39,412 bases of DNA. It comes from Opitutales bacterium (GTDB taxonomy: Bacteria > Verrucomicrobiota > Verrucomicrobiia > Opitutales > Oceanipulchritudinaceae). Shown here one piece after another: positions 1 through 39,412 of the stretch. The position numbers and the translations under genes are program-made. The notes below the pieces were generated by a model that was not told the origin of the DNA, made no database searches, and saw nothing but the letters and a program-made list of their open reading frames with translations. The DNA lies in NCBI GenBank assembly GCA_020831525.1, contig JAFIGH010000042.1, forward strand, positions 1-39,412. Direction: 5' to 3'. Position 1 is the stretch's first letter; every line of letters starts with the position of its first letter.

Positions 1-84
1 GTTCACACACCTGCCGTAGCAATGATAACACGCGGATTCACCCTCCGGGGCAACCGGTCTTCGGGGATAGGGGCGTCGGTACAT
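1..84 (-). CDS. N-terminal fragment of a RAYT-like transposase, cut by the window edge
   Basis: An ATG at 82-84 opens a frame that reads leftwards for 28 codons to the window edge without a stop. The segment CYHCYGRCVN resembles the conserved opening of REP-associated tyrosine transposases (Y1_Tnp family), where a YH-x-x-x-R-x-V pattern sits some 15-25 residues from the start; the fragment near 39340 begins comparably (VYHLIARVV). The reading is supported by a strong promoter at 126-154 that places the start about 35 nt into the transcript. The catalytic HUH and tyrosine regions lie outside the window, so it cannot be said whether the gene is intact. A GGAGG (104-108) lies 19 nt before the ATG, too far for normal use. 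A different small protein cannot be excluded. Confidence 0.45.
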   Translation of the reverse strand, partial: MYRRPYPRRPVAPEGESACYHCYGRCVN

Positions 85-125
85 AAAACAAAAGCCAAAA
101 GTCCCTCCGCGCCTCGGTCAAGTAA

Positions 126-154
126 AATGTACGGCATTTTTATTCGTATGTCAA
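126..154 (-). promoter_or_regulatory. Sigma70-type promoter reading left
   Basis: On the minus strand a perfect -35 box TTGACA (149-154) is followed after exactly 17 bases by TACATT (126-131), a 4/6 match to the -10 consensus. Transcription would start near 119 and enter the RAYT-like frame that begins at 84. Confidence 0.5.
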
Positions 155-414
155 GCAATAAATCTACAGTATTTTCTCGGATCCGATGGCCCGAGCACCA
201 CCGGGATGACTCGCAGGATAAGCATCGCCCCTGTCGTCAATGGCGGAGAAGGCCGGAATGGCCTGCATCGAAGAGCGAACCGAACAGTATATCACGGTCA
301 GACCGGTCACCGCAGCCGTCACGGCGAAGGAGGAAGAGCCGCCCTCCTGCGAGTCAGCAGCTTAGCCGAGCGCCATTGGTCGCTGTCGTGTTGCCGTGAT
401 ACAGAGAGGCCGCA

Positions 415-429
415 CCTGCCTCCGGCAGG
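415..429 (-). terminator. Weak hairpin after the small hydrophobic protein gene
   Basis: CCTGCC and GGCAGG form a perfect 6-bp stem with a 3-nt loop just beyond the stop at 432. No run of T follows on the minus strand, so an intrinsic terminator is only possible. Confidence 0.3.
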
Positions 430-431
430 AA

Positions 432-716
432 TTATCCAATCCCGGAAAAGATGGATCCGATGGCTTCGATGATCAGCATGAATCCCTCGACAATCAATTC
501 CACGACCGCTGCAAAAAACTCCAGAATTCCACCGGACCCGTCAGCTGCCGCCGGTCCAAGCAGGGCGGCCGCCGCGGCGATGAATACGGCTGTGGTGACC
601 GCGTTCAGACCGACAATCACCGTAGCAATGACTCCCCCCATGAAGAGCAGGCATGCCATCGCGCCAAAGCACCGCTTGGGAAGGGAGTGTTTTTTGCCTC
701 TCTTTGCCTCTTTCAC
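432..716 (-). CDS. Small hydrophobic membrane protein, unknown function
   Basis: A 94-residue protein not recognised as a member of any family. It has a basic N-terminus (about residues 1-15, rich in Lys/Arg), a long hydrophobic segment at about 17-53 that could cross the membrane once or twice, a short Gly/Asp-containing turn, and a second hydrophobic stretch from about 63 to the end interrupted by four glutamates. This suggests a small inner-membrane protein with cytoplasmic N-terminus. The start is a GTG at 714-716 with no Shine-Dalgarno sequence. It begins 24 bp after the stop of the SH3 protein and is probably the last gene of a minus-strand unit that starts with the GreA-like gene. It could also be a spurious frame, but the hydrophobic pattern and the position argue for a real gene. 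Confidence 0.5.
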   Translation of the reverse strand: MKEAKRGKKHSLPKRCFGAMACLLFMGGVIATVIVGLNAVTTAVFIAAAAALLGPAAADGSGGILEFFAAVVELIVEGFMLIIEAIGSIFSGIG

Positions 717-740
717 GCCGCTTCGCCGGAAGAGCGGATT

Positions 741-1088
741 TCACTCCGGCTTGAGGTTGAAGGCCGGTACCCAGCCTTCTTCGCCGTGCTGGTTGCGGCA
801 CCAGAGCCAGCCGCTGTGTTCGCGGAGGCTCTCCAGGCGTTCGCCGCGCCGCATGGAAAGCTCGCGAGCGGTGTAGGCTTCCCGCGCAACCGCCGTTCCG
901 TCGTCGGCGGGTTCAAGCAGCGGCAAGGGTGCCCACCCTTGGTTGCCGTCCGCAGTCTGCGTCCACACCCAACCGGGCCAGGTCGAGTCCTCACGCCCGA
1001 TTTTCACGCGGTCACCGGGCGAGAGTTCAACGGGATGAGGATAACTCACCTCGTAATCCGCTGCCGCGATGAAACATTTTGGCTTCAT
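741..1088 (-). CDS. Protein of two tandem SH3-like domains
   Basis: A 115-residue protein made almost entirely of two SH3-like repeats, about residues 5-60 and 64-115. Each repeat shows the ALYDY-like start (AAADYEV; REAYTAREL), a Gly/Asp or Gly/Glu turn (SPGDRVKI; RRGERLESL), a tryptophan pair (WPGWVW; SGWLWC) and a closing Gly-Trp-x-Pro (QGWAPLPLL; EGWVPAFNL). These are the usual marks of variant or bacterial SH3 domains, which bind peptides. No signal peptide is seen, so it is probably cytoplasmic. It follows the GreA-like gene by 109 bp on the same strand and precedes the small membrane protein; the partner is unknown. The ATG at 1086-1088 is the only good start. Confidence 0.7.
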   Translation of the reverse strand: MKPKCFIAAADYEVSYPHPVELSPGDRVKIGREDSTWPGWVWTQTADGNQGWAPLPLLEPADDGTAVAREAYTARELSMRRGERLESLREHSGWLWCRNQHGEEGWVPAFNLKPE

Positions 1089-1197
1089 GATCCAAGCCAA
1101 CCGCAACCGGCCCGCGGAGGAAAGCCCAAACGCGCCGGGATCCGCGGATCGGCGGATCGGCGACCGAATCCGCTTCCCAAAGGCGCGCGCGATCACC

Positions 1198-3072
1198 TCA
1201 CGCGAGCGCCATCGGACTTTCGATCCAACGGGCAATGGAGCGGATTTTCCAAGTGTCGCGGTGACTATCGACCTCAATCTCGACACTTTCGCCGGGCTGT
1301 TTCCCGATGAGCGCCTTGGCGAGGGGAGTCTGGTAGGATACGATGTTCTTCTCAGGATCACCGTCCCATGCGCCGAGGATGGCGTAGGTGACGACGTTTC
1401 CGGACGACCCCTGCTCAAGCTCCACGACTGTACCGATGCCCACGCTGGAATCGGGCGCGTCGGAAAAGTCGGTTGTGCGGGCGCGGTTGATGTCGATCTC
1501 CAGCTCGGCCTTCCGCGCGAGGAGAATATCCTGCTCCTGCCGGGCCATTTTGTATTCCGCGTTTTCGCGCAGGTCGCCGTGGGCGCGGGCCTCGGCGATA
1601 TCGAGCTTGTTCTGCGGGATTTTCTGCTGGATGAGTTCCTCGTACTCGCGCTTGCGCGCTGCGAGCGACGGCTTGGAGACAATGAGCCCCTCGTCAGCGG
1701 ATGGCGCGGTGGGGGCGTCGCCGTCAACGATCTGCTGCACACTCGGGAAGAGTTTGATGAAGCGGGCAAGGAGCGATTTCTTCGAAAGGTCCTCGAAGCC
1801 TTGGTTGAGAATAAGCGTCTGCGCGAGGTCGTGCGCCGTCTCGGCCGGAGCGGTGGCGAGGAGATCTCCGATCAGTTCCTGATCATCGTTGAGCAGTTCA
1901 GCAAGGGGGATGCGGCGCGTGCCGGCGTTCTGAAGGGCCTCGTAATCGATGGCAAAGAAGATCGCATTGAGAAGCCGCGGGGTCATGAGCCCGTCGAGCA
2001 TCTTGGCATACTTCTTCGACTGCCGGTTCTTAAGTATCCATGTGAGAACCGGAGCCTTAAGGTTCTGCTCCACGAGCCAGCGTTTGAATGTATTCCCCAG
2101 ATCCTCCTCATAGCCCCGTTCCAGCAGGTAATTAATGGACTCCGCGGTGAGTTTGCCCGAGCTGTTTTTGAGAAGGTCGAAGACGACGCGGTCCCATGAA
2201 TCCGGCAACGAGCGCTCGATAAGGTCGATGTAGCGCTTGTAGTGCGTGGCAGGGATCTGCTCGGCGAGCTGGGAGAGATCGTTGGAGGCAACGATGATCG
2301 ACTTGGAGGTTGGCTCCAGCGACTCCGGATCGGCATGGATGAAGCGCGCGAGGTCATTGCGCACCCAGATCCCGTAGAGGCGTTCGCCGGGGTTGAGCTG
2401 CTTTGTTTCGGCGAGCGAACCAGTCAACTCCCTAAGAATGTCGGGAAGCGCCTGTTCGATGTCCTTGTGCTCAACGGACATGTCGATGAGTTTGCCCGCG
2501 AGGTTGATCTTCTTCTTGGGCGCTTTTGTCTCAAAGAAGTCCTCAAGGATTTCGTCCTCCGCCTTGACCGGTTCCTCACGCAGGACATACGGATCCGTCT
2601 TTTTCCCGGGAACGGCGATGTCCGGGTCCTTGACGAGTTGCTTCTTTGTGGCGTTCCACCACTTACGGAATTTTGTCGGGCCGATGAGGCGGCTCAGGAC
2701 AGCCTCGATCTCCGTATTGGAGGCACTCTTCTCGGGAAAGCGGGAGAGGATTTCCGCAATGAGCGCCGTCGGGCGCTTCTTGATCATCTCGTCGATGGGA
2801 GCGGGCTCCTTACGGTAGCGAACGAGGAGATCGTTTTCCTCGAGAATTTCCATACGCTCGACGCAGAACTCCGGGGCCATGGCGTGCCCTTGGTTACCTT
2901 GTTCGAAATCAATGATGAGCCGGTTTTGCTGGGCGTCGTAATCCTGAATGCAGCCAACGCCCCACGAGCGGTGGACAACATACGAGCCCGGCTGAAGGGC
3001 TTCGAGCTTGGTGCGCACCCGTTTCAGCCGTGGTTGCTTTTGAATCAGCAAATCGATTGCTTCTTTATTCAT
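1198..3072 (-). CDS. greA: Long GreA-type transcript cleavage factor (Chlamydia-like architecture)
   Basis: A 624-residue protein whose last 150 residues form a complete GreA: a coiled coil at about 472-530 with the tip motif GDLRENAEY (499-507), whose acidic residues help RNA polymerase cleave backtracked RNA, then the C-terminal FKBP-like domain (about 540-615). The preceding 470 residues are absent from ordinary 158-residue GreA. They open with a short beta domain (about 27-75, with PGSYVVHRSWGVG and LIIDFEQGNQGHAM), like the start of the long chlamydial GreA (about 715 residues), followed by a mostly helical region. The frame extends upstream past 3072, but the ATG at 3070-3072 (MNKEAIDLL) is chosen because the extension has no protein character and would overlap the divergent rsmB. 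No Shine-Dalgarno sequence is seen. Confidence 0.85.
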   Translation of the reverse strand: MNKEAIDLLIQKQPRLKRVRTKLEALQPGSYVVHRSWGVGCIQDYDAQQNRLIIDFEQGNQGHAMAPEFCVERMEILEENDLLVRYRKEPAPIDEMIKKRPTALIAEILSRFPEKSASNTEIEAVLSRLIGPTKFRKWWNATKKQLVKDPDIAVPGKKTDPYVLREEPVKAEDEILEDFFETKAPKKKINLAGKLIDMSVEHKDIEQALPDILRELTGSLAETKQLNPGERLYGIWVRNDLARFIHADPESLEPTSKSIIVASNDLSQLAEQIPATHYKRYIDLIERSLPDSWDRVVFDLLKNSSGKLTAESINYLLERGYEEDLGNTFKRWLVEQNLKAPVLTWILKNRQSKKYAKMLDGLMTPRLLNAIFFAIDYEALQNAGTRRIPLAELLNDDQELIGDLLATAPAETAHDLAQTLILNQGFEDLSKKSLLARFIKLFPSVQQIVDGDAPTAPSADEGLIVSKPSLAARKREYEELIQQKIPQNKLDIAEARAHGDLRENAEYKMARQEQDILLARKAELEIDINRARTTDFSDAPDSSVGIGTVVELEQGSSGNVVTYAILGAWDGDPEKNIVSYQTPLAKALIGKQPGESVEIEVDSHRDTWKIRSIARWIESPMALA

Positions 3073-3150
3073 ATCGGTCCGTAAATCGAAGGGAAGGGCT
3101 CGGGCTGAGAATCCCGACACATCCAAACCACACAGACAACTCCCACGATT

Positions 3151-4482
3151 TTGGCAGGTCAACAAAAAGGTTCTACCCCGCGCGGGTCGCATCCCGGCGG
3201 GACCGGCGGAGCACGGGGGCCGCAATCCTTCCGTCCGTGGCTGCGGGCAGTGGATAACATTGCCGCACACCTCGCCGATCCGGGGCGCGACGAAGACGCG
3301 GCACAGGAACCAGAGGGGGGCGAAGCGCACCGGCGCGCCCTGTGGCTTACGCGGGGCGTCCTGCGCGAGTTCGCCGCCATCGAGGCCGACCTTGCCCCGT
3401 TCCTGCGCCGCCCGCCGCCCCCGCGCATTCGCGCGCTCCTATTGGTCGCGGCATTCGAAATCGCACAGCGCGACCCCGAAGAACGGGCACCCGTCGTTCA
3501 TTTCGCCGTCGAGGCGGCCAAGCAGACCGGTGCGCGCGGGCAGACGGGATTTGTCAACGCCGTCCTGCGCCGTCTCGCCGCCCTACCCCCGCAACCCGCC
3601 ATGGAGCGGGCGCGGCGTTGCCATCCGGATTGGCTTGTGCACCGCTGGGAGAAAGCCTTCGGAGCGGAGACTACCGGGGCACTCCTCCTCTGGAACCAGC
3701 AACCGCCGCCGGTTTACCTCCACGTTGACAAGAGCGGGGGGGATTCTCCCGGTAGCGCGACCGCATGGCCGGGCTTCCGCCGCATCGAAGGAAGCCGTGA
3801 CCGCCGCGGCGCACTGAAACTCGTCGACCAAGGCAGAGCCTATTTCCAAGATCCCCTCACCCTCCATCCCGGAGACCTTCTCGATCCCCTCCCGCCGGAT
3901 ACCCAAGTACTCGACCTCTGCGCCGCGCCGGGCGGCAAGACATGGGATCTCCTCCGCCGCTCGCCCACGACGCCCGCGTCCGTTGTCATGATCGATCTAG
4001 CCGGACCACGCTTTAAACGAATGCGAGCCAACGCCGCCGCATGGGACGATCCCCGTGTCCGCTGCGCCGCTGCCGACGCCGCGGCACTCACCCCCGCACA
4101 ACTCACGGCGCAGGGACTGCCTTCCGCCTACGACGCCGTCATCCTCGACGTGCCCTGCTCCAACACCGGAGTTCTCCGCCGCCGCCCCGACGCGAAGACG
4201 CGCCTCGCACGCGCCGGCCCGGCGACCCTCGACAGCGTCATTGCGCTGCAGGCGTGCCTTCTCGACCGCGCCCTTGCCCTCCTCCGGCCCGGCGGTCGCC
4301 TCGTCTACAGCACCTGCAGCATCGAGGCGGAGGAAAACCGCGCGCAAATCGACGCATGTCTTCGCCGCCACCCGCACACCCGTCTCCTACGGGCGCGGGA
4401 AAGTTTCCCTTGGACCGACGGGCACGACGGCGGGGCGGCTTTCCTGTTGACGGTCAGGAAACCGCCGAACCAATCTGCCTAA
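3151..4482 (+). CDS. rsmB: RsmB-type 16S rRNA (cytosine-C5) methyltransferase
   Basis: Transfers methyl from SAM to C5 of a 16S rRNA cytosine (C967 in E. coli). An N-terminal NusB-like helical domain (about 60-145, ending with GQTGFVNAVLRRL) precedes a Rossmann-fold domain. Motif I VLDLCAAPGGK (253-263) binds SAM; DVPCSNTG carries the cysteine (C336) that releases the product, and YSTCS carries the nucleophile (C389). Length (443) and domain order fit RsmB. The start is uncertain: the frame opens at a TTG at 3151, and a GTG at 3250 is possible but would trim the NusB domain. No Shine-Dalgarno sequence is seen. The gene diverges from greA with about 80 bp between and is followed after 12 bp by the next gene, probably co-transcribed. 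Confidence 0.9.
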   Translation: MAGQQKGSTPRGSHPGGTGGARGPQSFRPWLRAVDNIAAHLADPGRDEDAAQEPEGGEAHRRALWLTRGVLREFAAIEADLAPFLRRPPPPRIRALLLVAAFEIAQRDPEERAPVVHFAVEAAKQTGARGQTGFVNAVLRRLAALPPQPAMERARRCHPDWLVHRWEKAFGAETTGALLLWNQQPPPVYLHVDKSGGDSPGSATAWPGFRRIEGSRDRRGALKLVDQGRAYFQDPLTLHPGDLLDPLPPDTQVLDLCAAPGGKTWDLLRRSPTTPASVVMIDLAGPRFKRMRANAAAWDDPRVRCAAADAAALTPAQLTAQGLPSAYDAVILDVPCSNTGVLRRRPDAKTRLARAGPATLDSVIALQACLLDRALALLRPGGRLVYSTCSIEAEENRAQIDACLRRHPHTRLLRARESFPWTDGHDGGAAFLLTVRKPPNQSA

Positions 4483-4494
4483 AACAAGCACACC

Positions 4495-5817
4495 ATGGCC
4501 AAGCCTCCGATGAACGGTCGCCCCCTCCTCTGGGTCAGTTGGGTCGGCAATGCCCTCCTCACCTTCCTTGCGGCATACGTTGCCTTCACTCACACCGGCC
4601 CGCTCCTGCCCGGCACCATCCTCACCATCGCCGTATGTATCCTCGCGGGAAACCTCCTTCCCCTCGGCGCGCACGCTCTTCTCTATTGCTGGGACAGTCT
4701 CGCCGTAAGTGCGGAGCAGGCGCAGGCCGGCGAATCCCTGCGCAAGGCAATCATCCGCCTCGACCAAGCGGAAACGCGCCTCACCGAAGCCCGCGACGCC
4801 TCCGCGAAGGCCACCCTCGTCGCACGCCAGATACCGGACCGCATCGAGGAACAGTTCCGCGCAGTCGCGCAATCGCTGCAGGATCTCGACACCGATGCTG
4901 TCGCCGCGCTTGGCGGTGACGTCCGCCGGTGCCTTAAAGCGCTCTCCGAAACCAAAGCCCGCCTCGAAGAAGCGGGCCGCCCGGAGCCTGCGACGGACGA
5001 AGATGCAGACGACGCTTCCCTCAAAGCCGTGGCTGCCGCCCTCGCGGAGCTACAATCCGCCGTAACCGCTCTCGCCGCAGACCTCACCGCCCAGCGCGGT
5101 GAAATGGCCGCGCCGCATACCCCGCCCCCTGCGCAGCCCTCTGCCGAGGATTCCTCCGCGGAAAACACCTTCGGCGATGACCCCGATTGGTCCGTCGACA
5201 TCACCGGGACCGTCGATTTTTCCGACGATGACGACGACCCCTTCGACAGTATCGAAGACGAACTGCGCGCCGCCGACGAAGAATCACCCGCCGGGGACTC
5301 TTCCGGAGACAAATCCGCGCCGGACGACGGAAACGACCGCCCCGCGGGAGAGGAAACAGACAAGGCGGCGTCCGGCACCGGCGCGGACAAAGAGACCGGC
5401 GAACCTTCGGCCCCTTCCGGCAAGGCCGCGAAACCGGCATCCAAAAATCGCGCATCCAAAAAAAAGAAGGCGAAAGAGGCGACCACCGGAAACGGTTCCA
5501 AAGACCCCCACGCCGAACTCTTCTCCGCCGAGGACATGGAGACCGCGGAACCACGGCGCGGCGGCGAGTCGATCCTCGAAGCCCACGCCATGATCGGCAT
5601 CCACAATAAACTCTTCCTCCGCGGCGACCCGCCCCTCCTCGACTGGGACAAAGGCACCCCCCTCGACCTCACCGGCATCGGCGAATACCGCTGGAAGACC
5701 GCTGTTCTCGAAGAACCCCTTACCTGCAAGCTCCTGCTCAACGACGAGCGATGGGCCATCGGTGAAAACCTCGTCCTCCGCCCCGGCCAGACCCTCGTCA
5801 CCCACCCGAAGTTCTGA
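4495..5817 (+). CDS. Unrecognised membrane protein: two TM helices, coiled coil, acidic linker, C-terminal beta domain
   Basis: A 440-residue protein that I cannot name. Visible parts in order: two hydrophobic helices (about 11-31 and 40-65); a long alpha-helical, probably coiled-coil part (about 68-205, heptad-like Leu/Ala with many Glu/Arg); a disordered linker (about 206-345) first very acidic (DFSDDDDDPFDSIEDEL) and then basic (SKKKKAKE); and a compact C-terminal domain (about 356-440) with KLFLRGDPPLLDWDKGTPL and LLLNDERWAIGEN. The last part resembles beta-sandwich early-set or CBM48-like modules, but that is a guess from pattern only. It lies 12 bp after rsmB. The architecture suggests a membrane anchor holding a globular domain on a long tether. 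The ATG at 4495 has no Shine-Dalgarno sequence. Confidence 0.7.
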   Translation: MAKPPMNGRPLLWVSWVGNALLTFLAAYVAFTHTGPLLPGTILTIAVCILAGNLLPLGAHALLYCWDSLAVSAEQAQAGESLRKAIIRLDQAETRLTEARDASAKATLVARQIPDRIEEQFRAVAQSLQDLDTDAVAALGGDVRRCLKALSETKARLEEAGRPEPATDEDADDASLKAVAAALAELQSAVTALAADLTAQRGEMAAPHTPPPAQPSAEDSSAENTFGDDPDWSVDITGTVDFSDDDDDPFDSIEDELRAADEESPAGDSSGDKSAPDDGNDRPAGEETDKAASGTGADKETGEPSAPSGKAAKPASKNRASKKKKAKEATTGNGSKDPHAELFSAEDMETAEPRRGGESILEAHAMIGIHNKLFLRGDPPLLDWDKGTPLDLTGIGEYRWKTAVLEEPLTCKLLLNDERWAIGENLVLRPGQTLVTHPKF

Positions 5818-5867
5818 TCCCGTCCGTCAAGGTCTTCATTGGAATCCCAAAAAGACCGGAGGGCCGC

Positions 5868-8399
5868 TCAACTCCGGACGGCACGGGCGACAAGCGGAAC
5901 GACACGGACATCGGGCCGCGCCGTTACGGCTGCGTCCGCCGCGCGCAGACGGACGGTCGCGGGAAAAGCCGGGTGGAGGTGCAGAAAATTATCGGAGAAG
6001 CGGGCATTCTCGTCCTCCGCCACGAGTTGCGTCCACGGAGCGGGGACATCGGTGCGGAGGGTAAGCCGCCATTCGCCCGCTCCCGCATCCGCCCATTCAA
6101 CACTCACCCGCGGTTCGCGGAGATCGAGGTGCTTGGGCTTGGCGAAGAAGGCCATGGAGCGCGACAACTCGGTGTCGTCCTCTTCCACCCAAGCGAAGAG
6201 GACGAGATCGCGGTCGGCGGCGCGCGGCGGGTGCGGGCAGAAGCGCGTTTCCAGCGGGAGCGGCGGAGAGCCGTCCCGCCATTCGGCGCAGTCGACAACG
6301 AACGCGCACCGGTTTGCCTGCGACGGTACGCAAATCCCCACGGTTCCGTCGCGCAGTATCTCGCCCGACGCGCTCGTGAGAACCCACCGCACCTGCGCGC
6401 GCAAATCCACCGGACGGTGATTGGAGACATGCAACTCCATCGTGGATTCCTCAAGGGACTCGACCACGCTTAAGCATACCGGAGCAAAGAAGCGCGCGGC
6501 TAAAAACTGGAGAGCCTTCCAGCGCCCGTACACATCGATGGACGACCATGTCGGGGCGGGCCACATGTCGTTGAACTGCCAATACAATAGACCGTCCATG
6601 CGTCCTTGGATACGCCGCGCGTGCTCCGCTGCGTACTGAATGCAGAGGGCCTGCGTTAGCTGCGTCATCCAAAGCGTGTCCTCGAATGCCGCGGGCGGCG
6701 AAAACCATTCGTAAAGGTAGCGCAGAATCGTGCCGTTGCCGGGGCCGGAGCGCTGGTGGTAATCCATCACCCAACTGTTGAGCGCGCGGTCGGCGGGCAG
6801 GGTAAACGTTTCCACCGTACGCGGCTCGGGAAAACTCTGAAAGCCGAACTCCGACATAAAGCGGAAGGTCCACTTGCGCTGTGCCTCAAAGGGTTCGCCG
6901 CCGAACCAAACGGACCATGCATGGGCGTCGCCGGCTGCGGGATCGTTGAATTCGGCACGGTTTGCGCCGGGGGTGTGCGGGCTGCACGGCCAATACGGCG
7001 TGGCACCGTCCTCCCGCGCGACGATCTCCGGCAGCGCTTCGTCGAACAGCAGGCTGTAGTCCCGCGCGGGCATTCGCCCGCCACGCCACTCGTCGCCCAC
7101 CCAGTCGACAAAACCCTGCTCGATCTCGTTGTTTCCGCACCAGAGCGCGAGGCACGGCCGGTGGCGCAGCGTGCGCACCGCTTCCTCCGCCTCAGCACGT
7201 ACGTTGTCCATGAATGCTGTATCAAATGCCGGATACGTCGAGCAGGCGAACATGAAGTCCTGCCAGACCAGCAAACCCAGTTCATCGCACAGATCGTAGA
7301 AACGCGGATGCTCGTAAATGCCGCCACCCCACACACGCAGCATGTTGAAGTGCGACTCCGCCGCGTCGCCGAGGAGCCTGGCATACACCCGTTCGTCCAC
7401 GCGGGACGGAAAAATGTCGCACGGAATCCAATTGGCACCCTTGGCGAACAGCCTGCGCCCGTTGACACGGAACAAGAATGACGTCCCGAACGAATCGGGC
7501 TCGCGAATGAGTTCGACAGTGCGCAACCCGATGCGCATCGCACTGACATCGAGCACGGCGCCGTCCGGTCCGTGCAGCTCGGCGCGCAAGCCGTAGAGCG
7601 GCTGCTCCCCCATGCCGTTGGGCCACCACAAACGGGGGTCCGGCACATCAAGCCGACAGGTAAACCGCCCCCCCGCGACCGGACTTTCCGTCTCCGCCAC
7701 CATGCGGCCATCCAGTGAGAGCGAAATTTTTACGCCCAAGGCCGCGCCTTCCGACTCGCCCGAGACCTTGAGTGCGACCGTGCCGTCTGCCCGGTGCTCC
7801 TGCCGCACCCGCGGCAAACCGCGGAGCCGCCCCGCCCCGGCGGTCACGCGAATACACCGCCAAATGCCCGCCGTCGGCAACGCCGGTCCCCAGTCCCAGC
7901 CGAAAGCGCAGCCCATCTTGCGAACATAGCTCCGTCCCCGGAACGCCTCGCTGAAAACATTCCATGCCGGCAGCGGCCGCCTCGCATGCCCCGCCTCAAT
8001 AACAACGGAAGGCGAGGCAAACCGAACCTCGATCTCATTCTCCCCTGTCCGCGCGAAACCGCGCAGGTCCGCCTCCCATGCTCGGAACATATTGTCCGCG
8101 CGCAGCACCTCGGCGCCGTTTACAAAAACTGTGGTAAGGGTGTCGAGCCCGTCGCAGCACAGTTTGAGTATGGGTGCCGAGGCGTCCTCCGCCGAAAGCG
8201 TGAACGTGCGGCAGTAGATCCAGTCTTCCCTCCACACCCAGTCGAGCGCCCCCTCGTTGTCGCGCCACCACGGGTCGGGCACCGCCCCGGCGGCAAGGAG
8301 ATCCGTATGAACGCACCCCGGCACGGACGCGGGACGCGGGGAGCCGCCGGAAGCGACGCGGAAGGTCCACCGGGGACCGTTGAGATCGATAGTACGCAT
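5868..8399 (-). CDS. Beta-mannosidase, glycoside hydrolase family 2
   Basis: An 843-residue enzyme expected to remove terminal beta-D-mannose from mannan or glycan oligosaccharides by the retaining mechanism. It has the GH2 sugar-binding domain at the N-terminus (to about 180), an immunoglobulin-like domain (about 190-295), the TIM barrel (about 300-620) and C-terminal beta domains. The barrel shows NGRRLFAKGANWIP, WCGNNEIEQGF with the acid/base glutamate (E425) and FMSEFGFQSFP with the nucleophile (E517); WNVF and RKMGCAFGWDWGP are typical of the mannosidase branch. No signal peptide is seen, so it probably acts in the cytoplasm. The frame extends 25 codons upstream, but the ATG at 8397-8399 (MRTIDLNGP) starts the conserved region. 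It diverges from the LON gene, with about 120 bp between them. Confidence 0.92.
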   Translation of the reverse strand: MRTIDLNGPRWTFRVASGGSPRPASVPGCVHTDLLAAGAVPDPWWRDNEGALDWVWREDWIYCRTFTLSAEDASAPILKLCCDGLDTLTTVFVNGAEVLRADNMFRAWEADLRGFARTGENEIEVRFASPSVVIEAGHARRPLPAWNVFSEAFRGRSYVRKMGCAFGWDWGPALPTAGIWRCIRVTAGAGRLRGLPRVRQEHRADGTVALKVSGESEGAALGVKISLSLDGRMVAETESPVAGGRFTCRLDVPDPRLWWPNGMGEQPLYGLRAELHGPDGAVLDVSAMRIGLRTVELIREPDSFGTSFLFRVNGRRLFAKGANWIPCDIFPSRVDERVYARLLGDAAESHFNMLRVWGGGIYEHPRFYDLCDELGLLVWQDFMFACSTYPAFDTAFMDNVRAEAEEAVRTLRHRPCLALWCGNNEIEQGFVDWVGDEWRGGRMPARDYSLLFDEALPEIVAREDGATPYWPCSPHTPGANRAEFNDPAAGDAHAWSVWFGGEPFEAQRKWTFRFMSEFGFQSFPEPRTVETFTLPADRALNSWVMDYHQRSGPGNGTILRYLYEWFSPPAAFEDTLWMTQLTQALCIQYAAEHARRIQGRMDGLLYWQFNDMWPAPTWSSIDVYGRWKALQFLAARFFAPVCLSVVESLEESTMELHVSNHRPVDLRAQVRWVLTSASGEILRDGTVGICVPSQANRCAFVVDCAEWRDGSPPLPLETRFCPHPPRAADRDLVLFAWVEEDDTELSRSMAFFAKPKHLDLREPRVSVEWADAGAGEWRLTLRTDVPAPWTQLVAEDENARFSDNFLHLHPAFPATVRLRAADAAVTARPDVRVVPLVARAVRS

Positions 8400-8483
8400 G
8401 CGGGCGAAGTTTCCAAACCCATCCCACACAGAAGGGCGCTCGGCGCGAACACTTTTTTCGCAGCACCAAATCAACCGGTGGTG

Positions 8484-8511
8484 TTGCGGGAGCGCCTCTT
8501 CCTCTTATCAT
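8484..8511 (+). promoter_or_regulatory. Possible promoter of the LON-domain gene
   Basis: TTGCGG (8484-8489) and TATCAT (8506-8511, 5/6 match to the -10 box) are 16 bases apart. Transcription would start near 8518, almost on the ATG at 8520, so either the message is leaderless or translation starts at the next ATG, 8541. Confidence 0.3.
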
Positions 8512-8519
8512 AGAGAAGC

Positions 8520-9203
8520 ATGGATACATGTGTCCCCGACATGGAGATACCGGAGACCGTTCCGGTCATGACCCTCAGCGACACGGTGCTTTTCCCGCAC
8601 GTGGTGCTGCCGCTGTATATCTTCGAGCCGCGCTACCGGCAGATGCTCGACGAGGCGCTGCAAGGCAACCGCCTCTTCGCAATTGCCCGGGAAGATCCCG
8701 CGTCCGGAATCAACGCTGAAGACGAGCCACCCGCCGAGTTCGCCACGGTCGGCATCATACGCGCCTCGCACCAAAACGCCGACGGAACCTCCAACCTCGT
8801 CCTTCAGGGATTGGCAAGGGTACGCGTTCTATCTATCGAAAGCGAAGTCCCCTACCGTCGAATACGCGTCGAGGTGGTTCCTTCCTCCGGGGCGGATGCC
8901 TCGGCAGAGCCCATACGCGAGAAATTGCGCGACCGACTGCGCGACGACCTCGACCTCGGAGCGGATCTACCCGAGGAGTTCGTAGAGTTTATCGACGGCA
9001 TTGAGGACGCCGAAGTTTACCTCGACTACATCGGCTTTGCGATGTGCGCATGCCCGGAAACCAAACAACGGCTGCTGGAAACACCCGACATCCGGGAGCG
9101 CTACAATATTTTCATGCGCTACCTCGACCGCCGCGCGAACCGGCGGAAGCTTTACGCAGAGCTGCAGGGAGCCACCCGCGACGAGGAGATTGAGCGAAAC
9201 TGA
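8520..9203 (+). CDS. LON N-terminal (substrate-binding) domain protein
   Basis: A 227-residue stand-alone relative of the N-terminal domain of Lon protease. The opening PVMTLSDTVLFPHVVLPLYIFEPRYRQML is characteristic (quoted in part: TVLFPHVVLPLYIFEPRY), followed by VGIIRASHQNADGTSNLVLQ and the usual strand GLARVRVL; the helical second half (about 120-215) matches the usual LON domain. Neither the AAA+ ATPase nor the Ser-Lys peptidase part is present, so it is not itself a protease; family members are thought to bind unfolded or hydrophobic peptides, but their role is poorly known. The start could be ATG 8520 or ATG 8541. It ends 5 bp before the convergent hisI stop. Confidence 0.85.
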   Translation: MDTCVPDMEIPETVPVMTLSDTVLFPHVVLPLYIFEPRYRQMLDEALQGNRLFAIAREDPASGINAEDEPPAEFATVGIIRASHQNADGTSNLVLQGLARVRVLSIESEVPYRRIRVEVVPSSGADASAEPIREKLRDRLRDDLDLGADLPEEFVEFIDGIEDAEVYLDYIGFAMCACPETKQRLLETPDIRERYNIFMRYLDRRANRRKLYAELQGATRDEEIERN

Positions 9204-9208
9204 CGCCG

Positions 9209-9625
9209 CTACGGGTGGATGAATCCGAGGTCTCCATTCCCGGAAACAACCTTCCGGTAGTAACAGGTCGGTCGTGCGGCTCCGTCCGCACCCCGCGTGT
9301 GACAAGCCCCGCCGGTAGTGCGTCGCACCCGGTAGAGGAGCGAGTTCTGCTCGCAGTTCACCCCCACATCCACCAACTTGAGGAAATCGCCGCTCGTCGC
9401 CCCCTTCACCCATAGCTCATTCCGCGAAGTGCTCCAAAATACGGCAACACCGCGCGCAAGTGTTTCGCGCAGGGCGGTCTCATTGGCGTAAGCCAACGTC
9501 AGAACATCGCCGCTCTCCGCATCCTGAACAACCACCGGCAGAACGCCGGCACCAGTCGCGGCAACGGCCTCCAGCTTGCGGAAGTCAAGGTCCAAACGTG
9601 CGCTCTCTTCGTTTTCCCGTGACAT
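9209..9625 (-). CDS. hisI: Phosphoribosyl-AMP cyclohydrolase (HisI) with a variant metal site
   Basis: A 138-residue single-domain HisI, which opens the purine ring of phosphoribosyl-AMP in the third step of histidine synthesis. Supporting motifs are LAYANETALRETL, FWSTSRNELWVKGATSG and GGACHTRG followed by CYYRK. The three cysteines expected at the zinc site are present (C91, C108, C121). Odd: the stretch that in most HisI reads D-C-D-x-D, whose aspartates bind Mg2+, reads N-C-E-Q-N here (90-94). No HisE (pyrophosphohydrolase) domain is fused and no other his gene is nearby. The frame runs 89 codons further upstream, but the ATG at 9623-9625 fits the family length and the upstream part has no protein character. 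Confidence 0.87.
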   Translation of the reverse strand: MSRENEESARLDLDFRKLEAVAATGAGVLPVVVQDAESGDVLTLAYANETALRETLARGVAVFWSTSRNELWVKGATSGDFLKLVDVGVNCEQNSLLYRVRRTTGGACHTRGADGAARPTCYYRKVVSGNGDLGFIHP

Positions 9626-9869
9626 CGAACGCCATCCCAGCAAGACGGAGACACCGCAGCAAGCTTCCAATTCGGCAGTCACGCACCGCAAAACACCGTC
9701 GCAATCACGCCACCGCAAGCCGCAACCGGTTTGAGCAGCATGGCCGACTGCCAACCTGATGAATCGGTTTTGGACGCGCGCGACTGTGGGCAATTTCGCG
9801 GTTTCCGCCCTAATCGCTCCCTTGAAATCTGCTGGTCCACCCGGTTCTGTTTCGAGAGTGGTCACCGGT

Positions 9870-10206
9870 CTATTCTGCCTTCGGAAGGGCAATACCAGCC
9901 CGACTCCCCGCCACCGCGAGAATCGTGTCCTTCAACACCTCCACCGGTCGCGCTCCGGGCGACTTGCGCAGGCGTGACAACGCCGCCACCAAGCCCACCA
10001 GCCAAGGCGTGTCCGGCACCAGCACACTCCTGAATCGCTCCACCCACAGCGTGCCCACCGTATCATACGTCTTGTTGAACCACATCGCCTTCGCGCTGCC
10101 GTAGAGCGCGTGGACGCGCCGCACCAACTCCGCGTCGTCAACAGTCCTTCGCCACCGGGTCGATGCGCACGAGGATATGGAAATGGTTCGAAAAAAAATC
10201 GCCTGT
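9870..10206 (-). pseudogene. Decayed REP-associated tyrosine transposase (RAYT)
   Basis: A minus-strand remnant whose pieces match parts of a RAYT. Reading from 10206: FFSNHFHILVRIDPVAKD, which contains the catalytic HUH motif (HFH), then a stop and frameshift near 10140, then DDAELVRRVHALYGSAKA joined directly to MWFNKTYDTVGTLWVERF and VLVPDTPWLVGLVAAL, then a jump to SRLRKSPGARPVEVLKDT and the C-terminus. Compared with the fragment at 38560-39340, about 370 bp are missing after LVAA (near 9983, where GCCGCC repeats may have served as the deletion ends), and a shorter piece is missing before MWFNK. The N-terminus is also gone. It lies between hisI and the beta-helix gene and cannot encode a working enzyme. 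Confidence 0.8.
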
Positions 10207-10216
10207 TCAGATCAAA

Positions 10217-12481
10217 TCAGAGACTCTCGATCCCGATGCGGTAGAAGAGAGAATCGCCTGCCTGTAACGGGGGATCGTCGTCGTCGAGTGTCCGGACCGT
10301 GCCGTCTCCGTCGACGGATATGACAGGGGCGGACCCCCAGTCTTCGAGATCGGTCGACCGCCATAGGTGGTAGCGGAAGCCGTCCTCCGTGGGAAGGCTC
10401 ACCCGGCGGGCTCCGTCCGCCGCGATGACGAGGAAGGTTCCCGGAACTCGGGGCACAGGGACAGCGCCGGATTCGGCGACATCGAAAGCGATGGAGCGCA
10501 TCGACCAGTTCCACCGCCCGTCCTCACCGTCGGGACCGGCGGCGACGGCCTTGGCGTAGACGTTGTGGCGCACGCCAACCTCCAAACCGTCCATGACCAG
10601 TTCGAAGGGAGCCTCCGTGCTTTCACCGAGCTTGATGCCGTTGGACCAGAATTCGACGCGCTTGACGGGTCCGGCGTGGTCGGTCTCCGCGGCGATTGTG
10701 ACGCCTGTGCCGACGTCCACGACAGAGCGGTCGGAGAGACCGGAGAGAACCACGGTCGGCCGCGGGTTATAGGGATAATCCTGTGGTTTCGGCTGGAGTT
10801 CGGTGAAGGCGTTGTTTTCCAGTTCCACGCCTTCCGTGTGGCGGAGGCGCGTGCCGGCGTCATGATTCCGGACGGTCACGTTGTCGACTCCGCCGGTGCC
10901 GTATACGGTGACGTCGTCATTGGCATTGAGCCAGTTGTCCTCGATCAAGACGTTACGCAAGTATGTGTTCTCCGTCACATTCATGTCGGCCACAACATAG
11001 ATGTTCTCGTAGATGTTCTGGCGGGTGAAACTGCCGGGGCGGATCCGGTTGCGGCGCACGACGATGTCTTCGGAATCACCCGTCTTGTATATCCCGATGT
11101 AGCCCTTGACGTAATTGTTTTCGATCCACGCTCCGCGCACGATCGCGGTGGAGTGTGCTTGATTGAGAATCGCCTCGCCGTCGACCGACCCATTGATGGT
11201 CCGGTCGGAGAGGTAAACGAGGTGCGAGTGCACATCGAAGTCGTTGCCCTCCACCGTGACATTGAAACCTGAAAAATCGAGGCCGCGGTTTTCGTTGGTA
11301 TTCGAGCCGGCGGCTTGTCCCAACCCCTCCGGGTTGAGCGCCGTCCACTTCGCCGGGTCGTCGACTTTCACATTGTCGAGAACCACAAGATCCTGGCCGG
11401 TGAGGTGCATGGCGACGCGTTTGGTTGTGAGCATCCAGTTGTCACGGACAACGATTCCTTTGCGGAAGGCTTCGGGAAAGGCGTCCGGGGTGAGGCTCGA
11501 GGGAGCAGGGCCGGGCGGGTTCTGGATGACGCGATTTACATTGATTCCGTAGACGTCAGTGTAGCGGAAGGCGATTTCGTCGTCGACGGGCTTATTGGGC
11601 TCTGCGCCGCTGGACAGGACATAGCCCGGCATTGAGAAATCGTCTGTGATGGCGTCGTTGAGACGGTTGTTGGCGATAAGCACGTTTTCGTAGGCGAGAA
11701 TACCGATATTGTTGCTGCCGCGCGCGGGCCACCGTTGCCAGCCGTGCTGCGATCCGCCGGGCACGCGAGGATCGGGAGCCGCCATGCGGTTGCCGCGGAT
11801 GCCGTAGATCACGATATTGCGCACCGCAAGTTCCGGGTCAATGCCGAGGGCGCGGTCCGCGATTTCAAACGGACCCGAAGGCCAGACATCGACGTAGTTG
11901 CGGATGCGTGCGTGGTCGATGTCGAGGTGGATGAGTCCCCAGTTCGCAGTCGTCGCCTCGTCGGCGACGGTGATGACTTTGAAAGCCGTGTCGTTCGGCT
12001 GACCCTCCGGCAGGAAAGGATCGAATTCGTAGCGCGGAAACTGCAGGCGCGACGGCGGCAGAAAGTCGTCGCGTTGCGCCGGGGCGGCGAGCGGCGTGCC
12101 GTCGCCGCGCTCGTGCGACGGCTCGGCCTGGGGCTGCGGCGGCGCGGCACCACGCAAAACAACACCCGTGCGCAGGGCAAGATCGTCCGACAGGTGGTAG
12201 ACTCCCGGCGGAAAATAGACCACCCCGCCCCCGGCGGAATACGCCGCGTCGATGGCCGCCTCAATAGCGGCTTGGTCGACCTCACCATCGTCCGGCACGG
12301 CGCCGAAGTCCGTGACGTCGAATACCTCGGCCCAGTGGATTTCGTCAGTCCACGCGTAGGTTTCCGCGCCGTAGTGTGTAGCGACGGGATTGTCTGTCGG
12401 CGGGGTTGCGGCGAGTTGCGCGGAAACGGAAAACAGGCAAACGGACAGCACTGCGGTAGAGGCGGCGGGGAATTTGTTCAT
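10217..12481 (-). CDS. Secreted pectate-lyase-like right-handed beta-helix protein
   Basis: A 754-residue exported protein. A signal peptide (about 1-24, hydrophobic core TAVLSVCLFSVSAQLA) is followed by a Pectate_lyase_3-type opening (about 53-112: FDVTDFGAVPDDGEVDQAAIEAAI as a pattern DFGAVPDDG, then GGGVVYFPPGVYHL and GVVLRGA), a long parallel beta-helix with repeated short strands and N-rich turns (IENNYVKGYIGIYKTG, VRRNRIRPG, IEDNWLNAND), an Ig-like beta domain (about 575-672) and a short C-terminal domain (about 673-754, YHLWRSTDLEDWGS). Such proteins cleave or bind acidic polysaccharides; the substrate is not readable from sequence. The ATG at 12479-12481 is chosen for the signal peptide. 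It follows the larger paralogue on the same strand after a terminator and may have its own promoter. Confidence 0.82.
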   Translation of the reverse strand: MNKFPAASTAVLSVCLFSVSAQLAATPPTDNPVATHYGAETYAWTDEIHWAEVFDVTDFGAVPDDGEVDQAAIEAAIDAAYSAGGGVVYFPPGVYHLSDDLALRTGVVLRGAAPPQPQAEPSHERGDGTPLAAPAQRDDFLPPSRLQFPRYEFDPFLPEGQPNDTAFKVITVADEATTANWGLIHLDIDHARIRNYVDVWPSGPFEIADRALGIDPELAVRNIVIYGIRGNRMAAPDPRVPGGSQHGWQRWPARGSNNIGILAYENVLIANNRLNDAITDDFSMPGYVLSSGAEPNKPVDDEIAFRYTDVYGINVNRVIQNPPGPAPSSLTPDAFPEAFRKGIVVRDNWMLTTKRVAMHLTGQDLVVLDNVKVDDPAKWTALNPEGLGQAAGSNTNENRGLDFSGFNVTVEGNDFDVHSHLVYLSDRTINGSVDGEAILNQAHSTAIVRGAWIENNYVKGYIGIYKTGDSEDIVVRRNRIRPGSFTRQNIYENIYVVADMNVTENTYLRNVLIEDNWLNANDDVTVYGTGGVDNVTVRNHDAGTRLRHTEGVELENNAFTELQPKPQDYPYNPRPTVVLSGLSDRSVVDVGTGVTIAAETDHAGPVKRVEFWSNGIKLGESTEAPFELVMDGLEVGVRHNVYAKAVAAGPDGEDGRWNWSMRSIAFDVAESGAVPVPRVPGTFLVIAADGARRVSLPTEDGFRYHLWRSTDLEDWGSAPVISVDGDGTVRTLDDDDPPLQAGDSLFYRIGIESL

Positions 12482-12554
12482 GGCAAGAAGGGGATTGGCT
12501 TCCGGAGAATAGTGACAAGGCATCCGAGATTGAAAGAATGAAAGAACAATTCGC

Positions 12555-12583
12555 AGCATACACAAAAGGCTTCCCATCCTCAA
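12555..12583 (-). promoter_or_regulatory. Possible promoter of the 754-residue beta-helix gene
   Basis: On the minus strand TTGAGG (12578-12583) and TATGCT (12555-12560) are 17 bases apart; each matches its consensus at 4 of 6 positions. It would give a leader of about 65 nt. It sits in the 240-bp gap after the terminator at 12697-12718; nothing else is seen there. Confidence 0.33.
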
Positions 12584-12696
12584 TCCCGTGGAGCGTCTAT
12601 CCAAGTATCTTTTTGCGACAACGACCGCCGCGGCAACCCCCGGGGAAATGGCAACCGGGCATTACACCCCTGCCCTTTCTCGAACGCTCCACCCAC

Positions 12697-12718
12697 GAAA
12701 ACCGCGCCACCGGCGCGG
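12697..12718 (-). terminator. Rho-independent terminator of the 1347-residue protein gene
   Basis: Three bases beyond the stop at 12722, CCGCGCC and GGCGCGG form a perfect 7-bp stem with a 3-nt loop (12702-12718), followed on the minus strand by TTTTCGT. It separates the two beta-helix genes into different transcripts. Confidence 0.7.
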
Positions 12719-12721
12719 CGG

Positions 12722-15700
12722 CTAGTCCGGCAACTCCACCCGAATCCGCAGGAAGGTCATGGTCGCCCCCGGCGGAGGCACCACGCGGTAGGTCATACGC
12801 ACGACGCCGGGCCGACCAGTTGGCTCGGGACTGCCCTCCTGCTTGATACTGCCGGCGAATCCGGTCCAGTCGCTCAGGTCGGTCGAAGCCTGCGCTGTCA
12901 CGGCGACATCGGAGGCGTTTTCGTTGCGGAGGTGGCTGATGAGGAAGTAGCGGCTTTCGCCATCGTCGACCATGGCCACTTCGGGCACCGCGGGCGCGAC
13001 CGGTTCGTCGCGGTTGAGACCGAAGGCGTGGCGCTGAAGATTGCTCATGCCTTGGCCGGTGGGATCTGCGAAGGGTCCGCTAACGGCGGGATCGTCGCGC
13101 TCGGTCTCGGTGAAGTTGTCCGCCAGCCATGCCTCAAAGGGCGAGGCGGGCGGCGCTTCGTCGAAGGACGGCCCGCCTCGGCGGAGGATGAGTTCGTCGA
13201 TTGTCGGATTTCCGCTGTCTTGCACGAAGAGGAAGGCAATCTGATTGAAGCGGTATGCGGGCACATCATTCGCGGCGGTCTCGGCGGCGAGGAAAAGCAC
13301 GCGCGCGCTCGCATCCACCACGTCCAGGGTCGTCCGCATGGTTCCTCCCTCGATGCGCTCGATCCGGAAAAAGACATCGCGTTCACCATGGTTGGCGGTC
13401 AGGGTCTCGGCGATGCCGGCGACGCCACCGACGGGCAATCCATTGGCGGCATTTCCACGGGCTAGGATTTGTCCTGTGCCGGAGTTCTGCCGGAGGATAT
13501 TGGACCGGCGCCCGTCGGTGGTACGATTGCCGAGGGCCGCGAAAAACCCGAACGATGCATCGGTGGCAGAGGAAAAGTCACCGGTTACAGGCTGGCCAGC
13601 ATCGTCATAGAGACCAAAGCGGAAGGAGTACTGAAGGTTGTTTCCGGCCGACATACCCTCCGTCATAAAAGACATCTCAATATAATCTCCCGTCTCCGCA
13701 AGATCGGTCGCTTCGGCGATCCGTGCCACGACACCGCGGTAGGCCTGTGACTCGCCCGTAAACGTGACCTTTCCCGGTTCATTTACTAGGACTTCGCCGG
13801 TATTGTCGGATGCCTGCACAAACCATGATTCGGGGAAGAGATTGCCGGCTGTTTCGGAAAATTCGGCAGTGGTCACTTCGACGATATTCGAAAAAGCGGA
13901 GGCTCCGGCGGAATTGAAGGCACGCAATCGGTATTGGTAGGTCGTTTCCGGAACGAGCCCGATATCGATCCACGTCGTGGCGGATAGCGGAAGCGTGGCG
14001 ACGCGCTCCCACGAACCGAAGGCGGCCATTCTCTCGATTTCGAAGCCCTCGTGGTCGTTGGCGTTGTTCACCCATTCGAGGTCGACGCGGTTGTGGGTGA
14101 TGTTGGTAGCGGCGAGGTCCGAAGGCGCGTCGGGCGCCGTGACGGGCTCGGGCGTCGCCGCCGTAACGACGACGCTGTATTCAGATTCACCAAACACATT
14201 GAAGGCCTGCACGCGGTAATCGTAGGACGTATCGTGCTCCAATCCGGTATCGGCAAAGCTAGTGAAGGCGGCCCCGACAGTAGCGACACGCGCCCATTCC
14301 GCCTCCCCGCTCAGGCGCCGCTCCACGTAGAAACCCTGCTCGTTGTTGGAGCCGCGCGTCCAGAGCAGGTCGATCTCGGAGGGCGAGACCGGTGTGGCCG
14401 TCAGGTTGCCCGGAGCGTCGGGCGCGGTAGGCTCGCCTTCCGCCCCGTCGGTGGAGGTAATCTCAAGGTGGTCGAGGACGAGGCGGTTGGAGGTGGATAT
14501 CCGAAGGGTGTAAGTACCCTCGGGTAATTCGCCCGAGTCCCAGCCGAGGTGACGGAAGTAGGTCTGCCCGCCGTGCACATTCGCGCTGCCGAAAGGAAAG
14601 CCGTTGAGCTGGACGGAGACGTCCTGACCTTGGTTACTGTGCCGGGTGAACCACCGCACACGCGTGCCGCGGAAGACGATTTCGACATGCCGGTTGCCCA
14701 CCCCGTCGGAGACCCGTGCCTGTCCGGCGCTGAACTCGGGATGGCTGGCGACAGACCATGACCCGCCGAACTGGAGGCGGGGATCATTGTGTTCGATTCG
14801 TACCCGCTCGCCCACGACAACGTCGTACGGGCGCGACCACGTCGATCCGCCGTCCGTATCGACCAGTTCGACGCGCATGGTATGGCGGCCGGGAACGGCA
14901 TCGGCCCAGTCGAATGCGTACGGCGGCGCGATCGCTTCACCGACGAAATCGTCGTTCACGTGGAAACGGAAGGCGGCGACCCCGGTGCCGGGCGGCGGGT
15001 TGCCGGACGCGCGCAGGTCCGCTTCGGATGCGCTGATAAATCCGTCCCGCGCCGAGGCCAGCACGGCCCATGCTTCCGTGTCGCGGCGGAGACCGGTCTG
15101 CGCGTCGAAGAGATTCGCCGGGGACGGTTCGACGCCGTCGTCACCGACAAGCATGTTTTTGTCGCCGCCCGGCATGGCCCAGACATTGCTGTCGCCAAGG
15201 GTGTAGGGAGCGGCCCCGGTGATACCGATCTGCGCACCGTAGGTGTATTGGACGGGATGGTACACCCATTGTCCGCGGCTGCTCTCCGGACGGTCGGAGT
15301 CTTCGATACGGACATTCCAATGTACAGCGCGGTTGCCGACGAACGGGCCGGCCTGGGCGGCGCCGCCGGGGCGGGCCTCGTCGGGATTGCGCATCGTGAT
15401 GTCGGTGCGCAGGAAGTCGAAGGACATGAGGCGGTGGCTATCGAAAGTACCTTTGTCCATCTCGCCGCGCGTCCATACATTGCCCGTGCCCAGCCACTCG
15501 GTGTTGATGCCGTTGGTGAGCACGCCCGTGTTGCGGATGCGGAAGCCGTCGTAGAGCACGTCGTGCGACATGACCCGGTTGGTGAACACGTACTTCGCCT
15601 GCATTGCGCCGGCGGTATCGATATCGAGCACGGAGACGTTGACCGAGGAAGACAGGTGAAGCGGGTTCTCCGCGTCGAGGATTTCAAGGTCACGCGCCCA

Positions 15701-16765
15701 ACTGTTGAAGGCGCGGTTGAAGAAGACGCCGTTCCACCCCACCCCGTTGTTGTAGGAATAGGTCTCGCGGGTGTTGGCCATACGCAGCGTCATCGATTCG
15801 ATACCCGCCTCGCGCACGGACGGGCCGATGGCCCGGAAGCTCACATTATACTCCGGATCGATGGACACGCGTGTCGGGCGGACAAAGGTGACCGTGTCGC
15901 CCTCCACCGACTCTACTTCCACCGGCCAGCCGAAGTACGGTGTGGCCGCAAGCCAGTCGCCGAAATTGAAATTGTTGAAAGCCGCGTGCTGCGCGATCTC
16001 CTTCCAAAGCAGGTCGCCGTTGGGATTGTCCCATGTCATGAGCACGAGGTCGCCCGGAACGAGATCCGAGGCGTCGGCCACCGCCACAGACCGCACCCCG
16101 CGCGGATGCGTCGAGGTGACTTGCGTGATCACGCCCTCGTTGCGCCACGCCTCCCAGTCCCCCGCGTTGACGCTGAAGCCCGGCGCGGCGTTGCGCAACT
16201 GTGTCCAGCGCCCGTCGTCGCGGACCCGAAAGAGGTCGCGCGGCCCGATCCACACGAGCCCGCCCGTCCAGTTCCAGTGCTGGCTGCCGTGGCCGGTGCT
16301 ACCGATTACGTTGATGAGCGGGTTGGCAAAGTCGATGATGGTTTCCCCTTTGCCCTCGCCCCGCAGCACGACCCCGTCGCGGTGCAGCAGGATCATCCGC
16401 TCGATCCGGTAGGTGCCCGCCGGCACAAGCACGGCCCCGCCCCCGGCATACCATGCGGCGTCGATGGCCTCGCGGAAGGCGCGGGTGTTATCGCCCGCGC
16501 CGTCGGCCACCGCCCCGTAGTCGAGGACGTTGGCCACCACCGGCACATCCGGCACGGCGGCTTCCCCCCTGCGGTAGCCCGCGTAGGCGGCGTTGGGGAT
16601 GTGTGAATGATTGTCGGGCGCGGCGGTGAACTCCGACCAGAGCACAGCGCCGGTGGTTGTGGTTTGGGCTGTTGCGCCGGTGTGCAAAGCGCCGAGCAGG
16701 ACCGTGAAGACTGCCGCGCGCAGAAGCACCGCGCCGACATCGGAGGGGATATTCGGGAAAACCAT
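12722..16765 (-). CDS. Large secreted multidomain beta-helix protein with FN3 domains
   Basis: A 1347-residue exported protein. Order of parts: signal peptide (about 1-33, cleavage near ATA-Q); Pectate_lyase_3-type opening (about 76-146: VLDYGAVADGAGDNT, GGGAVLVPAGTYRI, GVVLRGEG); beta-helix to about 560; an Ig-like domain; a beta-sandwich, carbohydrate-binding-like domain (about 655-770: PRLQFGGSW, VEIVFRGTRVRWF); two fibronectin type III domains (about 779-871 and 876-968); a jelly-roll-like domain (about 975-1200); and a C-terminal module with FEAWLADNFTETE, DPAVSGPFADPTGQG and NLQRHAFGLN, common at the ends of Verrucomicrobiota exoproteins. It probably acts on polysaccharide outside the cytoplasm; the exact substrate is unknown. 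It diverges from the LacI-type regulator, and a palindrome lies in the shared upstream region. A terminator follows. Confidence 0.85.
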   Translation of the reverse strand: MVFPNIPSDVGAVLLRAAVFTVLLGALHTGATAQTTTTGAVLWSEFTAAPDNHSHIPNAAYAGYRRGEAAVPDVPVVANVLDYGAVADGAGDNTRAFREAIDAAWYAGGGAVLVPAGTYRIERMILLHRDGVVLRGEGKGETIIDFANPLINVIGSTGHGSQHWNWTGGLVWIGPRDLFRVRDDGRWTQLRNAAPGFSVNAGDWEAWRNEGVITQVTSTHPRGVRSVAVADASDLVPGDLVLMTWDNPNGDLLWKEIAQHAAFNNFNFGDWLAATPYFGWPVEVESVEGDTVTFVRPTRVSIDPEYNVSFRAIGPSVREAGIESMTLRMANTRETYSYNNGVGWNGVFFNRAFNSWARDLEILDAENPLHLSSSVNVSVLDIDTAGAMQAKYVFTNRVMSHDVLYDGFRIRNTGVLTNGINTEWLGTGNVWTRGEMDKGTFDSHRLMSFDFLRTDITMRNPDEARPGGAAQAGPFVGNRAVHWNVRIEDSDRPESSRGQWVYHPVQYTYGAQIGITGAAPYTLGDSNVWAMPGGDKNMLVGDDGVEPSPANLFDAQTGLRRDTEAWAVLASARDGFISASEADLRASGNPPPGTGVAAFRFHVNDDFVGEAIAPPYAFDWADAVPGRHTMRVELVDTDGGSTWSRPYDVVVGERVRIEHNDPRLQFGGSWSVASHPEFSAGQARVSDGVGNRHVEIVFRGTRVRWFTRHSNQGQDVSVQLNGFPFGSANVHGGQTYFRHLGWDSGELPEGTYTLRISTSNRLVLDHLEITSTDGAEGEPTAPDAPGNLTATPVSPSEIDLLWTRGSNNEQGFYVERRLSGEAEWARVATVGAAFTSFADTGLEHDTSYDYRVQAFNVFGESEYSVVVTAATPEPVTAPDAPSDLAATNITHNRVDLEWVNNANDHEGFEIERMAAFGSWERVATLPLSATTWIDIGLVPETTYQYRLRAFNSAGASAFSNIVEVTTAEFSETAGNLFPESWFVQASDNTGEVLVNEPGKVTFTGESQAYRGVVARIAEATDLAETGDYIEMSFMTEGMSAGNNLQYSFRFGLYDDAGQPVTGDFSSATDASFGFFAALGNRTTDGRRSNILRQNSGTGQILARGNAANGLPVGGVAGIAETLTANHGERDVFFRIERIEGGTMRTTLDVVDASARVLFLAAETAANDVPAYRFNQIAFLFVQDSGNPTIDELILRRGGPSFDEAPPASPFEAWLADNFTETERDDPAVSGPFADPTGQGMSNLQRHAFGLNRDEPVAPAVPEVAMVDDGESRYFLISHLRNENASDVAVTAQASTDLSDWTGFAGSIKQEGSPEPTGRPGVVRMTYRVVPPPGATMTFLRIRVELPD

Positions 16766-16882
16766 GGAGGGTTGGGGGTTGATGATCGTGACGGACGGCG
16801 GTCGACGGATTCCTCCGCACCGACCAAACCAAAGTCACCCACATACCATTCCTCGTTTCCAGGAAGACTCAACCACACATTC

Positions 16883-16898
16883 GTTTATACAGATAAAC
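16883..16898. promoter_or_regulatory. Palindrome, candidate operator of the LacI-type regulator
   Basis: GTTTAT and ATAAAC flank a 4-base centre (16883-16898) in the 169-bp gap between the divergent beta-helix and regulator genes. The site lies 36 bp before the regulator start and overlaps a TATAAA on the minus strand that could be a -10 box. Position and symmetry fit a LacI-family operator. Confidence 0.5.
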
Positions 16899-16934
16899 TT
16901 GCGTCGGGATGCATAGCCGCTTCTATTTCGCCCG

Positions 16935-17981
16935 ATGAAAAGACCCGTCACGCAAAGGGACCTCGCAGAGCGTGTCGGCCTCTCGCAGGCGGCGGTTTCG
17001 ATGGCCCTGCGGGGCGATCCGCGGATCCGCCCTTCGATCCGGGAGCAGGTGCTCGCGGCGGCGGCGGAACTGGGCTACCGGCCCGATCCCGTGCTGGGGG
17101 CGCTTGCCCGCTACCGCAGGGAGACCTCGCCGCAACGCTACATCGGCACTGTGGCCTGCCTTCTGCCCTGTTCGGCGAAACAGAAAGAGGGCTACCTGCG
17201 TTCACCTTTTGCCGCCGACTCGCTACGGGGGGCGGAAGAGGGTCTCGCCGCCATGGGATACCGCTGCGAGCGCTTTGTCCTCGGCGCGTATTCGCCAGAC
17301 CGGTTAAGGAGAGTCCTGTGCAGCCGCGGAATCCGGGGCATGGTCATCGGTCCGGTGGGCACCGGTCACCGGGTGGCGCCACCCGTCTGCGAGGAGCTAG
17401 CCGTCGTGCAAATAGGACGAGGTTGGCCGGAACTCAGCTTCCACCACGTAACCACCAATCACTTCGAAAACATGCTTACGGTCTGTCGCTCTCTGCGCGC
17501 ACGGGGCTACCGCCGCATCGGCCTGTTGTGCCGCCGGGGTCACGAAATCCTGAACAACGGCCGGTGGATCGCCGCCTACCGTTACTGCATGGGGATGGAC
17601 GACAGCCCCGGCGCCGGACCGCTTCCCGAATGTACTGAGCCCGATGCGCTCGCGTCGTGGATTCGCAAATACCATCCGGACGCCATCATCGGTTCGGATG
17701 TTTGGCTGCGCTCCCTTCTCGGTGAAATGACGGGGCTTCAGGCACCGCGCGACGTCGGCTTTGCCTCGCTCAGCGTGCCGGGAACGGACAACCCGATATC
17801 CGGAATCCTCCAACAGCCCGCCGAAATCGGACGCACCGCCGCCCGCCAGATCGACGTCGCCCTGCGCAACCACGGACGCGGACCGCCTGCGGATCCTGTT
17901 ACCGTAGTCCTGCGCGGCCGCTGGCACGAGGGCACCACCGTGCGGGCCACCGGCGTCGCATGCAGTCACGCAGGAAGTTAA
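16935..17981 (+). CDS. LacI-family transcriptional regulator
   Basis: A 348-residue regulator. An N-terminal helix-turn-helix (about 4-50: VTQRDLAERVGLSQAAVSMALRGD, in short LSQAAVSMALRG, then GYRPDPVLGALARYRR with the hinge helix) is followed by a periplasmic-binding-protein-like effector domain (about 70-335: VGFASLSVPG, ISGILQQPAEIGRTAARQ). Family members bind sugar-derived ligands and usually repress nearby catabolic genes. It is divergent from the 1347-residue beta-helix gene, so it most likely controls the two secreted proteins and possibly itself through the palindrome at 16883-16898. The ligand is unknown. Start ATG at 16935 without Shine-Dalgarno sequence. The stop lies 5 bp from the stop of the convergent permease gene. 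Confidence 0.9.
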   Translation: MKRPVTQRDLAERVGLSQAAVSMALRGDPRIRPSIREQVLAAAAELGYRPDPVLGALARYRRETSPQRYIGTVACLLPCSAKQKEGYLRSPFAADSLRGAEEGLAAMGYRCERFVLGAYSPDRLRRVLCSRGIRGMVIGPVGTGHRVAPPVCEELAVVQIGRGWPELSFHHVTTNHFENMLTVCRSLRARGYRRIGLLCRRGHEILNNGRWIAAYRYCMGMDDSPGAGPLPECTEPDALASWIRKYHPDAIIGSDVWLRSLLGEMTGLQAPRDVGFASLSVPGTDNPISGILQQPAEIGRTAARQIDVALRNHGRGPPADPVTVVLRGRWHEGTTVRATGVACSHAGS

Positions 17982-17986
17982 TACCT

Positions 17987-18898
17987 TCAATGCAGAGACC
18001 GCCGTGAGCGTGCGAGAATGCCGTGACGGGGCGCGAACACAGCTGCGGCGGCAAAGAGAACGCCGGCGGTCACCGCCATCATGCCCGAGGTGGATACGGC
18101 CTCGTGCCCGGTGAGCGCCGGCAGGTAAACGGCGGCGGCGTGCCCTCCCGCCGCGCAGAGCACACCCATAACAACGCTGAGGACAACCATCATCCCGAGC
18201 CGGTCGGTGAGGAGGTGCGCCGTGGCGGGCGGCACAATGAGCATGGCGATGACGAGGATGCTGCCGACAGCTTCAAAGGCCGCCACCGTCGTAACCGCGA
18301 CCAGCGTCATGAGCAGGTAGTGCATGAAACCCGCGTGCACCCCGAGCGTTGTGGCGAGGGCCGGATCGAAGGCGCTGATGCGGAGTTCCTTAAAGAGCAG
18401 GACAATCACCGCCAAGTTCAGAAGGAAGACCGCGCCGAGGACGACAAAGGCGCGCGGTATCTCAAGCAGGACGCCGAAAACCGTCCAGTCCGCGACGACA
18501 TCAAGCGGCGTCAGTTCGATGGCACCGAAGAGCACACAGCCCGGGTCGAGTTCCACCTTCTCCGCACCCCGTGTGATGAGGAGCAGCCCGAGGGCGAAGA
18601 GGGTCGTGAAAACGATTCCCATGGACGCCCCGCGCTCGACGTTGCCGAGGCGGCTGACCCACTGCGTGAATACAGCCGTGAGCACGCCGGTGACCGCTGC
18701 CCCGACAAACATGGCGACGCTGGTGCGGCTGCCCGTGAGGAGAAAGGCCACGGCCAGCCCCGGCAAGACGGCGTGGCTGATGGCATCGCCCATCATGCTC
18801 ATACGGCGCAGGACGAGAAACGATCCCGCAAGCGCGCAGGCCGCCGCACACAAGGCACCCACCGCAACAATCCATGTATCAAAAACGTACCACTCCAT
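17987..18898 (-). CDS. Metal ABC transporter permease (ZnuB/MntB/YtgD type)
   Basis: A 303-residue inner-membrane permease of the ABC-3 family, with about eight to nine hydrophobic helices. Family marks are SFLVLRRMSMMGDAISHAVLPGLA near residues 26-48 (seen as LRRMSMMGDAISHAVLPG) and EAVGSILVIAMLIVPPATAHLLT (seen as ILVIAMLIVPPATA) in the second half. Together with the fused permease upstream and the ATPase it should form the channel of a Zn2+, Mn2+ or Fe2+ importer. Its start lies 4 bp after the stop of the fused permease, so the two are surely co-transcribed. The C-terminus carries no extra domain. The metal cannot be decided from the sequence. Confidence 0.9.
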   Translation of the reverse strand: MEWYVFDTWIVAVGALCAAACALAGSFLVLRRMSMMGDAISHAVLPGLAVAFLLTGSRTSVAMFVGAAVTGVLTAVFTQWVSRLGNVERGASMGIVFTTLFALGLLLITRGAEKVELDPGCVLFGAIELTPLDVVADWTVFGVLLEIPRAFVVLGAVFLLNLAVIVLLFKELRISAFDPALATTLGVHAGFMHYLLMTLVAVTTVAAFEAVGSILVIAMLIVPPATAHLLTDRLGMMVVLSVVMGVLCAAGGHAAAVYLPALTGHEAVSTSGMMAVTAGVLFAAAAVFAPRHGILARSRRSLH

Positions 18899-18902
18899 GA
18901 CG

Positions 18903-20318
18903 TCAACGGATCGGGTGCGGACTGGCGGGAACCCCGTCTGCGGCGGGACGCTCGGCGCGGGTTAGCGTCGCCTCAAGCCGCCGGATAAGGTCCGCACCGA
19001 GGATGTGTTCGACGGCGTCGGCATCGCGGTCGACGTGAGACGGTGCGATGTCGGCGTACTCCACGAGATAGATTTCCCAGAGGCGGTGGTTGCGGGTGAC
19101 GCGCGCCGCCTCCCGCGCGCCCGCATCGGTCAAACGCACCCCGGCGCGTCCCATTGTCTCGACAAGACCCCGCCGGTAGGCGCGCCGGACGATGCGCCGC
19201 AGCTCGCCGGGTGTCCACGAGCGCTTGCACTCCAGCGCCTCCCATGTGACCATGGACGTGCCCTCGCCTGCCATTTGCGGGGCTGGGCCGTCTTCCTCAA
19301 GCACTTCGTAGATTCCCCGCAGCAAGTGCTGCCGCTCAATCCGGCGCTTGAGCAGATGCGCACGCACCGTGCGCGCGACGATTCCACGGTCGGGACCGGC
19401 CAGCAGACTCATCACAAAAAGCGCCGCCGCTGTCAGCACGATCACCGCTCCGGCCGGAAGCCCCGGCGTAAGCGCGCTCAATCCCGATCCCAGCCACCCG
19501 CTCGCTCCGCCGAAACCCGCAGCAATCGCCAGCATCCAGCCGAACCGCGAAGTCCACATGCGCGCCGAGGCCGCGGGAATAATGAGGAAGGCGATGATCA
19601 AAACGACGCCGACGGCCTGCAATCCGACCACCGTCACAAGGGTGACGAGCAGGAGCATGAGCACATCGAGCGCGTGCGTGGGCCAGCCCATCGAGCGCGC
19701 GTAGTCCTCGTCGAAGCAGAGCAACCGGAACTCCTTGAAAAGTGCGAGCGAGGCGAAAAGCGCAACGACGGCGGCCCCGGAAACAAGATAAAAATCCGTC
19801 AGCACCATCGAAGCCGTCTTGCCGTAGAGAAAGGACTCGAGCCCCGCCGTGCCCGCCTCCGGCATGTGCTGCACGATACTCAGGAGGACCACACCCGCGC
19901 CGTAAAAGACGCTCAGCACGATTCCCATCGCGGCATCGTCCTTCACCCGCGTAAGCCCGCGTATCAACAGCACCACGACACAGCCGAGGATGCCCGTGAC
20001 CGCCGCGCCGGTGACGAGCACAGCGAATGAACGCCCCGCGCCCGTAAAATGCACGGCGACGATGAAGGCAAGCACGATACCCGGCAGCGTCGCGTGTGAG
20101 AGCGCGTCGCCCATGAGCGACCGCTTGCGCAGGAGAAGAAAACTCCCCGCCAGCCCACCGGCCACCCCGAGCAGGGCCGTCGAGATAATCACGAGACGGG
20201 TATTGTAGTCGCGGAGCAAGACAACGGAGGCGAAATCATCCCGCCATGAGCCCGCCGATGCTTCAGCCACGGCGGCGGCAAGAAAGAGTGCAAAGGCTGT
20301 CCCCCACCCCTTGTTCAT
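18903..20318 (-). CDS. Metal ABC permease fused to a DtxR/MntR-like repressor domain (YtgCR-like)
   Basis: A 471-residue protein. Residues 1-310 are an ABC-3 permease: a hydrophobic N-terminus, LRKRSLMGDALSHATLPG (64-81) and VVLIIAFLIIPAASARM (238-254). After the last helix (about 290-307) comes a cytoplasmic part: a winged-helix region (about 325-402) ending in RAGVRLTDAGAREA, then a DtxR-type dimerisation helix pair, NHRLWEIYLVEYADI (410-424) and DADAVEHILG (432-441). By eye, H411, D434, E437 and H438 match MntR H77, E99, E102 and H103, while MntR D8 and E11 fall on H331 and R334. The same fusion is known as chlamydial YtgCR, where the repressor part is released by proteolysis. Its start overlaps the ATPase stop (ATGA) and has a GAGG before it. 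Confidence 0.9.
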   Translation of the reverse strand: MNKGWGTAFALFLAAAVAEASAGSWRDDFASVVLLRDYNTRLVIISTALLGVAGGLAGSFLLLRKRSLMGDALSHATLPGIVLAFIVAVHFTGAGRSFAVLVTGAAVTGILGCVVVLLIRGLTRVKDDAAMGIVLSVFYGAGVVLLSIVQHMPEAGTAGLESFLYGKTASMVLTDFYLVSGAAVVALFASLALFKEFRLLCFDEDYARSMGWPTHALDVLMLLLVTLVTVVGLQAVGVVLIIAFLIIPAASARMWTSRFGWMLAIAAGFGGASGWLGSGLSALTPGLPAGAVIVLTAAALFVMSLLAGPDRGIVARTVRAHLLKRRIERQHLLRGIYEVLEEDGPAPQMAGEGTSMVTWEALECKRSWTPGELRRIVRRAYRRGLVETMGRAGVRLTDAGAREAARVTRNHRLWEIYLVEYADIAPSHVDRDADAVEHILGADLIRRLEATLTRAERPAADGVPASPHPIR

Positions 20319-21136
20319 TCCGCCTCACCCGCCTCCTTGGAAACCGCCGCGGCGGCCTCGCTGAGCAGCGTCAGCTTACCCCCGTAGGTCTTGCGCAGGT
20401 TCTCCGCCGTAAAGACCTCCGCCGTCGGCCCGCTCGCGACAACCCGCATGTTGAGCATCACCAGCCAATCAAAATACTCCTCCACGGTGGCAAGGTCGTG
20501 ATGCACGACGAGGCAGGTACGACCGCGCCGCTTCAATTCGTGCAAAATTCCGACAATCGCCCGCTCCGTCGCGGCGTCCACCGCCGCGAAGGGTTCGTCC
20601 ATGAAGTAGACCCGCGCGTCTTGCGCGAGCGCGCGCGCAAGAAACACCCGCTGCTGTTGGCCGCCCGAGAGCTGGCTGATCTGCCGCTGCGCGTAGTCCG
20701 CGAGCCCCACCTTCTCCAGCGCCTCCATGGCAAGCCCCTTGCAACGCCGGTTGACGGGACGCAGCCATCCCAACCGACCGTAGGTGCCCATCGCCACGAC
20801 ATCCAGCACACTCACCGGAAAATCCCAGTCCACGCTTTCGCGCTGCGGCACATAGCCGACCAGTTTGCGCTGCACGCGGTAGGGCTCGCCGAAGATCCGC
20901 ACCTCGCCGCTGCTGCGCGGCACCAGCTCAAGACACGCCTTGATCAGCGTGCTCTTGCCCGCGCCGTTGGGGCCCACGATGCCGACCAGCTTTCCCTCCG
21001 GAATCTCAAGGTCGATGTCCCAGATCACCGGCTTGCGGTGGTAAGCCACCGTCAGATCATGCACCGATAGCGGCGAGCGCGGCGAATGTTCCTCCGGCAA
21101 GCCGCCGCGCCCCGCGCCTTTCCGCCCGCTCTCCAT
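20315..21136 (-). CDS. Metal ABC transporter ATPase (ZnuC/MntA/YtgB type)
   Basis: The ATP-hydrolysing subunit of the importer encoded by the next two genes. All motifs are present: Walker A GPNGAGKST, Q-loop VPQRES, signature LSGGQQQRV, Walker B VYFMDEPFAAVD and switch histidine VHHDL. The start is uncertain: a GTG at 21187 and ATGs at 21166, 21154 and 21136 are in frame and the ABC domain starts only about 24 residues after the last. ATG 21136 is preferred because the palindrome at 21155-21172 would then lie just upstream of, rather than inside, the coding region. The stop overlaps the start of the fused permease by 4 bp. No substrate-binding protein gene is adjacent. Confidence 0.9.
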   Translation of the reverse strand: MESGRKGAGRGGLPEEHSPRSPLSVHDLTVAYHRKPVIWDIDLEIPEGKLVGIVGPNGAGKSTLIKACLELVPRSSGEVRIFGEPYRVQRKLVGYVPQRESVDWDFPVSVLDVVAMGTYGRLGWLRPVNRRCKGLAMEALEKVGLADYAQRQISQLSGGQQQRVFLARALAQDARVYFMDEPFAAVDAATERAIVGILHELKRRGRTCLVVHHDLATVEEYFDWLVMLNMRVVASGPTAEVFTAENLRKTYGGKLTLLSEAAAAVSKEAGEAE

Positions 21137-21154
21137 GGCCACAGCCCCGCGCAT

Positions 21155-21172
21155 ACTTTGACTCATCAAAGT
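21155..21172. promoter_or_regulatory. 18-bp palindrome before the metal ABC operon, candidate metalloregulator operator
   Basis: ACTTTGA and TCAAAGT are perfect 7-bp arms around CTCA. The site lies between the SulP gene and the most likely ATPase start, where a DtxR/MntR-type repressor would act. A looser copy of the half-sites, CTTTG-N5-CAAAG, lies at 21296-21310 inside the end of the SulP gene. Confidence 0.5.
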
Positions 21173-21243
21173 AAGAGCAGGACGCACCGCTCGGCAAAGT
21201 GCAAGCGAAAACCGTGAGGCGGGACACCCCGCGCGGCGGTCGT

Positions 21244-23142
21244 TCAGGTCCGGCCCGCGCCGTCATTCCCGCCCTTGTCCTCCGCCTTTTTCTTACTTTG
21301 GTCGACAAAGATACGGATGTCGGCCTCGCGCTGACCGAGCAGTTCCTGGGCACGTTTGAGGGCATTGCGTGTGGACAGGGTGGGATTACTCGGCTTTTCC
21401 ATGAAGAAGTTGTCGCGCCCGAGTTTGTCGAGAAGTCCAGAATTACGGAATACGCGATAGATCTCTTTGCGCGCTCCGGAGACGAGGAGGTGGCGGTCGT
21501 CAGCGCGCAGGACGTTGAGGAGTTCCTCAATGGCGAGGGCGCAGGTGGCGTCAAGGTGGCGCGCGTTCTTGAGGCGCAGGATGACGACACGCAACTGCGG
21601 ATCGAGCACAGCCTGCCGCGCCTGCTCAACGAAGATTTCCGTGGAGCCGAAGAAGAGGTCGCCCTCAGCGTGGAGAATGGAGATTCCGGGCAGCCGGCCG
21701 TGTCCTGCCTTCTCCAAAGCGGCGAGCTGGCCCTCCTGTGTGAAGCTGTATTCGACGAGATCCGGCACGCCCGCCTTGCGCAGGAAGAGAACGACCGATG
21801 TGAGGACACCGGCGTAGATCGCCATGTCGAGCGTGAAGAGCAGCCCGGCGGCGAGCGTGATGGTAAAGACCACGGCGTCCGCCGGCGTGGTGCGCAGGGC
21901 AACGGAGACCTGGTGCCGGTTGAAGAGCGAGAGAGCAACGACAAGCACCACGGCGGCGAGTGCCGCTTTCGGAATGTATCCGATGAGAAAACCAATCGTG
22001 AAAAGAAGTATGATGACGATACCGCCGCTCACGATGACGGACACGGCGGTGCGCGCGCCGCTGCGCCAGTTGAGGGCCGAACGTGTGATGGAACCGGAGG
22101 CGTCCATGCCGCCGAAGAGGCTGTTGGCAATGTTTGCCATGCCCATCCCGAACATCACCTGACTCACGTTGATGCGCTCGCCCGAGCGCGAGGCAAGGCT
22201 GCGCCCCACCGACGCGCCCTCGACGATCCCGAGAAAGGCCACGGCAAAGGCGGGGGCCGCCAGCTTGCCCATCATTTCAAAAGAAAAGGAGATGGAGAAC
22301 ACATCGATGGCTTCGAGGGAGAACCCCGTCAGGTAGCGCAGATCCCAGCCTGCCCGGTCGAGATAGAGAGCGGCGGTGCCCATGAGAATGAGTGTGACGG
22401 CGGCATCCGGCGCACGCGGAAAGAAGTAACGCACCGCCGCGATGACCGCCAGTGCCGCCGCGCCCATGACCACCTCGGGAAAGCGGGTCTGGTGGAGGTT
22501 TTCGAGCGTTCCGAGGAGAATGGCGAAGAACGTGGCACCCTCCCCGAGCCGGAATCCGAGGAGGTTCTGCACCTGATTCAAAACAATAAGGGCCGCCGCC
22601 GCTGTGATTGACGCCGTTACGACCGAACGCGAGACGTAGTTGAGAACGATGGAAAGATTCGCAACCGCCCCGACGATGTGGAAACAGCCGACCATGAAAA
22701 CGAAGAGCGGCAGCGCCACAATCCGCTCCTCCTCCGTGGTCAGAGCCGCCGCCATCATCCCGGCGAAAAGCAGAATGGCGGTGGAGTTTCCCGGTCCCAT
22801 GGCAACCAGGCGCGAGCCGGAAAAGGCCGCCGCCACCGCCGCCCCGAGGCCGACGCTGATCAGCCCGTGCTGCGGTTGAAGCCCGGCGATAAGGGCAAAC
22901 GCGATTGCCTGCGGAAAGGCGAGAAGCGCGAGATTGAAACCCGCCTTCAAATCGTCCGCCGCCTGGTCCCGCGTGTAGTGGCGCAGGATGTGCCACAGGG
23001 GAAAGAAATGCAGCCGGCGCGAGCGCACTGCCGCCCGCAACCTCTCCGCCGCCCGGTAAGCGAGACGCGAAAAACGGCGCATTCCGCGCTTCCTACGCGG
23101 GGCCGCCTTCACTTTGGATTGTCCCGAATCCGTCATTTTCAT
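21244..23142 (-). CDS. SulP-family anion transporter with STAS domain
   Basis: A 632-residue inner-membrane transporter for sulfate, bicarbonate or a related anion. The membrane part (about 60-430) has the SulP opening DLKAGFNLALLAFPQAIAFALIAGLQP (seen as LLAFPQAIAFALIAGLQPQHGL) and GTSR-like SGSRLVAMGPGNSTAIL, and the helix with NSLFGGMDASGSITRSALN. A cytoplasmic STAS domain (about 475-590, ISILHAEGDLFFGSTEIF to LLVSGARKEIYRVF) ends it. The anion is not readable. The frame runs further upstream, but the ATGs at 23140-23142 and 23134-23136 are the likely starts; further upstream it overlaps the divergent kinase gene. It ends 100 bp before the ATPase start on the same strand, so the metal importer may share its transcript. 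Confidence 0.88.
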   Translation of the reverse strand: MKMTDSGQSKVKAAPRRKRGMRRFSRLAYRAAERLRAAVRSRRLHFFPLWHILRHYTRDQAADDLKAGFNLALLAFPQAIAFALIAGLQPQHGLISVGLGAAVAAAFSGSRLVAMGPGNSTAILLFAGMMAAALTTEEERIVALPLFVFMVGCFHIVGAVANLSIVLNYVSRSVVTASITAAAALIVLNQVQNLLGFRLGEGATFFAILLGTLENLHQTRFPEVVMGAAALAVIAAVRYFFPRAPDAAVTLILMGTAALYLDRAGWDLRYLTGFSLEAIDVFSISFSFEMMGKLAAPAFAVAFLGIVEGASVGRSLASRSGERINVSQVMFGMGMANIANSLFGGMDASGSITRSALNWRSGARTAVSVIVSGGIVIILLFTIGFLIGYIPKAALAAVVLVVALSLFNRHQVSVALRTTPADAVVFTITLAAGLLFTLDMAIYAGVLTSVVLFLRKAGVPDLVEYSFTQEGQLAALEKAGHGRLPGISILHAEGDLFFGSTEIFVEQARQAVLDPQLRVVILRLKNARHLDATCALAIEELLNVLRADDRHLLVSGARKEIYRVFRNSGLLDKLGRDNFFMEKPSNPTLSTRNALKRAQELLGQREADIRIFVDQSKKKAEDKGGNDGAGRT

Positions 23143-23216
23143 CAGCTGGCAAACGGTGTCGCCTCTGCTCACCACGGATTCATCTGTAATAACGTCGCGT
23201 CTACACGCAAGTGCGG

Positions 23217-25280
23217 ATGAACCGGACTGCGGAACGACGAATGGTGACGTTGGAGTTGACGGAGCGGGGAAAGTGGAAACCCTCCGAAAACGTGAAAACC
23301 TCTGCGGCAAGCGCCGTCCCGGCTGTAGAAACTCCGTCGCCCATAACTGTGAAGAATTGGCTCGATGAGGCGCGGTCGCAGTTTCGCTCCGACATGGCCC
23401 GTAGCGCCAGCCTCATTGCCGATGCCGAGTCCGCCGCCCGCGCCGCCCTCGCAATGGCCGGTTACACTGGATTCACGCCGGAGACCGATTGGTCGCGGTT
23501 ACCGCGGGAATGGGTGGTCATGCTCGGCCGCGCCCTTCGCTCCCGCCTTTCCGTCCATGCCCTGCGCAGCGATCAAAACGAGGCAGCGGCGGCCCGTGCC
23601 GAAGCCGAGTCCGTCCTTCTCTACTTGAAGGACGACGCCGAACTCGGGGCCTTTTACAGCGCGCTGGGCATTCTCGCCTACGACCGTTCCGAATACGCTG
23701 AGAGTCTCCGGCAATACAGCACGGCCCTTCCCTACGCGAAGCGCCTTGCCGACGGATACCTAACGGCGACCATTCTCCAGAACGAGGGCAACGTGTGGTC
23801 GGAACTCGGAGAATACGCCCGCGCCATCGACGGCTACACGGAGGCGGCGAAAGCCGCGGAAAACTCAAAGGACGCCAGCGCCGGTCTCATCCGTGCCTCC
23901 ATCCTCATGAACCTCGCGGCGGTCTACCAAGATTACAAGCAACTGGAGACCGCGCGCGACTTTTTCTGCAAAGCCCTTACGGCATGCGATCTGAGCAACT
24001 TCCCGATCCTGCACAGCAAGATCGTCGCGGGCCTCGGCACGAACGAGAAACTCTGCGGCAACTATTCCGCCGCACGCCAACGGCTCAACGAAGCGTTGAG
24101 GCTCAAACGCCGCGGCGGCGACCGCGCCGGGGCGCCGTTTTGCGGCTTCCAGCTCGCCCTGTGCGCGCGCAAGTGCGGTGACTACACCGCGGCCGCTGAA
24201 TACCTCGACCACGCCGAAGCCGAGGCGCGGGAGATCGACCACAAGCGCTGGCTCACCCAGGTCCTCATCGAACGCGGCCGCCTCCTTGCTACTGAAGAAT
24301 GGAGTGGCCACGACCCCGCCGGGGCGCGCAAAGCCTATGAAGCCGCCATCGAATGCAGCCGGGCGATCAACTACCGAGACAGCGCCGCCCACGCCCACGA
24401 GGCCCTCGCCGACCTCCACGAAAAGTCGGGCAATCCCGCCGCCGCCCTGCAGGCACTGCGCGAGGCGAATGCACACCGGCTCGCCTTCCACGAAGCCGAG
24501 GCCGAGCGGAAGCTCGCCTCCCTCCGCGCCCTCCACGAGGTCGAGGCCGCCCGTGAAGAAACCGCCCGTGAACGCGCGCGCAACAGAAAACTGGAACACC
24601 TGCTCGAAGAAAAAGACGCCTTTCTCAGCATCGCCGCGCACGACCTCAAAAACCCGCTCAGCGCGCTCATTACGCTCGTGCGGTCGATGCAAGAAGAGCC
24701 CTCGCTGTCCGAAGAAACCGCCATCGGACTCCGCGAGATCGAGGGCAGCGTCTCCCACATGTTCGCCATCGTCAGCAACCTGCTCGACCTCAGTCGCTAT
24801 GAAAGCGGGGACGTGGCACCCGAACTCGCCGACTGCGAGCTTTCCTCCGTTCTTTACTTCGCCGCGGAAGCGCTCCTCCCCGTCGCGCAGAGGAAAAATA
24901 TCGAGGTTTCCTTTTCATTCCCCGCCGAGGACATACCCTACCGCGCCGACTTCACCATGCTGCGCCAGATTGTCGACAATCTCGTCTCCAACGCGCTAAA
25001 GTTCTCCCCTCCGGAGACCACCGTGCAAGTCAGCCTTTCGCAGCACGGCAACAGTTGGCGCTTCGCCGTGAACGACGAAGGTCCCGGCATCGACGCGGCG
25101 GAGCAACAAAAGCTCTTCAAACGATTCAGCCGCACGACAAACCGCCCGACCGCCGGAGAGCACAGCAGCGGTCTCGGCCTCGCCATTGTCAAACGCCTCG
25201 CCGACCTGCACGGAGCCTCCGTCGGCGTACGCAGCACGCCCGGCAAGGGCAGCGTGTTTTTCGTCGATTTCCCGCGGTAG
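23217..25280 (+). CDS. Soluble TPR sensor histidine kinase
   Basis: About 687 residues without any membrane segment. The first 400 residues are TPR-like helical repeats (for example GAFYSALGILAYDRSEYAESLRQYS, in short ALGILAYDRSEYAESL, and NEGNVWSELGEYARAIDGY), then a coiled coil (about 420-465), then a HisKA domain with FLSIAAHDLKNPLSAL (phospho-acceptor H475) and an HATPase domain with QIVDNLVSNALKFS, VNDEGPGID and SSGLGLAIVKRL. It should autophosphorylate and pass phosphate to a response regulator, but none is encoded nearby. The input is probably a protein or peptide bound by the TPRs. Starts at GTG 23211, ATG 23217 or ATG 23241 are possible. The following LysE-type gene begins 6 bp after the stop. 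Confidence 0.88.
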   Translation: MNRTAERRMVTLELTERGKWKPSENVKTSAASAVPAVETPSPITVKNWLDEARSQFRSDMARSASLIADAESAARAALAMAGYTGFTPETDWSRLPREWVVMLGRALRSRLSVHALRSDQNEAAAARAEAESVLLYLKDDAELGAFYSALGILAYDRSEYAESLRQYSTALPYAKRLADGYLTATILQNEGNVWSELGEYARAIDGYTEAAKAAENSKDASAGLIRASILMNLAAVYQDYKQLETARDFFCKALTACDLSNFPILHSKIVAGLGTNEKLCGNYSAARQRLNEALRLKRRGGDRAGAPFCGFQLALCARKCGDYTAAAEYLDHAEAEAREIDHKRWLTQVLIERGRLLATEEWSGHDPAGARKAYEAAIECSRAINYRDSAAHAHEALADLHEKSGNPAAALQALREANAHRLAFHEAEAERKLASLRALHEVEAAREETARERARNRKLEHLLEEKDAFLSIAAHDLKNPLSALITLVRSMQEEPSLSEETAIGLREIEGSVSHMFAIVSNLLDLSRYESGDVAPELADCELSSVLYFAAEALLPVAQRKNIEVSFSFPAEDIPYRADFTMLRQIVDNLVSNALKFSPPETTVQVSLSQHGNSWRFAVNDEGPGIDAAEQQKLFKRFSRTTNRPTAGEHSSGLGLAIVKRLADLHGASVGVRSTPGKGSVFFVDFPR

Positions 25281-25286
25281 CAATAC

Positions 25287-25910
25287 ATGGATACCGCGGC
25301 GTTCCTCCTCTCCATCGCCATTCTGCACCTCGCCGCCTCGCTCTCGCCCGGCCCGGACAGTCTCCTCACCGTGCGCAACAGCCTGCGCGGCGGAACAACC
25401 GACGGCTTTGCTACACTCGGTGGAATCCTTCTCGGCGTCGCTCTGCAAATCACCCTCGCCATGGCCGGGCTGACACTCCTCCTCGATCACTTGCCCGCTG
25501 CACAGACCGTGCTGGCCGTCGCCGGGGCGGGATTCCTCGCCTACCTCGGCATGCGTTCTCTGCGAGCGGGCGCGGCACCCGCCGCGGAAGACAGCCCCGC
25601 CGCCCGAAGGCACCCGCGCACGGCCCTCGCCGAAGGCTTTGCCACCAACCTCCTCAACCCCAAAGCCATCGCCTACTTCATCAGCGTATTCTCGCTTACG
25701 CTTACACCCGCTTTGCCCCTGCGCCTGCGCTTCACCGCCGCACTCCTCATGATCGCTGTCCAAGCCGCCGGATTCGCCGCCCTCATCCTCCTCGCCCGAA
25801 CCCTGCGGCAACGCATCACACCCCTCATGCGCCCCCTCGATGCCCTCTCCGGCATCTTCTTCCTCCTCTTCGCCGCGGCATGGCTCCTCCACGCCCTGCG
25901 CACCGCATAG
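25287..25910 (+). CDS. LysE/RhtB-family amino acid exporter
   Basis: A 207-residue inner-membrane protein with about six hydrophobic segments. The family signature SPGPDSLLTVRNSLRGG near residue 20 and the loop GFATNLLNPKAIAYFISVF (about 118-136) place it in the LysE/RhtB group, which exports amino acids such as lysine, threonine or homoserine lactone derivatives. The substrate is not readable. It starts 6 bp after the histidine kinase gene, so the two are probably co-transcribed; whether the kinase controls export is unknown. It converges on kdsA, with about 145 bp of GC-rich, featureless sequence between. Confidence 0.88.
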   Translation: MDTAAFLLSIAILHLAASLSPGPDSLLTVRNSLRGGTTDGFATLGGILLGVALQITLAMAGLTLLLDHLPAAQTVLAVAGAGFLAYLGMRSLRAGAAPAAEDSPAARRHPRTALAEGFATNLLNPKAIAYFISVFSLTLTPALPLRLRFTAALLMIAVQAAGFAALILLARTLRQRITPLMRPLDALSGIFFLLFAAAWLLHALRTA

Positions 25911-26055
25911 AAGCCGGGATCCCGCATTTGTCACCGGTACCGACCCGTCCCAATCCGCCCCGCCCCGGCACCCGCAAATCACCCATCCGCACCTCCGTGT
26001 CCCGACCCGCGTCCCCGTCGCGCGGCGGAGCGGGGGGAAGGATCGGCGGGGCCGC

Positions 26056-26847
26056 TCATGCCCGCGCCGCGCGCCAGACGGCGAGGGCGCCGCGCACGAG
26101 GGCGGGAAAGGCGTCGAGGGGGATTTGGTTGGGGCCGTCGGAGATGGCGCGGTCGGGATCGGGGTGGGTCTCGACGAAGAGTCCGTCTGCGCCCGCCGCG
26201 AGGGCGGCACGCGCGAGGGCGGGCACATGGGAGCGGTCTCCGGAGGTGGTGCCGGCGCCGGGCTGCTGGACGCTGTGCGTGGCGTCAAAAACGGTGGGAT
26301 GCCCGAAGGCACGCATGACAGAGAAGCTGCGCATGTCGACGACGAGGTTCTGATAGCCGAAGGTGGTACCCCGCTCCGTCTGCCAGATCTCCGCCGCGCC
26401 CGCACCCTCCAGCTTACGCACGACAAACTCCATTTCGCCGGGCGAGAGAAACTGGCCCTTCTTCACGTTCACAACCCGTCCCGTCTCCGCCGCAGCGAGA
26501 AGCAAATCTGTCTGCCGACAGAGAAAGGCGGGGATTTGGAGGACATCGCACACCTCTCCCACCGCCGCCGCCTGGGCAGGGGCGTGGATATCGGTGAGCA
26601 CGGGGAACCCGAACCGCTCTTTAACGCGCGCGAAGAGTTCGAGCCCCGCCTCCAAACCGGGTCCGCGCGGGCTCTTCAAGGATGTCCGGTTGGCCTTGTC
26701 GAAAGATCCTTTGAAGACGCAGTTCAACTCGGGTTCGGCGTCTCTCAGGCGGGCGAGCGCCTCCGCCGCGCGCATCGTCACCGTCTCACTTTCGAGCGAG
26801 CACGGCCCCGCGATAAGGAGTAATCTGGCTGGATCAAAGAGTGCCAT
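26056..26847 (-). CDS. kdsA: 3-deoxy-8-phosphooctulonate synthase (KDO-8-phosphate synthase)
   Basis: A 263-residue enzyme condensing phosphoenolpyruvate with arabinose 5-phosphate to give KDO 8-phosphate, needed for lipid A-core synthesis and so a mark of an LPS-bearing cell. Motifs: IAGPCSLES near the start, [46 protein letters not shown] and [11 protein letters not shown]. The cysteine of GPC (C16) is the residue that marks the metal-dependent class; metal-independent enzymes have Asn there. The ATG at 26845-26847 is preferred; ATG 26860-26862 would add five residues. It diverges from lutC with 170 bp between them, in which no clear promoter was seen. Confidence 0.93.
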
Positions 26848-27017
26848 GGTTCGATAAGCCATGGAGCAGGTATTCCGCGGAGACAAGCCCGGCGGTGGGC
26901 CCGCGCCGTGAAGACGTTGAGGCCTTCTCAAAGCACTTGGCGACCGCTTTGCCTTTACGCACACCGATAATTCCGGCTACATGCCGGTCAAACCATCCGA
27001 CCATCCCGCACGTAACC

Positions 27018-27623
27018 ATGACCGACCGCGACAAAGTCCTCTCCGCCGTGCGCAAAGCGCTCGAGCCACTGCCCGAACGCGCCGCTTACCCGGAATGGCA
27101 ACCGGATCTGGCGGTGGCCCGCCACGCCCGCGACATCAGCGACATCGAAGCGCTCTTCCGCCAGCGACTCGAAGCCGTCCACGGTGTGTTCCTCGACGGC
27201 TTCGAGGCCATACCCGCCTTCCTCCGCGGGCACAGCGCGGAGACCGGCGTGGTCGACCCGGAGTTGCTGCCCCGGCTCGGAAACGCCCTTGACGGATTCA
27301 AGGTGGAGACCGTCTTCGACCGCGCCCGACCCGATGATTTCGCCTTCGGCATCACCCGCGCGGCCGGTGCCGTCGCCGAGAGCGGAACGATTGTGCTAAA
27401 TGACGCCGTCGTTCCCTCCCGCCTCGCCGCGCTCGCCCCGTGGGTCCACATCGCCGTGGTGGAGCGCGCCACCCTTGTCGGGACGATTCCCGAAGCCGTC
27501 GCCGCCTTCGACGACGACCCGTCCATCATCTTCGTCACCGGTCCGAGCAAGACCGCCGACATCGAGGGCATCCTCATCGAGGGTGTGCACGGGCCCGGCG
27601 TGCAGGCCTGCTGCCTCGTTTGA
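27018..27623 (+). CDS. lutC: LutC/YkgG-type LUD-domain protein
   Basis: A 201-residue protein of the LUD family, whose members include LutC of the LutABC L-lactate oxidation complex. Marks are FGITRAAGAVAESGTIVL (about 115-132) and the C-terminal VTGPSKTADIEGILIEGVHGPG. The N-terminal helical part (DKVLSAVRKALEPLP) also fits. LutA and LutB, the iron-sulfur subunits it normally works with, are not in the window, so it is isolated here. The ATG at 27018 is chosen over an upstream start at 26841 because the extra 59 codons have no protein character and overlap kdsA. No Shine-Dalgarno sequence is seen. It converges on valS. Confidence 0.85.
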   Translation: MTDRDKVLSAVRKALEPLPERAAYPEWQPDLAVARHARDISDIEALFRQRLEAVHGVFLDGFEAIPAFLRGHSAETGVVDPELLPRLGNALDGFKVETVFDRARPDDFAFGITRAAGAVAESGTIVLNDAVVPSRLAALAPWVHIAVVERATLVGTIPEAVAAFDDDPSIIFVTGPSKTADIEGILIEGVHGPGVQACCLV

Positions 27624-27709
27624 GGGGCGGGCCCAGGCGGCAGAATCTTCGCAAGCCTGCCCGCCGCTCCGGAGCAGGACCGCGCCCAAGCCATGCGACA
27701 CGGTGGACC

Positions 27710-30460
27710 TCAGAGCGAGGCGAGGAGGCGTTCCAGTTCGGCTTTGCGGCCCTCGGTTTCGGCGAGCTGCTTGCGGGCACCCTCTACAACGGCGGGCGGC
27801 GCGTTGTTCACGAAACCGGGGTTTTCGAGCTTCCCACGTCCGGCCCGGATGCCTTTGTCGAGTTTTTCCAGTTCTTTCGTCAGCCGCTCTTTTTCCGCGG
27901 CGACATCGATGGCCGACGCGAGGTCGAGATATAGCGTGCCCAGCGCGGTGACGGCGGCGGGCATGCCCTCCGGCGCGGCATCCACCCAGTCGATGCTCCC
28001 CGCCGGGATGAGGCTGAGGAGAGTCTCGTGGTGCGGTTCGAGGACGGCGCGGTCCGTCGGTTCGGCGAGGCCGACAAAGCGCACGTCGCGGCGGCTGGCG
28101 ACGTTGTATTCGCTCTTGAGGGCACGGGCGCGGGCAATCACGTCCTTCACGCGCGAGACTTCCGCCGCCGCGCCGCCGGCTTCCACACCGTGTGCGCGCA
28201 GGGCCGCCGACAGTTCTTCCGCCGTCGGGATGCGGGTGTCCTGCAGGAACCGCTGCCCTTCGCCGCGGTAGCCGAGCCCGCCCCAAAGCTCTTCTGTAAT
28301 GAAGGGGATGATCGGCTCGGCGAGGAGAAGGGTCTGCCGGATGATCAGGTCGAGAACGGCAAGGGTGGTCGCCTGTCCCTCGCCGCCGCGCAGCTTGGTC
28401 TTCGAGGCCTCGATGTACCAGTCGCAGTAGTCGCTCCAGAAAAATTCGTAGAGTTCTTTCGGGTACGCGTGCATCTCGAAGCGGGCGAACGCGCCCTCGA
28501 TAGCGGCGGTGGCTTCGACAAGGCGGGAGAGGATCCATTTGTCGTAGCTGTCGAGGCGCTCCGGGTCGATACGCGCGAGGATGGCGTCGAGGCCGCCGTT
28601 GTCGCCCGGCGAACCGCTCATCTGGCGGAAGCGGCAGGCGTTCCAAAGCTTGTTGCAGAAGTTGCGCCCGATCTCGACGCGGTCCTCGCTGAAGAGGATG
28701 TCCTGGCCGCTCGGGGCGATATTGACGATGCCGAAACGCAGCCCGTCGGCCCCGAACTTGTCGACGAGGTTGAGCGGATCGGGCGAATTGCCGAGGCTCT
28801 TCGACATCTTGCGCCGCTTGTCGTCGCGGATGAGGCCGGTCATGAAGACGTCGCGGAAGGGCAGGCGCTCCGCGATTTCGGCGTCGGTGAGCGTTTTTTT
28901 GCTCTCGCCCATGAACTCGAGGCCCGCCATGACCATGCGCGCGACCCAGAGAAAGATGATGTCAAAGCCCGTCACGAGCGTGCCCGTGGGGTAGAAATAG
29001 GAGAGTTCGCGCGCCTGCTCCCCGTTCGGCTCCGGCCAACCGAAGTTGGCGAAGGGCCAGAGCCATGAGGACGCCCACGTGTCGAGGACATCCTCGTCCT
29101 GCTCCCAGTTTTCGGGGTCGGCGGGGCCTTCGACGGAAACGTGGACGTGGTCCGGGTTGGCGAAATCGCGCTCGGCGGGCAGCACGCCCTTGCGGTACCA
29201 CACCGGAATGCGGTGGCCCCACCAGAGCTGGCGGCTGATGCACCAGTCGATCTTGTCCCGCTCCATGGTCTCGAGCCAGTGCAGGTAGGTCTTGGCCCAG
29301 CGCTCCGGATGAAAGCGCAGGAGCCCGGCTTTCACCGCTTGCTTGGCCTCGGCCACTTTCGGATAGCGCAACCACCATTGCTCGGTGAGGCGCGGCTCCA
29401 CGGGAACGTCCGCCCGCTCGGAGAAGCCGACGTTGTTTTCATAGGGCTCGGTGCCGACGAGCAGGCCCATGTCCTCCAGCTTCTTCGTTGCCGCCTTACG
29501 CGCGGCGAAACGCTCTATCCCGTCGAAATCATCACCGGCGAGGGCGTTGAGGGTGCCGTCGGGGTTGAAGATGTCGATGATCGGCAATTTGTGCCGCTGC
29601 CCGATTTCAAAGTCCAGTGCGTCGTGCGCGGGCGTGATTTTGAGGCAGCCCGTGCCGAAGTCCATCTGCGCCGCTTCGTCGGCGATGACCGGAATCTCCG
29701 CGTCGGGAAAGGGCCGCCGCACGTGCTTGCCGACAAGGTGGGTGTAGCGCTTGTCGTCCGGATGAACGGCCACGGCGACGTCGCCCATGAGCGTCTCGGG
29801 CCGCGTCGTGGAAATCTCCACAAAAGTCCCCGGCGCCTCCACGACTTCGTAGCGCATCTTATAGAGGAGCCCCTTCTGCGGCTTCATGATGACCTCCTCG
29901 TTGCTGAGGGCCGTCTGGCTGACGGGGCACCAGTTGCTCATGCGCAGGCCGCGGTAGACGTAGCCGCGCCGGTACAGCTCGACAAAGGCGGTGAGGACGG
30001 CACGCGAGTACCCTTCGTCGAGCGTGAAGCTCGTGCGGTCCCAGTCGCAGGAGGCACCGAGCTTGCGCAACTGGTTGAGGATGATGCCGCCGTGCTCCTC
30101 CTTCCACTCCCAGACGGCCTCGACGAACTTCTCCCGCCCGAGATCGCGGCGGTGCTTGCCCTCCGCGCGCAGCTTGCGCTCCACGCGCGTCTGCGTTGCG
30201 ATACCCGCGTGGTCGGTGCCCGGAAACCACAGCGCCTCCTTGCCCTCGAGGCGCGCGCGGCGCGTGAAGATGTCCTGAAGGGTGTTGTTGAGGACGTGCC
30301 CCATGTGCAGCATGCCCGTCACGTTGGGCGGCGGGATCATGATGCAGTGCGGCTCGCGGTCCGGGTTCGCGCGGGCGGCGAAGGCCCGGGCCTGGAGCCA
30401 CTCTTCATACCACTTGGATTCGACCGCGGAGGGGTCGTAGGCTTTTGCAATCTCGGCCAT
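27710..30460 (-). CDS. valS: Valyl-tRNA synthetase
   Basis: A 916-residue class I synthetase charging tRNA-Val. It has the nucleotide-binding motif PPPNVTGMLHMGH (HIGH equivalent at 52-55), the editing (CP1) domain (about 190-350, with TTRPETLMGDVAVAVHP), the KMSKS loop KMSKSLGN starting at about 551, the anticodon-binding domain (about 650-800) and a C-terminal coiled-coil arm (about 850-916, EKERLTKELEKLDKGIRAG) typical of ValS. Length is normal for bacteria. The ATG at 30458-30460 (MAEIAKAYDP) is chosen; the upstream extension lacks protein character. It diverges from glnD, with about 140 bp between them. Confidence 0.96.
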   Translation of the reverse strand: MAEIAKAYDPSAVESKWYEEWLQARAFAARANPDREPHCIMIPPPNVTGMLHMGHVLNNTLQDIFTRRARLEGKEALWFPGTDHAGIATQTRVERKLRAEGKHRRDLGREKFVEAVWEWKEEHGGIILNQLRKLGASCDWDRTSFTLDEGYSRAVLTAFVELYRRGYVYRGLRMSNWCPVSQTALSNEEVIMKPQKGLLYKMRYEVVEAPGTFVEISTTRPETLMGDVAVAVHPDDKRYTHLVGKHVRRPFPDAEIPVIADEAAQMDFGTGCLKITPAHDALDFEIGQRHKLPIIDIFNPDGTLNALAGDDFDGIERFAARKAATKKLEDMGLLVGTEPYENNVGFSERADVPVEPRLTEQWWLRYPKVAEAKQAVKAGLLRFHPERWAKTYLHWLETMERDKIDWCISRQLWWGHRIPVWYRKGVLPAERDFANPDHVHVSVEGPADPENWEQDEDVLDTWASSWLWPFANFGWPEPNGEQARELSYFYPTGTLVTGFDIIFLWVARMVMAGLEFMGESKKTLTDAEIAERLPFRDVFMTGLIRDDKRRKMSKSLGNSPDPLNLVDKFGADGLRFGIVNIAPSGQDILFSEDRVEIGRNFCNKLWNACRFRQMSGSPGDNGGLDAILARIDPERLDSYDKWILSRLVEATAAIEGAFARFEMHAYPKELYEFFWSDYCDWYIEASKTKLRGGEGQATTLAVLDLIIRQTLLLAEPIIPFITEELWGGLGYRGEGQRFLQDTRIPTAEELSAALRAHGVEAGGAAAEVSRVKDVIARARALKSEYNVASRRDVRFVGLAEPTDRAVLEPHHETLLSLIPAGSIDWVDAAPEGMPAAVTALGTLYLDLASAIDVAAEKERLTKELEKLDKGIRAGRGKLENPGFVNNAPPAVVEGARKQLAETEGRKAELERLLASL

Positions 30461-30600
30461 TGTTCTCTTCTGCGCAGGGCGGCGCGCGGGGAGCGCCCCG
30501 GCATCCGCAAAACCCCAAGTGATCGAACGCCCCTTCCTCCAAGTCAAAAGGAAAAACGCGGCTCTTGCATATCAGGACGCCCCTTCCAAAGCTCTCTCTC

Positions 30601-33402
30601 GTGTCTTCCGTTCCCAAACCGGATAAATTCCGCGCCCGCCTCCTGCGCCAGTCGGAAAAAGCGGGTCTTGCCAAACTCGGCGACAAACCCGCCGACAACC
30701 TGCCCCGCTACCGGGAGTTTCTCGACCGTGGCACCAAAATTCTCGTCCGCTACCACCGCCGCGGCGGCGGCGGACGGCGCGTCGCCCTTTCGCGCTCGAT
30801 TCTCCTCGATGTCCTTATCGAACGGCTCTACGAACTGGCCCTGCTCCACTGGCGCCGGGAGTCCGGCAAAGAGCCCTTCCAGTGCGCTGTCCTCGCCCTC
30901 GGCGGCTACGGGCGCGAAGAATTGTGCCCGTTCAGTGACATTGACATCATGTTTCTCTACCCCCCGCGCGGCTCACGGGGCAAGGATCTCGCCGCCTTTC
31001 AGCGCAGCCTCTCCGACACGATCCTCTATATGCTGTGGGACCTCGGTCTGAAGGTCGGCCACAGCACGCGTACCATCCAGGAAGCCATGGGCGAGGCCAT
31101 GGCGGACATCCAGACGAAGAACGCCCTTCTTGAGTCGCGCCCGATCTGCGGCAGCGAAACCCTCGCCGCCCGCTTCGACCGCGAATACAACCGGTTCATC
31201 GACCGCGACAACGCCCGCGCCTACATCGAACAGCGGCTGAAAGACCAGCGGGCACGCCGCGAACGCTTCGGCAACACCGTCTTTCTCCAGGAGCCCGACC
31301 TCAAGAACGGCATCGGCGGCCTGCGCGATTTTCAGAACATTCTCTGGATGGCGCGGCTAAAATTGAACACACGTGACCTTGCAACACTGGTTAAAAAGGG
31401 AATTTTGAGTAAAAACGAACAGCGGGCGCTCAACGAAGCCCATGAGTTTCTCCTCCGCACCCGCAACGAACTCCACGCCCAGAGCCGACGGCCCACCGAC
31501 CTCCTGAACCTCGAAAAGCAGCCCCGCGTGGCGTGGGGCCTCGGCTACCGCCAGCGCGACATTTTCCGCCGTGTGGAGATCTTCATGCGCGACTACTACC
31601 GCCACGCCCGCGTAGTTGACCGACTCTCCAACTACATTGAAGAGCGCCTCGCGCTCGAAGCAAACGGGCGCATCACGTTCCGCGCCGTTCTCGAATCACG
31701 CCGCCGCCCCAATGAAGTGGACGGATTTATCGTCGAGCGGGGCGAAATCTCTTCGACCTCCGAGCGGGTGTTCCAGAAGGACCCCATGCGGTTACTCCGC
31801 GTCTTCCGGCACGCACAGCAGTTCAAGGTGAGCATCCACTTCGAGCTTATCCGCCTGATTGAAAAGAACATCGGGCTCATCGACGACGCCCTCGTGCAGT
31901 CCGAAGAAGCCGCCCGCTGCTTCCGCTCCATCCTCCAGAGCCGCGGCGAAGTCTACCCCGCTCTCATACAGATGAACCGCACCGGCGTACTTTCCCGTGT
32001 GGTCCCGGAGTGGGATGACCTCCACTGCCTCGTCCAGCACGAATTTTACCACCGCTACACCGCCGATGAACACACCCTCGAAACCATCCGTCAGCTCGAT
32101 GACATCTTTTCCGGCGAGGAGCCCGCGCTCACGACGAAGTACCGCGAGGCCATCGAGGAAACGCAGCTCCCCGCCCTCCTCTATCTCGTCCTCCTCCTGC
32201 ACGACATCGGCAAAGGCCACGCCATCCAAAACCACGCCGAGACCGGTGCGGAAATCGCCGAGACCGTCCTTGAACGCCTCAAAGTGCCCGCCGAACTGCG
32301 CCCGCGCGTCATCCGGCTAATCCGCCGGCATTTGGAAATGGCACGATTCTGGCAACACTTTGACATCGATGATCCGCGCACGACTCAGGCGTTCGCCGAA
32401 TTGGTCGGAGACCCCGAAAGCCTCCGCTACCTGTATGTGCTCACGTTTTGCGATGCGCGCGGGACATCCGTCAGTCTCTGGAACAGCTACAAGGACACTC
32501 TTCACACTCACCTCTACGCGGCCACGCGCAGCCACATGGGCGAAGAACCCGCGTACATGCCCCGTCTCGAAATGACCTCAAAGGAATCCATTCTCGGAAA
32601 AGTCCCCGAACTCTCGAAAGAAGAAGTCGAAGCTCACTTCAACCTCCTTCCCGAGCGTTACTTTATCCACAACAACGTCGAGGAGATCGTGCTTCATCTG
32701 CGCATGGTACACGAGCTACTCGAAACCATTGCGGGAGCGGACTCTCTCGGCTCGCTCTCACCGGTCGTCGCATGGCAGGACGACGTCAACCTCGGGCTCT
32801 CCGCCGTGCATGTCGTCACATGGGACCGCGCCGGTCTCTTCTACAAGCTGGCGGGCGCCTTCAGTGTGGCCGGGCTGAGCATCGTCAGCTCGAAGGCCCT
32901 TACCCGCGCCGACCACATCACCATCGACACCTTCTACGTGAGCGAACCGGACGGCGGCATCGTGCGCAACAAAAAGGCCCGCGAGCTTTTCCGCAGCCAC
33001 CTCGAGGACGCCCTCCTGCACAACCGCGACCTACTGCACGAGATCGAGGAACAGGCCGCGCGTCACCGCAAGCCGAGCTTCCTGCGCAGCGAAGACCGCC
33101 TCCAGGCACAACTCGAACCGAGCGTCGAAGTCTACCACGAGCTATCCCTGCGCCGCACCATCATCGAGGTGCAGGCGACCGACAGCATCGGTCTGCTCTA
33201 CCGGTTGGCCCGCGCCATCTACGACCACGGTTTCGACATCACCTTCGCCCGCATTTCCACCGAGAAAAACGTCGCCGTCGACACGTTCTACATTGAGCCG
33301 GTCGACAAAAACCAAGGCGATGCCGACAGCCTCGTCTCCCTCCGCGCGGCACTCGCCGAGATAATATCGGACGACACTGCCGTGGCGGTAGGCGCCGGGT
33401 AA
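30601..33402 (+). CDS. glnD: [Protein-PII] uridylyltransferase/uridylyl-removing enzyme
   Basis: A nitrogen-status sensor that uridylylates PII proteins when glutamine is low and deuridylylates them when it is high. Domains in order: nucleotidyltransferase with GGYGREELCPFSDIDIMF (about 101-118, the two aspartates bind metal); the GlnD linker PDLKNGIGGLRDFQNILW; HD domain with LLLHDIGKGHAIQNHAETG (H534-D535); and two ACT domains (about 735-815 and 855-930) that bind glutamine. About 933 residues, normal for the family. The start is uncertain: GTG 30601 is used, TTG 30565 is also in frame; neither has a Shine-Dalgarno sequence. No glnB, glnK or amtB is nearby. Its stop lies 4 bp from the stop of the convergent carbonic anhydrase gene. 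Confidence 0.93.
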   Translation: MSSVPKPDKFRARLLRQSEKAGLAKLGDKPADNLPRYREFLDRGTKILVRYHRRGGGGRRVALSRSILLDVLIERLYELALLHWRRESGKEPFQCAVLALGGYGREELCPFSDIDIMFLYPPRGSRGKDLAAFQRSLSDTILYMLWDLGLKVGHSTRTIQEAMGEAMADIQTKNALLESRPICGSETLAARFDREYNRFIDRDNARAYIEQRLKDQRARRERFGNTVFLQEPDLKNGIGGLRDFQNILWMARLKLNTRDLATLVKKGILSKNEQRALNEAHEFLLRTRNELHAQSRRPTDLLNLEKQPRVAWGLGYRQRDIFRRVEIFMRDYYRHARVVDRLSNYIEERLALEANGRITFRAVLESRRRPNEVDGFIVERGEISSTSERVFQKDPMRLLRVFRHAQQFKVSIHFELIRLIEKNIGLIDDALVQSEEAARCFRSILQSRGEVYPALIQMNRTGVLSRVVPEWDDLHCLVQHEFYHRYTADEHTLETIRQLDDIFSGEEPALTTKYREAIEETQLPALLYLVLLLHDIGKGHAIQNHAETGAEIAETVLERLKVPAELRPRVIRLIRRHLEMARFWQHFDIDDPRTTQAFAELVGDPESLRYLYVLTFCDARGTSVSLWNSYKDTLHTHLYAATRSHMGEEPAYMPRLEMTSKESILGKVPELSKEEVEAHFNLLPERYFIHNNVEEIVLHLRMVHELLETIAGADSLGSLSPVVAWQDDVNLGLSAVHVVTWDRAGLFYKLAGAFSVAGLSIVSSKALTRADHITIDTFYVSEPDGGIVRNKKARELFRSHLEDALLHNRDLLHEIEEQAARHRKPSFLRSEDRLQAQLEPSVEVYHELSLRRTIIEVQATDSIGLLYRLARAIYDHGFDITFARISTEKNVAVDTFYIEPVDKNQGDADSLVSLRAALAEIISDDTAVAVGAG

Positions 33403-33406
33403 CCGC

Positions 33407-34039
33407 TTACAGTTTCAGCCGGTAGGCACCGTCGACCTCCTTCGCCGCGCCCACACTCACGCCGAGATCCTTCAGGAGCCCGTCCTTCAAATCGTATATC
33501 CACCCGTGTATCGTGAGCGCACGGGCCTCCGCCCACCCCTTCTGCACCACCGATGTGTGGGCAAGGTTGCCCACCTGCTCGATCACATTGAGTTCGCAAA
33601 GCCGGTCGCACTTCAGCGCCGCACTCTCCAACCGAGCCAACTCCTCCGCATGGCGGCAGCGAGTGTCCCGCACATGGTGCAGCCAGTTGTCGACGAGGCC
33701 CTGCGAACCGTCGCCCATGGCCGCAAGCACACCCCCGCAGTCGTAGTGGCCGCACACAATCACGTGCTCTACCCGCAGGTCCTCCACTGCATAGTGCAGC
33801 ACGGAAAGAAAATTCATGTCTGAATGCACGCACAGATTCGCCACATTGCGGTGCACAAACATCTTCCCGGGCGGTAGGCCGACGATCTGGTTGGCAGGCA
33901 CCCGGCTGTCCGAACAGCCGATCCACAAATACTTCGGGTGCTGCTTTGCGCTCAGCCGCTCAAAGAATTCCGGATCGGACGCGCGCATGCGCTCCGCCCA
34001 GCGGCGGTTGTTCTCAAAAAGCTCGGGTAAAAATCGCAT
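33407..34039 (-). CDS. can: Beta-class carbonic anhydrase
   Basis: A 210-residue cytoplasmic enzyme interconverting CO2 and bicarbonate. The zinc ligands are C42 in GCSDSRVPAN, H98 and C101 in CGHYDCGGV; D44 and R46 of the first motif form the catalytic Asp-Arg pair. FVHRNVANLC and NVIEQVGNLAHTSVV are also typical. Length and motifs match the Can-type branch of bacteria. Start ATG at 34037-34039; no Shine-Dalgarno sequence. It is a single gene, converging on glnD; the SulP transporter, sometimes a partner in bicarbonate uptake, is 10 kb away. Confidence 0.94.
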   Translation of the reverse strand: MRFLPELFENNRRWAERMRASDPEFFERLSAKQHPKYLWIGCSDSRVPANQIVGLPPGKMFVHRNVANLCVHSDMNFLSVLHYAVEDLRVEHVIVCGHYDCGGVLAAMGDGSQGLVDNWLHHVRDTRCRHAEELARLESAALKCDRLCELNVIEQVGNLAHTSVVQKGWAEARALTIHGWIYDLKDGLLKDLGVSVGAAKEVDGAYRLKL

Positions 34040-34108
34040 CGCTACCCAACAAAACCGCTTTCACCGCCCGCTCCAAGCCAAACAATCCACCCGCCCCCGC
34101 TTTCATCC

Positions 34109-34133
34109 CTCCCTCTCCCTCTTCCTCTCCCTC
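34109..34133. repeat. Polypyrimidine mirror repeat
   Basis: A 25-base stretch of only C and T on the plus strand in which CTCCCTCTCC is mirrored, in the same strand, by CCTCTCCCTC around CTCTT. Such homopurine-homopyrimidine mirrors can form triplex (H-DNA). It lies in the 255-bp gap between the divergent carbonic anhydrase and GH43 genes; nothing else clear is seen there. Confidence 0.6.
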
Positions 34134-34294
34134 ATCAGACGGTCCCACCGCCCTCCGCGCCCACCCGACCGCCGGGACCGCGTAAACCGACTTCACTTAG
34201 AGGGCGACAACGGTCAAGAAGCAGAATTCCAGGCTTTTCTGCCAGCGCGCGCTTCGCGATTGAAAACAAGCGGCTTCATCCTTCTCTTGTCGCC

Positions 34295-35899
34295 ATGGCG
34301 TCTGAAACCATTCGCAATCCGATTCTCCCTGGGTTTCATCCCGATCCCTGCGTCCTTCGTGTCGGCGGTGTGTACTACATCGCCACCTCCACCTTTGAGT
34401 GGTGGCCCGGCGTGCGCATCCACGCCTCCACGGATCTTGTCCACTGGCGGCACTGCGCCTATGCCGTCACCCGCCGAAGCCAGGTCGACATGCGCGGCGT
34501 CCCCTGCTCCGGCGGCATCTGGGCACCCGCCCTGAGCCACGACGGCGAACGTTTTCATCTCGTCTACTCCAACGTCTACCACTTCGCGCGTCCGCACAAA
34601 GACGTGGAGAATTTCCTCATCACGGCGGAAAACATTGAAGGTCCGTGGTCGGACCCCGTCCGGCTCAACGGAGTGGGATTCGATCCATCCCTCTTCCACG
34701 ACAGCGACGGCAGGAAATATCTCCTCCAGCAGCTCTGGGACCCGCGCCCCGGCAAAAACCACTTCGCTGGAATCACCCTGCAGGAGTATGATCCGGAAGC
34801 CCGTGGCCTCGTCGGCGAACGAAAACTCATTTTCCACGGCACGCAACTCGGCTGCACCGAGGGACCGCACCTCTACCGCATCAACGGATGGTACTACCTC
34901 GTCACCGCCGAGGGCGGAACGAGTTGGAATCACGCCGTCACGGTGGCCCGCTCCCACGCACCAGTCGGCCCCTACGAAGTCTGCCCGCACAATCCCGTGC
35001 TCACCGCGCACGGTTTCCCCGACAGCCCCCTGCGCAAAACAGGTCACGGTTCGCTCGTGCAGACGGACGACGGCGCGTGGTGGATGGCCCACCTCTGCGC
35101 CCGGCCGCTCGAGGGCAATTTCTGCGTGCTCGGGCGAGAGACCGCGCTCCAACCGGTCGAGTGGACCGACGACGGATGGCCCCGCATTCCCGCGCAGGGC
35201 CCGGTGCCCAGCCTCCGCTGGTCCGTCCACGGTCGCCCCGCGCCCGACACGGCGGACACCTCGCCCGCGAATCCAGCCTGGGCAGGCTTCAGCGACCAGC
35301 TCGCGAAGGGACCTCTCGGCCCGGAGTGGAACACACAGCGAGAACCGGCCGACGATAGCTGGCTGGGCTGGGCACGCGGGCGCGGACTCGTTCTGCGCGG
35401 TCGCCAGTCGCTCTCATGCCGCTACCGGCAGAGCCTCGTCGCCTGCCGTCTCCGCCACTTCCGTGCCCGAGTCGCCGTGCAAATGGAATTCGATCCGCAA
35501 AACTTCATGCACTCGGCGGGGCTCGCCTTCTTCTACAATACCGAGGGCTACCTCTACCTGCGGCTCAGCCGTGGCGACGACGGAACCGCCCGCTGGCAGA
35601 TCATCCAGTGCCGGCAGACCGAGGTCACATACCTCCTCGAAAGCGAAATCGATGCAGCCAGTAGTCCCGTCTGGATACAAGGCGGAATGCGCGACGGCCG
35701 GGCGCAATTCCACCAGTCCGCCGACGGCATTGAATGGTCGCCGGTCGGCGGCGGGATCGACGCCCGGTTTCTCTCCGACGAAGGCGCACTCGTCTACGGA
35801 TTCACCGGATGCTACATCGCACTCGCCGCCGAGGATCTCAGCGGCGGCGGCCGGCCCGCCGTCTTCCGCGACTTCACCTACACACCCGACCCCGCCTGA
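34295..35899 (+). CDS. Glycoside hydrolase family 43 enzyme (beta-xylosidase/arabinofuranosidase type)
   Basis: A 534-residue inverting hydrolase of the five-bladed beta-propeller type. The general base lies in GFHPDPCVL (D17), the pKa-modulating aspartate in GVGFDPSLFHD (D130) and the general acid in CTEGPHLY (E189); CSGGIWAPAL is also conserved. A C-terminal beta-sandwich (about 340-530, with LRHFRARVAVQMEF and FFYNTEGYLYLRLS) matches the XynB-like subgroup that acts on xylo-oligosaccharides; arabinose side chains are an alternative substrate. No signal peptide is seen, so it probably acts inside the cell on imported oligosaccharides. It stands alone; the next gene converges. The 132-bp gap after it has only a weak hairpin (35956-35970). 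Confidence 0.92.
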   Translation: MASETIRNPILPGFHPDPCVLRVGGVYYIATSTFEWWPGVRIHASTDLVHWRHCAYAVTRRSQVDMRGVPCSGGIWAPALSHDGERFHLVYSNVYHFARPHKDVENFLITAENIEGPWSDPVRLNGVGFDPSLFHDSDGRKYLLQQLWDPRPGKNHFAGITLQEYDPEARGLVGERKLIFHGTQLGCTEGPHLYRINGWYYLVTAEGGTSWNHAVTVARSHAPVGPYEVCPHNPVLTAHGFPDSPLRKTGHGSLVQTDDGAWWMAHLCARPLEGNFCVLGRETALQPVEWTDDGWPRIPAQGPVPSLRWSVHGRPAPDTADTSPANPAWAGFSDQLAKGPLGPEWNTQREPADDSWLGWARGRGLVLRGRQSLSCRYRQSLVACRLRHFRARVAVQMEFDPQNFMHSAGLAFFYNTEGYLYLRLSRGDDGTARWQIIQCRQTEVTYLLESEIDAASSPVWIQGGMRDGRAQFHQSADGIEWSPVGGGIDARFLSDEGALVYGFTGCYIALAAEDLSGGGRPAVFRDFTYTPDPA

Positions 35900-36031
35900 C
35901 CCGCGTCATGCGTTTGCCCCTTCCCAACGGACAGCCATCAACCGGAGGCGTCTTCGGCGGTCTCACCGCCGTCCGCCAGAGCCTCGTGCACGCGGAAGCC
36001 GACTCCGTGAAGCGGGACGGCACCAGTACTT

Positions 36032-36547
36032 TCACCGCTCCGCAGGCAGCTGCCCGTCGGCAAAGCGCTCGTTTGCGGCATAGGCTTCGACTTCCAACGG
36101 TGCGCGGCGGTACCCGAATGCCCGCACTTCCGTCAGGTAGCGTCGCACAAACGCTTCAAACGACCCCTCCCGTTCGACCTGCATGACATGGACGAACTCA
36201 TGGGCCATCTTTTCCACCGACCGCGCGTATTCCGGAACACTCAACACAGCGTAGCCAAAAACCTGTGCGTTCCCGCGTATGCCGTCGCCGACAAGCCCCA
36301 GTTGCTTTCCCATTTCTGTCAGTTCGCAGTCATGCCACGGAAACGGAATCTCCTCCACAATTCGGATGTGGATTCGCTCCGGATGGGACACGCCTACCGC
36401 CCTTGCCACGCCTTTCATCCTCGCATCGAGCGGGGTACCGTGCACGGAAGCCGCCCGCTCGACCTCCGCCGACCACGCTGAATACAGGGACGCGAAGCGC
36501 GCGAAAAGCGATGCCTCAGCGTCATCGTGCGCACCTTCAAGGGCCAT
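36032..36547 (-). CDS. HExxH zinc-metallopeptidase-like protein
   Basis: A 171-residue protein without a family name that I can give with confidence. The segment VEKMAHEFVHVMQVEREGSFEAFVRRYL (seen as MAHEFVHVMQVEREG, H116-E117-x-x-H120) is a zinc-peptidase motif, and PLEVEAYAAN about 33 residues later offers a glutamate as third ligand. The pattern resembles small DUF4157-like or SprT-like metallopeptidase domains. No signal peptide or membrane helix is seen. The ATG at 36545-36547 overlaps the end of the pyrophosphatase gene by 11 bp, and a GAGG lies 9 nt before it, so translation is probably coupled. The substrate is unknown. Confidence 0.75.
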   Translation of the reverse strand: MALEGAHDDAEASLFARFASLYSAWSAEVERAASVHGTPLDARMKGVARAVGVSHPERIHIRIVEEIPFPWHDCELTEMGKQLGLVGDGIRGNAQVFGYAVLSVPEYARSVEKMAHEFVHVMQVEREGSFEAFVRRYLTEVRAFGYRRAPLEVEAYAANERFADGQLPAER

Positions 36548-37166
36548 CGAATGGTTCCTCGTCACTCCCGGCGGGATATTGTCCGGCGTAATCCTCCATC
36601 GCCGCGCGAATGATGCGGTGGGCTTGCCGAGGGCGGTAGAGGTCCTTTACAATACCCGGTTCGGGCGCGTTGTAGGGTGTCTTGTAGGTGGAGAAATAGT
36701 GCTGGATGCGCGCCACAAGTTCGGCGTGGAGCCCCTTCAGATTGCCCGCCTTGCCCCAGATGGCGTCGTTGTCGAGGACGGCGATAATCTTGTCGTCCGC
36801 CTTGCCGTCGTCGATCATGCAGAAGCCCCCGAGAACCTTGGCCGAAATGAGAATCTCCGCCCGGTTGATGGGCAGCTCGGAGATCACGCAGATGTCGAGC
36901 GGATCGCCGTCGCCCTCACGCGCATCGTCCTCGAACGAAGCCACGCGGTCGCCGCAGTAGGTTTGCGGCACAAAGCCGTAGGCGCAGGGAGGCAGCGACG
37001 ATCCCGACTGCGGACGGTCGATCCTCAGGTAGCCGGTCACCTCGTCGATCTCGTACTTCATGGAATCGAAGGGCGTGATCTCGATATAGGCGTTCACGAC
37101 CCTCGGCGCGTCATCGCCCGCCTCCAGCCCGTGCCAAGGATGCGGTCTCCAGCGGTAGGAATTCAT
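36537..37166 (-). CDS. ppa: Family I inorganic pyrophosphatase
   Basis: A 209-residue soluble enzyme hydrolysing pyrophosphate and so driving biosynthetic reactions. Active-site residues are visible in KYEIDEVTGYLRIDRP (K37, E39, R51), YGFVPQTY (Y63), GDGDPLDICV (D86, D88, D91) and MIDDGKADDK (D119, D120, D125, K126). Compared with the E. coli enzyme there is a longer N-terminus and an insertion around residues 72-84, an arrangement seen in other Verrucomicrobiota and eukaryote-like family I enzymes. Start ATG at 37164-37166 without Shine-Dalgarno sequence. The metallopeptidase-like gene overlaps its 3' end. Confidence 0.92.
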   Translation of the reverse strand: MNSYRWRPHPWHGLEAGDDAPRVVNAYIEITPFDSMKYEIDEVTGYLRIDRPQSGSSLPPCAYGFVPQTYCGDRVASFEDDAREGDGDPLDICVISELPINRAEILISAKVLGGFCMIDDGKADDKIIAVLDNDAIWGKAGNLKGLHAELVARIQHYFSTYKTPYNAPEPGIVKDLYRPRQAHRIIRAAMEDYAGQYPAGSDEEPFDGP

Positions 37167-37284
37167 GTCATGGTATCATCCCGCGTATCCGGAGAGCGTC
37201 AATCATTCAAGAGGCCCGGGACGGTGCAGTTGACACCTCCCCCGGCTTCACTACGCATAAGCCGCTCATCCAATCCCTACGAAA

Positions 37285-38499
37285 ATGCACGCCGACCCGA
37301 CCAAAGCCCTCCACGCCCTGAGCGACATCACCGCCGCTCCAGCGGATCCCATCCTCGGACTGACCGATGCTTTCAAAGCCGACACCCGTCCGGACAAGGT
37401 GAACCTCAGCGTGGGCGTCTTTCAGGACGAAACAGGCAAGAGCCCTGTGCTTGACTGCGTGAAACGCGCGGAACGGCGCCTCCTCGAGTTGGAATCGACC
37501 AAAAGCTACATGCCGATTTCCGGAGACCCCGCCTACTGCCGGCACGTCGCCCGCCTTGTCTTCGGGGAGGCAACGGCGGAATCCGGACGCGTCGCCACCA
37601 TCCACGCTCCGGGCGGCACAGGGGCGCTGCGGGTGGCGGGCGATTTCATCCGCCAACTCCTCGGTCCGCGGCGCGTCTGGCTGAGTGATCCCACATGGCC
37701 GAACCATCCCGGTATTTTCCGCGCCGCCCACCTCGAAACCGAGGTCTATCCGTATTTCGATCCCGCCGCCAACGGTGTCGCATTCGACGCCATGCTGGAG
37801 ACGCTCGCGCACGCCCCCGAAGGCGATGTCATCGTCCTTCACGGCTGCTGCCACAACCCCTCCGGCGCCGACCTCAAGGCGGAGCAGTGGAACGCCGTCG
37901 CGGACACCCTGCGCGCGCGCTCGCTCGTGCCGCTCGTCGACTTCGCCTACCAAGGCTTCGGCGACGACCTCGAAACCGACGCCGCGGGCGTGCGAACGCT
38001 CGCCGAAGCCGGGCTGGATATCCTCGTGAGCAGTTCCTTCTCAAAAAACTTCGGGCTCTACCGCGAGCGCGTCGGCGCCTTGAGCGTCGTGACGGAATCA
38101 CCAGACGCCACCGCCCGCGTGCTCAGCCAGCTCAAGGCCATCGTCCGCACCAACTATTCAAATCCGCCCGCCCACGGGGGCGGCATTGTTACGACGATCC
38201 TCGACGACCCGGAACTAACCGCCCTGTGGAAAATGGAACTATCCGCCATGCAGAGCCGTATCGCGGGTACGCGTAAGGCCTTTGTCGAAGGCCTGAAGAA
38301 CACCGGGGCGAACCGCGACTTCAGCTTCCTCGAGCGGCAGAAAGGCATGTTCTCCTTCTCCGGCCTCGACCGCAAGCAAGTGGACCGCCTGCGCGCCGAC
38401 TACGGCATCTACATCGTCGGCAGCGGCCGCATCAATGTCGCCGGCATTACCCCGGCGAACTTGGAATTCCTCTGCAAAGCGATCGTTTCGGTTCTGTAG
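37285..38499 (+). CDS. Aspartate/aromatic-type aminotransferase (class I, AspC/TyrB-like)
   Basis: A 404-residue PLP enzyme that moves the amino group of aspartate or an aromatic amino acid to 2-oxoglutarate. The AspC subgroup is recognised from NLSVGVFQDETG near residue 40, HGCCHNPSGADL (pyridoxal-ring contact), VDFAYQGFG and SSSFSKNFGLYRERVGAL, where K254 should form the Schiff base and R262-like arginine follows. SNPPAHGGGIV and the C-terminal GRINVAGI (arginine binding the substrate carboxylate) complete the set. AspC and TyrB cannot be told apart by eye. Start ATG at 37285; a TTGACA at 37230 lacks a good partner box at normal spacing. It diverges from ppa with 118 bp between. Confidence 0.92.
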   Translation: MHADPTKALHALSDITAAPADPILGLTDAFKADTRPDKVNLSVGVFQDETGKSPVLDCVKRAERRLLELESTKSYMPISGDPAYCRHVARLVFGEATAESGRVATIHAPGGTGALRVAGDFIRQLLGPRRVWLSDPTWPNHPGIFRAAHLETEVYPYFDPAANGVAFDAMLETLAHAPEGDVIVLHGCCHNPSGADLKAEQWNAVADTLRARSLVPLVDFAYQGFGDDLETDAAGVRTLAEAGLDILVSSSFSKNFGLYRERVGALSVVTESPDATARVLSQLKAIVRTNYSNPPAHGGGIVTTILDDPELTALWKMELSAMQSRIAGTRKAFVEGLKNTGANRDFSFLERQKGMFSFSGLDRKQVDRLRADYGIYIVGSGRINVAGITPANLEFLCKAIVSVL

Positions 38500-38539
38500 C
38501 GGAATTTCGTTACAGGCGACCCGAAAACATCAACCAACG

Positions 38540-38557
38540 GCTACCGTCAACGGTAGC
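38540..38557. terminator. Perfect hairpin between aminotransferase and RAYT remnant
   Basis: GCTACCGT and ACGGTAGC are complementary arms around CA; as a hairpin this gives a 7-bp stem with a 4-nt loop, 41 bp beyond the aminotransferase stop. No T-run follows on either strand, so it may end transcripts weakly or be a REP-like element next to the RAYT 3' end. Confidence 0.4.
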
Positions 38558-38559
38558 AA

Positions 38560-39340
38560 CTATTCCGGCTTCGGAACCTCCACGCCCCCCGCGCCGCGTC
38601 CGCTCCCTGCCACAGCAAGGTCCGTGTCCTTCAGCATGTCCACCGGCCGCGTGCCCGGAGGCTTGTCCAAACGCGAGAGCGCATCCGCCCCGGCTCCCTC
38701 GCGCAGCCACGCTTCCGTTCCCAGCGCCTTGCCACGAGTGAAAAAACGCGCCCGCAGGCGCAGCAACTCATGCGCCTCCAGCTCCCCGCCCGCCGCCACC
38801 GCCTCCGCCAGCGCCGCAGGATCGATCCGCGCACCTGTCCCGTCGCGCTTCGACGCCGCCCCCTTCCCCAGCATCAGCAAACGGTAGCGCGCCAGCGCAC
38901 CGTCTTCTCCGCCCTCGCCGGGGAAACAAGCCGCCAGCGAGCGCCGCAGATCCGTGTCGACACCGCACAGCGCCGCCGTATACCCGCTCCAGCGATAGTC
39001 CTCCGGCAGTTCCGCGAGACCTGCCCGCACAGCATTCAAATCAATGTACGCCGCCACAAGACCCACCACCCACGGCACGTCCTGCACCAGAACGCTCGTA
39101 AAGCGCTCCGCCCACAGCGTCCCCGCCGTGTCATACGTCTTGTTGAACCACATCGTGTAGCGCTGACGCAGCGTGCGCATGAACTCCGACACGTTTCCCA
39201 TCCGCGCCCGCAGCCGCTCCCGCAGACGCTCCGCCGTCTCCGGCGGGTCGTGCGCCAGCCCCGACGCGTCCAGTCCGCACCACACGCGCAATTAAGTGAT
39301 AAACGCAGACCTTTTCTGATACAACTCTATTTTCTCCCAT
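38560..39340 (-). pseudogene. Decayed REP-associated tyrosine transposase (RAYT), HUH region missing
   Basis: Two frames on the minus strand hold parts of one RAYT. From ATG 39338-39340 the first frame reads VSEKVCVYHLIARVV, the usual RAYT opening, up to about 39290. The second frame (from about 39288 to the stop at 38560) gives RLRERLRARMGNVSEFMRTL, RYTMWFNKTYDTAGTLWAERF, YIDLNAVRAGL, DYRWSGYTAAL, LRARFFTRGKALGTEAWL and RPVDMLKDTDLAVAG, the middle and C-terminal parts. The frames differ by one base, and about 80-100 residues with the SNHFH catalytic motif are absent, so the product cannot be an active nuclease. The second frame alone is open for 243 codons and might be annotated as a transposase. 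Confidence 0.8.
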
Positions 39341-39386
39341 AACTAATATTACTTCGATAACCTGACTTCCCCGACATTGAGGCTGT

Positions 39387-39412
39387 AGGCCCCGTGTTTA
39401 CCGGGGGCGGCG
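39387..39412. repeat. REP-like GC palindrome cut by the window edge
   Basis: GCCCC (39389-39393) and GGGGC (39404-39408) pair around GTGTTTACCG, preceded by GTAG-like bases. It lies upstream of the RAYT fragment. RAYTs move or maintain REP palindromes, and GTAG plus a GC-rich stem is a common REP head, but with one incomplete copy the identity is uncertain. Confidence 0.35.

Follow-up and report, generated by a model that had tools for sequence, protein, structure and literature searches.

Three genes of a metal importer lie on the minus strand of the window, i.e., the whole 39,412-nucleotide stretch of Opitutales bacterium DNA that was analysed (assembly GCA_020831525.1), in the order ATPase, fused permease and permease (Table 1). 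A pair of ABC-3 permeases with a matching ATPase, identified by Pfam and structure, is the arrangement of Mn/Fe (Psa/Mnt/Tro-type) ABC importers; the three operon genes code for these subunits of one such importer, of the manganese (or iron) type. The fused gene is a single frame with an ATG start and no internal stops. By inspection, the ATPase gene likely starts at the ATG at 21166 or at 21154, within or just past a perfect 7-4-7 palindrome (ACTTTGA-ctca-TCAAAGT on the plus strand), which is the only match to this motif in the window at up to two mismatches (0.04 expected). Another frame on this strand (21244-23310) resembles by inspection a SulP-type anion transporter; its end lies 56 nt ahead of the longest ATPase frame. 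No Rfam match above the gathering score was obtained in the window.

Table 1. Features of the importer operon, and loci in which both permeases carry a tail
Feature	Position or loci	Strand	Basis
Fused gene, metal ABC permease with DtxR-fold tail, 471 aa	18903..20318	-	ORF, profile scan, model
Permease domain ABC-3, residues 41-306	19401..20198	-	Pfam, structure match to PsaBC Mn importer 7kyp
Single helix, residues 313-342, from membrane part to HTH helix 1	19293..19382	-	model
Winged helix-turn-helix head, residues 357-397; reading helix 370-382	19128..19250	-	model, alignments
Metal-binding/dimerisation half, residues 398-454	18957..19127	-	Pfam, alignments
ATPase gene, first in operon; longest frame	20315..21187	-	ORF, Pfam
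Second permease, without tail	17987..18898	-	ORF, Pfam
Palindrome C1, ACTTTGA-N4-TCAAAGT, operator-like, operon start	21155..21172	.	motif scan
CTTGC element, 33 nt before palindrome	21201..21205	-	upstream comparison
Planctomycete loci, both permeases tailed	L070, L072, L075, L077, L078, L081, L084, L111		
Further planctomycete loci, both permeases tailed	L116, L117, L128, L131, L133, L136, L138		
Non-planctomycete loci, both permeases tailed	L080, L046		

The original prediction had described a permease joined in one frame to a DtxR/MntR-like domain, and both the frame and the fold of the tail were confirmed. An independently assembled congener (L052, genome G002) carries the same fusion (472 aa; 93% identity in the permease, 87% in the tail), and an assembly frameshift joining two genes was therefore ruled out. 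The Pfam families ABC-3 (residues 41-306, E 3e-57) and Fe_dep_repr_C (residues 397-454, E 9e-14, 51.7 bits with the cut-off at 27) both matched. Of the two repressor families expected in the tail only the latter was recovered, as no match to the N-terminal HTH family Fe_dep_repress was listed at E ≤10 in a scan whose filters drop most weak matches. Searches with the tail sequence hit the DtxR-family chains 8pvt (DR2539, E 2.8e-9), IdeR and ScaR. An AlphaFold2 model of the fused protein, with 45 relatives as input, reached a mean pLDDT of 90 and a pTM of 0.84, and the permease part superimposed best on the PsaBC Mn importer 7kyp (2.7 Å, 284 aligned columns, 32% identity). The tail, modelled separately (pLDDT 80), matched DtxR with Z 14.4 (2.3 Å over 128 residues, DtxR residues 3-130 only) and Bacillus subtilis MntR with Z 14.3. 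Helices 359-365 and 370-382 together with the wing strands 386-388 and 394-396 form a visible HTH, so that the tail is predicted to have the winged-helix fold of DtxR/MntR transcriptional repressors. Helix 313-342 continues without a break from the edge of the membrane into the first helix of the winged-helix head, with 10-residue pLDDT means of 94-95 up to residue 340; the junction is thus predicted to be a rigid helix and not a loose linker. Residues 313-471 have a mass of 18.0 kDa, compared with the released fragment of about 16 kDa that had been guessed.

Judged by sequence, the tail has a metal-binding/dimerisation domain with ligands, as have DtxR/MntR repressors. H411, E415, D430, D434, E437 and H438 in the metal half, together with H331 in helix 1, make up a full potential ligand set, and these seven candidates did not vary among 11 sequences of the window's type from the order, one of them the window's own. 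In DtxR/MntR numbering, H411, E415, E437 and H438 are as in DtxR, whereas D replaces H98, D replaces C102/E99, and H331 replaces M10/D8. The EH pair, on which the loci had not been selected, was kept in nearly all tails (E in 96 of 97, H in 94 of 97).

A binding-protein gene, which most relatives have ahead of the ATPase gene, is absent from the operon. The predicted correspondence to the order ytgB-ytgCR-ytgD accordingly extends to the ATPase, the fused permease and the permease, but the binding-protein gene is unlinked. The original prediction had mentioned neither this missing gene nor the palindrome nor a standalone DtxR. Two such genes occur elsewhere in the window's genome, and the copy on contig C42 (L058, 4909-5925) is of the operon type, shares 55-60% identity with the copies found within the operon in ten closer relatives and most likely encodes the importer's binding protein. 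It has the same C1 box with two mismatches. In three congeners, operon and unlinked binding-protein gene both have the box (0-3 mismatches, three of them to the perfect palindrome at the binding-protein gene of G001) and, 31-33 nt ahead of the box, a CTTGC element; separation of the binding-protein gene with retention of promoter pattern and palindrome was seen in the window's genus, also in G001 and G002. A separate standalone DtxR of 254 aa is encoded on contig C130 of the window's genome; the best C1 match near the start of its gene had five mismatches and the best inside the gene four. On contig C31 of this genome, a C1-like box with two mismatches (L177, ~1501) overlaps the frame start of a TonB-dependent receptor, and C1 or C2 boxes (see below) precede TonB receptors in several relatives, so that the regulon may include an outer-membrane receptor.

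The fusion was present in 19 of 20 stretches from relatives within the order, in two types. A scan of genomes for the motif HRLWE-x-YL yielded at least 80 loci, and among the 80 matches listed 76 were in-frame fusions, two were truncated at the locus edge (L063, L119), one was a standalone protein (L103) and one a chance frame (L099). The W of HRLWE was ruled out as a mark unique to fused domains by a standalone Bacteroidota DtxR with HRLWEVFL, and the longer motif is the better marker in the sequences compared. Among the matches listed, the fusions fell into 10 named phyla, with phylum labels as deposited and many genomes binned: at least 23 were from Planctomycetota, at least 23 from Bacteroidota, at least 16 from Verrucomicrobiota and at least seven from Chlamydiota, with one each from Spirochaetota, Omnitrophota, Bdellovibrionota, Sumerlaeota, Balneolota and Kiritimatiellota and one without phylum. 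A review, as far as its available excerpts go, reports orthologous permease-repressor fusions in 11 phyla, citing Thompson et al. 2012 (PMC5599777). The fusion as a kind is therefore not confined to PVC bacteria, in contrast to the PVC trait that had been proposed, and is already in print; the window protein is very probably one more member of this reported family. Its function has so far been read from one intracellular pathogen, and in the open-access literature we found no paper that deals with the fused domain outside Chlamydia or assigns it a role in gating transport. In a tree of the fused proteins (quick method, midpoint root), Chlamydiota together with L139 stood apart from all others (100*), and Bacteroidota formed one group (support 74). 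L139 is labelled Verrucomicrobiota, but its fused protein groups with those of putative Chlamydiaceae (95*) and its genome has the chlamydial pattern of one DtxR match; it is probably mislabelled or mis-binned.

In several lineages the second permease is tailed as well. This applied to all 15 planctomycete loci in which the second permease is full-length and unbroken (frames of at least 270 aa; L125, whose second permease is in two frames with no tail found, was left out), to one Omnitrophota locus and to L046 from the window's family, and to none of 57 others. These second tails had not been selected by motif, and 16 of the 17 contain HRLWE, with HRLYE in L080. Judged by frame length, both permeases may also be tailed in the Spirochaetota genome G063 (C134).

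At the operon starts two palindromes, C1 (near ACTTTGA-N4-TCAAAGT) and C2 (TGTAGC-N4-GCTACA), were compared with standalone DtxR proteins of class 1 (long) and class 2 (short), assigned by eye in 55 genomes of the order (29 and 14, respectively; G045 has a TAG within its class 2 frame). C1 occurred with up to two mismatches at 17 of 61 operon starts (L115 left out), and permuted-arm controls averaged 0.16 with a maximum of 5; C2 occurred with up to one mismatch at seven, with a control average of 0.085 and a maximum of 7, which equals the observed value and perhaps represents the real arm redrawn. Neither box was present at these cut-offs at the remaining 37 starts. Where box and class were both known, all 22 rows, which are only those with a recognisable box, were concordant (class 1 with C1 in 16, class 2 with C2 in six). 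The independent starred tree pairs agreed on box and class in three of three cases, too few for significance.

Several observations separate the boxes from the fused proteins. Close relatives among the fused proteins have opposite boxes (C2 in L048, C1 in L047 and L082; branch 99*), and in genome G008, which has both DtxR classes, each lies next to its own box. C2 was found in 10 of the 55 order genomes, all among the 14 with a class 2 DtxR (p 3e-8), and five of these ten have no fused-size frame (G007, G012, G014, G019, G050); the box precedes an Nramp gene in G050 and a TonB receptor gene in G019. Six of nine genes checked beside C2 encode Nramp, TonB receptors or DtxR-FeoA proteins, and the other three are without evident metal role (MutS, phosphoglucomutase, GH97), as are six of 11 genes checked beside C1. 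C1 was present in 21 of 29 class 1 genomes and in six of 26 others, with eight class 1 genomes lacking an exact C1, and its link to class 1 appears looser at the whole-genome level. As C2 occurs in genomes that show no fused-size frame, G008 has a double set, and L048 differs from L047 and L082, the boxes seem to follow the standalone regulators. Where palindrome and standalone DtxR/MntR were both readable, the type of palindrome at the start of the importer transcription units was found to correspond to the standalone protein of the genome. A standalone DtxR gene adjoins the operon in 24 of the 46 cases with 900 nt or more of upstream sequence.

At other loci whose standalone class is known or whose standalone gene is adjacent, no close box lay between -200 and +60. 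This was the case for L046, L053, L060, L069 and L097, and for L054 (perfect C1 at -662), L051 (C2 before a leading 248-aa gene), L114 (best C1, four mismatches), L116 (best C2, four) and L108 (best C2, two). Neither box was found in this interval at Bacteroidota loci with a known or adjacent standalone class, and the chlamydial operon starts L071, L074, L112 and L139 had no C1 or C2 (at least three mismatches).

Tails and standalone proteins also differed in what they conserve. In 28 of the 31 loci that have both (without L069, L097 and L115, a near-copy; the standalone gene lies ~4 kb beyond the operon in L051 and just downstream in L117), the mean pairwise identity over the 13 columns of the reading region was 0.18, 0.39 and 0.28 in tails of class 1, class 2 and Bacteroidota loci, compared with 0.75, 0.62 and 0.57 in the standalone proteins, the values for variable heads being lowered because such heads are harder to align. 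In 113 of 118 pairs, conservation was higher in the standalone region. Identity in the metal half was 0.55, 0.68 and 0.71 in tails and 0.70, 0.60 and 0.76 in standalone proteins, with the class 1 tail value lowered because the L109 tail is truncated by the end of the locus. Across 11 sequences of the window's type, identity was 0.34 in the head and 0.71 in the metal half (this set contains L082, and the ligand set above contains L052 in its place). The conserved reading helix of DtxR/MntR repressors thus appears to be missing from the fused tail. Basic charge is present, with a net charge of +5 over residues 369-383 in the window and a mean of +3.1 for the reading helix of the window's type, compared with +0.55 in standalone DtxR proteins.

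The studied example of the fusion is, as had been stated, YtgCR, and YtgR of Chlamydia trachomatis is cleaved and represses (PMC5599777, PMC6504234 and PMC7755916, as excerpted). The cleaved fragment is reported as 28 kDa in Chlamydia in the available part of PMC5599777, and such a piece would include membrane helices; the repressor construct comprised the C-terminal 139 residues, with an estimated ~16 kDa (PMC5599777, PMC6504234, both in excerpt). Among 92 sampled Chlamydiota genomes, 82 had an Fe_dep_repr_C match, each with one in a fused-size frame; in these and in the locus genomes, fusion was judged by a frame length of 393-474 aa (G154, with 313 aa, is putative). Nine had a short standalone match in addition, and in 73 of the 92 the single fused-size match was the sole DtxR-family match, unlike in the window's genome with its standalone protein on C130. 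Likewise, the eight chlamydial or chlamydia-like genomes of the loci had one DtxR match each, of fused size, whereas 10 of 10 other genomes of the loci also had matches in shorter frames. In 15 sequences taken for Chlamydiaceae (genomes of 1.0-1.3 Mb), identity was 0.66 in the head, not far below the 0.76 of the metal half and the 0.72 of the permease. The head of these putative Chlamydiaceae (DFVxSxKYQEYFG...) has a sequence of its own, so that the published YtgR repressor rests on a head absent from the window protein. No conserved head was seen in seven other, environmental Chlamydiota (head 0.18, metal half 0.69), which have no other DtxR match, and their variable heads are explained well neither by a repressor nor by a sensor. 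In two Chlamydiota loci, L071 and L095, the alignment showed the winged-helix head to be shortened around helix 2 with the metal half intact, which appears hard to square with DNA binding.

Taken together, we suggest, at roughly even chances, that the tail resides on the transporter as a metal sensor and provides feedback control, with the standalone DtxR on C130 as the repressor. The standalone protein would repress the importer genes and the tail would sense metal on the cytosolic side of the transporter. Once cytosolic metal is sufficient, it would bind the tail, which would dimerise, between two transporters here and within one where both permeases are tailed, or alternatively move its cationic helix against the membrane or the ATPase. 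Import would be slowed by feedback (trans-)inhibition as in MetNI and ModABC or by gating as in OpuA, with a re-used repressor fold. An action on transport is suggested by the conservation, connection and number of the tails and by analogy with fused feedback domains in ABC importers; two tails per transporter would fit a pairing of the domains beneath it. The standalone DtxR genes beside many of the operons also speak for this division of roles.

In a YtgCR-like reading, to which the original prediction leans, the tail would repress its own operon at high metal, cut off or tethered, alone or together with a standalone DtxR. Fusion and gene order are the same, HTH fold and ligands are kept, and the chlamydial protein sets a precedent. 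However, the reading helix is unconserved where standalone ones are conserved, the operator type tracks the standalone class where readable, a standalone DtxR is present, and the connecting helix is predicted to be rigid. Head conservation in putative Chlamydiaceae is not simply transferable to the window protein, because the head sequence differs, and self-repression appears unlikely in this lineage. Some DNA binding by the tail is possible, since it retains the HTH fold and a basic reading helix, and the variable heads might reflect a private operator for each tail. MalK-MalT and PtsG-Mlc, in which a transporter holds a regulator and its state sets the regulator's activity, offer an analogy for a tail that would hetero-dimerise with the standalone DtxR/MntR and hold it at the membrane. 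The retained dimerisation half, a reading helix free to drift and a standalone DtxR gene beside 24 of 46 operons (see above) are consistent with this, but Chlamydiota keep tails although most have no other DtxR-family match, and close relatives of the fused protein pair with two different standalone classes, which makes it a distant prospect. Only a little more probable is a tail that serves as metal store or chaperone, or as a structural remnant without regulatory action. This would fit the lack of an SH3-like domain; a remnant would decay, yet the EH pair is kept, and planctomycetes keep the tail on both permeases.

A broader reading, in which we place limited confidence, is that across some ten phyla the DtxR fold is a built-in metal gate of Mn/Fe importers. 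The fused copy would have lost DNA reading, or never have used it, and the operators would have stayed with the standalone proteins; YtgR would be a late re-recruitment to DNA in a lineage mostly without standalone regulator, and not ancestral. The chlamydial repressor may thus be a derived case. If the tail were a gate in most lineages, metal ABC importers would have a new way to sense their cargo and a repressor fold would do allosteric work at the membrane, with Chlamydia as the exception.

Compared with known systems, the window protein shares with YtgCR (CT069/CTL0325) of C. trachomatis an ABC-3 permease that continues in frame into a DtxR-fold tail with the metal ligands kept, and the order ATPase, fused permease, permease. 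It differs from that system in the unlinked binding-protein gene, the standalone DtxR and the head, which is unlike that of putative Chlamydiaceae. The review of fusions in 11 phyla suggests, in its available part, that the YtgR mechanism may be general (PMC5599777); our comparison argues against this for the window's lineage. Standalone DtxR, MntR and IdeR have the fold, the dimerisation and the metal half in common with the tail, which is fixed to a permease and has no conserved reading helix. Full-length DtxR has a C-terminal SH3-like domain, whereas the tail has none and aligns to DtxR residues 3-130 only. The permease fold resembles that of PsaBC-type Mn importers (7kyp), and PsaC is not known to have such a tail. 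In ModABC the feedback domain is on the ATPase subunit, and we know of no DtxR fold among the feedback domains of MetNI, ModABC and OpuA. The excerpts of PMC10710835 describe feedback (trans-)inhibition for MetNI and ModABC and gating via fused domains for OpuA, which has a membrane-near, positively charged HTH, with the MetNI and OpuA domains on the ATPase subunit. The likeness to these importers would lie in the proposed working, a cytosolic domain that slows import, and not in membership.
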